Source of the DNA: Salisediminibacterium halotolerans
GTDB taxonomy: Bacteria; Bacillota; Bacilli; Bacillales; Salisediminibacteriaceae
DNA: 64,000 bases
NCBI RefSeq assembly: GCF_003814815.1
Contig: NZ_RKQQ01000001.1
Coordinates: 558,001-622,000 of the forward strand
Reading direction: 5' to 3'
A model generated the notes under the pieces. The model ran no database searches and had not been told where the DNA came from. It saw only the letters and a program-made list of their open reading frames with translations. The position numbers and the translations under genes were made by a program. Positions 1 to 64,000 of the stretch are shown piece after piece. Positions within the stretch are counted from its first letter, which is position 1, and every line of letters begins with the position of its first letter.

Positions 1-1
1 G

Positions 2-979
2 CGCGGCTTTGAAGAAATGGCCGAAGAAGGGGCGGCTTTTATGACGATTAAATCGACCGACCCTGATTTACTGAAGGGGGTCGACGGCGAAAAAATTGCT
101 GCTGCCAATAAAGCGTCCGGCGAAGCGATGAATACGTTTCGTTCTTACATTCAATCCGACAAGGTGAGCTGGCTCGTCATATCTGCTCCGTCTTATGCGT
201 GGGCGAAAAAAGTTTTCCCTGAAGCTTCCGCCGACGAAGCTGTCAACCAGCTTTGGGAAGCGATTTTTGAAGCCGTGCGTATCAATAAAGCGGATCCCGT
301 CGCTGAATGGAAGCAACACGACGAAAACTTGCAGGAAAAAGCCCGTTTTCTTACAGATAAAAAATATACCGAGCTTCGTTACCAAGCTCCGGGGACAGAC
401 TTAACGATCGGCCTTCCTGACGGCCACGTATGGATCGGCGGCGGCGGTCCGAACAAAGACGGCGTTCATTTCGTCGCAAACATGCCGACAGAAGAAGTTT
501 TCACCGCCCCGAAAGCGGATGCCGTCAACGGCACCGTCCGAAATACGAAACCGCTCAATTACGGCGGAAACGTAATCGACGGATTTTCGCTGACGTTTAA
601 AGACGGGAAAGTCAGCGATTTTTCCGCCGAAGAAGGCGAAGAAACGTTGAAAAACCTGCTTGAGACGGATGAAGGAGCGAGCCGCCTCGGTGAGGTTGCA
701 CTCGTGCCCCACAGTTCACCGATTTCACAGTCGGGGATCTTATTTTACAACACGCTTTACGATGAGAACGCTTCGAATCATATTGCGCTCGGAAGCGCCT
801 ACGCAACGTGTGTAGCCGGAGGTGCTGAGATGTCAAAGGAACAACTCGGAGAAGCCGGGTTAAATACAAGCATCACGCACGTTGATTTCATGATCGGCTC
901 CGCCGAGATGGATATCGACGGTGTGCTCCCGGACGGGTCGGTTGAACCGGTTTTCCGCAACGGAGAATGGGTTATATAA
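2..979 (+). CDS. M29 family aminopeptidase (AmpS/PepS type), 5' truncated
   Basis: This is the C-terminal part of a metal-dependent M29 aminopeptidase, a cytosolic enzyme that removes N-terminal amino acids from peptides. The reading frame is open from the left edge, so the true start lies outside the window and the ATG at 17 is internal. Family signatures are GEVALVPHSSPIS, the LYDENASNHIALG segment with its metal-ligand Glu and His, and HVDFMIGS near the C-terminus with the last His/Asp pair. About 325 residues are visible, against roughly 410 for a full enzyme. A strong hairpin terminator follows the stop codon. Confidence 0.9.
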   Translation, partial: RGFEEMAEEGAAFMTIKSTDPDLLKGVDGEKIAAANKASGEAMNTFRSYIQSDKVSWLVISAPSYAWAKKVFPEASADEAVNQLWEAIFEAVRINKADPVAEWKQHDENLQEKARFLTDKKYTELRYQAPGTDLTIGLPDGHVWIGGGGPNKDGVHFVANMPTEEVFTAPKADAVNGTVRNTKPLNYGGNVIDGFSLTFKDGKVSDFSAEEGEETLKNLLETDEGASRLGEVALVPHSSPISQSGILFYNTLYDENASNHIALGSAYATCVAGGAEMSKEQLGEAGLNTSITHVDFMIGSAEMDIDGVLPDGSVEPVFRNGEWVI

Positions 980-992
980 TAAGCAGACAGCC

Positions 993-1034
993 AAGCTGAA
1001 TTCAAAAGCGCTTCTTTTGAATTCAGCTTTTTTT
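993..1034 (+). terminator. Rho-independent terminator of the aminopeptidase
   Basis: A 15-bp perfect stem (993-1007 with 1015-1029) has a 7-nt loop and is followed by a run of Ts. It lies 14 bp after the aminopeptidase stop codon. Confidence 0.9.
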
Positions 1035-1106
1035 TACCGCAGCTGGCGGAACCGTTTACCGCACAACAACAAGGCGCATAATATCGAATAAATATTCATT
1101 TTTCTC

Positions 1107-1135
1107 TTGCCCTTAGCTGGAAAGTCTATTAAAAT
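1107..1135 (+). promoter_or_regulatory. Putative sigma-A promoter for the YjiH-type gene
   Basis: TTGCCC and TAAAAT are separated by 17 bp, about 47 bp upstream of the start codon. The match is moderate and rests on sequence alone. Confidence 0.5.
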
Positions 1136-1181
1136 AAGTCATGCTGAATAATTATAATCTACTAGACGAGGTGAACCAGTT

Positions 1182-2558
1182 ATGACAAACGAACCGGCGA
1201 AGACGGAAAGTAACCAGGGTTCTTTGCTTAAATTTCTCATTCCTTCGCTGATCGGCATCGCTCTTTTTATGACGCCGATCCCGGCTGAGGCAGGGGTCAC
1301 GATTCCGATTGCGCTGCTTTCTGAAGCACTTGAAGGGGCACTGTATCCATGGTTGCCCGCAATTATGACAGGATTGATCGCTGCCAGTTTTTTAGGCACC
1401 GTCATTCAAAAGGGCTTTCGTCCGCATGTGATGAATCAAAGCGCTTTTTTATCGAACTTGTTTGATGTCGGCCCGTTTTGGCTGACGATTCGGCTGCTTG
1501 CAACGATTTTTGCTGTTTTGACATTATTTCAAATCGGTCCGGAGATGATTTATCATCCCGATACCGGCGGCCTCTTGCTGGAAGGATTGCTGCCGCTCTT
1601 GTTCTCGATCTTCTTCTTTGCCGGACTTTTCTTGCCTTTGCTGCTTAATTTCGGTTTGCTCGAGTTTTTCGGCAGCTTGTTGACGAAGATTATGCGTCCG
1701 CTGTTTACCCTGCCCGGGCGTTCGTCGATTGACTCCTTGGCTTCATGGCTCGGCGACGGCACGATCGGTGTCATCATGACAAACAAACAGTACGAAGAAG
1801 GCTTTTACTCAAAGCGGGAAGCTGCTGTTATCGGGACGACGTTCTCGGTTGTTTCGATTACTTTTTCGCTCGTCGTTATTTCTGAAGTCGGCCTTGAGCA
1901 TATGTTTTTGCCGTTTTACTTCACCGTGATCGTTGCCGGCGTCATCGCTGCTTTGATTATGCCGCGGATTCCGCCGCTGTCTAAAAAGCCGCAAGCATAC
2001 GCGGACGGTAAAGAACGCGACACCGACGAAGCGCTGCCAAAAGAATACGCTTCCCAGTCTTTCGGCGCGGCAAAGTTCGGTCTTCAGCTCGCTAAAAAGC
2101 GCGCCGCGGAAAATACGAGCGTTCCGGCATTTTTTAAATCCGGAAGCAAAAACGTCCTTGATATGTGGCTCGGCGTTGCCCCGGTTGTTATGGCCTTTGG
2201 TACAGCGGCGTTGATTATTGCCGAAAATACCCCCGTATTCACTTACATCGGCATGCCGTTTGTCCCGCTGCTTGAATTAATGCAAGTGCCCGAAGCAGGA
2301 GCGGCGGCAGAAACGCTCATTGTCGGGTTTGCCGACATGTTCCTCCCGGCCATCTTTGCCAGCGGCATTGAAAGCGAGATGACCCGCTTTATCATTGCCT
2401 GCGTCTCTGTCTCGCAGCTGATTTATCTCTCTGAAGTCGGCGGCGTTATTCTCGGGTCAAAAATTCCGCTTAACCTTGGCGAATTGTTTATTATCTTTAT
2501 TGAACGAACGCTCATTACGCTGCCGATCATCGTGCTCATCGCGCATATGATCTTTTAA
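1182..2558 (+). CDS. YjiH family membrane protein (nucleoside-recognition/Gate domain)
   Basis: This is a polytopic inner-membrane protein of 458 aa resembling the YjiH family, which carries the nucleoside recognition (Gate) fold also found in nucleoside transporters and spore maturation proteins. About ten hydrophobic segments are visible, starting at residues 15-35. A charged cytoplasmic loop (about residues 270-325) separates two halves. The substrate cannot be told from sequence. The start is supported by GAGGTG eight bases upstream. The gene stands alone, and its 3' end meets a repeat element inserted in its terminator. Confidence 0.75.
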   Translation: MTNEPAKTESNQGSLLKFLIPSLIGIALFMTPIPAEAGVTIPIALLSEALEGALYPWLPAIMTGLIAASFLGTVIQKGFRPHVMNQSAFLSNLFDVGPFWLTIRLLATIFAVLTLFQIGPEMIYHPDTGGLLLEGLLPLLFSIFFFAGLFLPLLLNFGLLEFFGSLLTKIMRPLFTLPGRSSIDSLASWLGDGTIGVIMTNKQYEEGFYSKREAAVIGTTFSVVSITFSLVVISEVGLEHMFLPFYFTVIVAGVIAALIMPRIPPLSKKPQAYADGKERDTDEALPKEYASQSFGAAKFGLQLAKKRAAENTSVPAFFKSGSKNVLDMWLGVAPVVMAFGTAALIIAENTPVFTYIGMPFVPLLELMQVPEAGAAAETLIVGFADMFLPAIFASGIESEMTRFIIACVSVSQLIYLSEVGGVILGSKIPLNLGELFIIFIERTLITLPIIVLIAHMIF

Positions 2559-2584
2559 TTCTACTGATTAGAATACAAAAACGC

Positions 2585-2847
2585 CCGGCTTCTTTCACCT
2601 GAAGGTATCACTGCAACATCGCCGCAGGAGAAAGCCGGGATGCTGGGTCATCCTCTTTTTTTAAAGCGAGTGTATTCATAAAAAAGAAGCCATGCATCCA
2701 CTCCTCCGACGCCTCCGGGAAAGCAAGAGACGAAGATCCGTATTCGGCGGTCTGAGACCGCCGAATACTAGCTGAGTCCTTGCCCGGGGCAAGCGGAGGG
2801 TAGTGGATTCATGGCTGACCTAAAAATATAGTTTGTCTACAGTCTGA
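2585..2847. repeat. Terminator-associated repeat, copy A (deleted form)
   Basis: This is a GC-rich non-coding repeat in the convergent gap between the YjiH gene and ridA, in the same orientation as copy E (45791-46213). It keeps the right end (TTTGTCTACAGTCTGA at 2832-2847), the core with CTTGCCCGGGGCAAG and the 24-bp palindrome around 2742-2767. Compared with copy E it lacks about 60 bp of the left end and about 105 bp in the middle. The left junction is at CCGGCTTC, a sequence shared by the host terminator and the element, which suggests loss by recombination. The 330-bp gap contains nothing else. Confidence 0.8.
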
Positions 2848-2886
2848 AACGCCCGGCTTCGCTCGTATAGAGCAGCCGGGCGTTTT
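2848..2886. terminator. Terminator between the YjiH gene and ridA
   Basis: The stem AACGCCCGGCT pairs with AGCCGGGCGTT, followed by TTA on the plus strand. A left half-copy (AAAAACGCCCGGCT) remains at the other end of repeat A, consistent with a duplicated terminator that later suffered a deletion. Confidence 0.8.
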
Positions 2887-2887
2887 A

Positions 2888-3274
2888 TTACGATTGTTTG
2901 GCGATGACCTCGACTTCCACGCGGGCATCTTTCGGCAGCTGTGCAACGGCGACAGCACTTCGGGCCGGATACGGCTCTTTAAAGTACGAAGCGTAAATGT
3001 CATTGACATGATGAAAATCATCCATATCCTTTAGAAATATCATCGCTTTAATCACGTCATTCATGTCACAGCCCGCTTCTTTCAGAACGGCTTTTACGTT
3101 TTGCATCACTTGATGTGCTTGGTCTTCCACGCTGTCCTGCATTGTCATCGTCTCCGGATCGAGCCCGATTTGCCCCGACGTGTAAACAACGCCTTCGGTA
3201 ATGACTGCTTGAGAATAAGGCCCGATCGCATCAGGTGCATCGTTTGTTTGAATGGGTGTTTTATTGCTCATCAT
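2888..3274 (-). CDS. ridA: RidA family reactive intermediate (enamine/imine) deaminase
   Basis: RidA hydrolyses reactive enamine/imine intermediates such as 2-aminoacrylate released by PLP enzymes, giving the 2-ketoacid and ammonia in the cytosol. The 128-aa length is typical. The motifs GPYSQAV (residues 18-24), SGQIGLD and the catalytic-Arg segment PARSAVAVAQLP (about 103-114) are all present. It starts 18 bp after coaA on the same strand, so the two probably form an operon. The start is ATGATG behind AAAGGAA; either ATG could be used. Confidence 0.93.
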   Translation of the reverse strand: MMSNKTPIQTNDAPDAIGPYSQAVITEGVVYTSGQIGLDPETMTMQDSVEDQAHQVMQNVKAVLKEAGCDMNDVIKAMIFLKDMDDFHHVNDIYASYFKEPYPARSAVAVAQLPKDARVEVEVIAKQS

Positions 3275-3292
3275 TTATCGTTCCTTTCTCGG

Positions 3293-4243
3293 TTAAAGTT
3301 TGCGCATACGAATTTCATTGACGAGGTGGTGATTGCCTTTTTGCAAAATTAAATCCGCACGATGCCGAGTCGGCAAAATATTTTCATGCAGGTTTTTGCG
3401 GTTGATTCGTTCCCAAATCCCCTTCGCCGTTTCATAAGCCTCTTCATCCGGCAAATCGGCGTACTTGCGAAAATACGAGGAAGGGTTGCGAAATGCGGTT
3501 TGACGCAATGTTTTAAAGCGTTCGACATACCAGTGAAAAATATTTTCTTCGGCAGCATCTACATAGATGGAAAAATCAAAGTAATCCGAAACAGAAACTT
3601 GGTCGCTGTCATCGCCCGGCTCAATTTTCGGCGGCTGCAAAACATTGATTCCTTCAATGATGACGATGTCCGGCTGATACACGATCTGCTTTTCATCCGG
3701 TACTACATCGTATGTTAAGTGCGAATACACCGGTGCCTCCACTCGTCTTTTTCCCGCTTTTAAATCTTCTAAAAACGTCAAAAGTTCTCGGGTATTATAA
3801 CTTTCCGGAAACCCCTTTTTATCCATAATCCCGCGGCGCTCCAACTCCGCATTCGGGTGAAGAAAACCGTCGGTCGTGACTAGATCGACATTCGGATGAC
3901 CGTCCCACCTGGACAGGAGCGTTTTCAATACACGGGCGATTGTACTTTTACCGACCGCTACACTGCCAGCGATGCCGATAATATAAGGCACTTTCTTTTC
4001 TGTCGTCTGCAAAAAATACGACCGGTTTCGGTGCAGTTCTTGCGCCGCTTTTGTATGAAGATGTATTAACCGCGTTAACGGCAAATAAATCTCCGCAACT
4101 TCCTGCATATTCAATACATCGTTCACTCCGCGCAAACGGTCGATTTCATCTTGTGTGACTTCCATCGGATGAGTTTGACGCAAGGACGACCACTCGTGCC
4201 GGGAGAACGTCATAAACGGTGACAAGTTATCCGTCGTTTCCAT
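3293..4243 (-). CDS. coaA: Type I pantothenate kinase
   Basis: This enzyme phosphorylates pantothenate, the first committed step of coenzyme A synthesis. The Walker A loop GSVAVGKST is at about residues 93-101. DGFLHPN and IIEGINVLQ follow as in bacterial CoaA, and the roughly 316-aa length matches the family. GAGGTG lies upstream of a TTG-ATG pair; I use the ATG, one codon inside the longest frame. ridA follows immediately. A TATAAT with a weak -35 (TTCAAT, 17-bp spacing) lies about 100 bp upstream. Confidence 0.95.
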
Positions 4244-4403
4244 CAATATCTATGCACCTCATTTTGCCTGATCAGCGTTGATGTATTTAAAAAAATCATA
4301 CCATGAATAAGAAGCCCCTTCCAGAGGAAAGCGCTTCACAAATTATACCACACGTTCTCAGCGGATTGAATCACAATGTTTTGCAAATGAGCTGCGCGGC
4401 TTC

Positions 4404-5159
4404 TTACTTTTTCCCGCCGTCCAAACGGATGATTTCACCGTTGATCATCGGATTTGAGATGATCGACTTAACGAGCAGCGCGTATTCATCAGGGGAGCCG
4501 ATCCGGTATGGAAAGATCATTTCCGCTTCGATTTTTTCTTGCACTGCTTGCGGCAAGTTTTCATACATCGGTGTATAAAATGCGCCCGGCGCAATCGTGA
4601 TCGCCCTGATCCCGTAACTTCCGAGTTCCCGAGCCAGCGGCAGCGTCATACTCGCCACCCCGCCCATCGCAGCGCTGTAAGCTGCTTGGCCGATCATCCC
4701 GTCATACGCGGCGGCTGCAGACGTTTGAATGATCACCCCCCGTTCGCCATCGTCATTGACTGTATTGTTGCGCATTGTCTCTGCAACGAGTCTCGCAACG
4801 TTAAACGAACCGGCAAGGTTGACTTGAATGATTTCATTAAAGATATCGAGCGAATGAACCCCTTTTTCTTTACAAAGATTTTCGATATGACAAATGCCTG
4901 CGGTGTTCACGACCCCGTGAATTTCACCGAACCGGTTGAGTCCGCGGTCGATCGCATTGCGCATTTGATACTCCGAGGTGATATCTGCCTTTTCAAAACT
5001 TGTCCGCGCACCGATATCTTCTTGAACAGCCCGGCCGCGGAGCTCATTTTGATCAACAATAACCACAAGCGCTCCGTATTGCACGAGCATTCGGACTGTT
5101 GCTTCTCCCAGTCCCGAAGCACCGCCGGTAACAATAAACACCGAACCCTTCATATCCAA
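4404..5159 (-). CDS. Short-chain dehydrogenase/reductase, type II HADH-like, with altered active site
   Basis: This SDR resembles type II 3-hydroxyacyl-CoA dehydrogenase. The Rossmann motif TGGASGLG is near residues 11-18, followed by the NAG-equivalent NTAG, VNLAG, and the C-terminal APGAFYTP and INGEIIRLDGG. The active site is degenerate. YxxxK reads YSAAM (ATG codon at 4665-4667 where Lys is expected), and the catalytic Ser thirteen residues before the Tyr is Ala. It may therefore bind NAD(H) without normal dehydrogenase activity. The start is chosen as TTG at 5159 because AAGGAGG lies just upstream; ATG at 5153 is the alternative. The gene stands alone, divergent from the M20 gene. Confidence 0.85.
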   Translation of the reverse strand: MDMKGSVFIVTGGASGLGEATVRMLVQYGALVVIVDQNELRGRAVQEDIGARTSFEKADITSEYQMRNAIDRGLNRFGEIHGVVNTAGICHIENLCKEKGVHSLDIFNEIIQVNLAGSFNVARLVAETMRNNTVNDDGERGVIIQTSAAAAYDGMIGQAAYSAAMGGVASMTLPLARELGSYGIRAITIAPGAFYTPMYENLPQAVQEKIEAEMIFPYRIGSPDEYALLVKSIISNPMINGEIIRLDGGKK

Positions 5160-5347
5160 ATGAATCCCTCCTTCGTTCACGCATACTTCTATTTGTAAAC
5201 TTTGCTCTTATTTTGGAAATATCCTGCTCGTGTAAAACAAAAAGGACTTATTACCCATTCAGTCACAATCTCTTCCTTGCCCTTTCACGAACGGTGCGAT
5301 ACATTGAAAACAAAAGCGAAACGCAAAAATTACAGGAGGATTTGTTG

Positions 5348-6514
5348 ATGAAAGAACAAATTATTGAAACGATCGATACCCACCGCTCTGCCTGGAAGGC
5401 GATCAGTCAAGATATTGGCAACCGCCCGGAGCTTGGCGGCGACGAGGTTTTTGCCAGCAAGACGCTAACGGAAACATTGGAAGCGCACGGATTTAGCGTC
5501 GAAAGAGCTGCCGCGGGAATCCCGACAGCGTTTCACGCCGTTTATGAAAGCGGAAAAGAAGGCGGGCATATCGGTTTGATGTGCGAATATGATGCGCTCC
5601 CGGATCTCGGCCACGCGTGCGGCCATAATCTTATTGGCACGCAGGGTGTTGCTGCGGCGATCGGGCTTAAACGGGCCGCTGATCAAGCCGGGGGAACGAT
5701 TCACGCGTTCGGCACACCGGCGGAAGAAACAAATGGAGCAAAAGTGACGATGGCTGATGCCGGGATGTTTGACGGGCTCGATGCCGCATTGATGGCACAC
5801 CCGGCGGACGCGTATGTGAAGAGCGGTTCTTCCTTGGCGATGGATGCGATTCAGCTGTCATTTCACGGCAAGAGTGCCCATGCTGCCGCTGCGCCGGAAC
5901 ACGGCATCAATGCGCTCGATGCTGTACTGCAAACATTCAATTCCATTAATGCGCGCAGAGAACATTTGCGTGGTGATGTTAAAATTCACGGGATTATTTC
6001 TGCAGGCGGTCAAGCGCCGAATATCGTTCCCGACTATGCAGCTGCAAAGTTTTACGTCCGCGCTGCCGCTCGTGAAACGTGCAATGATGCAGCAGCTAAG
6101 TTAATCAACGCGGCAGAAGGTGCTGCACTGGCTTCCGGGGCGCGGCTTGACGTGAGTTATTATGAATATTCGTACGACAACATGATCACAAACGGCCGAT
6201 TATCAGCATTGTTTACTGAACAACTCGTATCGCTCGGAATTGCTGAAAAACACATTCAAGAACAAGACAGCGGCGGCGGTTCTTTGGATATGGGCAACGT
6301 CAGTCAGCGCTGTCCGGCGATCCATCCGTATATTCAAATCAGTCAAGACGCCGTTCAGCCGCACACTGCTGAATTTCGGACCGCTGCATTAAGCGAGCAA
6401 GGTTTTGAAGGAATGATTATCGGTGCGAAGGCGCTCGCATTAACAGGAGCTCAGATCCTGAACGATCCTGAACTCCGAGCTAACATTCACCGCGAGTTTT
6501 CCGCACGCTTTTAA
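5348..6514 (+). CDS. M20 family amidohydrolase/peptidase (AbgB/PM20D2-like)
   Basis: This is a zinc-dependent amidohydrolase of 388 aa that probably cleaves N-acyl amino acids or short peptides. Visible motifs are the metal-site cluster CEYDALPDLGHACGHN (about residues 77-92), the catalytic PAEETNG segment and the dimerisation domain with FHGKSAHAAAAPE. The signatures are closest to the M20D group. The frame is open from 5213, but AGGAGG sits just before the ATG at 5348, so that start is used. A racemase begins 19 bp downstream, suggesting joint processing of an N-substituted or peptide-bound amino acid. Confidence 0.88.
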   Translation: MKEQIIETIDTHRSAWKAISQDIGNRPELGGDEVFASKTLTETLEAHGFSVERAAAGIPTAFHAVYESGKEGGHIGLMCEYDALPDLGHACGHNLIGTQGVAAAIGLKRAADQAGGTIHAFGTPAEETNGAKVTMADAGMFDGLDAALMAHPADAYVKSGSSLAMDAIQLSFHGKSAHAAAAPEHGINALDAVLQTFNSINARREHLRGDVKIHGIISAGGQAPNIVPDYAAAKFYVRAAARETCNDAAAKLINAAEGAALASGARLDVSYYEYSYDNMITNGRLSALFTEQLVSLGIAEKHIQEQDSGGGSLDMGNVSQRCPAIHPYIQISQDAVQPHTAEFRTAALSEQGFEGMIIGAKALALTGAQILNDPELRANIHREFSARF

Positions 6515-6532
6515 GCGAAAGGAGGGAGCCTT

Positions 6533-7225
6533 ATGAAAACGATTGGAATGGTCGGCGGGATGAGCTGGGAGTCGACGATGGCGTACTATCGCTGGGTAAA
6601 CGAAATGGTTCAAAAACAGCTTGGGGGACTGCATTCGCTTCCGTGTCTGATATCCTCGGTTGATTTTCAGCCGCTTGCCGACATGCAGCATAACGGAGAT
6701 TGGGACAAAGCTGCTGCGTTTTTAGCAGCCGAAGCGCAAAAACTTGAACAATCCGGAGCTGAGGCTGTCATGTTATGCACAAATACGATGCATGTCGTCG
6801 CCGATCAGGTCGAAAAGGCCGTCTCGATCCCGCTCTTGCACATCGCCGATGCCGCTAGTAACCATATTACCCGGCACGGGTTGACCAATATCGTTCTTCT
6901 CGGCACGTCGTTTACAATGGAACAGCGCTTTTATCGGGACAGGCTCGCGTCACACGGGATTGAAACGGTTATCCCTGATACGATGGCGAGAGAACGGGTT
7001 CATAACATCATATTTGATGAGCTGTGTCTCGGTATTACCGAAAATGCTTCCCGCGATTATTTGCTCGATGTGATTCATTCGCTCGTCAATGACGGCTCAG
7101 AAGGCGTCTTGCTCGGATGCACGGAGCTTTCGATGCTTTTAAAGCAGTCCGATCTTGCCGTTCCGCTGTTTGACACAACAAAAATGCACGCCGGCGAGGC
7201 TGTGCGTTTTGCGTTAAGCGACTGA
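6533..7225 (+). CDS. Aspartate/glutamate racemase family protein
   Basis: This is a PLP-independent two-cysteine racemase of 230 aa in the YgeA/RacX group. The two catalytic Cys motifs are CTNTMH (about residue 83) and GCTELSML (about 195), in the usual two-lobed arrangement. The specificity (Asp, Glu or broad) cannot be read from sequence. It follows the M20 amidohydrolase by 19 bp with GGAGGGAG before the ATG, so the pair is almost certainly cotranscribed and may recover D-amino acids. Confidence 0.9.
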   Translation: MKTIGMVGGMSWESTMAYYRWVNEMVQKQLGGLHSLPCLISSVDFQPLADMQHNGDWDKAAAFLAAEAQKLEQSGAEAVMLCTNTMHVVADQVEKAVSIPLLHIADAASNHITRHGLTNIVLLGTSFTMEQRFYRDRLASHGIETVIPDTMARERVHNIIFDELCLGITENASRDYLLDVIHSLVNDGSEGVLLGCTELSMLLKQSDLAVPLFDTTKMHAGEAVRFALSD

Positions 7226-7295
7226 TGTTTGCACTTTTTCATCCAAGGGTATCGGTGTTCTGTGAAGAAAATTGATTGAGGAGGCACGATCGATA

Positions 7296-7964
7296 ATGAG
7301 TAAAAATATCCTGATGGTCCTGACAAGCCACATGACATTAACGGAAAATAAATCAACCGGTTTATGGCTCGAAGAATACGCCGCTCCTTACGCCAGCTTC
7401 ATTAAACAAGGGTACAACGTTACCGTCGCCAGTATTGAAGGCGGGCAAGTTCCGCTTGATTCAAACAGTCTTCCTGAAGAGGAACACCCTGAATGGCAAG
7501 AAGCGCAAGCACTTTTAACCAATACAGAAAAGCTCGGCGAAGAACACGCAGAAGCTGAATACGACGCCGTATTCCTTCCCGGCGGCCACGGCACGGTGTT
7601 TGATTTCCCTGATCATTCGATCTTGCAGCGTTTAATCGCCAAGCAGGCGGACAATGGCGCGGTGATCGGTTCTGTCTGTCACGGGCCGGCGAGCTTAATT
7701 AACGTCACGCTCGACGACGGCACTCCGCTTGTTAAAGGGAAAAAAGTCAATGCGTTTACTGACGACGAAGAGCGGGAAATGCAGCTCGATCATGCCGTTC
7801 CGTTTTTACTCGAATCGACGTTGAAAGAACGCGGCGCCGAGTTTGTCCGCGGCGACAACTGGAGTGATTTCTCCGTCCGCGACGGCAATCTCGTCACCGG
7901 GCAGAATCCGATGTCCAGTCAAAGTACCGCCGACAAAGTCATCGAAGCACTCGAAGAACACTAA
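7296..7964 (+). CDS. DJ-1/PfpI family protein, glyoxalase III/Hsp31-like
   Basis: This 222-aa protein of the class I glutamine amidotransferase-like fold carries the nucleophile elbow GSVCHGP (about residues 126-132), an early NKSTGLWLEE with the assisting Glu, and the PGGHGT loop. This set is typical of the Hsp31/glyoxalase III branch, which detoxifies methylglyoxal or repairs glycation. The ATG at 7296 is preceded by GAGGAGG; an in-frame TTG at 7272 lies before that site and is rejected. The gene lies 70 bp after the racemase and may belong to the same transcript. Its terminator is at 7973-8006. Confidence 0.85.
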   Translation: MSKNILMVLTSHMTLTENKSTGLWLEEYAAPYASFIKQGYNVTVASIEGGQVPLDSNSLPEEEHPEWQEAQALLTNTEKLGEEHAEAEYDAVFLPGGHGTVFDFPDHSILQRLIAKQADNGAVIGSVCHGPASLINVTLDDGTPLVKGKKVNAFTDDEEREMQLDHAVPFLLESTLKERGAEFVRGDNWSDFSVRDGNLVTGQNPMSSQSTADKVIEALEEH

Positions 7965-7972
7965 CCGCAGCA

Positions 7973-8006
7973 AAGCCCTTCTCACGCTAAGGTGAGAAGG
8001 GCTTTT
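7973..8006 (+). terminator. Terminator hairpin, left copy flanking repeat B
   Basis: AAGCCCTTCTCAC pairs with GTGAGAAGGGCTT around a 6-nt loop, followed by Ts. A near-identical hairpin with a different loop closes the far side of repeat B at 8553-8587. Confidence 0.9.
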
Positions 8007-8552
8007 AAACTGTAGACGAACGGTTATTTTGACGTAAGCCGCGAAGCCGCTAACCTCCGCTTGCCCCGGGCAAGGACTCAGCTAGCATTCGGCGGTCTGA
8101 GACCGCCGAATGCGGATCTTCGTCGCTTGCTTTCGAGGCTGCTGAAAAAGTTGATGATCAATTGGATGCCTGCATATTTATTCTTTCTTATAGATTGAGA
8201 GGTGTTATGAGACCGGAGCAAACTCGACGCCTGCGGGAAAAGCAACTGCCAATGTATTTGCGACGAGTAACCGCAGGAGCAGAAGACCCCGCAAGAAGCG
8301 GTTTCGCTTCTGAGGAGGCTTAGGCGTTGCCCGCGGCAAGCGAGTTTGTGCAGGGCTCAAAATATTCTGCATTCTATATGGCTTATAAATAAACACCGAC
8401 TTCGATTATCCAGCACTTTTTCAGCAGCCTCCTTGCTTTCCCGGAGGCGTCGGAGGAAGCGGCGACGCGGCGCTCGCCCGCAGGATATAAGCCGGACGAT
8501 GCGTCGTCATCCGGTCTCTAAACAAGTTGACGTCAGACTATGTCAACACTTA
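8007..8552. repeat. Terminator-associated repeat, copy B (with nested MITE)
   Basis: This is a GC-rich non-coding element between the DJ-1 gene and glnS, in the same orientation as copy D. It begins with ACTGTAGACGAA and ends with TATGTCAACACTT, imperfect inverted ends. The core around CTTGCCCCGGGCAAG and the palindrome at about 8087-8112 are kept. It is interrupted by a MITE at 8135-8431 and has lost part of its right middle section. Whole terminator hairpins flank it on both sides. Small ORFs here are not coding. Confidence 0.85.
8135..8431. mobile_element. Non-autonomous MITE nested in repeat B
   Basis: This 297-bp element is bounded by perfect 17-bp inverted repeats (8135-8151 and 8415-8431, GAGGCTGCTGAAAAAGT). 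It is flanked by a 9-bp direct repeat CTTGCTTTC (8126-8134 and 8432-8440), a target site duplication that also restores the repeat B sequence when removed. There is no transposase; the 63-codon ORF inside is not credible. The ends look like those of a DDE-type IS, possibly IS1182-like, but I could not check that. Confidence 0.88.
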
Positions 8553-8587
8553 AAAACCCTTCTCACCGGAAAGTGAGAAGGGCTTTG
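8553..8587 (-). terminator. Terminator hairpin of glnS, right copy flanking repeat B
   Basis: AACCCTTCTCAC pairs with GTGAGAAGGGCTT around the loop CGGAAA. The stem is the same as the hairpin at 7973-8006. It lies just beyond the glnS stop codon and can act in both directions. Confidence 0.88.
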
Positions 8588-8599
8588 TTATGCTCTCTT

Positions 8600-10246
8600 T
8601 TACAGTTTAAATGAGCTTTTCAGTTCGACAATCCGGTTAAAAACCGGTTTATCTTTGTTGGAAATGTACGGATCGACGTTAAAGTAACCGTGGCGGAAAA
8701 ACTGAAACTTGTCATGCGGCTTCACATCCGCCATGTTCGGTTCGATAAATCCATCGGTCACCTCGAGTGAATCGGGATTAACGAAATCGAGGAAGTCGTC
8801 GCCGCTTTTTTCATCATCAATCAGCCGGTTGTACAGACGGAATTCGGCGGCTTTTGCCTGTGATGCTTCGACAAAATGAAGCGTTCCCTTTACTTTGCGG
8901 CCGGTAAAGCCGCTGCCGCTCTTCGTTTCCGGATCGTATGTGCAGTGAATTTCGGTTACATCGCCGTTTTCATCTTTGACATAGTCATGGCAATGAATGA
9001 AATACGCGTGCTTTAAGCGGACTTCATTGTCCGGAAAGAGGCGGAAGTACTTCTTCGGCGGATCTTCCATGAAATCGCTCTGCTCAATATAAATCTCCCG
9101 CGAAAACGGAATTTTGCGCGTTCCCATTTCCGGGTTTTCCGGATTGATTTCCGCATCAAGCCATTCGATCTCACCTTCCGGCCAGTTTGTAATCACGACT
9201 TTCAGCGGTTTTAATACAGCCATCGTCCGCGGCGCTTTTAACTTCAAGTCTTCGCGGACAAAATGTTCGAGCATGCGGACGTCGACGAGATTATCCGATT
9301 TCGCGACCCCGATCTCCCGGCAGAACGCTTTGATCGCTTCAGGGGTATACCCGCGGCGGCGCAACCCGGAGATCGTCGGCATCCGCGGGTCATCCCAGCC
9401 GTCGGCGTAATCTTCATCGATCAGCTGTTTGAGCTTGCGCTTGCTCATCACCGTGTTTGTCAAATTCAAACGGGCGAATTCAATTTGTTTCGGCTCGGCA
9501 GCAATATCGGTTTGCTCAATCACCCATTCGTAAAACGGACGCTGATCTTCAAATTCCAGCGTACAAATCGAATGCGTCACACCTTCAATCGCATCTTCGA
9601 GCGGATGGGCAAACGTGTACATCGGATAAATGCACCACGTATCACCCGTGTTATGATGCGTGGCATGCTGGATCCGGTATATGACCGGATCGCGCATATT
9701 AATGTTCGGCGATGCCATATCAATCTTTGCCCGCAGCACCTTTTCACCGGTGGCAAACTCCCCGAGCTTCATTTTTTCAAACAGCTGGAGATTTTCTTCG
9801 ACCGTCCGGCTCCGGGATGGGCTTTCTGTTCCAGCCTCTTTCAGCGTGCCGCGATAAGCGCGGATTTCCTCTTGTGAAAGATCTTCAACGTACGCTTTGC
9901 CCTGTTCAATTAAACGCACCGCCTGGCGGTACATTTCATCAAAATAATCGGACGCAAACCGCAGTTCACTCCACTCGTAACCGAGCCACTCGATGTCCTC
10001 TTTGATCGATGCGATAAATTCTTCATCTTCTTTCAGCGGATTCGTATCATCAAAACGAAGGTTCGTTCTGCCGCCAAATTCCTCCGCCAGCTCAAAGTTT
10101 AACACGATCGATTTCGCGTGTCCGATATGCAAATAACCGTTCGGTTCCGGCGGAAAACGGGTAACGACTTCATCGTAGCGTCCGTTTTTCATATCTTCTT
10201 TGACAATATGTTTGATAAAATTCGATGAACTTTCCTGTTCAGTCAT
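8600..10246 (-). CDS. glnS: Glutaminyl-tRNA synthetase
   Basis: This enzyme charges tRNA-Gln directly with glutamine. It is a class I synthetase of about 548 aa, with the HIGH motif in YLHIGHAKS (about residues 40-48), the KMSKS variant VMSKRKL (about 266-272) and the two C-terminal beta-barrels of bacterial GlnRS. There is no YqeY fusion. Most Bacillaceae lack GlnRS and use GluRS plus GatCAB amidation, so the gene is unusual here and may have been acquired. The ATG at 10246 follows AAAGGTGAGG; an upstream in-frame GTG overlaps that site. An RlmI-like gene lies 56 bp upstream on the same strand. Confidence 0.93.
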
Positions 10247-10302
10247 CGGCCTCACCTTTCTTTATTGAAAAATGGTAAACACGGCTGCCGCCGGCAATCA
10301 GT

Positions 10303-11496
10303 TCAGTCTTTCCGGCGGATAATCAACACTTTCAAGTAATTGCTCTGCAAATCTTGTTTATTATAACGGAAATCGTCAGGCAAGGAAAATGTCTCAAGCA
10401 CCTCATAGCGGATCCCTGCTTCTTGAAACGCTTCATCGACAAACCGGCGGAATTTTTTCGGCGAAATCTTCCCGTGATTCGTCGATGCAACGATAATGCC
10501 GTTTTCTTCGGTCAGCTCAAGCGCCTCGCCGACGAGTTTGCCGTAGTCTTTTGCAGCGCTGAACGTCCGCTTTTTCGCCCGGGCAAAACTCGGCGGGTCT
10601 AATATAACCATTCCGTAACGCAGCCCTTTCTTACGTGCATACGTCATATAATCAAACACGTCTTGAACAATCAAATGATGATCGTCGGGGTCAATTCCGT
10701 TCATCGCAAACTGTTCGATCGTTTTGTCTTTGCTCCGCGCTGCGACATCAACACTGGTCGTCGTCGATGCCCCGCCAAGAGAAGCAAAGACCGAAAATAC
10801 CCCCGTATAACTGAAGGTATTTAAGACCGTCTGTCCTTGTGCATAGTGGTCCATAACCGCTTTTCTTACATCACGCTGATCGAGAAAGACGCCGGTCATC
10901 GCCCCGTCATTTAAATCAACGGCAATGTTCACGCCGTTTTCGCGGACGATCAGCGGGAATTCTTGACGCTCGCCCCATACATAATCGTCGCCTTCAACAT
11001 ATTGGCCGTCCGTTGCAAAACGCCGTTTTTCGTATATGCTTACGGCGCCGGTCATCCGAATTAAGCTGTCGAGAATCATTGGCTTTAACTGATAGATGCC
11101 TTCACTGTACCAATGGACCGCAAGATTGCCGGCGTAATAATCGACGACTAATCCGCCGATCCCGTCCCCTTCTCCGTTAAAGAGGCGAAACGCGTCGGTT
11201 GACTCATCTTGATAAAACGGCGCGCGCAAGCCGATCGCTTTGCCGATCAGATGATCGAAAAACGACTGGTTGATGTCTGTATCTGCCTGACGGGTCAAAA
11301 GCCAGCCGATCCCTTTATTTTGCCGGCCGTAATAGCCTTTGCCGACATACGTTCCGCTTTCAGACACGACCCGTAAAATATCCCCTTCCTCACCGAGGTC
11401 CTCAGGGTTCGTCACTTCGTCTTGCAAGAGCAGCATCCGCCCGTTTGCCAAATCTTTCGCATGGTCTTCTTTCACTCGTACTGTCTTTATCTGCAT
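10303..11496 (-). CDS. RlmI-like class I rRNA methyltransferase with PUA domain (YwbD type)
   Basis: This is a SAM-dependent RNA 5-methylcytosine methyltransferase of the RlmI/YwbD family, about 397 aa. An N-terminal PUA-like RNA-binding domain (about residues 1-75) is followed by a central domain and a Rossmann methyltransferase fold. The fold contains VLNTFSYTGVFSVFASLGGA (SAM loop), VILDPPSFAR (catalytic DPPxF) and ASTNHGKIS. The ATG at 11496 is preferred because GGAG overlaps the upstream GTG. glnS follows on the same strand. Confidence 0.87.
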   Translation of the reverse strand: MQIKTVRVKEDHAKDLANGRMLLLQDEVTNPEDLGEEGDILRVVSESGTYVGKGYYGRQNKGIGWLLTRQADTDINQSFFDHLIGKAIGLRAPFYQDESTDAFRLFNGEGDGIGGLVVDYYAGNLAVHWYSEGIYQLKPMILDSLIRMTGAVSIYEKRRFATDGQYVEGDDYVWGERQEFPLIVRENGVNIAVDLNDGAMTGVFLDQRDVRKAVMDHYAQGQTVLNTFSYTGVFSVFASLGGASTTTSVDVAARSKDKTIEQFAMNGIDPDDHHLIVQDVFDYMTYARKKGLRYGMVILDPPSFARAKKRTFSAAKDYGKLVGEALELTEENGIIVASTNHGKISPKKFRRFVDEAFQEAGIRYEVLETFSLPDDFRYNKQDLQSNYLKVLIIRRKD

Positions 11497-11593
11497 ATAG
11501 CTCACTCCGTTCTATTCACTTCTCACATCATACCGGATTTCAAACGGATTGAAAACAACAAAAAAGCTTATCGAGCCCGGAGATTTATTCAAG

Positions 11594-13027
11594 TCACTCT
11601 TCCCTTTTCAGTTCTTTGCCGGCTAAACCTCTGCGCTGCATATCTCCCCAGGCAGGTGATTTTTTAAAAAAGGCGATTAGCCCGTTTATGCGGTAAAAAA
11701 CCGTGAGCGGCCGGTACCAAAATGATTCCGTTAACGCGCAAAGATAAAGAACATATAAACTTTTAATATCCTCGTATTTATGATAGGTCCATTCCTCGAG
11801 CAGTACAGCAAATGAGGAGAGAAGCGATCCGTACAATACTGTCGCAAAAAAGATCATCACAATCAGTTCCGTATTCGTTTCGGCAAAGTAAAAAATCCCG
11901 AACAAAATAATCACATAACCGAGCAGTTCAAACACAGCGCTTAACAGTTCGACAAACAAATAATACGGCATCGAGATCATCCCGAGCCGCCCGTAAGCCG
12001 GGTTAAAGATCATTTTTTTGTGCTTAAACAGCGTTTCCGCCAACCCGCGCTGCCAGCGAACACGCTGTGCGCGCAGCACTTTAGCCGATGAGGGGGCTTC
12101 CGTCCAACAGACAGGGTCTTGGATATACTCGATTCGCTGAGATGATTGTTCATCCCGAAGCGACCGGTGAATACGGACGATTAATTCCATATCCTCGCCG
12201 ACCGTGCCCGTATCGTAACCGCCGACTTGAATGACGCGGCTTTTTTCGAAGACGCCGAAAGCGCCCGACACAATCAAAAGCATATTCGCCCGGCTGAATC
12301 CGAGGCGACCGATCAAAAAGCCGCGAAAGTATTCAATGATCTGCATAATTTCCAGCGGTTTTTTCGGCAGCGAAATCCGTTTGATCACGCTGCCGTCAAT
12401 CTCACAGCCGTTCGCGATGCGAACCGTTCCGCCGGTGACGGTGACTTTTCCGTTAGAGTCGATAATCGGCTTCATCGTTTTAAGCAACGCATCTTCTTCC
12501 AACACGGAATCCGCATCAATCGCAGCAAAATACGGATAGCGGGAGAAATTAATTCCGGCGTTTAAAGCATCCGCTTTTCCCCCGTTCTCTTTTTCGAGCA
12601 AAAATAACTGCGGAAACAGCTCCGATTGATAAACAGCGGTCACCGCTTCAGTAGTCATGTGCTTTCGTACTGAGTAAGTCACTTTTGTCATCGCAAACTC
12701 GTGAATAACTTTTTCAGCCGTCGCATCCTTTGAACCGTCATTGATGACAATCACTTCGTACTCCGGATAATGAACCGATAGCAAAGAGCGAATCGAAGTC
12801 GTGATCCCGACTTCTTCATTATAAGCAGGCACAAGAATCGACAGCGGATACGTATCTTTATGAAACGACAGTTCTTCAATCTGTTCCTTGCGGTTTAATT
12901 TTCTCTCCCGGCGGATCTTTGGCACGGCCGTTAAAAATAAGCCAACGTACAATAGCGAGACGGCAATCATATAAGCAACAACGAACCAGACAGCAGCTTC
13001 AGCGGCATACATCAGCCAGTTTTCCAT
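11594..13027 (-). CDS. Membrane glycosyltransferase family 2 (processive, polysaccharide type)
   Basis: This 477-aa integral membrane glycosyltransferase probably polymerises a surface polysaccharide from a nucleotide sugar. It has one N-terminal transmembrane segment, a GT-A domain (about residues 60-300) and about four C-terminal membrane segments. Catalytic signatures are VPAYNEE, DADSVLEEDA (DxD), EDMEL and the QRVRWQRGL (QxxRW) acceptor motif of processive enzymes. It ends an operon with the HEAT protein (9-bp gap) and the GGDEF regulator, so c-di-GMP control of an exopolysaccharide is a reasonable inference. B. subtilis ydaM is a possible analogue. Confidence 0.88.
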   Translation of the reverse strand: MENWLMYAAEAAVWFVVAYMIAVSLLYVGLFLTAVPKIRRERKLNRKEQIEELSFHKDTYPLSILVPAYNEEVGITTSIRSLLSVHYPEYEVIVINDGSKDATAEKVIHEFAMTKVTYSVRKHMTTEAVTAVYQSELFPQLFLLEKENGGKADALNAGINFSRYPYFAAIDADSVLEEDALLKTMKPIIDSNGKVTVTGGTVRIANGCEIDGSVIKRISLPKKPLEIMQIIEYFRGFLIGRLGFSRANMLLIVSGAFGVFEKSRVIQVGGYDTGTVGEDMELIVRIHRSLRDEQSSQRIEYIQDPVCWTEAPSSAKVLRAQRVRWQRGLAETLFKHKKMIFNPAYGRLGMISMPYYLFVELLSAVFELLGYVIILFGIFYFAETNTELIVMIFFATVLYGSLLSSFAVLLEEWTYHKYEDIKSLYVLYLCALTESFWYRPLTVFYRINGLIAFFKKSPAWGDMQRRGLAGKELKREE

Positions 13028-13036
13028 TTTAATGCC

Positions 13037-14074
13037 TCACCCTTTCATCGTCAGCATACGGTTGGCCATATCTCTCGCAAACGGATCCGTGCTTGCTGCG
13101 GCAATTTCGTTAAGCGTCTCTTGCCCGTGATCCAGTGATTTTACCGCTTCCGCCGCTGCGTAGCGAACCCACCAAACCGGGTCTTCCATCAGCGAAGTCA
13201 CCTTGTCTGCATGCTCATTAATGATGGCTGCGCCAGTCACTTTCGCCGCGTACATCCGCTCTTCCCAATAGTCTGAGTTAAAAAAAGGCGCCAACTTTTT
13301 CGGATCAGATATATATTGATAGTGGACCAAACTTTTTAATGCTTTCAGCCGCACTTCTTTTCGGGCATCCGTCAAGTATTTTTCAACGGTCGGTAAAAAT
13401 CTTGTTGCACCGGTTTCCCCGTAATATGCGAGCACCGTTGCTAATGTCTTTTCGGGCAGCTGCTCCAAACGCTCCTCCGTTAAACAAGCGGCCAATTGAT
13501 CTGTTTGAACACGATTTAACAGATCTTTTATGAGCTGAACGGACAAGTCAGTGCGCGCACAGATTTCCGCCACCGCGCGATCATCCTGCAAAGCCGCCAT
13601 CGTCCGTAAACATTGGCGCGTTTCCTCATCGTCATGATTCAAGACGATTTGATACCGTGCGTAAACCGCGTCCCGGAGCGAATTCATCCGAAAATCTTCT
13701 ATAAAATACAGCGCATTTACCCGCGCTGACCAATCCCCGCGGTTTAATACCTGTTCGTAGTCGGCTGCCAACAGCTCCTCTGCCGCCTGTTTGATTCTGT
13801 TTCTTTCCTGTTCATTCGAGGTGCGATCAGATAATTCTTCAAGAATCCATTCTGTGACGTCTCTTTTCACATGCCGATCCGCCGGAAGTCTCGGTAAATA
13901 GGTGGTCTCATTGCTGATATAATCCATAAAAGCGGGAAGCAGTTCTGCGCGGTTTTCAGCAAGGCGTTGTGATTTGCCGATCAACCGCCATTTACTGATT
14001 GTCATGCTCACGAGCAAACCTGTCTGAATCACGAGCAATACCATAACCGTCCACACAGCCAATTCAATCGTCAT
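13037..14074 (-). CDS. Membrane-anchored HEAT-repeat protein
   Basis: This 345-aa protein has one N-terminal transmembrane helix (about residues 5-25) followed by a helical, HEAT-like repeat solenoid. The repeats carry recurring patterns such as VRLKALKSLVHY and VRYAAAEAVKSL. No catalytic motif is visible. It overlaps the GGDEF gene by four bases (ATGA type) and precedes the glycosyltransferase, so translation is probably coupled. I infer a scaffold or regulatory subunit of the polysaccharide synthase; its partner is unknown. Confidence 0.8.
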   Translation of the reverse strand: MTIELAVWTVMVLLVIQTGLLVSMTISKWRLIGKSQRLAENRAELLPAFMDYISNETTYLPRLPADRHVKRDVTEWILEELSDRTSNEQERNRIKQAAEELLAADYEQVLNRGDWSARVNALYFIEDFRMNSLRDAVYARYQIVLNHDDEETRQCLRTMAALQDDRAVAEICARTDLSVQLIKDLLNRVQTDQLAACLTEERLEQLPEKTLATVLAYYGETGATRFLPTVEKYLTDARKEVRLKALKSLVHYQYISDPKKLAPFFNSDYWEERMYAAKVTGAAIINEHADKVTSLMEDPVWWVRYAAAEAVKSLDHGQETLNEIAAASTDPFARDMANRMLTMKG

Positions 14075-15699
14075 CTGACAAACATCCTTTCCGCTAACCG
14101 GTTTAACCGCAAAAAGAGCTGGGCTGCATTAAACGGCTTTGCGAGATAATCGTCCGCGCCCAGCTTTAATGCCGTTTCGATTTCGTTCTCGTTTTGACGG
14201 GACGTGAGCATCGTAACAATCATCCGTTTGGCCGGTGCGTCTGCCCGGATATGCTTTAATACTTCTAAGCCGTCCATATGCGGCATAATTCGGTCCAATA
14301 CGATGACATAATAGCGCTCTGGATCGTACCAATCTTCGTGTAAAAATGTCCGCCCGTCACTGTATGTTTTAAAGTCAAATTCACACCCCCCAATAAGCGG
14401 CTCTTGCCGGACTTGCCGGCGAATCATCTCGCGGACGATCGGATCGTCATCGACAACGATAAACGTGACCGCCGGTTGAGCCGCTGATTTATTCATGTCA
14501 TGTGTGAACAAACAGTCTTGATTGCGCCCGGACATTTTCGCTTTGTACAAAGCATCGTCGGCTCCACTGATCAGTTCATCGACGTGCCGAGTTTCTTCAT
14601 CAGCAGCGATCACACGAATACCGGCTGAAAATTGAATCGGAACAGAATGATCTGAACGAGAATCAATCAATCGTTCATTTAGACGAACACGAAGCGCAGA
14701 AAGTTTCAGTTTGGCTTCCTTAACTGACGGACGATTGAAGATAAAGGCAAATTCTTCTCCTCCGTAGCGGCAAAGAATATCTTCATTTTCAGCAACAGTT
14801 CCGCACTCTTGAACAAACGCCTGTAACACTTCATCACCTTTGGCGTGTCCGTGAAGGTCATTCACCTGCTTGAAATGGTCGAGATCGATCAAGGCTACGG
14901 CCAACCCGGCGTGTTCGTTCTCGCGTATCCGCTGCAGGCGGTAGGAAAGTTCCCGGTTTAAAAACCGCCGGTTGTATGCCCCCGTCAGTTCGTCTTTTAA
15001 AACCGCGCGGTTGACGTAGTCGCAAAAACGGGCGCGGTTAGAGATCAGCGCGCTGATTTCTTCACTGTTTTTATCAGCGGGAATATAATCCATCACACCC
15101 GACGCGTAGACGTTTTTCGCGTCGGCCGGATTCAGGTCTTTTGCGGTGACGATCACCGGAATAAAATCGGTTGCCGTTTTTTCGAGCAGCTGTTGACGCA
15201 TTTCTTCGTCCGGGCTGAATAGAAGAGAATCATCGATAAGCACAACGGATGGCAGCGTGTCATACAGCTGCTTCAGTCCGCGTTTTAAATCAAAGGCGGC
15301 GATCACTTGAAAACCGCTCGCTTCTAAAAGGTTTCTGCGGCTGACGATATGATCCATGTCGGTGCTGATCACGAGAACGAACTGGGGGGATGCATTTCCT
15401 GCCGCCGCTTTTTTGTTTTCACTCATTTCTTCTGCGGACGCTTGGACACTCAGCGGGGAATAAGCTGTAAAAAGGCGTTTCCATTCACTTTCTTCCCACA
15501 TCCGCGTACTTTCCTCATTTAAGTGCGCCAATGTATCGCTCGCCCACTCATACCAATCTGTTAACCCGGTCACTTGCGCAGTCCCCTTCAACCGGTAAAA
15601 AAAACGATGCAGTTCGCTTTCAAGAACCGCTTGTTTTTTCCGCCAGCGATCTGTAATCTCTTTCGTTTGCCGCTCGAGTGTTTTATAATGTTCGTTCAT
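14071..15699 (-). CDS. Diguanylate cyclase response regulator (HPt-like-REC-GGDEF-REC)
   Basis: This 542-aa cytosolic signalling protein probably makes c-di-GMP. An N-terminal helical domain has an HPt-like FFYRLKGTAQ in which the phosphorylatable His is Tyr. A receiver domain spans about residues 110-225. A GGDEF domain (about 235-395) has DELTGAYNRR and RYGGEEF. A second receiver (about 410-540) has DDD, VLDRIMP and the switch Lys in LAKPF. The RxxD inhibitory site before GGEEF reads ENED, so classical product inhibition appears absent. The ATG at 15699 follows AAAGGTGACA; the longer frame upstream lacks a site. It heads the operon with the HEAT and glycosyltransferase genes. Confidence 0.88.
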   Translation of the reverse strand: MNEHYKTLERQTKEITDRWRKKQAVLESELHRFFYRLKGTAQVTGLTDWYEWASDTLAHLNEESTRMWEESEWKRLFTAYSPLSVQASAEEMSENKKAAAGNASPQFVLVISTDMDHIVSRRNLLEASGFQVIAAFDLKRGLKQLYDTLPSVVLIDDSLLFSPDEEMRQQLLEKTATDFIPVIVTAKDLNPADAKNVYASGVMDYIPADKNSEEISALISNRARFCDYVNRAVLKDELTGAYNRRFLNRELSYRLQRIRENEHAGLAVALIDLDHFKQVNDLHGHAKGDEVLQAFVQECGTVAENEDILCRYGGEEFAFIFNRPSVKEAKLKLSALRVRLNERLIDSRSDHSVPIQFSAGIRVIAADEETRHVDELISGADDALYKAKMSGRNQDCLFTHDMNKSAAQPAVTFIVVDDDPIVREMIRRQVRQEPLIGGCEFDFKTYSDGRTFLHEDWYDPERYYVIVLDRIMPHMDGLEVLKHIRADAPAKRMIVTMLTSRQNENEIETALKLGADDYLAKPFNAAQLFLRLNRLAERMFVR

Positions 15700-15808
15700 C
15701 GCTGTCACCTTTATATATGTCTTTATGCTTACTGCTACATTATCAGACTTTGAAATCGATCTCAATTTCAACAATACGGTGATAACCGCGGCTATTTTGC
15801 CATATCGG

Positions 15809-15837
15809 TTGAAGTTGACGGTCATTGCGTCTATAAT
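15809..15837 (+). promoter_or_regulatory. Sigma-A promoter of the hom-thrC-thrB operon
   Basis: TTGAAG and TATAAT are 17 bp apart, 58 bp before the hom start. No riboswitch or T-box structure fits in the short leader. Confidence 0.7.
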
Positions 15838-15895
15838 GTCTTTTAGACAAACACAAACGTACACGAAAAAAAGACGTCAGTCAGGAGTGTTTACC

Positions 15896-17194
15896 ATGCA
15901 ACAAGCTATGAACATCGGATTACTCGGGTTCGGGACAGTCGGATCGGGAGTTTTGCAAATCATTCAGGAACATCAAGATAAGCTTTACCACCAGATTGGC
16001 TGTGGAGTCACTGTTAAAAAAATTCTCGTCAATGACTTGGAAAAAGAACGTCCCGGCTCGTATACACAAGAGCAGCTGACAACAGATGCTGATGAGATTT
16101 TAAAAGATCCGGAAATCGATGCGGTCGTTGAAGTGATGGGCGGGATGGAAGAGGCCCGCCTTTATATTCGCCAGGCGCTTGAGAACGGGAAAAACGTCGT
16201 CACCGCGAACAAGGATGTCATGGCTGAATACGGCTCTGAACTTCTCGATGTTGCCGATGCGAACAGCTGCGATTTGTATTATGAAGCCAGTGTTGCCGGC
16301 GGCATTCCGATTTTGCGCACGTTGGTCGAAGGGTTGGCATCAGACCGTATTACAAAAATGATGGGAATCGTCAACGGCACGACTAACTACATTTTGACGA
16401 AAATGACGAAAGAAGGCCGCCTCTACGAGGAAGTATTAAAAGAAGCGCAAGCATTAGGGTATGCAGAAGCCGATCCGTCTTCCGATGTCGACGGCCTTGA
16501 TGCTGCCCGGAAGATCTCGATCCTCGGTACGCTCGGCTTTTCGATGAACCTCGATCTTTCCGACGTAAAAATGACCGGCATTCGCAATGTCACAAGCGAG
16601 GATATCCAATACGCCAAGCAGCTCGGCTATACGATGAAACTGATAGGTCTGGCAAGCCGCGATAACGATGAAGTTGAGGTGAGCGTCGAGCCGGCGCTCG
16701 TACCGAGCGATCATCCGCTCGCTTCGGTCGACGACGAGTTTAACGCCGTTTACGTCTACGGCGAGGCCGTCGGCGAAACGATGTTTTACGGCCCGGGCGC
16801 CGGCAAGCTTCCGACCGCCACAGCGATTGTCTCCGACCTCGTCAATGTGCTGAAAAATAAGCGCCTCGGCGTGAGCGGGAACAGTTTAGTTTTGCCGCAG
16901 TTTGACAAAAAGCTCAAAGCCGATGAAAATATTGATACGAAATATTTAATGCGGATTCATGCCAAAGACTTGCCGGGAACATTTGCCAGCTTGACGGCGC
17001 TGTTCAGCCAGCACGGCGTCAGCCTCGAAAAGATTTTGCAAGTGCCGTTAAACGAAGGGAAATTGGCTGAAATTATCGTTGTCACGCACAGCGTTTCGCG
17101 TAAAACGTACGATGACGTGCTGGAGAAATTGAATGAAGCGGATGAAATTGTTGAAGTTAAGAGCAGTTACCGCGTGGAAGGAGAAATCAAGTAA
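15896..17194 (+). CDS. hom: Homoserine dehydrogenase
   Basis: This enzyme reduces aspartate semialdehyde to homoserine, the branch point to threonine and methionine. It is 432 aa. The NAD(P) motif [11 protein letters not shown] is at the start, the signature [10 protein letters not shown] and [11 protein letters not shown] in the middle, and a C-terminal ACT domain (about 350-430) probably mediates threonine feedback. The ATG at 15896 follows CAGGAG; upstream in-frame codons overlap the promoter and are rejected. The stop overlaps the thrC start by one base (TAATG). Confidence 0.96.
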
Positions 17195-18252
17195 TGTGGC
17201 GAGGACTGTTAGAAGAATACGGAGCTTTTTTGCCGATTACTGAAAAAACGCCGCTTCTGTCTTTACAGGAAGGCAACACGCCTCTTCTGCCGATGAAGCG
17301 TTTGTCGGCGAAACTCGGTGTCGATTTGCATGTGAAATACGACGGTGCCAATCCGACCGGGTCGTTTAAAGACCGCGGCATGGTCATGGCTGTTGCAAAA
17401 GCGAAAGAAGCCGGCAGCAAAGCGATCATGTGCGCGTCGACGGGAAACACATCTGCCGCAGCGGCTGCTTATGCAGCCCAAGCCGGTTTGCGCTGTTTCG
17501 TCATTATTCCCGAAGGAAAAATCGCGATGGGCAAGCTGGCTCAAGCAGTTGTCTATGGCGCAGAAATCGTCAGCATCGAAGGCAATTTCGACCATGCGCT
17601 GCAAATGGTGCGGAACTTAGAACACGAAGCGCCGATTACGCTCGTCAACTCCGTGAACCCGCACCGGATTGACGGACAAAAAACGGCCGCGTTTGAAGTC
17701 GTCGATGCAATGGAAAAAGCGCCGGATGTGTTGACGATCCCGGTCGGAAATGCCGGTAACATCACCGCCTATTGGAAAGGATTTAAAGAATACAATGATG
17801 CGAAAGCGACCGGCCTCCCGGAAATGCGCGGCTTTGAAGCACAAGGGGCTGCTTCGATCGCGATGAATCAAAAAATTGCCGATCCCGAAACGGTCGCAAC
17901 AGCGATTCGCATCGGCAACCCGGCGAGCTGGAACCATGCGGTTGCCGCGGCGGATGAATCCGGCGGCAAAATTGATTACGTGAGCGATGAAGAAATTATC
18001 GATGCGTATAAAATGCTCGCCCGTGAAGAAGGAGTCTTTGCTGAACCGGCTTCCGCCGCGTCGATCGCCGGTTTGATCAAACAGCTGAACTCGGGCGAAA
18101 TCAATCCCGGTTCTCGCGTTGTTTCCGTACTGACCGGCAACGGGTTAAAAGATCCGGATACGGCGATTAATACCGCGCTCGTGCAGCCGACAGCGTTGCC
18201 GAACGATGAACAAACGGTTTTTGATCATTTGTTGGGACGGGTCGGCTCATGA
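17194..18252 (+). CDS. thrC: Threonine synthase
   Basis: This PLP enzyme converts O-phosphohomoserine to threonine. The 352-aa length matches the short Bacillus-type enzyme. The PLP lysine lies in [11 protein letters not shown] (about residue 59), and the phosphate-binding PVGNAGN and the [14 protein letters not shown] segment are clear. It is translationally coupled to hom (1-base overlap) and to thrB (4-base overlap). Confidence 0.96.
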
Positions 18253-19169
18253 CTGCCTTTCAGCCGTTCACGATCATTGTTCCGGGAAGCACGGCGAATT
18301 TTGGACCGGGGTTTGATTCGGTCGGCATGGCGGTAAACCGATATTTAACGCTGTCGGTTACACCTGCCGATACGTGGCATTTTAAGCCGCTGTCCGGGGA
18401 ATTAGCCGGAATCCCGCATGATGAGTCAAATTTGATTTACACGATTGCCGAGTGGATTGCCGGTGAATACGGTAAAACTCTGCCCCAAGGGGCCCGGGTC
18501 GAAATGGAAAGCACCATCCCTCTTTCCCGCGGCTTCGGGAGCAGCGCGTCCGCCATCGTTGCAGGTATTGAACTGGCTGATCAGCTGTTAAACCTGGCGC
18601 TTACCGACGAGGAAAAAACACGGTTTGCGAGCATCCGTGAAGGGCACCCCGACAACGTCGCCCCTTCGGTATGCGGCGGACTGATTATTGGAAGCCACCG
18701 GTCTGATTCAACCGATATCATCAAAGCCGGCATACCGGAAGCATCCTTTATCGCGGTCATTCCTTCGTACGAGGTGAGCACATCTTCTTCGCGAGGCACC
18801 TTGCCTGAGACGATGTCCCACGCAGAGGCCGTTCAAGCGAGCAGTGTAAGCAATGTGCTCGTGGCAGCGATTCTTCGTAACGACTGGGCCCTTGCCGGAA
18901 AAATGATGGCAGAAGATCATTTTCACCGGCCGTACCGGATCGCGCATATTCCGGAGTGGAAAAAAGCGGAAGACGCTGCTGCCGGGGTGCCTGTTCACGG
19001 TGTGACCCTGAGCGGAGCGGGGCCGATCATGCTTTTTGTCATGCCCGCCGGCGAGGAAAAAGAAGTTCTCACAGCTCTCAATCATACCTTTCCAGATCAC
19101 ACTGTCGAAGAAGTAAAACCGGACCGGCAAGGCGTGCGAACCGTACCGCTGGAAGCGCCGCAAACTTAA
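18249..19169 (+). CDS. thrB: Homoserine kinase
   Basis: This GHMP-family kinase phosphorylates homoserine, supplying the substrate of ThrC. It is 306 aa. The GHMP ATP motif [13 protein letters not shown] is at about residues 91-103, the N-terminal [12 protein letters not shown] is canonical, and the C-terminal [12 protein letters not shown] matches the family. The ATGA overlap with thrC indicates coupling. The operon ends in a terminator 12 bp downstream. Confidence 0.95.
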
Positions 19170-19180
19170 CAGAGCGTTTA

Positions 19181-19217
19181 AAAGAGGATGCCACAGTTCA
19201 TGTGACATCCTCTTTTT
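19181..19217. terminator. Bidirectional terminator between thrB and the HAD gene
   Basis: The stem AAAGAGGATG(cc)ACA / TGTGACATCCTCTTT has runs of A and T on both sides, so it can serve both convergent genes. Confidence 0.88.
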
Positions 19218-19231
19218 ACGATCTTTTCAGT

Positions 19232-20005
19232 TTACAACAGACCAAAGTGTTTTAAACCGTGGACAATTCCGCCGTCATCGACATCTTTCGTTACAAACGA
19301 GGCGGCCTGTTTCGTCTGTTCAACACTATTGCCCATCGCAACGCTCTTATCGGTAAACGACAGCATCTCGACATCATTCGGTCCGTCGCCAAACACATAG
19401 ATATCTTCATGATCGATATTTAAGTGACGGGCGACCGCTTCGATCCCTTTCGCCTTCGACCCTCCCATTGGCAGCACGTCCGTGGAGACAGGATGCCAGC
19501 GTATGAAATCGAAATCATTGAAGGTTGATTTATACGGATCTTCTTCCTGTTCGCGGCAAAAAAGCAGCGTCTGAAAAATATCCCGTCCATGCCGGTACGC
19601 CGGATCGTAGGGAGGATGAGCGAACTCGAGCGACGCCATCGCTTCCTGGATGAACAAATCTTCCTCGCGGTTAGCGCGCATGCCGTGCTGATCCATATAG
19701 ACAAGCGGGTGGCCGGTCTTTTCGGCAAACGCCGTCATATCTTCCAGTACGTCAGGATCAAGACGGTTTTTTAAAACAACTTCTCCTTGTGACTCAACGT
19801 ACTGGCCGTTAAAACTGACGAACGTATCAATACCGAGCGTTTTGCGCAGATCTTTGAACATAAACGGGCCCCGTCCTGTCGCAATTCCGACGAAATGTCC
19901 TTCTTCCTGCAATGTCCGAACGGCTTTTTCTGTTTTCTCCGGCAGTTCTTTCTCATGATTTAACAGTGTTCCGTCGATATCAAAAAAAATCGCTTTTCGT
20001 TCCAT
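19232..20005 (-). CDS. HAD superfamily phosphatase, Cof-like
   Basis: This 257-aa cytosolic HAD phosphatase is of the Cof type (C2B cap). Motif I FFDIDGTLLNHE is at the N-terminus, motif II at IATGRGP, the Lys of motif III in GGSKAKGIEA and motif IV in FGDGPNDVEML. The substrates of such proteins are usually sugar phosphates, PLP or FMN; none can be assigned here. The start is supported by GGGAGA. It is a single gene divergent from metA. Confidence 0.88.
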   Translation of the reverse strand: MERKAIFFDIDGTLLNHEKELPEKTEKAVRTLQEEGHFVGIATGRGPFMFKDLRKTLGIDTFVSFNGQYVESQGEVVLKNRLDPDVLEDMTAFAEKTGHPLVYMDQHGMRANREEDLFIQEAMASLEFAHPPYDPAYRHGRDIFQTLLFCREQEEDPYKSTFNDFDFIRWHPVSTDVLPMGGSKAKGIEAVARHLNIDHEDIYVFGDGPNDVEMLSFTDKSVAMGNSVEQTKQAASFVTKDVDDGGIVHGLKHFGLL

Positions 20006-20104
20006 TTCTTCTATCTCCCTTTTCGTTCATCTGTTCAACAGTCGTCTATACCTCTGTTCATTTTCTCACATTCGATTCTTCCATGCAAATCACGGCATAT
20101 TCGT

Positions 20105-20132
20105 TTGTACTTTTCCCCGCAGCTGTTATAAT
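20105..20132 (+). promoter_or_regulatory. Sigma-A promoter of metA
   Basis: TTGTAC and TATAAT are 16 bp apart and lie 48 bp before the metA ATG. There is no room for an S-box riboswitch between promoter and start. Confidence 0.7.
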
Positions 20133-20179
20133 GATATTTATCGAAAATTCTAACGATTGTTTATTACGGAGGTTCAGCT

Positions 20180-21094
20180 ATGCCGATCAATATACCAAAA
20201 GAACTGCCGGCTCGGCAGGTTTTGGAAAAAGAAAATATTTTTGTGATGGATGACGAGCGCGCGCATACGCAAGATATCCGTCCGCTGAATATCGTCATTC
20301 TTAATTTAATGCCCGATAAAGAAAAAACGGAAGGGCATTTGCTGCGCCTGTTAGGAAACACACCTTTGCAGCTGAACATTACATTTTTAAAGACCGTCAC
20401 GTACCAGCCGAAAAACGTCAATCCTTCACACATGGAGGATTTTTACAAAACTTTCGCCGAAATAGAGGAACGAAAATTTGACGGCATGATCATTACCGGA
20501 GCACCGATTGAACATCTGCAGTTCGAAGATGTTCAATACTGGGACGAATTGACGGAAATTATGGATTGGGCCGAAGAGCACGTCACCTCGATCATGCACA
20601 TTTGCTGGGGTGCGCAAGCTGCGCTCTATCATCACTATGGTGTCGATAAATTTCCGCTCGAGGAAAAGTGTTCAGGTATATTCAGTCACCGGATTTTTAA
20701 CGGCGAGCATAATATTGAACTCTTGCGCGGGTTCGACGATGCCTTCATCGCTCCGCACTCGCGCTTTACAAATATCTCGCAAGCTGAGGTTGATGCCCAC
20801 CCTGATATACAAATGCTTGCGGTCTCACCTGAAGCCGGACCGTTTCTGATGATGAGCAAAGACGGCAAGCATATCATGGCTACCGGACACTTAGAATACG
20901 ATACTGTCACGCTTAAAGAAGAATACGAACGCGATCTGAACAAAGGACTGTCGGTACGCATACCGGCTCATTACTTTCCCAACAATGACCCTGACGAGCA
21001 GCCGCTTAATTATTGGCGCTCGCACGCTCATTTGCTTTTTTCGAATTGGCTCAATTACTATGTGTATCAAGCTACTCCTTATGAGTGGCAATAA
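20180..21094 (+). CDS. metA: Homoserine O-acetyltransferase (MetA family)
   Basis: This enzyme activates homoserine for methionine synthesis. It is 304 aa, with the nucleophile Cys142 in HICWGAQAA and the His/Glu pair in ATGHLEYD. Residue 111 is Glu (GAPIEHL). In this family Glu111 is associated with acetyl-CoA use and Gly with succinyl-CoA, so acetylation is predicted despite homology to E. coli succinyltransferase. CGGAGG precedes the ATG. The amylase gene begins 45 bp downstream without an obvious terminator between them. Confidence 0.94.
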
Positions 21095-21139
21095 ATAAGG
21101 AGCCGGACGTAAACGGTCGGCTTCGGACTGGAGAAAGAC

Positions 21140-22633
21140 GTGAAAAAAAATCATACGATGATGCAGTTTTTTGAATGGCATATTCCTGAGCACGGCAAAC
21201 ATTGGGAGGACCTTGCGATTTTAGCCCCGGAATTTCATTCTCACGGCATCGATACAGTCTGGATTCCGCCCGCCTGTAAAGGCATCACCCAGGACGATAA
21301 CGGCTACGGAGTTTATGACGGCTATGACCTCGGCGAGTTTAATCAAAAAGGCGGCATCCGCACGAAATACGGTACGAAAGTGGAACTCCTTCAAGCGATT
21401 GAAATATGCCATTATGAAGGCATTCAAGTGCTCGCGGATGTCGTAATGAATCATAAAGCCGGCGCCGAAAAAACCGAAGCATTTGATGTCGTTGAAGTTG
21501 ACCCGAACAACCGTCAAGAAGTGATTTCCGAGCCGTTTGAAATCGACGGCTGGACGAAATTCGATTTCCCGGTCCGAAACGGCAAGCATTCTAATTTCCG
21601 CTGGAACTATCGCCATTTTAACGGAACCGATTACGATGCCCGGCGCGGACGTCACGGCATTTACCGAATATGCGGCGAAAACCGCGAATGGAGTGAAAAT
21701 GTTGATAAAGAGTTCGGCAATTATGATTATTTAATGTTCGCCAATATTAATTATCATATTAAAGCGGTTTATGACGAAATGATGCATTGGGGCAAATGGT
21801 TCGCCGAAACGACCCGCTGCAACGGATACCGCCTCGATGCGATTAAGCATATCAACCATGATTTTATCCGTGATTTTGTTTGGCAGATGCGCGAACAGTT
21901 TGGTGATGATTTTTATTTCGTCGGAGAATTTTGGAATGCCGATTTCGACGCGAAACAAGCCTTTCTTAATCAAGTCGATTACCAAATACACTTGTTTGAC
22001 GTCGGTCTTCATTACCGTTTTTTTGACGCCGCGCTCAAAGGAAAAGAGTTTGATTTGCGGACGATATTTGACGGAACGCTTGTTGAAGCCCATCCGCTTC
22101 ATGCGGTTACGTTTGTCGACAATCACGATTCTCAGCCGGGCGAATCGCTTGAGTCATGGGTCGGCGACTGGTTTAAACCGCTCGCTTACGCGCTGATTCT
22201 CTTGCGCGAAGACGGGTTTCCCTGCGTCTTCTACGGGGATTACATCGGCATTCGCGGCGATGATCCCATCCCGTCTAAAAAAGAACAACTTGACCCGCTG
22301 CTGGATGCACGCGCGCATTTAGCCTACGGGGAGCAGATCGAATATTTCGATCACCCGTCAACGATCGGCTGGGTGCGCCGCGGAACAGATGAACACAGCG
22401 GCTCCGGCTGCGCTGTCGTCTTGTCAAACGATCAAGACGGGTTTAAACATATGGCTGTCGGCGTTGAGCACAGCGGAAAAACGTGGGTCGATGTCACCGG
22501 CAATCATGAAGGGAAAATAACGATTGATGACAACGGAGAAGCGGAATTTCCTGTCCGCGGAGGAACTGTCTCCGTTTGGGGGCTCGATCACAGCGACCGG
22601 CCGGTCACCCTGCCGTTTGATGACGATCAATAA
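21140..22633 (+). CDS. Cytoplasmic alpha-amylase, GH13 family
   Basis: This 497-aa GH13 enzyme is of the Bacillus alpha-amylase type (GH13_5-like). The catalytic triad is visible: Asp233 in GYRLDAIKHI, Glu263 in FVGEFW and Asp330 in FVDNHDSQ, with DVVMNHKAGAE as conserved region I. No signal peptide is present; the protein starts directly at the barrel with MMQFFEW, so it should act on intracellular maltodextrin or glycogen. The start is GTG at 21140 behind GGAG; ATG at 21158 is possible. The convergent aspartokinase gene shares its terminator. Confidence 0.93.
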   Translation: MKKNHTMMQFFEWHIPEHGKHWEDLAILAPEFHSHGIDTVWIPPACKGITQDDNGYGVYDGYDLGEFNQKGGIRTKYGTKVELLQAIEICHYEGIQVLADVVMNHKAGAEKTEAFDVVEVDPNNRQEVISEPFEIDGWTKFDFPVRNGKHSNFRWNYRHFNGTDYDARRGRHGIYRICGENREWSENVDKEFGNYDYLMFANINYHIKAVYDEMMHWGKWFAETTRCNGYRLDAIKHINHDFIRDFVWQMREQFGDDFYFVGEFWNADFDAKQAFLNQVDYQIHLFDVGLHYRFFDAALKGKEFDLRTIFDGTLVEAHPLHAVTFVDNHDSQPGESLESWVGDWFKPLAYALILLREDGFPCVFYGDYIGIRGDDPIPSKKEQLDPLLDARAHLAYGEQIEYFDHPSTIGWVRRGTDEHSGSGCAVVLSNDQDGFKHMAVGVEHSGKTWVDVTGNHEGKITIDDNGEAEFPVRGGTVSVWGLDHSDRPVTLPFDDDQ

Positions 22634-22641
22634 TCATAACT

Positions 22642-22671
22642 AAGCACCGGCTGTTTTTTCAGCCGGTGCTT
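22642..22671. terminator. Bidirectional terminator between amylase and aspartokinase genes
   Basis: The 11-bp stem AAGCACCGGCT / AGCCGGTGCTT has a T-rich loop and T-rich downstream flank. Confidence 0.85.
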
Positions 22672-22674
22672 TGA

Positions 22675-24042
22675 TTATTGAACGGTTTTTTGTTTTTCGA
22701 AAAAGGCGTAATATAAGCTTTGCACTGCGAGATCGGCCTTGGCGGCATCGACACCGAACATCATGCTCGTCTCCGATGAACCTTGGTTGATCATCTTAAT
22801 ATTAACCTCCGCCTCTGCGAGCGCGGTTGCCGCTTTTGACGCCACTCCGACTGTTCGGGCCATGCCCTCGCCGACAACCATCACGAGCGCCAAATTGCGC
22901 TCAATTTGAACATCTTCAACTTTCAATTCCGTTTGAATCCGCTGAATAATCCGTTCTTCTTTTCCGTTTTCCAGCTGATGTTCACGGATAATGACAGACA
23001 TATTATCAATCCCGGAAGGCGTATGCTCAAATGATACTTCTTCCGCTTCAAAAATTTCCAGCAAATGGCGGCCGAAGCCGACTTCGCGGTTCATTAAATA
23101 TTTCGTTAAGTTAATGCTGACAAACCCTTTATCACTTGCAATCCCCAGCACCGGCATATCATCCGGCGTCCGTTCCGCCATAATCCGTGTGCCTTCAGCT
23201 TGCGGGTGATTGGTGTTTTTGACAACGATCGGCACTCTCTTTTTGACGACCGGAAGGAGCGCTTCATCATGAAAAACCGAGAAACCGGAGTAAGCCAGTT
23301 CACGCATCTCCCGATAAGTCACTTCTTTCATCTCATAAGGCGTCTCAACGAGAGCGGGATTTACGCTGTAAACCGAGTCCACATCAGTGAAATTCTCATA
23401 TTCAGACGCTTCAACTCCTGCAGCAACGATCGAACCGGAAATATCGGAGCCTCCGCGCGGAAACGTGACAATATGGCCTGTTTTCGAGTACCCGAAAAAA
23501 CCGGGAATAACTAAGATCCCTTCGCGGTCACGAAGCGTTTTCATCGCCTCATAAGACTCCGGAAGAATTTGCGCATTTCCGGGATCGTCTGTCACATACA
23601 TCCCTGCCTCATCCGGACTGACATACGAAGCTTTTTCACCGCGCTGCTGCAAGTAGGCAGCCATCAACTTGGCATTTTGATTCTCGCCGCTGGCCTTCAG
23701 GCCGTCATATAAGCGTTCAGCGTCGTCTCGATACGTCTCTATTAACCGCGCTAAGTGCTCTTCGATATCCGTCAATACTTCTGCCGGCAGCTTAAGCTCA
23801 GTGACGATCGTTTCAAAGCGGGCCATCACTGCTCGAAAGGCGTCTTGTTCATCGCCTTGCTCTGTAACGCGATCCGCCAATTGAATCAGCAAATCTGTCG
23901 TCTTTGTATCACCGTCATAACGTTTGCCGGGAGCAGAAACGACAATGATTTTTCGTTCAGGGTCCATCAGAATAATATCCGTTACTTTTTTAAACTGGCC
24001 CCCGTCTGCCAGTGAACTTCCGCCAAACTTCACCACTTTCAT
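22675..24042 (-). CDS. Aspartokinase (class with C-terminal ACT pair, YclM/ThrD-like)
   Basis: This enzyme phosphorylates aspartate, the first step to lysine, threonine and methionine. At 455 aa it matches the monofunctional AK-III/YclM length rather than the LysC/DapG isozymes. The kinase signature KFGGSSLADG is at the N-terminus, FPRGGSDISGSI and FTDVDSVYSVNP in the middle, and two ACT domains occupy the last 150 residues. ATG at 24042 follows AAGGAG; the preceding TTG is a possible alternative. A good promoter lies at 24113-24141. Confidence 0.92.
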   Translation of the reverse strand: MKVVKFGGSSLADGGQFKKVTDIILMDPERKIIVVSAPGKRYDGDTKTTDLLIQLADRVTEQGDEQDAFRAVMARFETIVTELKLPAEVLTDIEEHLARLIETYRDDAERLYDGLKASGENQNAKLMAAYLQQRGEKASYVSPDEAGMYVTDDPGNAQILPESYEAMKTLRDREGILVIPGFFGYSKTGHIVTFPRGGSDISGSIVAAGVEASEYENFTDVDSVYSVNPALVETPYEMKEVTYREMRELAYSGFSVFHDEALLPVVKKRVPIVVKNTNHPQAEGTRIMAERTPDDMPVLGIASDKGFVSINLTKYLMNREVGFGRHLLEIFEAEEVSFEHTPSGIDNMSVIIREHQLENGKEERIIQRIQTELKVEDVQIERNLALVMVVGEGMARTVGVASKAATALAEAEVNIKMINQGSSETSMMFGVDAAKADLAVQSLYYAFFEKQKTVQ

Positions 24043-24112
24043 CAAAAAAACTCCTTCTCTCCAGTATCCTCATTGCCTGTCCCGATAGGGTTTCGGCTAA
24101 AATGTATCAACA

Positions 24113-24141
24113 AGTATACTAGATCGCCCGCCATTGTTCAA
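24113..24141 (-). promoter_or_regulatory. Sigma-A promoter of the aspartokinase gene
   Basis: Reading the minus strand, TTGAAC and TATACT are separated by 17 bp, about 70 bp before the start codon. The leader is too short for a lysine riboswitch. Confidence 0.75.
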
Positions 24142-24180
24142 TGAAATATGAACGAAGATTGCGACTTTTTTGCAAATACT

Positions 24181-24208
24181 AAAAAACCCTGCCGCAACGT
24201 CGGCAGGG
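24181..24208 (-). terminator. Terminator of the redoxin-azoreductase operon
   Basis: CCCTGCCG pairs with CGGCAGGG, and the minus strand continues with six Ts. It lies 10 bp after the azoreductase stop. Confidence 0.88.
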
Positions 24209-24217
24209 TGATTATCA

Positions 24218-24826
24218 TTAAAACGATTTTGCCAGTGTTTCCGCTTCCTCAAGTGCTTGCTGCAAGCGGATGTTCGCCTCATCAGGAAATGTGCTCGTGC
24301 CTTCAATCGGCAAATGGTAATAATCTTTAATCCCGATCAAACGAAAAATCGTCCGCAAATAACGGTCGCCGTGTTCAAATCCCGCCATCGGTTCTTCCGA
24401 ATACACACCGCCGCGCGCTTGGATGTGAAGGATCTTTTTTCCGCCTGCCGTTCCCTCAATCCCTTTATCAGTAAAATTAAACGTATGACCGGGAACAATA
24501 AGCTGATCGACATAAGCTTTCATTTCCGGCGGAATACTCATATTCCAAAGCGGGGTCACGAAGACGACTTTTTCAGCCCGTTTGAACTGCTTGACGTAAC
24601 GGTTCTCAATCGAAGCCGTTTCCGTTTCACTCAAGCTTCCGTGCCGTTCCCAAAGCGAGAGAACGGTTTGATCAAGCCGGGGAAAAGTTTCAGCAAATAA
24701 ATCGATTGTTTCAATGGTTTCATCAGGATGTTCATGCCGGTATGAGTTGATAAACCGTTCGCCGACTTGCAGACCGTAAGATTGATGTACTTCTTTCGGA
24801 TTGGCCGTTACATAAAGCAAACTCAC
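24218..24826 (-). CDS. azoR: FMN-dependent NADH-azoreductase
   Basis: This flavodoxin-fold quinone/azo reductase of 202 aa reduces quinones and azo compounds with NADH. It is recognised from the N-terminal LLYVTANPKEVHQSYG phosphate-binding region, FVTPLWNMSIPPEMKAYVDQL and the IQARGGVYS segment. It begins 13 bp after the redoxin gene, so both form one transcript, which suggests a shared role in electrophile or oxidant defence. Confidence 0.9.
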   Translation of the reverse strand: MSLLYVTANPKEVHQSYGLQVGERFINSYRHEHPDETIETIDLFAETFPRLDQTVLSLWERHGSLSETETASIENRYVKQFKRAEKVVFVTPLWNMSIPPEMKAYVDQLIVPGHTFNFTDKGIEGTAGGKKILHIQARGGVYSEEPMAGFEHGDRYLRTIFRLIGIKDYYHLPIEGTSTFPDEANIRLQQALEEAETLAKSF

Positions 24827-24839
24827 GTCAAACGCTCCT

Positions 24840-25415
24840 TTAACTTTGCGGTTTTTCCGCTAAATAATAATCCGTTAATTGCAAAAGCCGTTCGGCCGAC
24901 ACGTGATCCTCAGGCGATGCATCGCGGTGCTCAAACAGCAGCTCGCCGTCTTCGTTAAACAGCCATGTCCCGCCTTGAATATATACGTCCGACTGTTTCA
25001 TCGACGTCATCACAACATCGCGCTGCTTTTGATCTTTCGGCATAATATTTTTCACTTGCCCGGTGACACCGGCCCATGCTGCTTTTGCTAACAGTTTTCC
25101 TTTCGGCATCGTCACATGGCCGAGCCCGTAAAAGGCCTCTTTATCCGGATCGCCGTAAAGCGGAAACGGCAGGCCTGTAAATGCTTGCAAAAACGATGAG
25201 ATCATTTCCGGTTTTGCCGGTGCGACGGCAAACACCCGCACATCACGTTCATGAAATTTGTCCATTTGCTCATGCAACTGCATGAGATGCCCGCGGCAGA
25301 TCGGTCAACCGAGATGACGGACAAAAACAGCGGCTGTGAGCGGACGCCCTTGGATCTGTTCAGCAAATGAGATCGCATTCCCTTGGGAATCAACGAGCTG
25401 ATAATCTGTGTTCAA
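24840..25415 (-). CDS. AhpC/TSA-like redoxin with UGA at the first CxxC cysteine; candidate selenoprotein
   Basis: Read through one UGA (25305-25307), the frame gives 191 aa of a peroxiredoxin-like protein of the PRXL2/SelU type. The family motif G-C-P-x-C-R-x-H appears here as HLG-UGA-PICRGHL, so the UGA falls exactly on the first, peroxidatic cysteine (residue 37); Cys40 is intact. Before the UGA come LVDSQGN and LTAAVFVRH; after it VFAVAPAKPEMI, FPLYGDPDKEAFYGLG and the C-terminal GGTWLFNEDGELLFEHRDASPEDH, all family-like. The start is TTG at 25415, eight bases after AAGGAG. A hairpin at 25269-25286 fits a bacterial SECIS. Alternatives are a point mutation (TGC to TGA) or a sequencing error; an ATG at 25283 would leave a protein without the active site. 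Cotranscribed with azoR. Confidence 0.75.
25269..25286 (-). promoter_or_regulatory. Candidate bacterial SECIS hairpin
   Basis: On the minus strand CTCATGC pairs perfectly with GCATGAG around the loop AGUU. The stem starts 18 nt after the UGA and the loop lies 25 nt after it. That is in the range described for bacterial SECIS elements, with a G among the first two loop bases. It lies inside the coding sequence. Confidence 0.6.
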
Positions 25416-25508
25416 TACAATCACTCCTTTTTATGCTTGATACCGTTGCTATTCCCTGTTCCAGCTGTTTTTATACGAATTTTTTCAAATCCGTTACGCT
25501 ATCACGCC

Positions 25509-27980
25509 TTAATCAATCAGCCGGCTTGACTTCGATTTTTCCGACGTTTTCTCAATTTTCTCTGCTAACAGCGGCTTTAGAAAAATTCCGACAAGCACGG
25601 ACAGTGCCGCACTTGAAAGCAAAATCATCACATTGTACCGCACCACTGAACCGACAGCGCCGCCGACCGCTTCGCGCAAAAGATCAATCGCATACGTAAA
25701 CGGCAAATACGGATGAACAGCTTGGAAAAACGGCGGCGCCGTCTCGATCGGGAACATCCCGCCGCCGGCCGATAATTGCAAAACGAGAAATACGATCGCG
25801 ATCGCCTTGCCGATGTTGCCAAAAACGGATACGAGCGTATATACAATCAGCATAAACACAACGCCGATAAAGATGCTCGCGGTAACGAGCATCACCGGGT
25901 GCTCGGCATACGTCCCGAGCAGCATCAAATTACCGATGCTGACGATCAACCCTTGCAATGCGCCGACAATGATAAACAAGAACCCGCGCCCGAAATAAAC
26001 ATCGCCTGAAGTGAACTTTTCCTGCCGGTCCGGACCGATAAGCCCGGTGCTGACTAAATTCGCCAGCAACAGAGCGCCGACCCATAAAGCGAGCGCAGAA
26101 TAAAACGGCACATTCGCTGAGCCGTAATTCGGCACCGGAAACAGCTGGTTTTCTGTTAAAGTGACCGGTTCACGAAGCCAGGCACTCTCATCGGCCAAGT
26201 CATTTTGCAAAACATCTATCAATTCCGATACGGTTCGCTCTTCTTCCAGCTCCCGCAATTCATCCGCCGCTTGTGATACCCCGTCATCAATATCCGGCAG
26301 CCGGTAGCGTCCAAAATCCGCAGCCGCAGTCACAGCCTCATCGACCACCGGAGCGGCGCTCTCCACCTCATTGACAATCTCTGTTGCTGACTCTTCTGCT
26401 TCCTGCAAATCTGTCCGAATAAACACGGCTGCATCGGCTGTTTTTTCTTCCATGACAGGAAGATCGGAACGAATGAAATCTTCCGCCGCTTCCAAAGAGC
26501 TTTGCATCTCCGCCCACGAATCTCCGCTTATCTTTTGGAGGTCTGCAATCACGGTTTCGATTTGCGGGAAATGTTCCTCCGCTTGCGTTAAGCCTTCTTC
26601 AGCTTGAGAAGCCGAGCGCTCTGCTTTGGCAAAAGCTTCATCGACATCTTTGATATACTCTTGCGCGTTTTTCAGCTGAGCTTGGCCGTCTTCAATACTC
26701 GTTTCCAGCTGTTCTTCGAGAGTGTCGATATTCTCTTCTTCCAGCAGTTCTAAAACGTAACCTTCGATTTTTTCAACGCGTTCATCAGCTTCATTCAATG
26801 CCTCGGTCAGGTTCGCAAGATCGGCTAATTCCTCTTCATCGAGGACCTCTTCATACTGTTCAAGCTCATTATGCACGTTTTCCGCCTGTTCAGCCGACTC
26901 ACTGATCATCTTGGAAACAGCGGCGAGATCTTCTGTCAACGTGCCCGTTTCAAGTGACGACGTCACTTCGGCGAAATCAGCTTCCGCGGCAGCCGCCGAA
27001 GCGAGTTCCTCCTCGATCGCTTCCAGTTCAGAACGGGCATCGCCAAGCATCGTTTGAATTTGTTCCGCTTGATCCAATCCATCGCTTAAAAGTTGTTCAA
27101 ATTCAGGCAGACGGTCTTCAACCCGGCTAAGGTCTTCAGCAAGGTTCTCCATATCAGGCAGCGATTCTTTAAGTTCCAACGCCTCGTTTGCCGACTCTCT
27201 TATCTCCGGCATTTTCTCATCTGCAGCCAAAATCAGCTGCGCTCCTTCTTCTGCCTCCGGGTGTAATTCGGTTAATTCAGACACTTTCTCCCGCTCAGAA
27301 GCGATCTCTTCTCTATTTTCATCGAGATAAATCGCCGCATCGGTATAGGATTTCACCGCCGGCAAACTGTCCTCGACATCATACACCGCATTCATCAGCC
27401 GTTTCATCGCCGGGAGTTCTTCTTCAAGTGTCAAACCGATCTGATCAAAGGTTGTGAGCATCGCTTGAGACGTTTCTTTTGTAAACTGTTCATTCATTTT
27501 CCCCGTGACCGTTGTCGCACCGGAATCCGTCATTTTCGGGGCGATTGCGTTGACTTTTTCATTCACTTCGTAATGCACTTCTGCCTGGCGGGGTTCGCCG
27601 TCTAAAAACGCGCCGATGTCTTGTGAAAAATCGGCACCGATCTGAATACTCGCATAATACTCCCCTTCGCGCACGCCTTGTTCCGCTTCATCCCGGTCAA
27701 CGAACGCCCAGCCGAGCGAGTCGTTGTCAGCCAGCGATGCGGTCACCTCTTCGCCTAAATTGACTGCTTCACCTTCAAGCGTTGTCCCTTCGTCTTCATT
27801 AACAACCGCAACTTCCACACCCTCGGTATTCGCATACGGATCCCAAGCCGCTCCGATGTTAAACCACGCATACAGCGACGGTAAAACAGCGAGTGCAAAA
27901 ATTAACAACCCGGCAAGCGGAACCCGCTTAATATTATGTAAATCTTGTTTGACGACAAGTGCCGTATGTTTCAACGTCAT
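25509..27980 (-). CDS. YhgE/Pip domain membrane protein (ABC-2/phage infection protein family)
   Basis: This 823-aa membrane protein has one N-terminal transmembrane helix (about 20-40) and the YhgE N-terminal signature around AAWDPYANTEGVEVAVVNEDEG. A long acidic coiled-coil ectodomain (about 180-600) follows, with five or six C-terminal membrane helices resembling ABC-2 permeases. The family includes Lactococcus Pip (phage receptor) and YhgE proteins linked to type VII secretion or export; the function here is unassigned. The ATG follows AGGAGG. No ATPase neighbour is seen. Confidence 0.85.
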   Translation of the reverse strand: MTLKHTALVVKQDLHNIKRVPLAGLLIFALAVLPSLYAWFNIGAAWDPYANTEGVEVAVVNEDEGTTLEGEAVNLGEEVTASLADNDSLGWAFVDRDEAEQGVREGEYYASIQIGADFSQDIGAFLDGEPRQAEVHYEVNEKVNAIAPKMTDSGATTVTGKMNEQFTKETSQAMLTTFDQIGLTLEEELPAMKRLMNAVYDVEDSLPAVKSYTDAAIYLDENREEIASEREKVSELTELHPEAEEGAQLILAADEKMPEIRESANEALELKESLPDMENLAEDLSRVEDRLPEFEQLLSDGLDQAEQIQTMLGDARSELEAIEEELASAAAAEADFAEVTSSLETGTLTEDLAAVSKMISESAEQAENVHNELEQYEEVLDEEELADLANLTEALNEADERVEKIEGYVLELLEEENIDTLEEQLETSIEDGQAQLKNAQEYIKDVDEAFAKAERSASQAEEGLTQAEEHFPQIETVIADLQKISGDSWAEMQSSLEAAEDFIRSDLPVMEEKTADAAVFIRTDLQEAEESATEIVNEVESAAPVVDEAVTAAADFGRYRLPDIDDGVSQAADELRELEEERTVSELIDVLQNDLADESAWLREPVTLTENQLFPVPNYGSANVPFYSALALWVGALLLANLVSTGLIGPDRQEKFTSGDVYFGRGFLFIIVGALQGLIVSIGNLMLLGTYAEHPVMLVTASIFIGVVFMLIVYTLVSVFGNIGKAIAIVFLVLQLSAGGGMFPIETAPPFFQAVHPYLPFTYAIDLLREAVGGAVGSVVRYNVMILLSSAALSVLVGIFLKPLLAEKIEKTSEKSKSSRLID

Positions 27981-28055
27981 CGTGTTCCTCCTGCCTGTTT
28001 AAGTGAATCATCCCTTCCGTTCTACGTAAAAATCCGCGCAAGGGTTTCAAATCAA

Positions 28056-28086
28056 AAAACGACCCTCCCCCGTTAACGGGAGAGGA
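28056..28086 (-). terminator. Terminator of the PTS operon
   Basis: CCTCTCCCG pairs with CGGGGGAGG (one mismatch) around TTAA, with TTTTTT downstream on the minus strand, 10 bp after the IIA gene. Confidence 0.8.
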
Positions 28087-28095
28087 TCAGAGTCT

Positions 28096-28428
28096 TTAGC
28101 TTTCAAGTTTTCCGAGCCGCTGTTCGAGCTCATACATTTTGCGATTCGTTTCAATAAAACGCCGGGCCATATTCATTTCAGCCAGGGCAGTCATTAAATG
28201 ATCCTGTGCGTGAATCATCAAAAATGTTGCATTGACGCCTTCATCAGAAGCGCGAACTGCTTCGGTCTGGTATTGATGACCTTCTTTCATTTCTGCCTCG
28301 GCAGCTTTCATTTTCTCTTCTGCTTCATCAAATTTGAACTCTTCAGCGAGGTCAATCGCTTCATACGCTTCCCCGCGGGCGTTTCCGCCGTGGAGGATCA
28401 ATTTAAACGCTTGTTCTTCCTGATTCAA
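28096..28428 (-). CDS. PTS lactose/cellobiose-type enzyme IIA
   Basis: This 110-aa all-helical IIA of the Lac/Cel family transfers phosphate from HPr to IIB. The active-site region FLMIHAQDHLMTAL (His73 and His77) is clear, as is the trimer helix with GNARGEAYEA. It is the last gene of the IIB-IIC-IIA operon, 25 bp after IIC. The sugar is probably a beta-glucoside or chitobiose, but no phospho-glycosidase lies in the window. Confidence 0.93.
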   Translation of the reverse strand: MNQEEQAFKLILHGGNARGEAYEAIDLAEEFKFDEAEEKMKAAEAEMKEGHQYQTEAVRASDEGVNATFLMIHAQDHLMTALAEMNMARRFIETNRKMYELEQRLGKLES

Positions 28429-28453
28429 AATGCATTCCTCCTCATTCTAATAA

Positions 28454-29755
28454 TTAGCTTTCAGCAGACTCTCCTTGCTCTGCTGCTTTCTCTTCGTTCG
28501 CCAGCTGCTTGTCATAGGCTTTAAAGAAAGGCCAGTAAATTAACGCAGCAACAATCACGTTTAGGATTTGCACGAGACCGGCTAAGAATTGACCGCCTGT
28601 GGCAATAAACCCGCCGAAGAAAATCGGCATCGTAAACGGCGGCTGAATAACTACCGGATTCAATACGCCGGTTGTAAACAAGATGAAGTTTGACGTCACA
28701 ATAACAACCGGTGCTAAAATAAACGGAATCATCATGAGCGGGTTCAACACGATCGGCAAACCGAAGATAATCGGCTCGTTAATATTGAAGAGAGCGGGAA
28801 CGATCGCTGTTTTACCGACCTGTTTAATTTGTGTTGAAATCGCAAAGAGCATAAAGACCGCAAGACCTAACGTCACACCCGAACCGCCGATGTGCGTGAA
28901 CATGTGAAAGAACGGCTCGGTTACAATACCGCCGCCTGTTTCACCGGCAGCCTGCGCTTCCACGTTGCGGTCCATCTGCGAAAGCCAGAATGGATACGCC
29001 ACAGATGAAACAACGTTCATGCCGTGAATACCCATTGACCAGAGAACCATCATAATCAAAATCATCCCAAGCGCTGCCGGATACGTGTTCGATGCAGCAA
29101 CAAGCGGTTCAAATAGACTCATGACTGCCTGCGGCAAGGTCACTTCAAAGTTTGCCCATACAATCCATTGAATTATCCACGTCGCCGGCAAAATAACCAA
29201 GAACGGCACGAGAGCGGTAAACGTCCGCAATACATAAGGCGGAACACCCGGCGGCATTTTAATCGTCAAACCTTTATTTACAAAAAATCGCATAAGTTCA
29301 GTAACAACAATACCGATGATAATCGATACAAACAAACCTTCCCCGCCTAAATAAGCGAGCGCTTCACCAAATGGCACTTCAGTAATATCCTGGACCGGAA
29401 AGGCAGTCATCATAAAGGCAAGCATCGAGAGAATACCGGCCATAACCGCGTCCATGTCGCGTCTTTGCGCCAAACTGTACCCGACACCAAACGCAACCAG
29501 CAAGGCTACCAGTCCAAAGGTTAAATGGAACGGAAACATTATTTGCCCTTGGATCGGTTCAATCGCATTCGCCCATGCCTGAACGATTCCCCATTCCAAA
29601 TCGGCCGGCGGATTGGCAATAATCAGAAACAACGCCCCTGTGATAATAACCGGCAAGGCAAAAATAACAAAGGCATCACGGATCGACTGCAAATAGATGT
29701 TTTGCGCTATTTTCCCGAGCGGGCCGATCAGCTTATCTTCAAGCCAATTCAACAT
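28454..29755 (-). CDS. PTS lactose/cellobiose-type enzyme IIC permease
   Basis: This 433-aa membrane channel component has about ten transmembrane segments. It carries the family substrate-site motif FNINEPIIFGLPIVLNP (about residues 325-341) and MGIHGMNVVSS. It moves the sugar while IIB phosphorylates it. It lies between the IIB and IIA genes with 25-bp gaps and its own ribosome-binding site. Confidence 0.93.
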   Translation of the reverse strand: MLNWLEDKLIGPLGKIAQNIYLQSIRDAFVIFALPVIITGALFLIIANPPADLEWGIVQAWANAIEPIQGQIMFPFHLTFGLVALLVAFGVGYSLAQRRDMDAVMAGILSMLAFMMTAFPVQDITEVPFGEALAYLGGEGLFVSIIIGIVVTELMRFFVNKGLTIKMPPGVPPYVLRTFTALVPFLVILPATWIIQWIVWANFEVTLPQAVMSLFEPLVAASNTYPAALGMILIMMVLWSMGIHGMNVVSSVAYPFWLSQMDRNVEAQAAGETGGGIVTEPFFHMFTHIGGSGVTLGLAVFMLFAISTQIKQVGKTAIVPALFNINEPIIFGLPIVLNPLMMIPFILAPVVIVTSNFILFTTGVLNPVVIQPPFTMPIFFGGFIATGGQFLAGLVQILNVIVAALIYWPFFKAYDKQLANEEKAAEQGESAES

Positions 29756-29780
29756 AGTTAAAAACCTCCTGCAGAAATAA

Positions 29781-30095
29781 TTATTTTACGAGTTCTAAAA
29801 CTTGATCAAGTACTTTATTCCCATCCATTAAAGCAAACGCGCGCTGGTCAACCATTGCGAGCGGAATCTCTGCGTTATCGGCCACTTTTTGCATTTCTTT
29901 TTTCAAATGACGTACTTGCGGTTCTAACAGCGCGACATCATACGTTGATGCTTTTTCTTTAAATTCTCCGGTACCGCCAGCATGTGCAACAACATCCAGT
30001 CCGCGCTCTTTTGCCGCCTCTTGAACTTTCTGTGCTAATGAGCTTGACGTCGCTCCCCAACTGCACAAAATAACAACATTGATTTGTTCACTCAT
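29781..30095 (-). CDS. PTS lactose/cellobiose-type enzyme IIB
   Basis: This 104-aa cytosolic phosphocarrier has its active cysteine at residue 11 in VVILCSWGATSSSL. The P-loop differs slightly from the usual CxxGMSTS but keeps the Cys and the TSS. It precedes IIC and follows a small membrane protein gene in the same transcript. Confidence 0.9.
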   Translation of the reverse strand: MSEQINVVILCSWGATSSSLAQKVQEAAKERGLDVVAHAGGTGEFKEKASTYDVALLEPQVRHLKKEMQKVADNAEIPLAMVDQRAFALMDGNKVLDQVLELVK

Positions 30096-30117
30096 TGTAA
30101 TCCCTCCGTTTATTTTT

Positions 30118-30384
30118 TCATGTTTGCTGCCGTCTCTTCGCTGCTTTTACGGCCCGATGTCTGTCGAGGATTTCTTTACTCGCAACATCAATTTTTTGAT
30201 AATGCTTCACAATCCACGTTGCAAACCACGTCAAAAGACTGACAAAGATAGCGAAGCCAATACCGAAAAGTAAAATCGTCATCGCTCCCGGCTGATCCGT
30301 AATCACACTGTACAAGCCGTACCCGATCCAAATGGCTGAAAATACGGACGCATACGCGATCGCGTAGCGTTTGCTCATCGTCAT
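30118..30384 (-). CDS. Small two-helix membrane protein, first gene of the PTS operon
   Basis: This 88-aa protein of unknown function has two hydrophobic segments (about 8-28 and 35-58) followed by a basic cytoplasmic tail rich in Lys and Arg. I do not recognise the family. It is the first gene after the sigma-54 promoter, 22 bp before IIB, and has a strong AAGGAGG site. The context suggests a role tied to the PTS, for example an accessory or membrane-localising subunit, but this is only inference. Confidence 0.75.
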   Translation of the reverse strand: MTMSKRYAIAYASVFSAIWIGYGLYSVITDQPGAMTILLFGIGFAIFVSLLTWFATWIVKHYQKIDVASKEILDRHRAVKAAKRRQQT

Positions 30385-30441
30385 ATCATCCCTCCTTTCC
30401 GTGAATTGAAATCAATTGTATCGGCTTCACCCTTATTTTAT

Positions 30442-30457
30442 TGCAAGAACTATGCCA
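30442..30457 (-). promoter_or_regulatory. Sigma-54 (-24/-12) promoter of the PTS operon
   Basis: On the minus strand TGGCAT-N5-TTGCA matches the sigma-54 consensus, with GG and GC separated by exactly 10 bases. It lies about 60 bp before the first PTS-operon gene. The adjacent regulator carries a sigma-54 activation domain with GAFTGA. Confidence 0.9.
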
Positions 30458-30467
30458 AAAATTTAAT

Positions 30468-30483
30468 CCCTTTCGCGAAAGGG
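30468..30483. promoter_or_regulatory. Palindrome next to the sigma-54 promoter, possible operator
   Basis: The perfect 16-bp palindrome CCCTTTCGCGAAAGGG lies 10 bp upstream of the -24 element. It could be a binding site for the LevR-type activator or another regulator; its closeness to -24 is unusual for an activator site. Confidence 0.5.
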
Positions 30484-30488
30484 CTTAA

Positions 30489-30502
30489 AGAAAGCGCTCT
30501 CA
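30489..30502 (-). promoter_or_regulatory. Candidate catabolite response element (cre)
   Basis: TGAGAGCGCTTTCT matches the Bacillus cre consensus TGWAANCGNTNWCA with two mismatches. Glucose repression of a PTS operon by CcpA would be expected. Confidence 0.5.
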
Positions 30503-30555
30503 TATGTGTGTAATCGTTTTCTTGCACACTTTGCACACTGCAGGTCTGCACCAAC

Positions 30556-30601
30556 AAAAAAAGAACTGTTGTTGCACAGTGAAATTTCTGTGCAACAACA
30601 G
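30556..30601 (-). terminator. Terminator of the LevR-type regulator gene
   Basis: A 14-bp perfect stem (30566-30579 with 30588-30601) is followed on the minus strand by TTC and a run of seven Ts. It separates the regulator from the PTS promoter region. Confidence 0.88.
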
Positions 30602-30605
30602 CTTG

Positions 30606-33332
30606 TCAGGTACTTTCGAGAACTGTTGCCGGTTGACTTAATGCGGTCATTTCAGCGGCCGCATCATTGGGATAGTGAATACTGTTTGCTTCCTCAAGCG
30701 CAGCAAGCACAAGATTCCACAAATGCAAATCACCGGCAGGAAGCGCCAGCGAATGAATATCAATCCGCCTCGATTCCGAGGTGTAAACAAGTCCGGTTTG
30801 TTGTTCCATTAACACACGGTCTGTAAGCATACCCAAATGCATCATAATGCCGATTTCCCGCTCTGGATCCCAGCGGAAATGCTGCCTGAGCGAGTGAATA
30901 TGCTGTTTCAATACAGATATATACAAAGAAACATCAAGTTTTTCAACAATTTCTGATAAACCTTTCATGATCAAGTCCAACACTTCTGCGAATTGCACCG
31001 GCTCGTATGAATTCGCTTCGGCCGGTGTCACCGCTTCAGGTCTTGTGGACAGTACGATATCGTAGAGCCTTGAAGATTTTTCATCACGCAGTACTTCCCA
31101 AGCAGGTATAAATGGGACATTTCCGACATGAACAGGGACGGTGCCGACAATCGCAATAATCGAGTATACTTCCATAATTTCATAAATCCGGTCCGTGTTG
31201 CGCGCAACCGGATCAATCTGCACCGCTTCAATAACAACATCCTGATCGTCAAATGACAGCGACTGTTCGATCCAATGTTTCAAAAAAGAGGCTGTACGTT
31301 CACCTGTGAAACAGACTGTTGCGATGAAGCGCGGCTTATTTTGCAAAGCTGATGGATTGCCGGCAACATGTTCGCCCGGGTTTAACGCTTGCAGCTCTTC
31401 ACTGATCCCCTCCAGCGTGTAATGAGGCGTCATCACTTTTCTGCCGGCTTCTGTCACCATGTTTAAGTGGACGTTCGGAATCAGTTTATAAGGCTGAGCG
31501 GCGCTTGTCAGGACATTTTTTAATTCTGCCGGCAAATCAATATCCGTTAAGATCAGCATCCCTTCACTGTGAGGCTGTTTGCGAATAACTTTTTCCAAAT
31601 AAGCTTTAGTTTGTTCAACCGGCGCCGCGAGCGGTCTGTCCAGCGAAACTGTTACAGGGGAACCGAGCAAATGATTCGCGACATCAGACATCGACGAGGC
31701 CGTGCATTCCCCGAGCGACGTAATCAGCACGGTAATCGAGGCTGAACGGTCAAACGCTTCCGAATGAGGGACAAATAAATGCGCCAGCAGCGTAATCTCC
31801 TCTTCGGGCAAAAGCAAATTATTTTTGTCCCTAAGCGCGGTCGCCAGCATTTTCGCGGCACGGTGGTATTTCGCTTCTGTGCGGCCGATCTCCGGAAAGA
31901 AACGGATCGGCTCTTCCGATAAAATCCGGTCCCGGTATGCCTGGATATGAAGCGAGAGAACAAAGATTTGATTCAAATTAACGTCGAATCCTTCTTGTTT
32001 TCGAATCTCATCCGCTTCGCCGCGAAGGGTCGCTGTAATATCTTCATCGATATACTGGCCCCAATTATTCAAGTGCAAATGTTCTTCAGAACGCTGCACG
32101 AGCTGGCTGATATATCGGTTGACTTCCTGGCGCAATTCGTGATCAAGTTCATTTGCATCCGCTTCGCCGAGCTGGTCGCGTTTCGTTAAGAGCCGCTCAT
32201 AAATCGTCGGCATTTTACGCGCGTTGCCCGCTTTTCCGTTCGGAACATCCGAAGCAATCTCTAAATACGTATTTTCGTGAACTTTCGGGACATCTTCCGC
32301 TTCTGGACGAACATAATCCGGTAAATCCGCCGGCTTTACAATAACTTGCGTCCCGCCGTTCATAAAACGCAAAAATGCTTGGGCGCAGGCGATTTGGATG
32401 TCGCTTTTCAGCTGACCGATATTACCGCTGCAACGGTAACGGAGAAAACGATTATACGCTTCTCTGTCGAGGGCAATTTGACGGCCCATTTTATGCGATT
32501 CTTGCGCTAAAAAATAATGGATAAATTCACTTCGCTCATCAACAGTGCGCTCCCGTAAACTCGGGATCCTCAGTTTAAAGGAAAACCTGCGCAAAAGCGT
32601 ATCTAACAGCGAACGTTCGATCGCTTCTGTTGTCGCACCGATAATCGTCACCGTTGCATGGCGGTCGAGCGTCGCTTCGCCGAGACGTCGATAGACCCCT
32701 TTATCGATCAAAGAAAAGAGCATTTCTTGACCGGAAGACGGCAGACGGTGGATTTCATCTAAAAAGAGCACGCCGCCGTCCGCTTTGGCGACAAGACCGA
32801 ATTCATCTTGCGTTGCCCCGGTAAAGGCTCCCTTTTTAATACCGAAAATTTGACCGACCAACAGCTCCGGATTCTGCGCATAATCCGCACAGTTAAACGT
32901 CACAAACGGCGTTTTAGGATCCAGGTTATGATGTTGAACGGCGATATCGTAGATCGTTTCGGCGAGAAAGCTTTTGCCTGCTCCCGTTTCACCGCTTAAA
33001 AGCAAATGAAGAGGCGAAGATGGATACAATAGCGCAGCTAAACCTTTTTCGATCACTTCTTCCAGGCTTTCTGTCGCTCCGATCATCGGAATGTTCTCCG
33101 TTAAAGCGTTGACAGGTTCTACATGAACGGTATCTTCTGACAAAGGGCGGTATTTGACAGGACGCCCGCGCTTTTTTTCGATTTTTCCCGCCTTAACTAA
33201 TTCATTAAGGTATCGGCTTGCTGTTGAGCGTTCCAACTGCAAACGTTTCGCGACAGACATTGCCGTTACACTTTCCGGGTCTTCTTCATACATCGCTTCC
33301 AGCGTTTGCAGCACATCATCTGCCCGTTCCAT
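30606..33332 (-). CDS. LevR/ManR-type sigma-54 activator with PRD domains
   Basis: This 908-aa PTS-controlled activator of sigma-54 RNA polymerase has an N-terminal winged helix (about 1-60, SVAKRLQLERSTASRYLNEL). The AAA+ domain (about 80-330) has SGETGAGKS, the sigma-54 contact loop GAFTGA and a Walker B in GGVLFLDEIHR. Then come PRD1 (about 450-550), an EIIA-Man-like domain (about 560-690), a IIB-like region and PRD2 (about 800-900, with MMHLGML). In the EIIA-like domain the usual phosphorylated His position reads ITSLGECTASSM, without His. It lies directly upstream of the PTS operon it presumably activates. Confidence 0.92.
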   Translation of the reverse strand: MERADDVLQTLEAMYEEDPESVTAMSVAKRLQLERSTASRYLNELVKAGKIEKKRGRPVKYRPLSEDTVHVEPVNALTENIPMIGATESLEEVIEKGLAALLYPSSPLHLLLSGETGAGKSFLAETIYDIAVQHHNLDPKTPFVTFNCADYAQNPELLVGQIFGIKKGAFTGATQDEFGLVAKADGGVLFLDEIHRLPSSGQEMLFSLIDKGVYRRLGEATLDRHATVTIIGATTEAIERSLLDTLLRRFSFKLRIPSLRERTVDERSEFIHYFLAQESHKMGRQIALDREAYNRFLRYRCSGNIGQLKSDIQIACAQAFLRFMNGGTQVIVKPADLPDYVRPEAEDVPKVHENTYLEIASDVPNGKAGNARKMPTIYERLLTKRDQLGEADANELDHELRQEVNRYISQLVQRSEEHLHLNNWGQYIDEDITATLRGEADEIRKQEGFDVNLNQIFVLSLHIQAYRDRILSEEPIRFFPEIGRTEAKYHRAAKMLATALRDKNNLLLPEEEITLLAHLFVPHSEAFDRSASITVLITSLGECTASSMSDVANHLLGSPVTVSLDRPLAAPVEQTKAYLEKVIRKQPHSEGMLILTDIDLPAELKNVLTSAAQPYKLIPNVHLNMVTEAGRKVMTPHYTLEGISEELQALNPGEHVAGNPSALQNKPRFIATVCFTGERTASFLKHWIEQSLSFDDQDVVIEAVQIDPVARNTDRIYEIMEVYSIIAIVGTVPVHVGNVPFIPAWEVLRDEKSSRLYDIVLSTRPEAVTPAEANSYEPVQFAEVLDLIMKGLSEIVEKLDVSLYISVLKQHIHSLRQHFRWDPEREIGIMMHLGMLTDRVLMEQQTGLVYTSESRRIDIHSLALPAGDLHLWNLVLAALEEANSIHYPNDAAAEMTALSQPATVLEST

Positions 33333-33401
33333 CGCACCCCTCCCTCAAGACAATATCTCCTATCATTTTACCATCTTTTATTTCATAACGAAGCTTTTTT
33401 G

Positions 33402-33791
33402 TCAGATTGTCAATTCGAGTCGATTTCCTTCCGGATCCAGTATAACGCTTTCATAATAGCCGTCACCAGTAGTTCGCGGACCATCCAAAAGCGGGTATCC
33501 GTCATTATGCAATTTGACAGTCAGTTCATCGACTTTCTTCTTAGATCCCAAAGACATCGCCATATGAATCAGACCGATATGATTGCCTCCGTCAGCAACA
33601 GGCCGTTTTTTTACGTCCGGATTGGCCATTAATTCAAGGCGCGCACCGTCATGAAAGGTCAAAAAATACGATTCGAAATTTTTCTTGCTGTTTCGATATT
33701 TGTTTCCTGATTTCGCTGCAAAATAGTTTTCGTAAAACGCGCGCATATTTTCGATATCTTTCGTCCAAATCGCTACGTGTTCAATTTTCAT
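33402..33791 (-). CDS. VOC (glyoxalase/bleomycin resistance) family protein
   Basis: This 129-aa vicinal-oxygen-chelate fold protein is seen in MKIEHVAIWTKDIENMRAFYENYF at the start and VILDPEGNRLEL at the end. The metal-ligand His/Glu pattern suggests a lyase or dioxygenase-like role, but no substrate can be assigned. ATG at 33791 follows AAAGGAGG; the longer frame upstream is rejected. It lies upstream of the LevR-type gene on the same strand. Confidence 0.83.
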   Translation of the reverse strand: MKIEHVAIWTKDIENMRAFYENYFAAKSGNKYRNSKKNFESYFLTFHDGARLELMANPDVKKRPVADGGNHIGLIHMAMSLGSKKKVDELTVKLHNDGYPLLDGPRTTGDGYYESVILDPEGNRLELTI

Positions 33792-33936
33792 GATTTTTCC
33801 TCCTTTATTTTTCGTACCGTTGTAATAGATTATTTCTATCATACACGATCTCCAGCATTTCCGCATATACACTAGAGGGTTTTAGCATCCGGCGGACTCA
33901 CGTATAATATAGATGCCAGAAAGGAGAAGAATTGAC

Positions 33937-34833
33937 GTGACTATTTTTATTGAGGTTGTGCTCCCTGTTTTACTCGTCTTTGCCATCGGCTTTGCGGTGC
34001 AAAAATGGAAAAGTGTCAGCATTAAATCTGTCTCAGTTGTCGCTTTGTATATTGCTACGCCCGCCCTTGTCTTCCAAACGTTTTACAATGCAGACATTGA
34101 CAGACAATACGGTTATATGGTTTTGTTTGCCTTTTTACTGCTGTTCGCCTTAATTATCGTCAATAAAGGCGCGGCCAAAATCGCCGGCGCGTCCGAAGAA
34201 AAAGAAAGCGGCTGGATCTTGGCGACCGCCTTCATGAATTCCGGGAACTACGGGGCGCCGATCATTCTTTTTGCTTACGGGGAAGAAGGCTTTGCCTTTG
34301 CCGTTTCTTTTATGGTCTTACAAGCGATCATCATGAATATTTTCGGTGTCTACTACGCGGCGAAAGGCAATGCCGGGGCGAGATACGCGGTAAAGGCTGT
34401 ATTTTCGATGCCGGTTACATACGCTTTGATGCTCGCGCTTATTTTTCAGCTCACTGCCTTTTCAATGCCGGAAAACATCATGGGCACGGTCGATATTCTT
34501 GCAGAAGCGGCGATTCCGCTCGTCATGGTGATCCTCGGCATGCAGCTGGCGACAATGACGTTTGGTCAGCTCGAGTGGAAAGATGTTTCGTACAGTGTTT
34601 TCGTTCGTTTAATTATCTCGCCGATCATCGCCTTCGGTATTGTGCAGTTCATGCCGCTCGATCCGCTGTTAGCGAACGTCTTAATCGTCTCAGCAGCCAC
34701 CCCTTCCGCTGCGACAATCGTTATGTATGCTGTCCAGTTCGATAATCAGCCGAAGTACGTCTCCGGTGTCACACTCGTCTCTACGTTGCTTAGTATTGTC
34801 ACGATCACCGTGCTTCTGATGATCTTGCCGTAA
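33937..34833 (+). CDS. AEC family transporter (auxin efflux carrier/malate permease type)
   Basis: This 298-aa secondary transporter has ten predicted membrane helices in two five-helix halves. The conserved FMNSGNYGAPI (about 93-103) and the C-terminal VSAATPSAATIVMYA are typical of the AEC family, which exports or imports organic acids. GTG at 33937 is used because AGGAG at about 33922 lies inside the longer frame. It ends in the terminator that flanks repeat D. Confidence 0.88.
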   Translation: MTIFIEVVLPVLLVFAIGFAVQKWKSVSIKSVSVVALYIATPALVFQTFYNADIDRQYGYMVLFAFLLLFALIIVNKGAAKIAGASEEKESGWILATAFMNSGNYGAPIILFAYGEEGFAFAVSFMVLQAIIMNIFGVYYAAKGNAGARYAVKAVFSMPVTYALMLALIFQLTAFSMPENIMGTVDILAEAAIPLVMVILGMQLATMTFGQLEWKDVSYSVFVRLIISPIIAFGIVQFMPLDPLLANVLIVSAATPSAATIVMYAVQFDNQPKYVSGVTLVSTLLSIVTITVLLMILP

Positions 34834-34848
34834 AAGATCATTATCCGA

Positions 34849-34876
34849 AAAACGCTCCGATGATCCGGAGCGTTTC
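34849..34876 (+). terminator. Terminator of the AEC gene, left copy flanking repeat D
   Basis: AAAACGCTCC pairs with GGAGCGTTT. The 27-bp unit recurs at 35257-35283 with a single mismatch, on the other side of repeat D. Confidence 0.88.
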
Positions 34877-35256
34877 AGATTGTAGACAAATTATTATTTT
34901 GACGTAAGCCGCGCAGCCACTAACCTCCGCTTGCCCCGGGCAAGGACTCAGCTAGTATTCGGCGGCCTGAGGCCGCCGAATACGGATCTTCGTCTCTTGC
35001 TTTCCCGGAGGCGTCGGAGGAAGCGGCTGCGTGGTTTTCTTACTTTGCAGAACAACATTGCCACTGCGCTTTTTTAAACAAGGAGGATGACCCAGCATCC
35101 CGGCTTAATCCTGCGGGAAAGCGAGATAGGCGAGACCCTGCAGGGCCAAGCCCGAAGCGGCTCGGCGCTCGCCCGCGGAAAGAAGCCGGACGATGCGTAG
35201 TCATCCGTTCCTTTTAATATGACATCTATCGATGTCATGACTTTGTCGACAGTCTA
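34877..35256. repeat. Terminator-associated repeat, copy D (about 380 bp, near intact)
   Basis: This GC-rich non-coding element has imperfect terminal inverted repeats (AGATTGTAGACAAA at the left, TTTGTCGACAGTCT at the right). Inside lie CTTGCCCCGGGCAAG, a 25-bp palindrome around 34957-34982, and a GC-rich module with CGAGACCCTGCAGG and CGCTCGCCCGCGGAAAG. It has no ORF of note. It is the best reference copy for the + orientation and fills most of the 540-bp gap between the AEC and BCCT genes. Confidence 0.88.
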
Positions 35257-35285
35257 AAACGCTCCGGTGATCCGGAGCGTTTTTC
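35257..35285 (+). terminator. Terminator hairpin, right copy flanking repeat D
   Basis: AAAACGCTCCGG pairs with CCGGAGCGTTTT and is followed by Ts. It is the functional-looking, T-tailed partner of the hairpin at 34849-34876. Confidence 0.88.
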
Positions 35286-35373
35286 ATTTTTCGTTTGCAT
35301 TTATTTTTTAATCTGTTATAATCATTGCTTGTGTGAAAAAAACGCTTGACTGAACAATCAAGGAGGCTAAATC

Positions 35374-36912
35374 TTGCATAATTCAAACAAAATAGATTGG
35401 GCGGTTATGAGTATCAGCGGCGGGCTATTGCTCGTTTTTGTTCTTATGTCGCTTTTCAATGCGGCCCTTGTCGGTGAATGGGTCAACACATCCTTTCAAT
35501 TTTCAACGACTTACTTCGGAGGATTTTGGCAAATTTTAATGCTCTTGACCTTTTTAATCGCTCTTGCGATCGCATTTTCGAAATACGGCCGCGTTCAGCT
35601 CGGAAATATGCAAACACCGGAGATGAGCACATTTAAATGGATCGCGATCATTATGTGTACATTGCTTGCCGGCGGCGGCGTTTTTTGGGCTGCTGCAGAA
35701 CCAATGCAGCATTTTCTGTCATCGCCGCCGATGTACGACGAAGTTGAATCGGGAACGGCTGAAGCGATTTTACCAGCAATGTCACAGTCGTTTTTGGATT
35801 GGGGGTTTCTTGCCTGGGCAATCCTCGGGACTTTGAGCGCGATCGTTCTGATGTACGGACACTTTTCGAAAGGCATGCCGATGAAACCGCGGACATTGCT
35901 CTACCCGCTGTTCGGGGAAAAAATCATGCATAAAAGTGTGCTCGGGACACTTGTGGATGCCTTTTCGATTATCGCGGTTGCTGCCGGGACAATCGGGCCA
36001 ATCGGCTTTCTCGGCTTGCAGGCTTCTTACGGAATCAATTCGCTGTTTGGCATCCCTGATACGTTTATGACTCAACTGACGATTATTTTTGCCTTGATTT
36101 TAATCGCATCCATTTCTGCCGTTACCGGCGTGCATCGCGGTATCCAGATTTTAAGCCGCTTTAACGTTATATTTACGTTCATCTTAATCATTCTCGTGCT
36201 TTTGCTCGGCCCTGGTGCGTTTATTATCGATTCCTTTATCGGCGGTTTCGGTGTTTACATCAGCGATTTCTTTGAGACGAGCCTCTATCGCGGAGACGGC
36301 GAGTGGCTCTCCTTTTGGACGATCTTTTTTTGGGGCTGGTTTATCGGCTACGGGCCGATGATGGCGATTTTCATCAGCCGCATATCCCGCGGCCGGACGA
36401 TTCGCGAATTGGTTACTGCGGTTGCCATTATCGCGCCGATTGTGACGAATTTTTGGTTTTCCGTCGTCGGCGGCTCCGGTATTTTTTACGAACTGCAAAC
36501 GGCCGGATCGGTTTCTGAACCGCTCGACTCAGGGGGGATGCCTGCGGCAATGATTGCGATTGTCGAACAGATTCCATACGGCACTGCACTTGCCGCCGCC
36601 TTCCTCTTAGTCACAATCGTCTTTGTCGCCACAACGAGCGATTCGATGTCGTTTACGATTTCGATGGCTGTTACCGGTGGAGGCAATCCGTCTTCGATGC
36701 TCCGGGTATTCTGGGCTGTCACGATGGGCGCTGTCGCCTCGGTTCTCCTCTTTATCGGTGAAAGCAGTGTCGATGCATTGCAATCGTTTATTGTCTTTAC
36801 AGCCGTACCGGTCTCGCTGATTTTACTGCCGATGCTTTGGCTTGCTCCGCAAGTTGCAGGCAAGATGGCTAGAGATCAAGGAATCGTTCCTAACTATTCA
36901 ACGACGAAATAA
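35374..36912 (+). CDS. BCCT family betaine/choline/carnitine transporter 1
   Basis: This 512-aa sodium-coupled osmolyte transporter has twelve membrane helices. The BCCT signature FFWGWFIGYGPMMAIFISRISRGRTIRE is at about residues 309-336, and GGGVFWAAAEPMQHF lies in the substrate path. The start is TTG behind AGGAGG. It has short tails, unlike the second BCCT in this window, so it may be less osmosensing. Its terminator overlaps the end of desR. Confidence 0.93.
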   Translation: MHNSNKIDWAVMSISGGLLLVFVLMSLFNAALVGEWVNTSFQFSTTYFGGFWQILMLLTFLIALAIAFSKYGRVQLGNMQTPEMSTFKWIAIIMCTLLAGGGVFWAAAEPMQHFLSSPPMYDEVESGTAEAILPAMSQSFLDWGFLAWAILGTLSAIVLMYGHFSKGMPMKPRTLLYPLFGEKIMHKSVLGTLVDAFSIIAVAAGTIGPIGFLGLQASYGINSLFGIPDTFMTQLTIIFALILIASISAVTGVHRGIQILSRFNVIFTFILIILVLLLGPGAFIIDSFIGGFGVYISDFFETSLYRGDGEWLSFWTIFFWGWFIGYGPMMAIFISRISRGRTIRELVTAVAIIAPIVTNFWFSVVGGSGIFYELQTAGSVSEPLDSGGMPAAMIAIVEQIPYGTALAAAFLLVTIVFVATTSDSMSFTISMAVTGGGNPSSMLRVFWAVTMGAVASVLLFIGESSVDALQSFIVFTAVPVSLILLPMLWLAPQVAGKMARDQGIVPNYSTTK

Positions 36913-36914
36913 AT

Positions 36915-36950
36915 AACCCCCGGCAAGCATGTCTGCTTGCCGGGGATTAT
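36915..36950. terminator. Terminator between BCCT 1 and desR
   Basis: AACCCCCGGCAAGCA pairs with TGCTTGCCGGGGATT around GTC-type loop bases, with T-rich flanks. It overlaps the desR stop codon and can serve both genes. Confidence 0.83.
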
Positions 36951-37546
36951 TTTGACCAGCCTTTTTCTTTATAAACAGTTATGGCCTCAATCCGATTGTC
37001 GACTTCAAGCTTTTCAAGAATCGATGAAATATAATTTCTCACCGTCCCGTTTGTTAAAAAGAGCTCAGTCGCAATCGCTTTTGTGCTTTTGCCTTTAGCC
37101 ATTAATTCAAGAACATCAATTTCCCGATCAGTTAAGGGATTTACTGAGCTGTAGACATGATCGATCAGCTCCGGGGCATAAACTTTTTTTCCTTGCATAA
37201 TTTTTCGGATCGCATCAGCCAAATCTTCACTCGGACTATCTTTTAACATATATCCCAGCACACCGGCTTTAACAGCCCGCTGAAAATAACCTGATCTGGA
37301 AAAAGTCGTTAATATTAATATGCGGCAAGGATGATCGGCCAATTTTTCTGCAGCTTCTAAACCGCTCATTTTTGGCATCTCAATATCGAGTAAACAAACA
37401 TCCGGATTATATTCACGCACTGCTTTTTCAGCGTCCTGCCCGTTGGATGCTGTCGCCAAAACCGAAATATCGTCTTCCAAATCCAACAGCGATGACAGCG
37501 CCCCGAGCATCATCTTTTGGTCTTCCGCAATAACGATTTTTATCAT
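36947..37546 (-). CDS. desR: NarL-type response regulator, DesR-like
   Basis: This 199-aa response regulator has a receiver domain with the phospho-Asp in DVCLLDIEMPK (about residue 54) and a LuxR-type HTH (about 135-195, LTDREIDVLELMAKGKSTKAIA). Length and gene order (des-desK-desR) match the B. subtilis membrane fluidity thermosensor system, where DesR activates des on cooling. ATG at 37546 follows GGGGGAG. Confidence 0.9.
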   Translation of the reverse strand: MIKIVIAEDQKMMLGALSSLLDLEDDISVLATASNGQDAEKAVREYNPDVCLLDIEMPKMSGLEAAEKLADHPCRILILTTFSRSGYFQRAVKAGVLGYMLKDSPSEDLADAIRKIMQGKKVYAPELIDHVYSSVNPLTDREIDVLELMAKGKSTKAIATELFLTNGTVRNYISSILEKLEVDNRIEAITVYKEKGWSK

Positions 37547-37562
37547 CGCTTGTTCTCCCCCT

Positions 37563-38678
37563 TTACGTTCTGGCATCTCCCGGCACATGAATCACAACGG
37601 TCGTGCCGTTATTTGAGGATACATCCAGAGTTCCGTTGACAAATTCCAACCGCTCTTTCATTCCGGATATCCCGCTCTCAGAGTGATTCAGCTTGCCAGA
37701 ACTCGGGATGCCTCTTCCGTCATCAGTTACTGTAACAGTCAACGCGTTTTTCGTCGATTCGACCTTGATATGACAATTTGCCGCACCGCTGTGTTTGACG
37801 ACATTGGTCACCGCTTCTTTTAAACACATGCTGACGACGCTCTCTGCAATCGCGAGTGAGTGCGGAAGGGTTAACGACCCCTCAACTGTACAGCTGATAT
37901 TCGCTGCCGCCAAAAGTTGTTTAACGCGGTCCATCTCATCTTCAAGCTTCGTTCCGCGCATTTGTGTTACCAGTTCCCTTAATTCTTTTAAGCTTATACG
38001 GGCGGTTTTTTGCACTTCTTTTATTTCTTTCGCAGCTTTCCCCGGATCTTTTTCCAGCAGTTTTTCCGCAAGGTCGCTCTTTAAACCGATCATCGACAGC
38101 TGCTGGCCGAGCGTATCGTGCAAATCGCGAGCAATCCGCTGACGCTCCTCCATTTTCACCAGTTCAGATATTTTCTGATTCGCATCTTCGAGCTGTCCCT
38201 GCAATCTGTCTTCTTTCACTTTATTATACGTACTGACAGGTAATAAAATGACAGCGATTAAGCTGAGAAAGACGAACGGAAGCTGCGTAATAAATTCAGT
38301 GTGAGTGATAAAACCGTAATAGCTCGTTGCAAATGTACTCGTTAACAAAATTGGATAGAATGTCCAAAATGCAGCGCGCTTAGTCAAGTGACCGATAAAA
38401 TACGCGAGGAACAAAAAAAAGTACATATATCCAAATAAAAGTGTCATCGCTGCGGCGATCACCATTTGAACGCCAGCACCGGCATAGACTGCTCCGCCTC
38501 TCGTCGAAAACGACAGCCCATAACTCAAAAAGAACCCGGCCACCATGGCTGTGCCTACGGCAATCTCCAATGTGGTCGAGTCCTGAAAAATGAAGTAAAA
38601 CGGGAGGATGGATAAAAAGATCCATACATACGGTGAAAGCCCGTGGTTTTTCATAAAGGTTCTATGGCGTCTTTTCAC
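37563..38678 (-). CDS. desK: Sensor histidine kinase, DesK-like
   Basis: This 371-aa membrane kinase has four or five N-terminal transmembrane helices (about 15-155), a coiled-coil DHp domain with RIARDLHDTLGQQLSMIG (phosphorylated His) and a HATPase domain with TDDGRGIP. DesK senses membrane thickness and viscosity and controls DesR. The start is uncertain: GTG at 38678 has GGAGG too close, and ATG at 38654 is the alternative. It lies 10 bp after des and 16 bp before desR. Confidence 0.9.
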   Translation of the reverse strand: MKRRHRTFMKNHGLSPYVWIFLSILPFYFIFQDSTTLEIAVGTAMVAGFFLSYGLSFSTRGGAVYAGAGVQMVIAAAMTLLFGYMYFFLFLAYFIGHLTKRAAFWTFYPILLTSTFATSYYGFITHTEFITQLPFVFLSLIAVILLPVSTYNKVKEDRLQGQLEDANQKISELVKMEERQRIARDLHDTLGQQLSMIGLKSDLAEKLLEKDPGKAAKEIKEVQKTARISLKELRELVTQMRGTKLEDEMDRVKQLLAAANISCTVEGSLTLPHSLAIAESVVSMCLKEAVTNVVKHSGAANCHIKVESTKNALTVTVTDDGRGIPSSGKLNHSESGISGMKERLEFVNGTLDVSSNNGTTVVIHVPGDART

Positions 38679-38688
38679 CCTCCGTCCC

Positions 38689-39732
38689 TCATTTCATCGT
38701 TAGTCTGTTGCCATTATTATAGCATAGATTGCGTTCAGCCGATAAACGGCGGGCGGCTCGAAAACCGACAAAGGATTTTGTTTCTTCATCCCACAGCCGG
38801 AAACGAAGTGATTTCAAACTCGTCCAAAGTGTGATCTTCGTTGCCCGCTGCAGCGGAGGCGCGGCAATATGGGCATCTTCAAGATAATAGTTCGGCACAC
38901 GGGGGCTCAAATGATGGACATGGTGAAAACCGATATTTCCTGAAAGCCATTGGAGCACTTTCGGCAGTTCGTAGTAAGAGCTTCCGTCTACTGCTGCATG
39001 AACATAACTCCATTCATCATCATGTTCAAAATACGATTCTTCGAACTGATGCTGGACATAAAACAGCCAAATCCCAGCCATTCCGGACAGAAAAGCAATC
39101 GGTGCTTGGATCAACAAGACGGCCTGCCAGCCGAACGCCGCAACTAAAGCCGTGTATACAGCAACAATCGATACATTCGTAATATACGTGTTCAGACGCT
39201 CTTTACGGCGTGCATTTTTTACATTAAAACGGTATTGCACGAGAAAAACGACAATCGGTCCTAATCCGAGCATGACAACCGGATTGCGGTATAATCGGTA
39301 AGCGATCTTTGTTTTTCTGGGAGCATCTTCGTATTCGTCAACGGTCATAAGCCACATATCGCCGGTGCCGCGTTTATCTAAATTGCTGCTCGTCGCATGG
39401 TGAATATTGTGACTGTTCTTCCACTGTTCATACGGTACGTGCGTCAACACTCCGGTGATTGTCCCAACGATTCGATTCGCCTTGCGGCTTTTGAAAAAAG
39501 ACTGATGACAGCAGTCATGAAAAATGATGAACGTGCGGACGAGAAAACCGGAAGCAAGGATTATCAACGGGATAGAAATCAAATAACTCCATTGTAAACT
39601 ATAGAACGCAAGCCCCCATAACAGCAGAAACGGCAACAACGTATTAACCATTTGTTTCATGCTTTGCAGTGAATTCGTTTGTTCAAACGGTTTGACGTCT
39701 TTTTTTAATTCGGCAATATTTTTTTGGCTCAT
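38689..39732 (-). CDS. des: Fatty acid desaturase (Delta5-type)
   Basis: This 347-aa membrane di-iron desaturase introduces double bonds into phospholipid acyl chains, keeping membranes fluid at low temperature. The three histidine boxes are HDCCHQ, HNIHH and HHVHH, spaced as in the family, between hydrophobic segments. It leads the des-desK-desR operon, and AAAGGAGG precedes the ATG. Confidence 0.94.
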   Translation of the reverse strand: MSQKNIAELKKDVKPFEQTNSLQSMKQMVNTLLPFLLLWGLAFYSLQWSYLISIPLIILASGFLVRTFIIFHDCCHQSFFKSRKANRIVGTITGVLTHVPYEQWKNSHNIHHATSSNLDKRGTGDMWLMTVDEYEDAPRKTKIAYRLYRNPVVMLGLGPIVVFLVQYRFNVKNARRKERLNTYITNVSIVAVYTALVAAFGWQAVLLIQAPIAFLSGMAGIWLFYVQHQFEESYFEHDDEWSYVHAAVDGSSYYELPKVLQWLSGNIGFHHVHHLSPRVPNYYLEDAHIAAPPLQRATKITLWTSLKSLRFRLWDEETKSFVGFRAARRLSAERNLCYNNGNRLTMK

Positions 39733-39787
39733 CGTTGAACCTCCTTTTTCAAACCTACCTATTTAACGTGTTTAATTTGTTATCTTC

Positions 39788-39853
39788 ATCGTACACTGCA
39801 TAGCTTGGAAGCGTAAGTCATAAACGTCAAAAGAAGGGGATGACAAATGTCAT
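39788..39853 (-). promoter_or_regulatory. des promoter with candidate DesR operator
   Basis: On the minus strand TTACGC and TACGAT are 17 bp apart. Upstream lie ATGACATTTGTCAT (39840-39853) and TTGACGTTTATGAC (39817-39830), two adjacent dyads with related half-sites. In B. subtilis DesR binds tandem dyads at this place; the match of the half-sites was not checked. Confidence 0.45.
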
Positions 39854-39863
39854 ACCCTGATAA

Positions 39864-39898
39864 AAACAGCCGGCAAAGAGTATCTTTGCCGGCTGTTT
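39864..39898 (-). terminator. Terminator of the GDPD gene
   Basis: The 15-bp stem AAACAGCCGGCAAAG / CTTTGCCGGCTGTTT has a 5-nt loop, with Ts following on the minus strand. Confidence 0.9.
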
Positions 39899-39912
39899 CT
39901 TCCTATTTTTCA

Positions 39913-40977
39913 TTAACGATTATCAAGTACCTCGTGAAGACGATCCGGGAAGTCTGTAAACAAACCGGTTACGCCCCAATCAATTAAACGTTCCATATCT
40001 TCTTCTTCGTTGATTGTGTAGACGTGGAACATAAAATCATGATCAAGTGCTGTTTGGACAAAGTCTTCATCGATCACTTCGGTTCCGTCGTAATATTCCA
40101 AATGCGGGCCGATGCCGTCAGCGTATTCAGCAATTTCTTCAAAATGCTCGTCTGTCATCTCATCGGGCGCTTCGGTAATTTCAAGCCATTCTTCCATTTC
40201 ACCTGTTTCTTCATCAACTTCCCACCATAAGAGCTGTACTAAAGGAATATCAGGATTGATCTCATGAATTTCCTGCAAGCTGTCTTGATGGAACGATTGA
40301 ATGATGACATTTCCTTCGTCATCGAAGCCGTGTTCTTCAACAAGATCAACCATCGGCTCTTCCATATCTTCGTTCAAATAAGTTGATTTCGTTTCGATAT
40401 AATAATTTTGCTCTGATCCGTACATTTCAAAAATTTCATCCAAGGCGAGAATTTCCGCCCCTTCAAAATCGTCGTTCGCTTTATCCGGGTATTCTTCATT
40501 AAACCATGAACCGGCATCCAGCTCTTTTAATTCTTCTAATGTATGATCGCCAATTTCGCCTTCACCGTCTGTTGTGCGGTCTATTTCATCATCGTGAAAT
40601 GCGACGAGTTCATCATCAGCCGTTTTTTGAATGTCCAATTCGAGCCAGTCAGCATCCATCTCAATCGCTTTGTCGAGTGCAGGCTCCGTTTGCTCTGGCG
40701 CGTATCCGCTTGCACCGCGGTGAGCAATAACTTTAACATCATCCTCATCGCCTGCCGCTTCGTCGTTCAGTTCGTTATTCTCACCATTGTTCTCGTTATT
40801 TTCATCGTCCTCGTTGTTGTCTTCAACGTTTTCCTCAACATTATTGTCGGCTGTGTCATTATTCTCATTGATGTTGTTGGCAGCATTATTTTCGTCAGCA
40901 TTCCCGCCGCAAGCGGACAATACTGCAACCATCGCCAATGCGCTGACAGATGTTAAGCCGGTTTTCTTCATACTCAT
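39913..40977 (-). CDS. Glycerophosphodiester phosphodiesterase lipoprotein
   Basis: This 354-aa exported lipoprotein hydrolyses glycerophosphodiesters to glycerol 3-phosphate and an alcohol, probably at the outer face of the membrane. The signal peptide ends in a lipobox (LSAC, Cys23). An Asn/Glu/Asp-rich linker follows (about 24-78). The TIM-barrel GDPD domain has HRGASGYAPEQT, ELDIQKTADDELVAFHD with the metal and catalytic residues, and QSFHQDSL. GAGGAAC precedes the ATG. Such genes are often phosphate-regulated, but no convincing Pho box was seen. Confidence 0.9.
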   Translation of the reverse strand: MSMKKTGLTSVSALAMVAVLSACGGNADENNAANNINENNDTADNNVEENVEDNNEDDENNENNGENNELNDEAAGDEDDVKVIAHRGASGYAPEQTEPALDKAIEMDADWLELDIQKTADDELVAFHDDEIDRTTDGEGEIGDHTLEELKELDAGSWFNEEYPDKANDDFEGAEILALDEIFEMYGSEQNYYIETKSTYLNEDMEEPMVDLVEEHGFDDEGNVIIQSFHQDSLQEIHEINPDIPLVQLLWWEVDEETGEMEEWLEITEAPDEMTDEHFEEIAEYADGIGPHLEYYDGTEVIDEDFVQTALDHDFMFHVYTINEEEDMERLIDWGVTGLFTDFPDRLHEVLDNR

Positions 40978-41222
40978 AAATTGTTCCTCCTATTGTCTTG
41001 TTGACTGAATGCTTCATTTCGACGCGCCGAAATTAAAGTTCATTAAAATGTTAAAAATTTATTTAACATTCACTCATTTTATAGAACCTCTCGAAAAAGG
41101 TAAAATTGCTTGAACCTTCTTCACAAGAGATCTCAGTTCATATGCTTGGTTTAACAGCGATTAATGCGCTGTATCTGCAAATTCTTCACAATCTGTCCTG
41201 GATAACGCCTGTCTTTCTGCTT

Positions 41223-41260
41223 AAAAAAACCGGCAGCAGACGGAAATGTCTGCTGCCGGT
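41223..41260 (-). terminator. Terminator of BCCT 2
   Basis: ACCGGCAGCAGAC pairs with GTCTGCTGCCGGT, with seven Ts following on the minus strand. The 245 bp from here to the GDPD start hold only AT-rich sequence, presumably its promoter. Confidence 0.92.
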
Positions 41261-41267
41261 CAGGTAA

Positions 41268-43001
41268 TTATTTGTCCTTCTCGTTTTCAGTGTCTTCTTC
41301 TGCATCCGCCTCTTCTTCGTCATCCAAGTGCACTTCATCAATGACTTCGGTTGCTTCATTTTCATAAATGTTATACGCATCTTCTAAATCCTCTTCTTCA
41401 ATGATTTCTTCACTGAAGCGGTCTTCCTTCTGCAAATCAGCCAGTGCCGCGTAGATGCGCGACCGCTCGTAAGGAAGGGACCCTTCGCGCAATTCTTTAT
41501 TCAGTGCGTAAATCAAACTGTAAATCATAAAAAACATGATAATCATAAACGGAAAGCCGCCGAGCACGGCTGATGTCTGCAAGGCGGATAATCCGCCGGC
41601 CATTAACAGCACCGCTGCAAACGCACCTTCTAAAACACCCCATGTGATCCGAAGCTTCATCGGCGGGAACATGTTCCCTTTCGAGGTAAGCATGCCGAGC
41701 ACATACGTACCGGAGTCAGACGAGGTCACGAAAAAGACCGTCAATGACAGCATCGCAATAACGACCAGCAGATTCGTAAGCGGGAAACTTTCTAACAAAG
41801 CAAAGAACCCGGCTGCTTCATCTTGCATTACAGCATCAATAATACTCGTGTCTGTATAATGCTCGTTAAACAGGGCAGCACCGCCGAAAATACTGAACCA
41901 TACAATACTTGCGGCTGTCGGTGCCAACATGACGCCAATCGCAAAGCTGCGGATTGTCCGGCCGCGGGAAACACGGGCGATAAATGAGCCGACAAACGGC
42001 GCCCAAGAAATCCACCATGCCCAGTAGAAGATCGTCCACGCATCGTACCAGCCTTCTTGACCTTCCCCGGCAGCATCAATGCCAAAAGACATGGAAAAGA
42101 AGTTTTGCAAGTATTGGCCGGTCGAGTGCGTCAGCGCATCAAGAATAAACAGCGTCGGACCGAGAATTAACACAAAAATCATTAAGGAACCAGCCACACC
42201 TAAGTTCGCTTGGCTGAGCCATTTGATGCCTCGGTCAATCCCCGTTGTTGTTGAAATGATTGCCATCAACGTAACGACAAAAATAATCGTCAGCCATAAC
42301 CCCGTACTGTTTGGAATGCCAAACAAGGCTTCGAATCCGCCGCCGATCTGCATAACTCCGAACCCGAGCGACGTTGATATCCCGAACAGGGTCGAAATAA
42401 CCCCGATAATATTTACCGTACTGCCAATTTTGCCGTCAATCCCGTCCCGGCCGAGAATCGGCTCTAACGTGGAGCTTAACAGCATCGGCAATCCTTTACG
42501 GTAAGTAAAATACGCCAGTGAAGCAGCAACAATGGCATAAATCGCCCATGGATGAAATCCCCAGTGGAACAAGGAAAACTGCAACGCTTCATGAATCGCT
42601 GCCGACGATTGCGGTTCCGCAAACTTCGGCCAATCGTAGTGATTAATCGGTTCAGAAACACCCCAAAACAGTAAGCCGATTCCCATCCCGGCGCTGAACA
42701 GCATCGCAAACCACGACGTCGTGGAATAAGCCGGACTTTCGCCGTCCTCGCCGAGTTTAATTTCACCAAGCGGACTGAAAATTAAGTAAATCGTGACTAG
42801 AACAAAAACTCCGGCGCCTAAAATTAAGGACCAGCCTAAATATTCCGTCACCCAGGCAAATATCCCTTCGATGTATGGTTCAAAATTTGGTAAAAATACA
42901 CCCATTATAACAAATGATACAGCAATAACTAATGAAATAATAAAAACAGGTGTTTTCATTGCTTGGCTGAAAGTTTGCAGCCCTCTGCGTCGTTCTCGCA
43001 T
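41268..43001 (-). CDS. BCCT family osmolyte transporter 2, with acidic C-terminal tail
   Basis: This 577-aa sodium-coupled betaine/choline transporter has twelve membrane helices. The signature IFYWAWWISWAPFVGSFIARVSRGRT and the glycine-rich GMGIGLLFWGVSEP are clear. The cytoplasmic C-terminal tail of about 75 residues is strongly acidic and ends in an Asp/Glu run, fitting a halophile and possibly osmosensing. ATG at 43001 follows AGGAGG; the longer frame upstream is rejected. Confidence 0.93.
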   Translation of the reverse strand: MRERRRGLQTFSQAMKTPVFIISLVIAVSFVIMGVFLPNFEPYIEGIFAWVTEYLGWSLILGAGVFVLVTIYLIFSPLGEIKLGEDGESPAYSTTSWFAMLFSAGMGIGLLFWGVSEPINHYDWPKFAEPQSSAAIHEALQFSLFHWGFHPWAIYAIVAASLAYFTYRKGLPMLLSSTLEPILGRDGIDGKIGSTVNIIGVISTLFGISTSLGFGVMQIGGGFEALFGIPNSTGLWLTIIFVVTLMAIISTTTGIDRGIKWLSQANLGVAGSLMIFVLILGPTLFILDALTHSTGQYLQNFFSMSFGIDAAGEGQEGWYDAWTIFYWAWWISWAPFVGSFIARVSRGRTIRSFAIGVMLAPTAASIVWFSIFGGAALFNEHYTDTSIIDAVMQDEAAGFFALLESFPLTNLLVVIAMLSLTVFFVTSSDSGTYVLGMLTSKGNMFPPMKLRITWGVLEGAFAAVLLMAGGLSALQTSAVLGGFPFMIIMFFMIYSLIYALNKELREGSLPYERSRIYAALADLQKEDRFSEEIIEEEDLEDAYNIYENEATEVIDEVHLDDEEEADAEEDTENEKDK

Positions 43002-43098
43002 CGTTAGCCTCCTAAAACATCTTTCCCGGTATTCATCAAGTACATAGATTCGTGAAACAAACGCGTGAAGATCATTTTCTCTCTTTAAAGACATACAA

Positions 43099-43141
43099 AC
43101 GGATTTCCTTTATGTCTGTCAGACATCGTCCGGAAATCCGT
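43099..43141. promoter_or_regulatory. Long inverted repeat in the BCCT 2 leader
   Basis: ACGGATTTCC (43099-43108) pairs with GGAAATCCGT (43132-43141), enclosing a second dyad around ATGTCTG-TCAGACAT. It sits about 100 bp upstream of the BCCT 2 start in a 470-bp divergent gap (43002-43471). It could be an operator or a leader RNA hairpin. The rest of the gap shows only AT-rich promoter-like sequence, such as TTGTTT-16-TACAAT near 43411-43438 for the plus-strand gene. Confidence 0.45.
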
Positions 43142-43471
43142 CAATTTGCTGTATATACCTGATTTACAGGAAATATTCGAGCATTGCACACAGATGACAA
43201 TACCATAACAATCGCGTGTCAACAAATAACAAAGAGGTACGAAAAGTGGCGTTATAACGAGAAATAATAAGGATATCACAAATGATTGCATACATTCCGC
43301 TTATATAAGCCTGCAAAAAGTGTCAAAACTGTTGTTCCATTCTGGTCTGTTTCGTATAGGAGAAAACTGCCGGTTGAAACGAATGCGTCACCGTGGTCTG
43401 CATTGTTTCTGCAAACATTCGTTTTACAATTCAACTGTATTAAAAACGTCGTAGAAAGAGGAGGAATTAAC

Positions 43472-44791
43472 ATGAAAAAGTTCGTTTCACGATCCGCAGC
43501 TTTGTCTTTGCCTTTGTTTTTCGCAGCCTGTGCTGATAATGAGCCTGCCGAAAATCAAGCTGATGACAATGCCGATTCTGACAATCAGCAATATGACATG
43601 AGCAGCAATGAAGAGACAGCTGAGGAAAACATGAACAATCATAATAACGAAGGAAATAACGGGAGCGGACACGGACACGATGAAGAGCAGCATGAAGAAT
43701 TTGCATCCGAGCCGGATTCGATTAACGAGGAGGCAAACGCCGATCTTCGTCATCAGCAGACGAAAAATGTCACGCGGATGGATACAGACAGCCCAAGCGA
43801 TATGGCCTTATATATTTCACAGCTCGTTTGGCCCGCCACACATGAAGACAATCAACCGGGGACGGTCATTTTAGCTCCGGAAGACGAATGGCAAAAGTCA
43901 TTAGCCGCAACGACACTGATTCATCACCCGAATGACGGCCCGGTCCTGTTGATGGAGGACGGAATGATTTCAGCAGAAACGATCAATGAAATTGAGCGGT
44001 TAAACCCAAAGGGAAATGAGAACGGGACCGAGGTAATGATTATGGGTTCAGCTGAAGAGGAAACCCTCTCAGAGCTCGACAATTATGCAACCGAACATTT
44101 TGATACAGAATCCGTTCCTGAATTTACCGCGGAAATCGATGAGTATTTTGCCGAACTCAGCGGAGAGGCCCCAGAAACGGTCTTCATTGCCTCTTCGGAA
44201 GAGGAAGCACAGCTGTTTTCTTTAATTACCGGCAGCTGGATTGCCCATATGGACGAGCCGCTTCTGTATGTTGATGATGACGGCGTTCCCGATGCGACAG
44301 CCGAAGCATTAGAAGCAAGAGACGGCGACGCTTCCATGTACGTATTCGGAACCGAAGAACTTATTTCTGAAGACACGCTGAATGAACTGAATGAGTACGG
44401 CGATGTTGACCGAATCGCAGGCGAAACCCCTGAAGAGATGAGCATCGAATTTGCCAAATACCGTTCCGACGATGAATTAGTCGGCTGGGGCCAGGAAGAA
44501 CCCGGTCATGGGCTGAATTTTGTATCAACCGAAAATCCTCAGTTTGCCATCAGCGGATCGGCGCTCGGACATTTAGGCAAACATGCACCGCTGATTTGGC
44601 TCGAAGACGGTGAAATCAGTGCGTCGCTCTATGAATATATGGCGGAGATTCGCCCGGTTTTTGAAGATGATCCGATGGACGGCCCTTATAACCATGCGTA
44701 TTTGTTAGCCAGCCAAGAGACCGTGCCGTTTCAAACGCAAGGCATTATTGATGAAAAGCTGGAAATCTATGGCGAGCACGGCGGTCACTGA
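43472..44791 (+). CDS. Lipoprotein with cell-wall-binding repeat 2-like domain
   Basis: This 439-aa exported lipoprotein has a signal peptide with lipobox AAC (Cys20), then a hydrophilic linker rich in Asn, Glu, Asp and His (about 22-85). A folded domain with repeated Rossmann-like units (TVILAPEDEWQ, TVFIASSEEEAQL, SMYVFGTEELI) resembles putative cell-wall-binding repeat 2 proteins. A role at the wall or in surface binding is plausible; no enzyme motif is seen. ATG at 43472 follows GAGGAGG. It is divergent from BCCT 2. Confidence 0.75.
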   Translation: MKKFVSRSAALSLPLFFAACADNEPAENQADDNADSDNQQYDMSSNEETAEENMNNHNNEGNNGSGHGHDEEQHEEFASEPDSINEEANADLRHQQTKNVTRMDTDSPSDMALYISQLVWPATHEDNQPGTVILAPEDEWQKSLAATTLIHHPNDGPVLLMEDGMISAETINEIERLNPKGNENGTEVMIMGSAEEETLSELDNYATEHFDTESVPEFTAEIDEYFAELSGEAPETVFIASSEEEAQLFSLITGSWIAHMDEPLLYVDDDGVPDATAEALEARDGDASMYVFGTEELISEDTLNELNEYGDVDRIAGETPEEMSIEFAKYRSDDELVGWGQEEPGHGLNFVSTENPQFAISGSALGHLGKHAPLIWLEDGEISASLYEYMAEIRPVFEDDPMDGPYNHAYLLASQETVPFQTQGIIDEKLEIYGEHGGH

Positions 44792-44802
44792 TTCGTGAAA
44801 TA

Positions 44803-44847
44803 AGTAAGCCGCGCAGCTCTCCTCCGACGCCTCTGGGAAAGCAAGAG
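44803..44847. repeat. Terminator-associated repeat, remnant F
   Basis: This is a 45-bp relic containing TAAGCCGCGCAGC and CTCCTCCGACGCCTC-GGGAAAGCAAGAG, both found in copies A, D and E. It abuts the terminator between the lipoprotein gene and rlmH, so it occupies the same kind of site as the longer copies. Confidence 0.7.
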
Positions 44848-44876
44848 GATCAGCATTAGCGCTGATCCTCTCTTTT
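44844..44876. terminator. Terminator between the cell-wall-binding lipoprotein gene and rlmH
   Basis: The 11-bp stem AGAGGATCAGC / GCTGATCCTCT is followed by CTTTTC on the plus strand. It lies in a convergent gap. Confidence 0.85.
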
Positions 44877-44888
44877 CTTACAGTCAAG

Positions 44889-45368
44889 CTATTTGTGATA
44901 CGGCTCTCCGCGGTTGATTTTAAACGCGCGGTAAATTTGCTCGAGCAAAATCAGCCGCATGAGCTGATGCGGGAAAGTCATCGCAGAAAACGACAATGAC
45001 TGATCGGCCCGTTTCATGACACTTTCAGACAAACCGACCGAACCGCCGATCACAAACGTCAGTTTGCTCTTCCCGTGTGTCGTCAGCTGATCGATTTCTT
45101 TTGCAAGCCGCTCAGAACTCCATTGCTTTCCATCAATCGCCAAGGCGGTCACGTAATCATCCTTGTGGATTTTTTGCAAAATCCGTTCGCCTTCTTTTTC
45201 CTGGACCTGTTTGATTTCCGTTTCACTCATTTGTTCCGGCGCTTTTTCATCGGCAACTTCAATGTGCTCGACCGTCGCAAAAGCGGACAGGCGTTTCGTA
45301 TATTCGTCAATTCCCTGTTTTAAGTATTTTTCTTTCAGTTTTCCGACGGCAATGAGTTTGATTTTCAT
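44889..45368 (-). CDS. rlmH: 23S rRNA (pseudouridine1915-N3)-methyltransferase
   Basis: This 159-aa SPOUT methyltransferase methylates pseudouridine 1915 in helix 69 of 23S rRNA. The knot motif [13 protein letters not shown] and the invariant tail [22 protein letters not shown] are present. It is a standard neighbour of the wal operon in Bacillaceae. DnaA boxes lie immediately upstream of its start. Confidence 0.96.
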
Positions 45369-45390
45369 GTTCGCATCCTTTCTTCACAGG

Positions 45391-45544
45391 TTATCCACAG
45401 AAGTTATCCACATATGCACATTGTTTCCCGTTGAATTTCCGAGCACGGACGGCCTGGCACAGAAGAAATCTGTGGATATTCACAAAAGTGCCCCCGAGTG
45501 AATTTCATTTATGTGGATAAACTTGTTTACAACTCTGTGCACAA
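45391..45544. promoter_or_regulatory. DnaA-box cluster upstream of rlmH
   Basis: Perfect boxes TTATCCACA are at 45391-45399 and 45404-45412, and a perfect inverted box TGTGGATAA is at 45512-45520. TGTGGATAT is at 45471-45479, and TGTGCACAA (a TTNTNCACA variant on the minus strand) is at 45536-45544. Five boxes fall in the 190-bp gap between rlmH and yyzF. It may titrate DnaA or regulate rlmH; no AT-rich unwinding region is evident. Confidence 0.8.
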
Positions 45545-45558
45545 GCACTGAATAACTT

Positions 45559-45714
45559 TTACTGTTCGCGTTTTTCCACAACATAGGCTGCTTTTTCTCC
45601 GCAAAAAAAACACGCTTCGTCACGATCGGTTTTTTCCATCTCCGGCGGCAATCCGCCGTCTTCAACACACTCTTCAAGCGCTTCGCCAATATGCTCTGCA
45701 CAGCTGTATAACAT
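45559..45714 (-). CDS. yyzF: CxxH/CxxC small protein (YyzF family)
   Basis: This is a 51-aa conserved protein of unknown function with a CxxH motif (CAEH, residues 5-8) and a CxxC motif (CFFC, about 35-38), which could bind one metal ion. Members sit beside rlmH and htrA in many Bacillaceae, as here. ATG at 45714 follows GGAGG; the longer frame upstream runs through the site and is rejected. Confidence 0.85.
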   Translation of the reverse strand: MLYSCAEHIGEALEECVEDGGLPPEMEKTDRDEACFFCGEKAAYVVEKREQ

Positions 45715-45769
45715 GATTTTGCCTCCTTCGATCCGAACTAAGTCAGTTACGTTCAGTCTAACAAAAAAA

Positions 45770-45790
45770 GAAGGAGCAGACACTCCCTCT
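45770..45790 (-). terminator. htrA terminator hairpin, left copy flanking repeat E
   Basis: This 21-bp sequence is repeated exactly at 46214-46234. On the minus strand it forms AGAGGGAG/CTCCTTCT followed by seven Ts, so this copy, now about 450 bp from htrA, retains the T-tract of the original terminator. Confidence 0.8.
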
Positions 45791-46213
45791 CAAAGTGTTG
45801 ACAAAGTCATGACATCATTAAATGTCATGTTAAAAGGAACGGATGACGACGCATCGTCCGGCTTCTTTCACCTGAAGGTATCACTGCGACATCGGCTCAA
45901 AAAGACTTCGCCGTGTCTTACTAGTCCGCGGGCGAGCACCGAGCCGATTCGGGCTGATGCCCTGTAGGGTCTCGTCTATCCCGCTATCCCGCAGGAGAAA
46001 GCCGGGATGCTGGGTCACCCTCTTTTTTGAAGCGAGTGTATTAATAAAAAAGAAGCCATGCATCCACTCCTCCGACGCCTCCGGGAAAGCAAGAGACGAA
46101 GATCCGGATTCGGCGGCCTCAGGCCGCCAAATACTAGCTGAGTCCTTGCCCGGGGCAAGCGGAGGATAGTGGATTCATGGCTGACATAAAAATATAGTTT
46201 ATCTGCAGTCTGA
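45791..46213. repeat. Terminator-associated repeat, copy E (423 bp, longest)
   Basis: This non-coding element is in reverse orientation to copy D, between yyzF and htrA. Its left end is GTTGACAAAGTC and its right end GTTTATCTGCAGTCTGAG. It keeps all modules: the ATGACATCATTAAATGTCAT dyad, a GC-rich section with a CGAGAC-type motif, the core palindrome (one base changed) and CTTGCCCGGGGCAAG. Exact 21-bp direct repeats flank it. Overlapping ORFs inside are not coding. Confidence 0.88.
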
Positions 46214-46234
46214 GAAGGAGCAGACACTCCCTCT
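46214..46234 (-). terminator. htrA-proximal hairpin, right copy flanking repeat E
   Basis: This is an exact copy of 45770-45790 located 8 bp after the htrA stop codon, but without a T-tract on the minus strand. Confidence 0.75.
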
Positions 46235-46242
46235 TTCAACCA

Positions 46243-47505
46243 TTACGGCTGCTCTTCAAACACTTCGCGTGCGAGTGTTATGTCGGTTGTCTGTTCTTCA
46301 CCGTCACGGTAGAACGTGACATCGAGCGTGTCATCCACATCCGATTCGTTATATAAATACCGGCGCAGATCGTTCGCATCGGATATTTCCTCATCATCAA
46401 GACCGACAATTACATCGCCGGTTTCTAATCCGCCTTCTTCAGCCGGACTGCCGCCTTCAACATCCTCGACGAGCACACCGCCGGTCACATCGTCGGGAAG
46501 GTTAAACTCTTCTTCCCAAAATGCGCTCGGGATCTCCTGCATCGAACGAAGAACAATGCCCATTTGCGGACGGAGCACTTCGCCGTGCTCCTCTAAATCT
46601 TCTATCGTCGGCAGAACAACTGAGGTCGGGATCGCAAACCCGATGCCTTCAACAGCTTGCTGGGCGATTTTCATCGAATTGATTCCGATCACTTCACCGT
46701 GAATATTTAACAGCGCGCCGCCGCTATTGCCCGGATTAATCGCTGCATCGGTTTGCAAAACTTGCGCGTCCCAATCCGTTTGTCCCGTTCCGGTTAAATC
46801 AATCGGGATCGTCCGGTCAACGGCGCTGATGATCCCTAACGTCACTGAACCTTCAAACGCGAGCGGATTGCCGATCGCAATCGCCGGTTCGCCCGTTTGC
46901 AGCTGGTCGGAATCACCGAAATCAGCCGTCGTATCAATGCCGTCTGCATCGATTGTCAATACAGCTAAATCCGTCAGCACATCTTCGCCGACGATTTCCG
47001 CTTCGACTCGAGATCCGTCATTTAGAGTCACTTCAATATCACTCGATCCGACCGTTGCTCCTTCAATCACATGCTGATTTGTCACAACGTATGCCCGGTC
47101 ACCTTCAATTTTATAAATAACACCGGAACCTGTACCTTCCGGTTCTTCATCCGGACTCTCTTGCTCCGGCATAAAAAAGCCGCCTTCTTCATGAATCTGC
47201 ATATTAACGACGCCGACAACCGCATCTTCGACTTTAGCAACCGCCTCGCTCACTTCTGATGCCGGTTCGATTTCAGCCGATTCAGCCGGCGTATCGCCGT
47301 CGTCTTCCGCTTCTTCTGCTTCCGCAGGATCACTATCGGCCGGCGCTATCGTGTAGGGAAGAAGCCCCTGACCGGCAAGAACCGGTATCGTGAACACGAC
47401 AATCAACGCGCCGATAACCGCGCCGATTAAACCGTATATGCCTGATCGATTCGATTTTTCGCTGCGCTTTTTTCCTTCGTTTGTGTGCTGATCATAATAA
47501 CCCAT
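46243..47505 (-). CDS. htrA: HtrA-like serine protease with PDZ domain (YycK)
   Basis: This 420-aa membrane-anchored S1C protease degrades misfolded exported proteins. A cytoplasmic N-terminus (1-25) leads to one transmembrane helix (about 28-50) and an acidic linker. The protease domain has the triad His in TNQHVIEG, Asp in LTDLAVL and Ser in GNSGGALL. A C-terminal PDZ domain includes GGSPAEEGGLETGDVIVGL. ATG at 47505 is preferred over the upstream in-frame codon. It ends the wal gene block, separated from walJ by about 125 bp. Confidence 0.94.
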   Translation of the reverse strand: MGYYDQHTNEGKKRSEKSNRSGIYGLIGAVIGALIVVFTIPVLAGQGLLPYTIAPADSDPAEAEEAEDDGDTPAESAEIEPASEVSEAVAKVEDAVVGVVNMQIHEEGGFFMPEQESPDEEPEGTGSGVIYKIEGDRAYVVTNQHVIEGATVGSSDIEVTLNDGSRVEAEIVGEDVLTDLAVLTIDADGIDTTADFGDSDQLQTGEPAIAIGNPLAFEGSVTLGIISAVDRTIPIDLTGTGQTDWDAQVLQTDAAINPGNSGGALLNIHGEVIGINSMKIAQQAVEGIGFAIPTSVVLPTIEDLEEHGEVLRPQMGIVLRSMQEIPSAFWEEEFNLPDDVTGGVLVEDVEGGSPAEEGGLETGDVIVGLDDEEISDANDLRRYLYNESDVDDTLDVTFYRDGEEQTTDITLAREVFEEQP

Positions 47506-47629
47506 CGCCCTCACGCTCCTAGATAACAAGATAACTCTAATCTTATTTTACTGAAAATTCAATTTCAGCGTCTAATTGTAAGGCTTCAATCTTGAAATTT
47601 TACATAACCTCTCACACTGAACCATTTTT

Positions 47630-48424
47630 TCAGACAATTCTAAGCGGAGTAGGCTGATACGGATCTGTGTCTTGCAGGCGCACGGCAGCTTGGGTATCAA
47701 TATCATGCTGATTCAGCGTCTGTTCAACGGTCATCCGGGCTAAGTCTTTCATGTTGTTGTCCAAACTTAAATGAGCCAAATACACATTCATCCGCCTGTC
47801 TTTGACGATATCGGCAAGAGCTGTACCGGCATCCGCATTGGATACATGCCCTTCGTCGCCTAAAATGCGCCGCTTCACACTCCAAGGATACTTGCCCATC
47901 CTCAGCATATCCATATCATGATTCGATTCAAAAATCAGTGTATCCGCTTCTTTCGCCATTCCGGCCATATGATCGCTCACATACCCTGTATCGGTTAAAA
48001 TCATCAATTGTTTTCCGGCATGATAAAAGGAAAAAAACATCGGGTCAGCCGCATCATGCGAAACACCGAACGACTCAACAGCTAAATCTTCAAACGACCA
48101 TGATTTCCCCCGTTCTGCGTGAAAACGCAAATCGGACGGGATCGAGCCAATACTTTTTTCCATCGCATTCCACGTCTTTTCGTTGGCGTAGATCGGCAGC
48201 TGATAACGCCGGGAAAGAATACCGACACCTTTAATATGATCACTGTGTTCATGCGAAACGAGAATTCCGTCGATCTCGCTCGGCGACACGCCGATTTGCT
48301 TCAACGACGATTCGATTTTTTTTCCGCTCAAACCGGCATCGACTAATAAACGCTGTTTTCCCGTTTCAAGATAAATTGCGTTTCCTGTACTCCCGCTTGC
48401 GAGTATACTGAACTTAAAGCTCAT
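47630..48424 (-). CDS. walJ: WalJ/YycJ metallo-beta-lactamase-fold hydrolase
   Basis: This 264-aa cytosolic MBL-fold protein belongs to the YycJ/VicX family, conserved at the end of wal operons and linked to coordinating replication and cell wall growth. The metal motif HEHSDHIKG (about residues 59-67), LTDTGYVS and ESNHD are present. ATG at 48424 follows GGAGTG, 8 bp after yycI, so cotranscription is likely. Confidence 0.94.
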   Translation of the reverse strand: MSFKFSILASGSTGNAIYLETGKQRLLVDAGLSGKKIESSLKQIGVSPSEIDGILVSHEHSDHIKGVGILSRRYQLPIYANEKTWNAMEKSIGSIPSDLRFHAERGKSWSFEDLAVESFGVSHDAADPMFFSFYHAGKQLMILTDTGYVSDHMAGMAKEADTLIFESNHDMDMLRMGKYPWSVKRRILGDEGHVSNADAGTALADIVKDRRMNVYLAHLSLDNNMKDLARMTVEQTLNQHDIDTQAAVRLQDTDPYQPTPLRIV

Positions 48425-48432
48425 ATCGTCTT

Positions 48433-49221
48433 TCACTCCATCGATTGTATCGTTTGCAGTTCTCCTTGCTGTGCATCGACGAAAAACCATTCATCGTCTG
48501 CTTCGATTCGCCAAACCGGCGCATATACTTGAAAATCTGCATCCGGCTCGACCAAACTGTAATACCTCAGTTCAGCGTCTTCAACAACCGTATTCATTCG
48601 AATATGCTGCTGGTTAAACAGTCTCTCAACCACTTCAATCGGTGACAAAAGCTCCTGCACCCTGTCTTGCTCGGAAACATTTACCATCGTTTGCAAGTAC
48701 GCCTGCACTTGCATATCTTCGTTTAAATGGAGCACCACATGATAATTTTCACGTTCATACTCGTCAATTTTTCGGCCTTCATGCGTCTGATAAAGCCCAA
48801 TATAATCTTCTTCCTCATTGTATTCAGCGATCTCATACTGTTCGCCTTCATAAATATACTGTTGAGTAAACGCATCAACGCTTGCTGATAAATTCGCGTC
48901 TACAAGCTGATACGGCTGCTCTAACAGCGAATAAATCGTGTGTTCATTTAACATTTCGATATCTTGTCTTTCCGTTTCTTGAGCCAAAAACCGTTCGTCA
49001 AACGTACGCGGCGAGACCGTAATCGGTCCGGCTTCAATATTTTCATCTTCATCATCGAATCTCATTTCAATGTTGTTCGTTTCAAGGCGGTCCTCTAACG
49101 TTGTCTCCGTCATTACCGCTAAATTATCTCCGGACATTTTACTGTAAAGCTGAAAGCCAAGAAAGATATTTAACAAAAGAAACGTTACGATAAAAATCGA
49201 TTTTGTCTTACTCCAATCCAT
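48433..49221 (-). CDS. yycI: WalRK regulator YycI
   Basis: This 262-aa protein has one N-terminal transmembrane helix (about 9-26) and an extracellular domain rich in Asp and Glu. With YycH it binds the WalK membrane region and tunes kinase activity. The identification rests on gene order, topology and MDWSKTKSIFIVTFLLLN. It overlaps yycH by 14 bases. Confidence 0.9.
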   Translation of the reverse strand: MDWSKTKSIFIVTFLLLNIFLGFQLYSKMSGDNLAVMTETTLEDRLETNNIEMRFDDEDENIEAGPITVSPRTFDERFLAQETERQDIEMLNEHTIYSLLEQPYQLVDANLSASVDAFTQQYIYEGEQYEIAEYNEEEDYIGLYQTHEGRKIDEYERENYHVVLHLNEDMQVQAYLQTMVNVSEQDRVQELLSPIEVVERLFNQQHIRMNTVVEDAELRYYSLVEPDADFQVYAPVWRIEADDEWFFVDAQQGELQTIQSME

Positions 49222-50581
49222 CCGCAGTCACCTCCGGATCGTCACTGTCATCCCGCTCATGCATCTCCAGCTCGATCCAGCGGTCGCGGACTAAAACAAA
49301 CCAGCTCGGTTCAAAAGCCGAAAACGACCGGTTGCGATTCATATAATGACCGATCTGTATATCTTGCACCTCATCAACTGCAAACGATTCATTCTCTTCA
49401 ATAAACGTTTCAACTTCACTGAACGGAGCGAGTTCCCGGTCCGTTTCCGTATCAATCGGCTCTTCAGCCAATTGATAAAGCGGACGGGTATACTCGGTGA
49501 TGTCTTCGCCTCTTCGTTCCATTTCCATCATATAATACTCCGATTGATTCGTATTCGAAGACATGACGGGAATCCCATCAACATGCATCCGGTAAGATAC
49601 ATGTTCTTCTGTGTCATATTCGGTAAAATCATCCCAATAAAACGTATCCGTCCAACCGGAATGTCCGTTTACAAACGACCTCGTATCATCGATAATATGA
49701 TCGTCTCCGGCCCTGATGCCATTATGCACATCCGTTTGCGAAAACGACAGAATCATGCCGTCATCGAGAATATGCATCATACGATTGCCGTCCGTATAGG
49801 CATTTTCATTGCCTGTTTGATGATATTCTTCAACGAAATCCGGATCGCTGAACAGCACTTGCCGAAACGCTTGCGGCGATAGATCCGTCGTCTCGTACGT
49901 ATATTGATTCACCGTCAGTTCTTCTGTCAGTACATACCGGACTTGTTGAAACTCAGATTCCGGATCCTCTTCAAATACCCGCGGTTCTGCTGAAGCGCTC
50001 GCTCCTTCACCGGACTCCCGGATATCATCAAGCTGTCCTGCTGAAATATCCGTATCAGCTTCATAGATTTGTTCATGTTCGATATCAACAAACTGCAGCA
50101 CGACCTCAGCGCCGACGGATGAATCATTCTCGGCAGCGACCAAACGGTCAATCTGTTCCAGCGGCAAATCGTTATCTTCAATCGTTAAAATCTCTTCCAT
50201 AATCTCGCCCGGAACCGCTTCGTCAAAAATAAGCTCAATCGCATTATCAATCGACCGGTCAAGCGAAGGCGCATTATGATTTCCCCGCTGTACCAAGTAA
50301 TCGATTTCGACATCTTGCAGTTCATCGAGAACCGTTTTATAAAGGTTATCTTTCGAGGAAATATAATCAATGTTTTCCCCTTGATGAGAAATCACTTCGC
50401 GCGGATGGATCACAGCGCTCAAGGAGCGCGATTCACCGATATCTTCTATTTCAACATACGACTCATCCGGTTCCTCATTGGTCGAGCGATAATCAGGCTG
50501 ATATGACCAAAGCATCCAAGTCATAACGATGCTTGATACGATTAACACCCACAATACACCTGTTTTGATCATTTCAATCAT
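49208..50581 (-). CDS. yycH: WalRK regulator YycH
   Basis: This 457-aa protein has a single N-terminal transmembrane helix (about 7-25) and a large acidic extracytoplasmic domain. It acts with YycI on WalK. The start overlaps the walK stop by four bases (ATGA). Sequence similarity outside the family is low; order and topology support the call. Confidence 0.9.
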   Translation of the reverse strand: MIEMIKTGVLWVLIVSSIVMTWMLWSYQPDYRSTNEEPDESYVEIEDIGESRSLSAVIHPREVISHQGENIDYISSKDNLYKTVLDELQDVEIDYLVQRGNHNAPSLDRSIDNAIELIFDEAVPGEIMEEILTIEDNDLPLEQIDRLVAAENDSSVGAEVVLQFVDIEHEQIYEADTDISAGQLDDIRESGEGASASAEPRVFEEDPESEFQQVRYVLTEELTVNQYTYETTDLSPQAFRQVLFSDPDFVEEYHQTGNENAYTDGNRMMHILDDGMILSFSQTDVHNGIRAGDDHIIDDTRSFVNGHSGWTDTFYWDDFTEYDTEEHVSYRMHVDGIPVMSSNTNQSEYYMMEMERRGEDITEYTRPLYQLAEEPIDTETDRELAPFSEVETFIEENESFAVDEVQDIQIGHYMNRNRSFSAFEPSWFVLVRDRWIELEMHERDDSDDPEVTADGLE

Positions 50582-52407
50582 TTTTGATCACCGCCCTCAT
50601 CCGCATACGGCAAACTGAATGAAAACATTGTGCCTTTTCCCCATTCACTGGAAACCCAAATATTCCCTCCGTGCGCAACAGCGATCTCTTTAGCAATCGC
50701 AAGACCCAGGCCGGTTCCGCCTAAGTTGCGGGAACGGGCTTTATCAACGCGGTAAAAGCGGTCAAAGACGTGCGGAATGTTTTCTTTTGGTATACCGACA
50801 CCTTCATCTTTCACACTGATAATAATCCACTCTTTATCCAATCTCATCGATGCTGTGATCGTTCCGCCTTCCGGGGAATATTTCACCGCGTTCGAGACGA
50901 TATTGTCCATAAGCTGCATCAATTTGTCACGGTCGCCATTGACCGTCACAGCCTGATTCGGCACTTTTCTTTGAAACTGGATTTCCTGATTTTTCGTTGA
51001 CATCTCAAATCGATCGACAACATGGTTCAGCAAATTCGTCACGTTTAATTCATTAAAATACATTTGATCATCTTTGCTGTCCATTTTAGACAGCTGCAGC
51101 AGGTCGTTCACAAGACGAATCATCCGCTCTGTTTCATTCGAGGTCACTTGTACGAAGTGCGGAGCAATATCCGGATCTTCCAATGCTCCGTCATTTAACG
51201 CTTCTAAATAACTCTTCATCGAAGTTAACGGTGTTCTCAGTTCGTGCGAAACGTTAGCAACGAACTCCCGTCTTTCCTGTTCTACACGCTCTTGTTCGGT
51301 GACATCATGCAGGACAGCAATCAAGCCGTTCAATTCACCGTCTTCTTTTTCGATAACCGAAAAATTCGCCTCCAAGACTAATTCATCTTCTACCGTATCA
51401 AAATCAAGTAAAATCGGTTCTGTCATACGATACAAATCGTCAAGCGACATAAAGTGATGAAGATTCAACACTTCTGTAATGTTCTCTTCCATCGCTTTTT
51501 CCTGTTCATGATCTAACATTTCTTCCGCCCGGCGGTTCATTAAAATGATCCGGCCTTTGCGGTCGGTTGCGACAACACCGTCTGTCATGTGCGTCAAAAC
51601 AGATGAAAGCTTACGGCGTTCTCCTTCTGTCGTCGCATTTGCAACTTGCAGTTTGTTCGTTAATTCGTTGAAGGTCGCAGCTAATTGGCCGATCTCATCA
51701 TCACCGTAAACATGAACATTGCGTGAGAAATCTCCCTTGCCCATCAAATCAGCCTGCCGGCGCATGTCAACAATCGGCCGCGTGATCGTTCGCGATAAAA
51801 AGATCCCCAGACCCGCCGTTAATACTAATGAAATCATTGTTCCCGAAAGGAGAATTTGATTAATATCTTGCATCTGATCGTAAATTTCTTCCATCGATGC
51901 TTCAATATAGATCGCGCCGATCACCTGATTTTGATCGGTTTCAACGGGTTGAGCTTGTACACGCATGCGCTCGCCTGTATTAGGGTCCGCTAATACAGCG
52001 CGTTCTACTGTGCCGACAAGTGCCCGCTTAATCCGAAAATCGGTCGTACGCTGATCCTTATAAATCTCGTGTTCAGGATTCGATACTTGAATGACGTTGC
52101 TGTATTCATCAACCACTTGCACATTCGCATTTTCCATTTGAAAAAGTTCGCTTAATATCCCGTCAACACGAGTCTCGAGCGAATCCTCATCTTCATCTTC
52201 ATCCTCATCTCTCGTCATTTCCTGTTCAACATTGTAAGCCAAAAGCTGAGCCCGTTCATCGAGAGATTCATTAAAATTATCGACGAGCTGATCTTCCAGC
52301 TGCTGCGTAAAATAAACACCGATCACCTGCATGGCAATTAAAATCAACAGCACATAAACCGCAACAATTTTAATATGAATCGATTTATAAAATCGAATTT
52401 GGTCCAT
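50578..52407 (-). CDS. walK: Sensor histidine kinase WalK
   Basis: This 609-aa essential kinase controls cell wall metabolism. It has a transmembrane helix at about 10-30, an extracellular sensor (about 35-180), a second helix (about 185-205), HAMP, a PAS domain (about 265-370), and HisKA with NVSHELRTPLTSMKSYLEAL. HATPase motifs are DNIVSNAVKYSPEGG, KDEGVGIP and GGTGLGLAI. The sensor carries a short Asp/Glu run (EDEDEDEDS) that looks like a halophile insertion. It lies 2 bp after walR. Confidence 0.96.
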   Translation of the reverse strand: MDQIRFYKSIHIKIVAVYVLLILIAMQVIGVYFTQQLEDQLVDNFNESLDERAQLLAYNVEQEMTRDEDEDEDEDSLETRVDGILSELFQMENANVQVVDEYSNVIQVSNPEHEIYKDQRTTDFRIKRALVGTVERAVLADPNTGERMRVQAQPVETDQNQVIGAIYIEASMEEIYDQMQDINQILLSGTMISLVLTAGLGIFLSRTITRPIVDMRRQADLMGKGDFSRNVHVYGDDEIGQLAATFNELTNKLQVANATTEGERRKLSSVLTHMTDGVVATDRKGRIILMNRRAEEMLDHEQEKAMEENITEVLNLHHFMSLDDLYRMTEPILLDFDTVEDELVLEANFSVIEKEDGELNGLIAVLHDVTEQERVEQERREFVANVSHELRTPLTSMKSYLEALNDGALEDPDIAPHFVQVTSNETERMIRLVNDLLQLSKMDSKDDQMYFNELNVTNLLNHVVDRFEMSTKNQEIQFQRKVPNQAVTVNGDRDKLMQLMDNIVSNAVKYSPEGGTITASMRLDKEWIIISVKDEGVGIPKENIPHVFDRFYRVDKARSRNLGGTGLGLAIAKEIAVAHGGNIWVSSEWGKGTMFSFSLPYADEGGDQK

Positions 52408-52409
52408 TT

Positions 52410-53120
52410 CTATTTCTCCTGATCAGGCTGACGGAAATAATAGCCCACTCCGCGACGGGTAGCGATCCACATTGGATTGCTCGGATTGTCTTCTACTTTT
52501 TCTCGCAAACGGCGGACAGTGACATCGACCGTGCGAACGTCACCAAAATAATCGTATCCCCAGACAGCTTGCAGCAAATGTTCGCGTGTCATAACCTGGC
52601 CGATATGCCGGGCAAGATAATGGATCAATTCAAACTCGCGGTGCGTTAACTCAATCGGATCTCCGCGTTTTGTGACTAAGTAAGCATCGGGTTGAATCGA
52701 TAAAACACCGATATCGATATTATTCGTTTCCTTTTCCGTGCCTTGCGCCGGAACCTGTTTTCTTCTTAAGTTAGCTTTTACTCGCGCAACCAATTCCCGG
52801 GTCCCAAACGGTTTTGTAACGTAATCATCTGCACCGAGTTCCAAGCCAAGCACCTTATCAATCTCCGAATCTTTTGCTGTGAGCATAATGATCGGCATAT
52901 CGTACGTTTTTCGAACTTCGCGGCATACTTCCATCCCGTCCCGATAAGGCAGCATAATATCAAGCAAAATGAGATCGGGAACATGCTGATTTACTTTTTC
53001 GAGCGCTTCGTTGCCATCGTAAGCGCAAACGACTTCGAACCCTTCTTTTTCAAGACCGAATTGCAAAATATCTGCGATCGGTTTCTCGTCATCAACTACT
53101 AAAATGAGTTGCTTATCCAT
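52410..53120 (-). CDS. walR: Response regulator WalR
   Basis: This 236-aa OmpR-type regulator of wall hydrolases and division genes has a receiver domain with DDE, the phospho-Asp in LILLDIMLP and the Lys in VTKPF. The winged helix has [12 protein letters not shown] and [22 protein letters not shown] at 53120 follows GAGGAG; the longer frame is rejected. It heads the walR-walK-yycH-yycI-walJ operon. Confidence 0.96.
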
Positions 53121-53234
53121 GTTTACACCAACTCCTCTTCGTACTAGCATCATCTTTTCTATTCTAACATAAGTGGCTTTCTTTTCGCTTATATATCAAG
53201 GCGCGTGTCTTGAAGATTTATGAAAAAGCACCCC

Positions 53235-53260
53235 GCAGTTATTTCCCAGGAAATAGCTGC
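53235..53260 (-). terminator. Second hairpin between the tRNA operon and walR
   Basis: GCAGCTATTTCC pairs with GGAAATAACTGC (one wobble) on the minus strand, followed by GGGGTGCTTTTTC. It may be a back-up terminator. A 14-bp palindrome ATTTCCCGGGAAAT lies beside it. Confidence 0.6.
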
Positions 53261-53277
53261 AGGATTTCCCGGGAAAT

Positions 53278-53308
53278 AAAAAACCCTGCCTCTTATGAAG
53301 AGACAAGG
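53278..53308 (-). terminator. Terminator of the tRNA operon
   Basis: CCTTGTCTCTT pairs along 11 positions with AAGAGGCAGGG around CAT, followed by six Ts on the minus strand, 15 bp after tRNA-Thr. Confidence 0.88.
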
Positions 53309-53322
53309 ATTCAATACGTTTA

Positions 53323-53398
<76 letters not shown>

Positions 53399-53402
53399 AA
53401 AG

Positions 53403-53478
<76 letters not shown>

Positions 53479-53489
53479 ACTATGTAAAA

Positions 53490-53565
53490 TGGCGGTCCCG
53501 ACGGGAATCGAACCCGCGATCTCCTGCGTGACAGGCAGGCATGTTAACCGCTACACCACGGGACC
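53490..53565 (-). tRNA. tRNA-Asp (GUC)
   Basis: A 76-nt cloverleaf with encoded CCA; the anticodon loop CTGTCAC gives GUC. Confidence 0.97.
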
Positions 53566-53617
53566 TTAAAATTAGGATGTATCGGCGACCTGTACACGCT
53601 GACGAAACAGAAAAGCA

Positions 53618-53660
53618 ATTTACTTGCTTTGACTTTGGCAACAAATCAAAGCAAGTAAAT
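53618..53660. repeat. 14-bp inverted repeat between tRNA-fMet and tRNA-Asp
   Basis: ATTTACTTGCTTTG (53618-53631) and CAAAGCAAGTAAAT (53647-53660) are perfect inverted copies separated by 15 bp. The place within the tRNA transcript suggests a processing or attenuating hairpin; there is no clean T-tract. Confidence 0.7.
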
Positions 53661-53664
53661 GAAA

Positions 53665-53727
<63 letters not shown>

Positions 53728-53741
<14 letters not shown>

Positions 53742-53882
53742 GCAATATTAATGAATTTGTGCTGTGCTCCCAGCCTTGTTTTCAAGACTGTCTCTTCCGT
53801 TCCTCACTGCGTTGCGGTACGTCGAGACAACTCACTTCGTTCGTTGCTCCACCCCGCGGCAATATTAATGAATTTGTGCTGT
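53728..53882. repeat. 38-bp direct repeat: duplicated 5' end of tRNA-fMet with leader
   Basis: Bases 53728-53765 and 53845-53882 are identical over 38 bp. The unit covers the first 14 nt of tRNA-fMet plus 24 nt of upstream sequence. The outer copy has no rest of a tRNA. Between them lie about 80 bp containing TGCGGTACGTCGAGACAACT. It looks like a tandem duplication or an insertion or recombination scar in the tRNA operon. Confidence 0.85.
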
Positions 53883-53956
53883 TCTTTTCAAGGCAACACC
53901 GTTCATGCTACCCGATAAAAATCGAAAAGTCAACCTTGAACCGCAAATCATTAGAA

Positions 53957-54031
<75 letters not shown>

Positions 54032-54038
54032 GTAATAA

Positions 54039-54114
54039 TGGTGAGCCATGGAGGATTCGAACCTCCGACCCTCTGATTAAAAGTCAGATGCTCTGCCAGC
54101 TGAGCTAATGGCTC
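54039..54114 (-). tRNA. tRNA-Lys (UUU)
   Basis: A 76-nt cloverleaf with encoded CCA; the anticodon loop CTTTTAA gives UUU. It is the first gene of the operon Lys-Glu-fMet-Asp-Phe-Thr. Confidence 0.97.
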
Positions 54115-54150
54115 ATTTCAAAATGTTTCTCAATCACAAGCACAAAAATG

Positions 54151-54179
54151 ATGATACCACGTATAATAAATCGATGCAA
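54151..54179 (-). promoter_or_regulatory. Sigma-A promoter of the tRNA operon
   Basis: On the minus strand TTGCAT and TATCAT are 17 bp apart, about 37 bp before tRNA-Lys. Confidence 0.65.
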
Positions 54180-54232
54180 TCATTCCTGTGAAATTTTCTT
54201 TTATATTACCATATTTTTTTACCCGGAGCATC

Positions 54233-54276
54233 TAAAAAGCTTTCCTTTTGCAGCAAACAAGAAGCAAAAGGAAAGC
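54233..54276 (-). terminator. Terminator of purA
   Basis: The 13-bp stem GCTTTCCTTTTGC / GCAAAAGGAAAGC is followed by five Ts on the minus strand. It lies 60 bp after the purA stop. Confidence 0.88.
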
Positions 54277-54335
54277 CCGTATCGTTCCTCGTAACCGTGT
54301 AAACAGTCAGTTTACAGATGTCGCAACAACCGCTG

Positions 54336-55622
54336 TTAAGCAAATACACCGCGGACTAAATTCGTTTGATCGCGATCTGGTCCGACTGAAAACATTGAAA
54401 GCGGAATACCGGTCAGCTGCGAGATTCGTTCTACGTAATAAATCGCATTTCGCGGCAGTTCATGCAATGAACGTACGCCGGTGATGTCTTCCGTCCAGCC
54501 CGGCATTTCTTCGTAAACCGGTTCGCATTCCGCAAGCTTTTTCAAGCTCGCCGGGAATTCTTCAATAATTTCTCCGCGGTACTTATAAGCTGTGCAGATT
54601 TTTAATGTTTCAATGCCGGTCAACACATCGATTGAATTTAATGACAAATCGGTGATCCCGCTGACCCGGCGGGCATGACGCACAACAACACTGTCAAACC
54701 AGCCGACACGCCGGGGGCGTCCGGTCGTCGTCCCGTACTCATTGCCGACGTCGCGAATATGCGAACCGGTCTCATCGGTCAGTTCAGTCGGAAAAGGCCC
54801 ATCGCCGACGCGGGTCGTATAGGCTTTAGACACACCCAAGACGTGATCAATCTTTGACGGCCCTACCCCGGAACCGATCGTTACACCGCCGGCAATCGGA
54901 TTAGAAGATGTCACAAACGGGTAGGTACCTTGATCGATGTCGAGCATTACCCCTTGCGCTCCTTCAAACAAGACGCGTTTTCCGTCGTCAAGATGATCGT
55001 TTAAGATGACCGATGTATCGGTGACATAATCAGCAAATTGCTGACCGTATGCAAAATACTCTTCAAAAATATCTTCAATGGCAAACCCTTCGGTTTCGTA
55101 CATTTTTTCAAACAGCCGGTTTTTTTCCCGCAAATTAATTTCCAGTTTCTCTTCAAACGTCTCTTTATCTAATAAATCAGTAATACGAATGCCGATGCGG
55201 GCAGCTTTGTCCATATAAGCGGGACCGATGCCTTTTTTCGTCGTGCCGATTTTATTTTCGCCTTTGTTCTCTTCTTCTAAACTGTCCAGCTTTAAATGGT
55301 ACGGAAGAATAACGTGTGCGCGGTTGCTGATTTTCAAATTGCTTGTATCAACATTGTGTGCATGAAGATACTCAAGCTCTTCCACCAGCGCTTTAGGGTC
55401 AATAACCATGCCGTTTCCGATCACGCAAAGTTTATCTTCATAAAAGATACCGGATGGAATTAAATGCAGTTTATAAGTTGTATCATTAAAGACGATCGTG
55501 TGACCAGCATTATTTCCGCCTTGATAACGGGCAATTATCTCAGCCTGTTCTGATAAATAATCTGTGATTTTTCCTTTTCCTTCATCTCCCCATTGCGTGC
55601 CAACGACGACAACTGACGGCAT
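54336..55622 (-). CDS. purA: Adenylosuccinate synthetase
   Basis: This enzyme condenses IMP with aspartate using GTP, the first step to AMP. It is 428 aa. The GTP loop [11 protein letters not shown] is at residues 8-18, with NNAGHT and the IMP site [10 protein letters not shown]. The C-terminal [10 protein letters not shown] matches the family. ATG at 55622 follows GGAGGTG. It stands alone between dnaC and the tRNAs, as in B. subtilis. Confidence 0.97.
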
Positions 55623-55797
55623 GAACGGACACCTCCGCAAGTAATAATTTTTTGATCGTTCGTATTCTTTGCCTGACTGACCACCGTCAGTGTATCACCG
55701 GGCGGGGATTCGGTCAATATTTTCCGAACATTAAATAGATGATATCCGTTTTCGTTCGTGTTAAGACAGCCGTTTCCGATGAAGCGCAGACAAAAAT

Positions 55798-57162
55798 TTA
55801 TGCGCCGGGCGGCATGTCATTGTCATCAAAGCGCCGCTCTAAATCGACGAACTTATTGTACTGTTTTACAAATGCCAGTTCGACCGTTCCGACCGGCCCG
55901 TTTCGCTGTTTAGAAATGATGATTTCAATGATGTCTTTTTGCTCGGTTTCTTGGTCGTAATAATCATCGCGGTAGAGAAAAGCAACAATGTCAGCGTCTT
56001 GTTCAATACTTCCAGATTCACGGATATCCGACATCATCGGCCGTTTATCTTGGCGCGATTCGACCCCGCGTGAAAGCTGCGAAAGTGCAATAACCGGGAC
56101 ATCCAGTTCTCTCGCCAGCCCTTTCAGTTCCCGGGAAATTTCCGACACTTCCTGTTGACGCCCTTCGCCGCTTCTGGAATCTCCTGCTATCAGCTGCAAG
56201 TAGTCGATCATAATCATCCCGAGTCCGCGTTCTTGTTTTAATTTCCGGCATTTTGAACGGACATCTTTCACCTTGATCCCGGGAGTGTCATCAATGTAAA
56301 TACCGGCTTTCGACAGCGAACCCATCGCCATCGTCAGTTTTTGCCAATCTTCATCGGCTAAATGTCCGGTCCGGAGTTTTTGGGCATCAATATTTCCTTC
56401 CGCACAAAGCATCCGCATGACGAGCTGATCGGAACCCATTTCCAAACTGAAAATCGCGACGTTTTCTTCGGTCTTCGTCGCAATGTTTTGTGAAATGTTC
56501 AAAGCGAATGCGGTTTTCCCGACAGACGGCCGGGCGGCAACGATAATGAAATCGCTGCGCTGAAAACCTGCTGTTATCCGGTCCAATTCTGTAAAGCCCG
56601 TCGGAATGCCGGTGACTTCTCCATCCATATACTGAAGCATTTCAATTTTATCGAACGCATCGAGCAGCACATCTTTGATTTCAACAAATTCGCCGCCGTC
56701 TTTCTTCTGGGCAACCTCAAGAATTTTCTTTTCTGCTTCATTTAAAATTAAATCGACATCTTCTCCGCCCGCGTATCCTTCGGCAGCAATATTCGTCGCT
56801 GTACGGATCAGCCGGCGGAGCAGCGATTTCTCCTCGACGATGCGGCTGTAGTAGCCTGCATTTGCAGCTGTCGGGACGAAATTTGCGAGATCCGTCAAAT
56901 AACCGACTCCGCCAATTTCTTCCAGTGTTTCTTTATCCTCCAGCTCCGCCGTCAATGTCACTAAATCAACCGGCTCATTCTTCTCATGCAAATCGATCAT
57001 CGCTGTAAAAATCCGCTGATGAGCCGCACGGTAAAAATCCTCCGGGACAAGCCGTTCAGAAGATGTAATCAGGGCTTGCGGATCCAAAAAAACCGCGCCG
57101 AGCACAGCTTGTTCAGCTTCGATATTTTGCGGAGGTGTACGGTCGGCATATTGGTCCATCAT
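55798..57162 (-). CDS. dnaC: Replicative DNA helicase (DnaB family, DnaC in Bacillus)
   Basis: This hexameric helicase unwinds DNA at the replication fork. It is 454 aa. The N-terminal DnaB domain (about 1-110, PPQNIEAEQAVLGAVF) is joined by a linker to a RecA-like domain with Walker A ARPSVGKTAFALN, Walker B IMIDYLQLI and the arginine-finger SKQRNGPVG. ATG at 57162 follows AGGGATGA; the longer frame is rejected. 175 bp separate it from purA, with no clear feature. Confidence 0.97.
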   Translation of the reverse strand: MMDQYADRTPPQNIEAEQAVLGAVFLDPQALITSSERLVPEDFYRAAHQRIFTAMIDLHEKNEPVDLVTLTAELEDKETLEEIGGVGYLTDLANFVPTAANAGYYSRIVEEKSLLRRLIRTATNIAAEGYAGGEDVDLILNEAEKKILEVAQKKDGGEFVEIKDVLLDAFDKIEMLQYMDGEVTGIPTGFTELDRITAGFQRSDFIIVAARPSVGKTAFALNISQNIATKTEENVAIFSLEMGSDQLVMRMLCAEGNIDAQKLRTGHLADEDWQKLTMAMGSLSKAGIYIDDTPGIKVKDVRSKCRKLKQERGLGMIMIDYLQLIAGDSRSGEGRQQEVSEISRELKGLARELDVPVIALSQLSRGVESRQDKRPMMSDIRESGSIEQDADIVAFLYRDDYYDQETEQKDIIEIIISKQRNGPVGTVELAFVKQYNKFVDLERRFDDNDMPPGA

Positions 57163-57215
57163 TTCTTCATCCCTCATTTTCTGCAGCGCCCGCTTAGTCG
57201 GCACTGCCGTGTTCT

Positions 57216-57246
57216 AAAAAAACCGGACCGATCGTATCGATCCGGA
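57216..57246 (-). terminator. Terminator after rplI
   Basis: CCGGA(t)CGAT pairs with ATCG(g)TCCGG, followed by seven Ts on the minus strand, between rplI and dnaC. Confidence 0.85.
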
Positions 57247-57258
57247 AACCATATGGTC

Positions 57259-57702
57259 TTACGCTTCTGCTACGTGAATTTTTAGCGTCGCTGTCACTTT
57301 CGGGTGAACTTTTACTTCCACATTTGTATAACCGAGATTTCGAATCGGCTCTTTCATTTCAATTTTGCGTTTATCAATGTGCAGATTCATTTTTTTCAAT
57401 TCTTCCGCTACTTGTTTGTTTGTCACGGCTCCGAACAACCGGCCTTTATCGCCTGCTTTGGCCTGCAGTTCAACCGTTGTATTTTCCAGCTGTTCTTTGA
57501 ATTGATAGGCTTCATCCAATTCCTTTTGTGCTTGACGTTCTTCGCTTTCCTTTTGTTTCTCCAAAGCTTTCATGTTTCCTTTATTTGCTTCGACAGCGAG
57601 GTTGTTTTTTAGCAGGTAATTACGGGCATACCCTTCGGAAACATCCTTTAACTCGCCTTTCTTGCCTTTGCCTTTAACATCTTGCAAAAAAATTACTTTC
57701 AT
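57259..57702 (-). CDS. rplI: 50S ribosomal protein L9
   Basis: bL9 of 147 aa: the N-terminal domain [29 protein letters not shown] is followed by the long connecting helix and the C-terminal RNA-binding domain. It overlaps the gdpP stop by four bases, so translation is coupled. Confidence 0.97.
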
Positions 57703-59669
57703 GACGAATCTCCTCCCATAAAATACTCATCGATTGTCGTTTTGAGCTGTTCTTCAACTTCTTCGATCGTCTCGGCCTCAAGCTGTGTAGCGGCATTCGT
57801 TAAATGTCCGCCGCCGTCCAGCTTTTCCATGATCAGCTGCACATTGACATCTCCTAATGAACGTGCACTGATACTGACACGGCCGTCTTTTAATTTCGAT
57901 ATTACAAAAGATGCGACGACATCGTTCATCGTGAGAAGCGTATCGGCTGCTTGCGCGATCAGCACTTGGTTGTACGATGCAGCCGAATCGCCTTTCGCAA
58001 TTGCCATACCGCCGGTATAAATGTATGCATTCTCTACAAGTTTAGCACGCTTGACGTACTCAGCTAAATCTTCTTTTAATAATTTTTGTACGAGAACCGT
58101 ATCCGCCCCGCGGCTGCGCAAGTATGAAGCCGCATCAAACGTTCGTGCACCTGTGCGGATCGCAAAACTTTTTGTATCGACAATGATACCGGCTAAAAGC
58201 GCTGTCGATTCAAATACACCGAGACGCGGATTCGCAGGCTGGTACTCGAGAAGTTCTGTAACCAGTTCAGCTGTCGACGACGCATACGGTTCCATATAAA
58301 CGAGCACCGTGCCGGCGATAAAATCTTCGCCGCGGCGGTGGTGATCGATGACAATCGTCCGTTCCACCTCATCGACAAGCTTTTCCTCCACGACAAGCGA
58401 CGGTTTATGCGTATCGACTACGACGAGAAGCGTTTCTTCCGTCGCGTATTCACGCGCTTCTTCCGGCGTCATAAAACTCGACCATAAATCTTCATAGCCT
58501 TCCACTTCTTCAAGGAGCTTTTGCACATTTTGGTTCATATCTTCAGGATCGACAATGATATATCCGTCTTTTCCGTTTGTTTCAGCGATTTTCAACATCC
58601 CGATCGCTGAGCCGATTGAATCCATATCCGGATTTTTATGGCCCATAATATAAACTTTATCACTTTCTTTAATAAAGTCGCGAATCGCGTGAGAAATGAC
58701 ACGGGCGCGGACTCTCGTCCGTTTTTCTACAGCATTGGATTTGCCGCCGTAAAATCGCACTTTGCCGTTCTTTTCTTTAATCGCAACTTGATCCCCGCCT
58801 CTGCCGAGCGCCAGATCCAAACTCGACTGGGCAAGATTGCCCAATTCTCTTAACGACGGCTCGCCGCTTCCGATCCCGATGCTTAACGTTAACGAGACTT
58901 TTTCTTCAGCTGTTTTTTCCCGAATATCATCCAGAAGCGTGAACCGGCTGTCTTCCAAGTCTTTTAATGCTCCCTGATTAAAAATCGCAATAAACCGGTC
59001 CGACGCTGTCCGGCGGATTAAAATATCGTTTTCACGCGACCACTGATTAAGCGTATCTGTCACGTGCGCCAAAAGCCGGCTGCGGACTTGATCTTCCAGT
59101 CCTTGGGTGACTTCATCGTAATTGTCTAAATAGATAAAACCGATCGCTGTTTGATCATTTTCATACAGCAGTTTGTACTCTTGCTCTTCTGTAACGTTGA
59201 AGAAATAAAGCAGCCGTTCATTCGGGTTATGCTGAATCCGGTACGTATGACCGTACAGATCGAGATGAATCACTTTTTCATTTTCATTTACCTGCTCAAG
59301 CAGTTCAGGAGACAATTTTTCCAGCGACTGTCCTTGTAAATCCGCAGCAGCGAGTTTTGACAAAAACGGATTGACCCATTGAATCACTTGGTTCTCATTG
59401 TATAAAAGCATACCGAGAGGCAGTTCTGTCACGGCCTCCTCGCCCGCTTTATTTACTCTGTAGGACAGCGTTGAAATATATTGCGACAAATCGCGTTCAA
59501 ATTCGGAACGGGCTTTGATCGTAAAATAAAACACTCCTAATAAGAGGACAAACGCAGCTGCCCCTAATTCCCATTGGTAAAGCGTGATAATAAATGAAAA
59601 AAGAGCCGACATGATAAGCAGAGCGATAACGTGATAGCCGTGCCAGCGCTTCAATAGATTGTTCGGCAT
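57699..59669 (-). CDS. gdpP: Cyclic-di-AMP phosphodiesterase GdpP
   Basis: This 656-aa membrane protein hydrolyses c-di-AMP, controlling osmolyte and potassium balance and wall homeostasis. It has two N-terminal helices (about 12-52), a PAS-like domain (about 60-150), a degenerate GGDEF domain (about 170-300, with LGRGGDQVA in place of GGDEF), then DHH with [13 protein letters not shown] and DHHA1 with GGGHLTNAA. In a halophile it may help set the response of the BCCT and ion transporters. Confidence 0.96.
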
Positions 59670-59680
59670 GTTTTCATCTC

Positions 59681-60619
59681 CTAACCTTGATCCGACATCC
59701 TTTTACGCAAATCGAACCCTAAATCAATTATACCTAAGATTCGGACAATCTGCAGGAAAAGCGGGAAAAGCAATGTTACGATCATAATTGCCAGCGGCAG
59801 TGCCATCGTCTTTCCTTTATTGTAAAAATAGTAAAAAATCAGCGCAAAACCTTGGATAACCATGACTGTTTCCAAAATCGGGCGCAGATTGGAAACAACG
59901 GTATGAACCGCCGTCCCTTGATCAAAATCCATCAGGATAAACATATACATAAGCAAATAATACCAAATAAACGCTTTGGAAAAATACCAAGCCCTAAGAG
60001 GCGGAAAACGGCCTGCATTAAAACCCTGCTTCCGTAAAATACCGCCTGTTGCGATTTGCGTGATAAAGGCAAACGCAACACCGAAAATAACGATCAATGC
60101 CGGTGCGATGACCGGAATATGCTCAATCAGCTCATAAATACCGTCCATCGCATCCGTCGCGCCGCCGTCGGTAATCATTAAGAGTTGTTCAGACATCTCC
60201 GCCGATTCCGTCATCGCCTCCTGAAATTCTCCGACCAAGTCGACATCGAATAAGAGCATCGCCCCTAAATAAAGGATGACAACCGCGCCCACTGTACTGA
60301 GAGCCGTTCCGGCAAATACACCGAAGGCCGGATAATCGCGTCTGTACAATTCTCCCAGAACTACTCCCGGAACGACTAAAAGAAGAAATAAGAAGAGCGA
60401 TAAAACACCTGTAATTAAATATAACAGGAAGAAAGCGACGAGGCCGAAGCCGATGCCAAAGTTCAGCTCATATTTATATGTAAAAAAAGCAATCGGAAAC
60501 GGAATCAGCACCGCAAGGAAGATACCGACTGCAGGCAGCCATATTAACAGCAGACTGAGCGCGAAAAACAATGCTGCCATTTTCACCGCATCGCTCTGCA
60601 TGCTTGATTGTTTCATCAT
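59681..60619 (-). CDS. yybS: YybS family membrane protein (DUF2232)
   Basis: This 312-aa polytopic protein with about eight membrane segments resembles the DUF2232/YybS family, found upstream of gdpP in Bacillaceae. Its function is unknown; membership and position support the call. It ends 11 bp before gdpP, so the two share a transcript. Confidence 0.88.
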   Translation of the reverse strand: MMKQSSMQSDAVKMAALFFALSLLLIWLPAVGIFLAVLIPFPIAFFTYKYELNFGIGFGLVAFFLLYLITGVLSLFLFLLLVVPGVVLGELYRRDYPAFGVFAGTALSTVGAVVILYLGAMLLFDVDLVGEFQEAMTESAEMSEQLLMITDGGATDAMDGIYELIEHIPVIAPALIVIFGVAFAFITQIATGGILRKQGFNAGRFPPLRAWYFSKAFIWYYLLMYMFILMDFDQGTAVHTVVSNLRPILETVMVIQGFALIFYYFYNKGKTMALPLAIMIVTLLFPLFLQIVRILGIIDLGFDLRKRMSDQG

Positions 60620-60719
60620 CTAACCCTCTCTTCCAACAAAACCCGCGAATTATATTTTATCATTCAACCGATTGAAAACAAATAATATGCAAAACAGCGG
60701 GCTCTTTCCCGCAACATAA

Positions 60720-60749
60720 GAAAAAACCTCTGGTCGAAATGACCAGAGG
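60720..60749 (-). terminator. Terminator of the rpsF-ssbA-rpsR operon
   Basis: The stem CCTCTGGTC / GACCAGAGG around ATTTC is followed by six Ts on the minus strand, 8 bp after rpsR. Confidence 0.92.
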
Positions 60750-60757
60750 CTGCTGAG

Positions 60758-60985
60758 TTATTCAGAAACATACGGCAACAATGCCATCGTGCGCGCCCGT
60801 TTAACAGCTGTTGTCAGCTGACGCTGGTACTTTGCAGATGTGCCTGTTACTCGGCGCGGAAGAATCTTTCCTCGTTCGGAAATAAATTTCTTCAGCAATT
60901 CAGTGTCTTTATAGTCAATCTTTGTGATCTTATTGACTGTAAAGTAACACACTTTTCTGCGTTTTGGCCGACCTCTGCGTCCCAT
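60758..60985 (-). CDS. rpsR: 30S ribosomal protein S18
   Basis: bS18 of 75 aa, with [17 protein letters not shown] and the basic C-terminal helix [19 protein letters not shown]. It forms a heterodimer with S6. It is the last gene of the rpsF-ssbA-rpsR operon and keeps one Cys of the zinc-type N-terminus. Confidence 0.97.
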
Positions 60986-61034
60986 TTTAACTCCTCCTTT
61001 TTTAAATATTTATCACGTTCAAACGTTTTGAACG

Positions 61035-61568
61035 TTAAAACGGCAAATCATCATCGTTAATATCAATCGGTTTTCCATCTCCAGCAAACGGGTCATCGTC
61101 GGCTTGCGGAGAATTTCCTTGATTATGCTGACCGCCTTGATTTCCAGGGGTGCTTTGACCAAAATTTTGATTTTGGTTCGAATTCGGATTGGATGCATAA
61201 CCGCCGTAATTAGACTGATCGCCGCTTTGGCTTTGACCGCCGGACGAACCTTTCGGCTCAAGAAACTGAACGCTTTCGCCGACAACTTCCGTCACGTAGA
61301 TGCGGCGCCCTTCATTGTTTTCATAATTGCGCGTCTGCATGCGGCCGTCAACACCCGCCATACTTCCTTTTTTCAAAAAGTTTGCGACGTTTTCAGCCTG
61401 CTTTCGCCAGACAACAATGTTAATGAAGTCCGCTTCACGATTTCCTTGCTGGTTCGAAAACGGGCGGTTAACAGCTAACGTGAACGATGTGACCGCTACA
61501 CCATTAGCTGTGTAACGCAGTTCTGGATCTTTCGTTAAACGTCCGACCAGGACGACCCGGTTTATCAT
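61035..61568 (-). CDS. ssbA: Single-stranded DNA-binding protein SsbA
   Basis: This 177-aa protein has an OB fold at residues 1-105 ([36 protein letters not shown]). A Gly/Gln/Asn-rich linker (about 108-160) and the acidic tip DDDLPF recruit repair and replication proteins. It lies between rpsF and rpsR, as in B. subtilis. Confidence 0.97.
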
Positions 61569-61617
61569 CCGAATTCCTCCCCGTTTTATAATATCCTGCT
61601 GTGATTGCGTTTTAGAC

Positions 61618-61905
61618 TCAGTCGTCTTCGCGGACGATGATCGAACGGAGCATGTTATCGTTCATAGAACTCAGACGATTAAACTCATCAAGCGCTTCTT
61701 TGTTCGCTTTAACTTTGAGAATAACGTAATAGCCTTCGCCGAAATCATTAATTTCATAAGCTAAACGCTTTTTCCCTTTTTCGTCTGTTTCTGTTACTTC
61801 TGCGCCGTTGTTCGTCAAGATTGTATTGAAGCGTTCAACTGTATCTTTAACAGCTTGTTCTTCAATATCCGGACGGACAATGTACATAATTTCATAGTTG
61901 CGCAT
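61618..61905 (-). CDS. rpsF: 30S ribosomal protein S6
   Basis: bS6 of 95 aa, with the start [16 protein letters not shown] and the conserved [27 protein letters not shown] precedes the ATG. It leads the rpsF-ssbA-rpsR operon. An S6:S18 autoregulatory leader motif was looked for but could not be shown. Confidence 0.97.
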
Positions 61906-61991
61906 AACCTTTCACCTCCTTTTGGACTGGGCCCTCTCTATTTCAGAAAGAGCAAGGAGCAACGTCATATTCGTTTTGCTCGCAAGACATT

Positions 61992-62020
61992 ATTATATCA
62001 GACATCCAACCGGCCGACAA
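61992..62020 (-). promoter_or_regulatory. Sigma-A promoter of rpsF
   Basis: On the minus strand TTGTCG and TATAAT are 17 bp apart, about 87 bp before rpsF. The leader between is about 80 nt. Confidence 0.8.
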
Positions 62021-62079
62021 CAATGAATTTCAAAACTCCTTCATGCTGACGAATCATCTCTTTGCGCCTTTGTACATGC

Positions 62080-62126
62080 AAAACTGCGGCCGGTGCTCTT
62101 CGTTTGCAGAACCCGCGCCGCAGTTT
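62080..62126 (-). terminator. Terminator-like hairpin after ychF
   Basis: AAACTGCGGC pairs with GCCGCAGTTT around a 26-nt interior, with TTTTGC following on the minus strand. Confidence 0.6.
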
Positions 62127-62166
62127 GCTGACAGCTGCTGATCAGATAGAATTTTTCACTGCCGAT

Positions 62167-62182
62167 TGTTTCACGTGAAACA
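62167..62182. promoter_or_regulatory. parS chromosome partition site
   Basis: TGTTTCACGTGAAACA is a perfect 16-bp match to the Bacillus parS consensus bound by Spo0J/ParB. It lies 6 bp after the ychF stop codon, in the origin-proximal region where parS sites cluster. Confidence 0.93.
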
Positions 62183-62188
62183 ACCGTG

Positions 62189-63289
62189 CTACACGTTAAA
62201 CCGAAAATGAATCACGTCGCCGTCTTTAACCGTGTAATCCTTGCCTTCCAAACCGACTTTGCCGGCTTCTTTTGCTGCATTCATCGATCCCGCCGCCATA
62301 AGATCATCATAAGCCACGACTTCCGCTTTAATGAAGCCGCGCTCAAAATCCGTGTGAATAACGCCCGCCGCTTGAGGAGCTTTCGTTCCGCTGCGGATTG
62401 TCCAAGCGCGCACTTCCTGTTTGCCTGCCGTAAAGAACGTTTCCAATCCGAGCAGCTGATAAGATGCCTTAATCAACTGATCGAGGCCGGATTCTTTAAT
62501 GCCGAGATCGTCGAGAAATTCCTGTTTTTCATCGCCTTCAAGTTCAGCAATCTCTGCTTCAATTTTCGCGCAGACGACAATGACTTCGGCGTTTTCTTCT
62601 TTCGCCAGCTTGCGCACTTTTTCAACGTGTTCATTGCCGGAAGGATCGGCAATTTCATCTTCACTGACATTCGCGGCATACAAAACGGGCTTTTCTGTCA
62701 ATAAATGCAGCCCTTTGACAATTTTCTTTTCGTCATCGGAAAATTCCAGGCTCCGTGCCGGTTTTTCCTCTTCGAACGCATCGCGCAATTTTATCAGCAC
62801 ATTATATTCCTGAACAGCGTCCTTATCTTTTTGCTTCGCCATTTTTTCGACTTTTGCAAGGCGCTTTTCGACCGTTTCTAAATCGGCGAGAATAAGCTCA
62901 AGATTGATGACTTGAATATCGCGGATCGGATCGACACCGCCGGATACGTGCGTTACATTGTCGTCTTGAAAACAGCGCACAACGTGCGAAATCGCGTCCA
63001 CTTGGCGAATGTGCGACAAAAATTGGTTGCCGAGCCCTTCACCTTTGCTCGCTCCTTCGACAATTCCTGCAATATCTGTAAACTCGAACGCTGTCGGAAC
63101 AGTTTTTTCCGGGACGACAAGGTCTGTTAATTTCTCAAGCCGCTCATCCGGCACTTCAACGATTCCGACGTTTGGGTCAATTGTGCAGAACGGGTAATTG
63201 GCCGACTCGGCCCCTGCCTGTGTGATTGCATTAAAAAGTGTCGATTTGCCGACATTCGGCAATCCGACTATTCCTGTTGTTAAAGCCAT
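62189..63289 (-). CDS. ychF: Redox-regulated ATPase/GTPase YchF
   Basis: This 366-aa Obg-family P-loop ATPase associates with ribosomes and stress responses. G1 is GLPNVGKSTLF (about 8-18), with DIAGIVEGASKGEGLGNQFL and NVSEDE in the G4 position, where the usual NKxD is altered as in all YchF. A C-terminal TGS domain holds IRSGTKAPQAAGVIHTDFERGF. The ATG begins MALTTGIVGLP. Confidence 0.97.
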   Translation of the reverse strand: MALTTGIVGLPNVGKSTLFNAITQAGAESANYPFCTIDPNVGIVEVPDERLEKLTDLVVPEKTVPTAFEFTDIAGIVEGASKGEGLGNQFLSHIRQVDAISHVVRCFQDDNVTHVSGGVDPIRDIQVINLELILADLETVEKRLAKVEKMAKQKDKDAVQEYNVLIKLRDAFEEEKPARSLEFSDDEKKIVKGLHLLTEKPVLYAANVSEDEIADPSGNEHVEKVRKLAKEENAEVIVVCAKIEAEIAELEGDEKQEFLDDLGIKESGLDQLIKASYQLLGLETFFTAGKQEVRAWTIRSGTKAPQAAGVIHTDFERGFIKAEVVAYDDLMAAGSMNAAKEAGKVGLEGKDYTVKDGDVIHFRFNV

Positions 63290-63416
63290 GATTATATACT
63301 CCTTTACTCTCTTCGTTCAATTAGCGTGTGTTGTCAGCTTTTTATCAAATATGCATATCAATTATAGAGATTTCCGGACTCCTTGACAACTCCGGTGCAA
63401 ACAGCGCTTCACTGCA

Positions 63417-63620
63417 TTATTCGTGTGCGTCTGCTTTCTCCAGCACCCGCTTGAGCTTTTTTTCAAATTCTTTTCTCGGTAACATGACACTGTGGCCGCA
63501 CCCTGTACACTTCATGCGAATGTCCATGCCGAGACGGATAATTTTCCAGCGGTTCTCTCCGCAAGGGTGACCTTTTTTCATCTCGACAATATCATAAAGA
63601 TCATAGGCCGCTTTTCCCAT
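63417..63620 (-). CDS. DUF951 family small zinc-ribbon-like protein
   Basis: This 67-aa protein has KKGHPCGENRWKIIRLGMDIRMKC-TGCGHSVMLPR: three Cys residues and a His that could form a zinc knuckle. DUF951 proteins sit beside ychF and DUF554 or MscS genes in Firmicutes. The function is unknown. ATG at 63620 follows GGGGGC; a longer frame exists upstream but looks less likely. Confidence 0.85.
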   Translation of the reverse strand: MGKAAYDLYDIVEMKKGHPCGENRWKIIRLGMDIRMKCTGCGHSVMLPRKEFEKKLKRVLEKADAHE

Positions 63621-63651
63621 CTCGTTTTGCCCCCCTCTTATCAATAACAGA

Positions 63652-64000
63652 TTATAACCCGATCGATCTGCTTGCAAAGCTGAACAGAACAGCCAGCAAA
63701 ATCGCCGGCAGCAAATTTGCTACGCGGATTTTTTCCAGCCCGAGCAAATTCAAACCAATTGCCATAATCATAATCCCGCCGACAGCGGTAATTTCGTCAA
63801 TCAGCTGATTTAATTGCTGCTCAGGCACGGCTGTTACAATCCACGACGCTGCTAATGCGATCGCGCCTTGATAAAGCACAACAGGAACCGCCGAAAACAT
63901 CACACCGATGCCCATCGTCGCGGCAAACACGATCGAAGAAAATCCGTCTAACAGCGATTTTGTCAAAAGCACGGAGTGATCCCCGCGAAAACCGCTGTCC
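63652..64000 (-). CDS. DUF554 family membrane protein, N-terminus cut by the window edge
   Basis: The reading frame stays open to the right edge, so only the C-terminal half (about 116 residues) is visible. Four or five hydrophobic segments and the phrase GDHSVLLTKSLLDGFSSIVFAATMGIGV are typical of DUF554 (YdfK-like) putative transporters. The function is unknown. The in-frame GTG at 63972 is internal to the gene. Confidence 0.85.
   Translation of the reverse strand, partial: DSGFRGDHSVLLTKSLLDGFSSIVFAATMGIGVMFSAVPVVLYQGAIALAASWIVTAVPEQQLNQLIDEITAVGGIMIMAIGLNLLGLEKIRVANLLPAILLAVLFSFASRSIGL

Follow-up and report, generated by a model that had tools for sequence, protein, structure and literature searches.

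A putative selenocysteine-containing PRXL2-like redoxin encoded across an in-frame UGA codon in Salisediminibacterium halotolerans and other Bacillales

Catalogues of selenoproteins have long listed peroxiredoxin-like (Prx-like) proteins with selenocysteine (Sec) in a UxxC motif (PMC9312934, PMC13188914). In 2006, a survey put the number of selenoproteins in Bacillales at three (PMC1794560). SelL was described as a Prx-like protein (PMC2398784), and the NCBI model NF040769 (SelL_rel_redox) shows that relatives of the redoxin presented here are already known. The literature covered, which was not exhaustive, described neither this Bacillales clade nor the spread and apparent Sec-only state that it shows here. 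With the Prx-like thiol:disulfide oxidoreductase selenoproteins of the PF00578 family (UxxC/UxxU; PMC13188914, PMC9312934), the redoxin shares the predicted thioredoxin fold, a putative Sec in UxxC and a SECIS-like hairpin just downstream, but it scored higher with AhpC-TSA_2 (PF13911; 57.4 bits, above the gathering cut-off of 27) than with AhpC-TSA (PF00578; 40 bits), and the match with Redoxin (PF08534) was weaker. The PF13911 entry of the catalogue, to which the redoxin was compared by description only, is UxxS and not UxxC (PMC9312934). NF040769 was the best NCBIfam match and covered nearly the whole length of the protein, but the score of 92.8 bits was below the curated cut-off of 120. 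Relatives scored singly reached 81.4–114.8 bits, and all ten members, including that from S. halotolerans, remained under 120, which places the Bacillales clade outside the model as curated.

The analysed stretch of S. halotolerans DNA (the window) is 64,000 nucleotides long, and the redoxin coding sequence occupies positions 24840–25415 on its minus strand. It consists of 191 codons from a TTG start (25415–25413) to a TAA terminator (24842–24840), with a TGA at 25307–25305 (codon 37) as the sole internal stop. The sequence AAAGGAGTGA at 25421–25430 (minus strand) was read as the ribosome-binding site, its AAAGGAG ending 8 nt upstream of the TTG. With TGA translated as U, the product of 191 aa includes AAVFVRHLGUPICRGHLMQLHE. 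The active-site motif is RHLGUPICRGH, in which Sec would take the first position of G-U-P-I-C-R, and the UGA thus falls at the catalytic Cys position with coding potential on both sides. A preliminary description had pointed to this frame without naming the strand, to a start with a good ribosome site and to a TGA at the first Cys of G-C-P-x-C-R-x-H; all these features were found. The Cys40 codon TGC (25296–25298, minus strand), presumed to specify the resolving Cys of UxxC, was invariant in alignment A3. One homologue, L100 (G269:C10:3324709-3325236), had Tyr in place of Cys40 (GUPYYQ) and retained both the UGA and the hairpin; the second Cys may therefore be dispensable in some homologues.

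The candidate SECIS hairpin (25269–25286, minus strand) has a 7-bp stem, CTCATGC/GCATGAG, and the loop AGUU (25279–25276). It begins 18 nt after the UGA, the distance from UGA to loop is 25 nt, and the element folded alone gave -9.1 kcal/mol. The perfect stem reported earlier at this distance was thus recovered, and the sequence after the TGA satisfied the published bacterial SECIS constraints (PMC13188914) used as a yardstick. A perfect Watson–Crick stem of at least 7 bp in bacterial-SECIS geometry followed 23 of the 2666 TGAs in the window (0.9%). When the same peptide was recoded synonymously, such a stem arose in 0.47% of cases. Taken alone, the hairpin of the window is suggestive of a SECIS element; at a chance level of 0.5–0.9% it is the comparative evidence that decides.

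Among 23 sequences, the 7-bp stem paired in 98.8% of cells, with changes on both sides at two pairs. One compensatory change, U-A for C-G, occurred in the window itself, which has CATGCAGTTGCATG where its relatives have CACGCAGTTGCGTG; Thr/Ala is changed to Met and Arg to His, and the base pair is kept. The covariation score of the stem exceeded all 500 shuffles, and slid controls collapsed. The loop codons were frozen, CAG and TTG each being present in 59/59 distinct genes, as against 55% and 12%, respectively, elsewhere in those genes, and the codon preceding them ended in G in all 59. These genes were extracted with a pattern in which the second motif position had to be Cys and, in the case of 23 genes, the first had to be TGA; the codon freezing is unaffected by this requirement, and the TGA counts given below were for that reason drawn from other sets. 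Hairpin conservation with compensatory changes, together with a TGA in every strong homologue compared, is far beyond chance. A SECIS model (R1), with the window in its training set, gave 64.3 bits at this hairpin and 15.6 bits at the next best place in the genome. Another, weak match at 61095–61053 (15.8 bits) lay within a 19-codon frame and was taken as chance. Rfam SECIS_1 (RF00031) matched nowhere in the genome, a result that is uninformative because none of the control genomes gave a match either. On the grounds of structure and conservation, the hairpin can be regarded as a probable SECIS element.

No homologue was detected by a single-sequence scan of the genome contigs, and a profile scan of these contigs yielded 48 loci. 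A full-length homologue was present in 23 of 60 genomes (that of S. halotolerans included), each with exactly one TGA, which lay in G-U-P-x-C in 23/23 cases; all 23 also had Cys at the second motif position. The genera included Alkalihalobacillus, Cytobacillus, Mesobacillus, Pseudalkalibacillus, Salipaludibacillus, Alkalicoccus, Evansella, Pontibacillus and Planococcus. Motif extraction with any codon permitted at the site recovered 45 Bacillales loci, all with TGA. A 46th locus (L085) was dropped by the motif filter and is apparently the same as the 3158-base contig of L025, a locus with TGA. A myxobacterial protein of 25% identity was the only Cys form obtained in this way. In one locus, L102 (G206:C6:1604599-1604883), the frame stopped after about 87 codons with UGA and hairpin intact, and it is possibly a decaying copy.

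Within the order, a strong match was found in 70 of 397 sampled genomes (about 18%), with TGA inside the match in 70/70. Relatives thus showed TGA at this codon with an open frame on both sides, in line with the preliminary description, whereas the Cys homologues also anticipated there were absent: no Cys version occurred among the strong homologues in the 397 genomes. The search profile carried Cys at the Sec site and so was not biased against Cys forms. The redoxin family therefore appears to be Sec-only within the order as sampled, which is unusual because, in most Sec families, Cys relatives outnumber Sec members (PMC2398784). A phylum-wide sample provided no further strong homologue and no strong Cys form; it added two weak matches, both containing TGA. 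In a plasmid collection, distant redoxins with partial coverage were the only matches.

The selB gene was present in 179 of the 397 genomes, which makes Sec decoding unexceptional within the order, contrary to the earlier view that Sec would be notable in Bacillaceae. All 70 genomes bearing the redoxin gene were selB-positive (39% of the selB carriers), and the gene was found in 0/218 selB-negative genomes. The Fisher test gave p ~6e-29, a nominal value as the genomes are related.

The S. halotolerans genome itself encodes SelA, SelB, SelD and tRNA-Sec, clustered on contig C3 (528, 375 and 378 bits for selA, selB and selD, respectively, and 56.5 bits with Rfam for tRNA-Sec), and the absence of this machinery, named earlier as grounds for rejecting Sec insertion, is ruled out. 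The selD gene is also a UGA gene (MTAKSGUGCK, UGA at about 10184, minus strand), followed by a hairpin with the loop GUU, and its conventional ORF call begins after the UGA. A third UGA gene, on contig C7 outside the window (L127; G000:C7:15673-16014), encodes a lipoprotein-like redoxin (LVACGS) with the motif FTGTNUQLC, and its UGA is followed by the hairpin CAGCUG-GUU-CAGCUG. Sec decoding in this genome therefore probably serves at least three genes.

The Sec machinery, the SECIS-compatible hairpin and the TGA-bearing homologues with an open frame on both sides all support the proposal that Sec is inserted at the redoxin UGA, and with high confidence we conclude from these comparisons that codon 37 is read as Sec at the active site. 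In the proposed mechanism, SelA, using selenophosphate from SelD, would produce Sec-tRNA(UCA), which SelB would bring to the ribosome while binding the hairpin with the AGUU loop. The UGA would be decoded as Sec and translation would run on to the TAA. The predicted product would be a 191-aa thioredoxin-fold, peroxiredoxin-like oxidoreductase whose active site, U37-P-I-C40, corresponds to C44-V-V-C47 in prostamide/prostaglandin F synthase (PGFS, PRXL2B).

A gene intact except for one in-frame stop also resembles a recent pseudogene, or a sequencing or assembly error in which TGA replaced a Cys codon of a dead gene. Independent genomes from many genera have TGA at this position, and this conservation already refutes such an explanation; it is further opposed by the conserved covarying hairpin and by purifying selection, with a median dN/dS of 0.06 after the UGA and 0.18 before it, and its probability can be treated as negligible. 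It is also very improbable that the UGA acts as a stop codon, whether real or programmed, with an upstream leader and a functional product translated from an internal start. The 147-aa ORF that such a start would use does exist (24840–25283, minus strand) and is under strong constraint; it is the expected pipeline call, lacking the active site, as had been foreseen in the preliminary description. Its ATG at 25283, however, sits within the hairpin stem and is not preceded by an evident ribosome site, and this codon is ATG in only one of 59 genes, being GCG or ACG in the others, so that this start is not shared by the relatives. Moreover, the 36 codons upstream of the UGA form beta-strands of the predicted fold and are under selection, which speaks against a leader, and the gene occurs in selB-positive genomes only. 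Read-through of UGA by Trp is known in Bacillus, and suppression by near-cognate Trp, or by Cys, would likewise give a full-length product. The strict co-occurrence with selB, the SECIS geometry and the covariation argue against it, as do the alignment of the UGA with the catalytic Cys of relatives and the lack of a Cys or Trp codon at the site in any member read from the order; suppression by either amino acid is thus hardly to be expected.

Less settled than the decoding of the UGA as Sec is the activity of the product, for which a true peroxidase (peroxiredoxin) function, instead of that of a PRXL2/thioredoxin-like reductase, deserves consideration as the less probable option. The AlphaFold2 model built with 30 sequences (mean pLDDT 91) gave tied fold scores (Z 17–18) against PGFS, at 17.9, and the classical peroxiredoxins (AhpC, Prx1, Bcp), and the PF00578 and PF08534 matches agree with a peroxidase. 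The classical PxxxTxxC/U signature is, however, missing, as the redoxin reads F-V-R-H-L-G-U-P-I-C with R33-H34-L35-G36-U37 and no Thr at -3, and it has UxxC instead. The term 'peroxidatic cysteine' used in the preliminary description was therefore too specific. The best PDB sequence match was PGFS (9us9/9usa; E 1.4e-9, about 20% identity), with U37 and C40 aligned on C44 and C47 and the UxxC motif at the N-terminus of the first long helix, as in PRXL2/PGFS. The human enzyme differs in its Cys-Cys pair, and its substrate is not transferable. The motif of SelL is UxxU and not UxxC, so that U-P-I-C also sets the redoxin apart from SelL. The predicted product is best accounted for as a peroxiredoxin-like oxidoreductase of the UxxC type, with PRXL2/PGFS and the 'SelL-related redox protein' as relatives. 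Its redox chemistry, substrate class and electron donor can be suggested from family resemblance: a peroxide or disulfide is the probable target of the Sec selenolate, which would then form a selenenylsulfide with Cys40, and a thioredoxin-type donor may reset the Sec-Cys couple.

It may tentatively be proposed, with somewhat less than even confidence, that these proteins form a Bacillales-restricted PRXL2-like UxxC redoxin family in which Sec is obligatory and whose gene survives only in genomes that retain SelB. If true, such a family would help to explain why Sec decoding is retained in aerobic bacilli. The apparent Sec-only state makes the question of what Sec does that Cys cannot testable in culturable bacilli, e.g., Cytobacillus and Mesobacillus. 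Gene prediction truncates such genes at the UGA, so that the active site is lost, and as scores with the closest curated model stay below its cut-off, this clade risks being annotated as fragments.

In the phylogenetic tree, the S. halotolerans protein grouped with Alkalihalobacillus (support 91/94) and not with two relatives from its own genus. Given the long branches, horizontal transfer is possible, a long-branch effect being the alternative. Two genomes recorded as Chryseobacterium sp. ISL-80 and Pseudomonas sp. ISL-84 (L048 and L054) carried the gene in the Bacillaceae part of the tree and are probably misnamed bacilli. Downstream of the redoxin gene, a flavodoxin-fold, azoreductase-like oxidoreductase is encoded on the minus strand (24218–24826; PF02525, 139 bits) and is possibly co-transcribed with it. 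As a candidate partner it was rejected, since tblastn gave no match to it in the flanks of the homologues. No neighbour gene was conserved across genera, and as the neighbours vary, no partner is indicated.

A separate locus, L104 (G291:C7:172825-173094), combines a UGA redoxin with the motif GTWUPNCRKQL and a methyl-accepting chemotaxis signalling domain (PF00015, 86 bits) in one fusion. Frames of 399–461 aa with one TGA were also noticed in several other genomes. A Sec redoxin serving as a chemotaxis sensor, as the L104 fusion might suggest, would be unusual.

Follow-up and report, generated by a model that had tools for sequence, protein, structure and literature searches.

Hairpin targeting is known in the IS1182 family of insertion sequences. 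IS1272 and TnSha1 target inverted repeats and terminator hairpins without sequence specificity, and IS1272 deletes or replaces the hairpin, leaving no target duplication (Furi 2016, PMC4923244; Wan 2017, PMC5678879). Beside the 3'-foot pathway proposed for IS1272, Wan et al. drew an alternative, pathway b, in which joining at the 5' feet would duplicate the hairpin, but gave no example of it. In the papers we examined, whole-hairpin duplication appears only as this hypothetical pathway, although our literature search did not extend to ISfinder or to most subscription papers, and direct repeats of 0-60 bp may already be listed for IS1182 in ISfinder-based reviews, so that priority is uncertain. 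Here we describe a small element in Salisediminibacterium halotolerans, and an IS1182-type transposon that probably moves it, that insert at hairpins and leave a complete copy of the hairpin on each side.

A miniature element between duplicated hairpins

The window analysed is a 64,000-nucleotide stretch of contig NZ_RKQQ01000001.1 (positions 558,001 to 622,000, forward strand). Within it, the 27-nt hairpin AAAACGCTCCGATGATCCGGAGCGTTT at 34849-34875 (+) recurs with one mismatch (26/27 identical) at 35256-35282 (+), one base to the left of the start given in the original prediction. The 380-bp element between them, 34876-35255 (+), overlaps no ORF of 100 aa or more and matches no known RNA family. 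Its ends are imperfect inverted repeats, CAGATTGTAGACAAA on the left (34876-34890, +) and TTTGTCGACAGTCT on the right (35242-35255, -, with the end ambiguous by 1 nt). The left neighbour is a Mem_trans-type transporter gene, and the right neighbour a BCCT transporter gene.

Two further copies in the window are bordered by different duplicated hairpins. The second copy, 8006-8552 (+), lies between hairpins at 7972-8005 (+) and 8553-8586 (+), which match at 29 of 34 positions with most differences in the loop. This copy is interrupted at about 8137-8432 by an unrelated element with ends GGCTGCTGAAAAAG ... CTTTTTCAGCAGCC-like, and several copies elsewhere in the genome are also split by about 280-300 bp of other sequence. 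The third copy, 45791-46212 (-), belongs to a second subfamily, in the opposite orientation, and lies between hairpins at 45769-45790 (-) and 46213-46234 (-) that are identical over 22/22 positions. A truncated fourth copy, 2581-2883 (-), has a full hairpin at 2849-2883, while the other hairpin is reduced to 2581-2592; it looks like a deletion between the short match CGCCCGGCTTC in the hairpin and CGTCCGGCTTC inside the element, which removed most of one hairpin and the right end. A lone 28-29 nt fragment of the element (CTCCTCCGACGCCTCTGGGAAAGCAAGAG) at 44819-44847 sits just upstream of a hairpin-like gatcagcattagcgctgatc sequence, without the rest of the element. Elsewhere in the window, a cluster of six tRNA genes on the minus strand (53326-54114) includes a 41-nt near-identical direct repeat at 53728-53768 and 53845-53885.

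We searched the 2.84-Mb genome with two copies and with the end motif; a pattern search of the genome's contigs for the element found nothing. The retrieved stretches hold 111 BLAST clusters, merged to 101 copies, of which 98 could be analysed and 84 have both ends. In local alignment, true left/right flank pairs have a median score of 45 against 12 for mismatched pairs, and 72 of 84 exceed the 99.9th percentile of mismatched pairs. Under stricter rules, 73 copies have a clean, locus-specific direct repeat of 18-40 nt, with a median of 25. In 72 of these 73 the hairpin centre lies within 1.5 nt of the repeat centre, and in 66 of 73 the stem score is above the 99th percentile of nearby control windows. 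A simple correlation of repeat length with palindrome length was only moderate (r = 0.42), because many stems extend beyond the repeat through A/T pairs, and the centre test is the stronger one. The other 11 two-ended copies lack a clean repeat; several are truncated or chimaeric, some lack a true second end, some have offset repeats, and one (C1:541048; C1, C2 and C4 denote contigs of this genome) sits between two different hairpins, which suggests recombination between copies. Left and right hairpins average 96% identity, and 33 of 68 equal-length pairs are identical. In three copies, C1:195881, C1:542306 and C4:173587, the two hairpins differ by changes on both sides of a base pair that keep the pair, reflecting either selection on both hairpins or hairpin-templated repair.

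Taking the element's own left-to-right direction, the flanking genes run in the same direction as the element in 30 copies, convergently in 23, in the opposite direction in 16, and divergently in 3. The excess of convergent over divergent settings is what terminator targeting predicts. A strict orientation of the element to the terminator was rejected, and there is at most a mild bias (30 against 16).

A full-length partner, its relatives, and empty sites

A single DUF772 transposase was found in the genome. It lies in a 1738-bp element at C2:366165-367902, with ends CAGACTGTAGACAAA ... TTTGTCGACACTCTG, flanked by an exact 27-bp hairpin duplication, ACCGTCCCTCTTCTTTAGAGGGACGGT. The 480-aa protein matches the IS1182 transposase model NF033551 at 450.8 bits (cut-off 270), and matches DUF772, DDE_Tnp_1_6 and DDE_Tnp_1 (PF05598, PF13751 and PF01609) above cut-off. 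The left end of the window element, CAGATTGTAGACAAA, matches the IS end CAGACTGTAGACAAA. The miniature element (MITE) and the IS share only about 15-17 bp at their ends, so the link is by ends and behaviour, and derivation of the MITE as an internal deletion of the present IS is rejected. The IS1182 connection, offered in the original prediction only as a suggestion, is thus supported. The 5' end of the IS folds into a hairpin followed by seven T, which might shield the transposase gene from incoming transcription. The leaders of this IS (locus L048, about 1260-1400) and of relatives in other genera (loci L169 and L170) carry a G+C-rich block with CTCCCGC(A/G)G...GAGGAGG-type sequence that recalls the G+C-rich core of the MITE and may be a shared structured leader.

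Exact whole-hairpin duplications flank relatives in Bacillus massiliglaciei and Lactococcus laudensis, in many genomes of the same order down to 31% protein identity, in further Bacilli, on a Sutcliffiella horikoshii plasmid, and on Enterococcus faecium plasmids, where they flank an ISEfa7 copy (locus L365) and another IS1182 element on a linear plasmid (locus L367). Near-identical copies in relatives suggest recent activity there. Of 61 such repeats collected, 58 fold as one hairpin to within 2 nt of both ends, and 2 of 6100 shuffles are as stable. Elements with two different hairpins at their two junctions (e.g. loci L231, L234 and L363) fit recombination between copies, since each junction still bears a hairpin.

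To look for sites without the element, we joined the flanks of three insertions from one multi-copy genome (G187) and four from another (G013) at one hairpin and searched the same genus. At five loci, relatives match across the junction without the element and carry one hairpin; no empty site with two hairpins was seen. At one locus (site B), 13 other species read ...CTAAAACAAAAGCTCGCCGGATGGCGAGCTTTTTTCTT... with small variations, where G187 has AAAGCTCGCCGGATGGCGAGCTTT on both sides of the IS, while sites D and E rest on one more diverged relative each. The sequence gained on insertion is the element plus one hairpin. These empty sites are for IS relatives and not for the MITE itself; the same-genus genomes are too diverged for such a search at the window locus.

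A second group of IS1182 loci has ends of the type GRGGCTGGGACA or GGGGCTGTCCC and no direct repeat above background. We take this group to be IS1272-like from its ends and lack of duplication, without a comparison to the sequence of IS1272 itself. In a tree of 48 transposases, all 12 classified non-duplicating members lie on one side of a 100/100 branch, and none lies among the duplicators. An automatic search for ends missed several members of the duplicating clade because the called ORF ran upstream, and these were recovered by a motif-based rescan. Nine unclassified members lie in the duplicating clade, and for several of them, or for a sister copy from the same genome, the rescan found duplications. 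Three long unclassified branches make the deepest placements unsure.

Target choice, mechanism, and effect on termination

The window element is best explained, with a probability of roughly 0.85, as a MITE whose ends match those of the IS1182-family transposon in the same genome, which probably mobilises it or shares the enzyme that did. Sequence comparison shows that the target is an inverted repeat, usually a terminator hairpin, chosen by structure and not by sequence, and that insertion leaves one complete hairpin on each side, so that the target duplication ranges from about 15 to 42 bp and tracks the hairpin. The original prediction, that the element picks intrinsic terminators and duplicates the whole hairpin from the target, is therefore supported.

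DDE transposases normally leave a duplication of fixed length because two active sites sit a fixed distance apart, and a fixed-stagger transposase would not give repeats of about 15-42 bp that stop at the hairpin feet. Here the length varies more than two-fold and follows the hairpin, which points to a folded target as the real substrate. It is likely, though inferred from geometry rather than biochemistry, that strand transfer occurs at the two 5' feet of an extruded hairpin and that gap repair then leaves the whole hairpin on both sides; a single-stranded or transcription-linked substrate would fit the same footprints. On this reading a related clade with different ends would instead remove the hairpin, and one family would conserve and multiply its targets in one branch and consume them in the other. 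The published hypothetical pathway becomes directly testable, and annotators gain a clear signature of ends and duplication. Such a site-choice rule mostly avoids breaking genes and leaves the target usable again. As related elements sit on E. faecium plasmids, the rule may help explain where they land.

The further proposal that transcription ending stays intact is only partly supported. Both hairpins in the window are complete, but the left copy is cut off from its T-tract, and only the right copy is followed by a T-tract and scores as terminator-like on the + strand, so these are two complete hairpins rather than two complete terminators. Across the genome, A-rich sequence stays left of the left hairpin and T-rich sequence right of the right hairpin, with 4.8 T on average in the 8 nt after the right copy against 2.4 after the left. 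We infer that the upstream gene would read through a T-less hairpin and the element and stop at the distal hairpin, with the element added to the transcript. Faster decay of the T-less left hairpin was tested and not seen (Wilcoxon p = 0.40; left weaker in 15, right weaker in 19).

Among alternatives, it is possible, if tentative, that the MITE is or was moved by a different, now lost IS1182-type transposase. MITE and IS share only their ends, the MITE copies are diverged (identities to the two queries mostly 83-98%), and only the one PF05598 transposase is found in the genome. However, the end repeat and the unusual target behaviour are the same, so the lost enzyme would still be of this clade. 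It is also possible, though slightly less likely, that the target is chosen by the transcription machinery (a terminating RNA polymerase complex or nascent RNA hairpin), or by single-stranded DNA at forks, and not by a cruciform in duplex DNA, although duplication of the whole hairpin would still follow from joining at its two feet. The strong 3'-end location and the T-rich sequence right of the right hairpin favor this view, but in 20 of 73 copies no T directly follows the right repeat, so that the inverted repeat and not the T-tract is the common factor, and IS1272 was reported to insert also into inverted repeats inside a gene. Insertion next to or between pre-existing tandem terminators, or later gene conversion, is very unlikely despite the paired changes at C1:542306 and C1:195881, which show that histories are not always simple, because empty sites at five loci have one hairpin and exact duplications flank near-identical, recently spread copies.

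Comparison with known systems

Group IIC introns, retroelements with a ribozyme, appear likewise to insert at intrinsic terminators but probably leave no target duplication; no Rfam group II intron match was found in the window, and here the target is duplicated. Prokaryotic MITEs in general are similarly short, non-coding, intergenic and present in many copies with inverted ends, but the passages on terminators and target sites in a review (PMC10969869) do not describe whole-hairpin duplications. ISEfa7, an IS1182-like element of E. faecium plasmids, is a full-length element rather than a MITE, with about 55% protein identity to the partner IS, the same ends CAGACTGTAGACAAA, and a duplicated hairpin at one copy (L365). 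Only a few ISEfa7 copies were examined, and some have altered flanks (loci L360, L362 and L364); at L365 (364-420), an extra ISEfa7 end and a hairpin lie just outside the copy, as if one hairpin site had been used twice. IS1272 and TnSha1 share with the present element the transposase family, by name, and the targeting of inverted repeats and terminator hairpins without sequence specificity. IS1272 deletes or replaces the hairpin and leaves no target duplication, whereas the element described here keeps and duplicates the whole hairpin.
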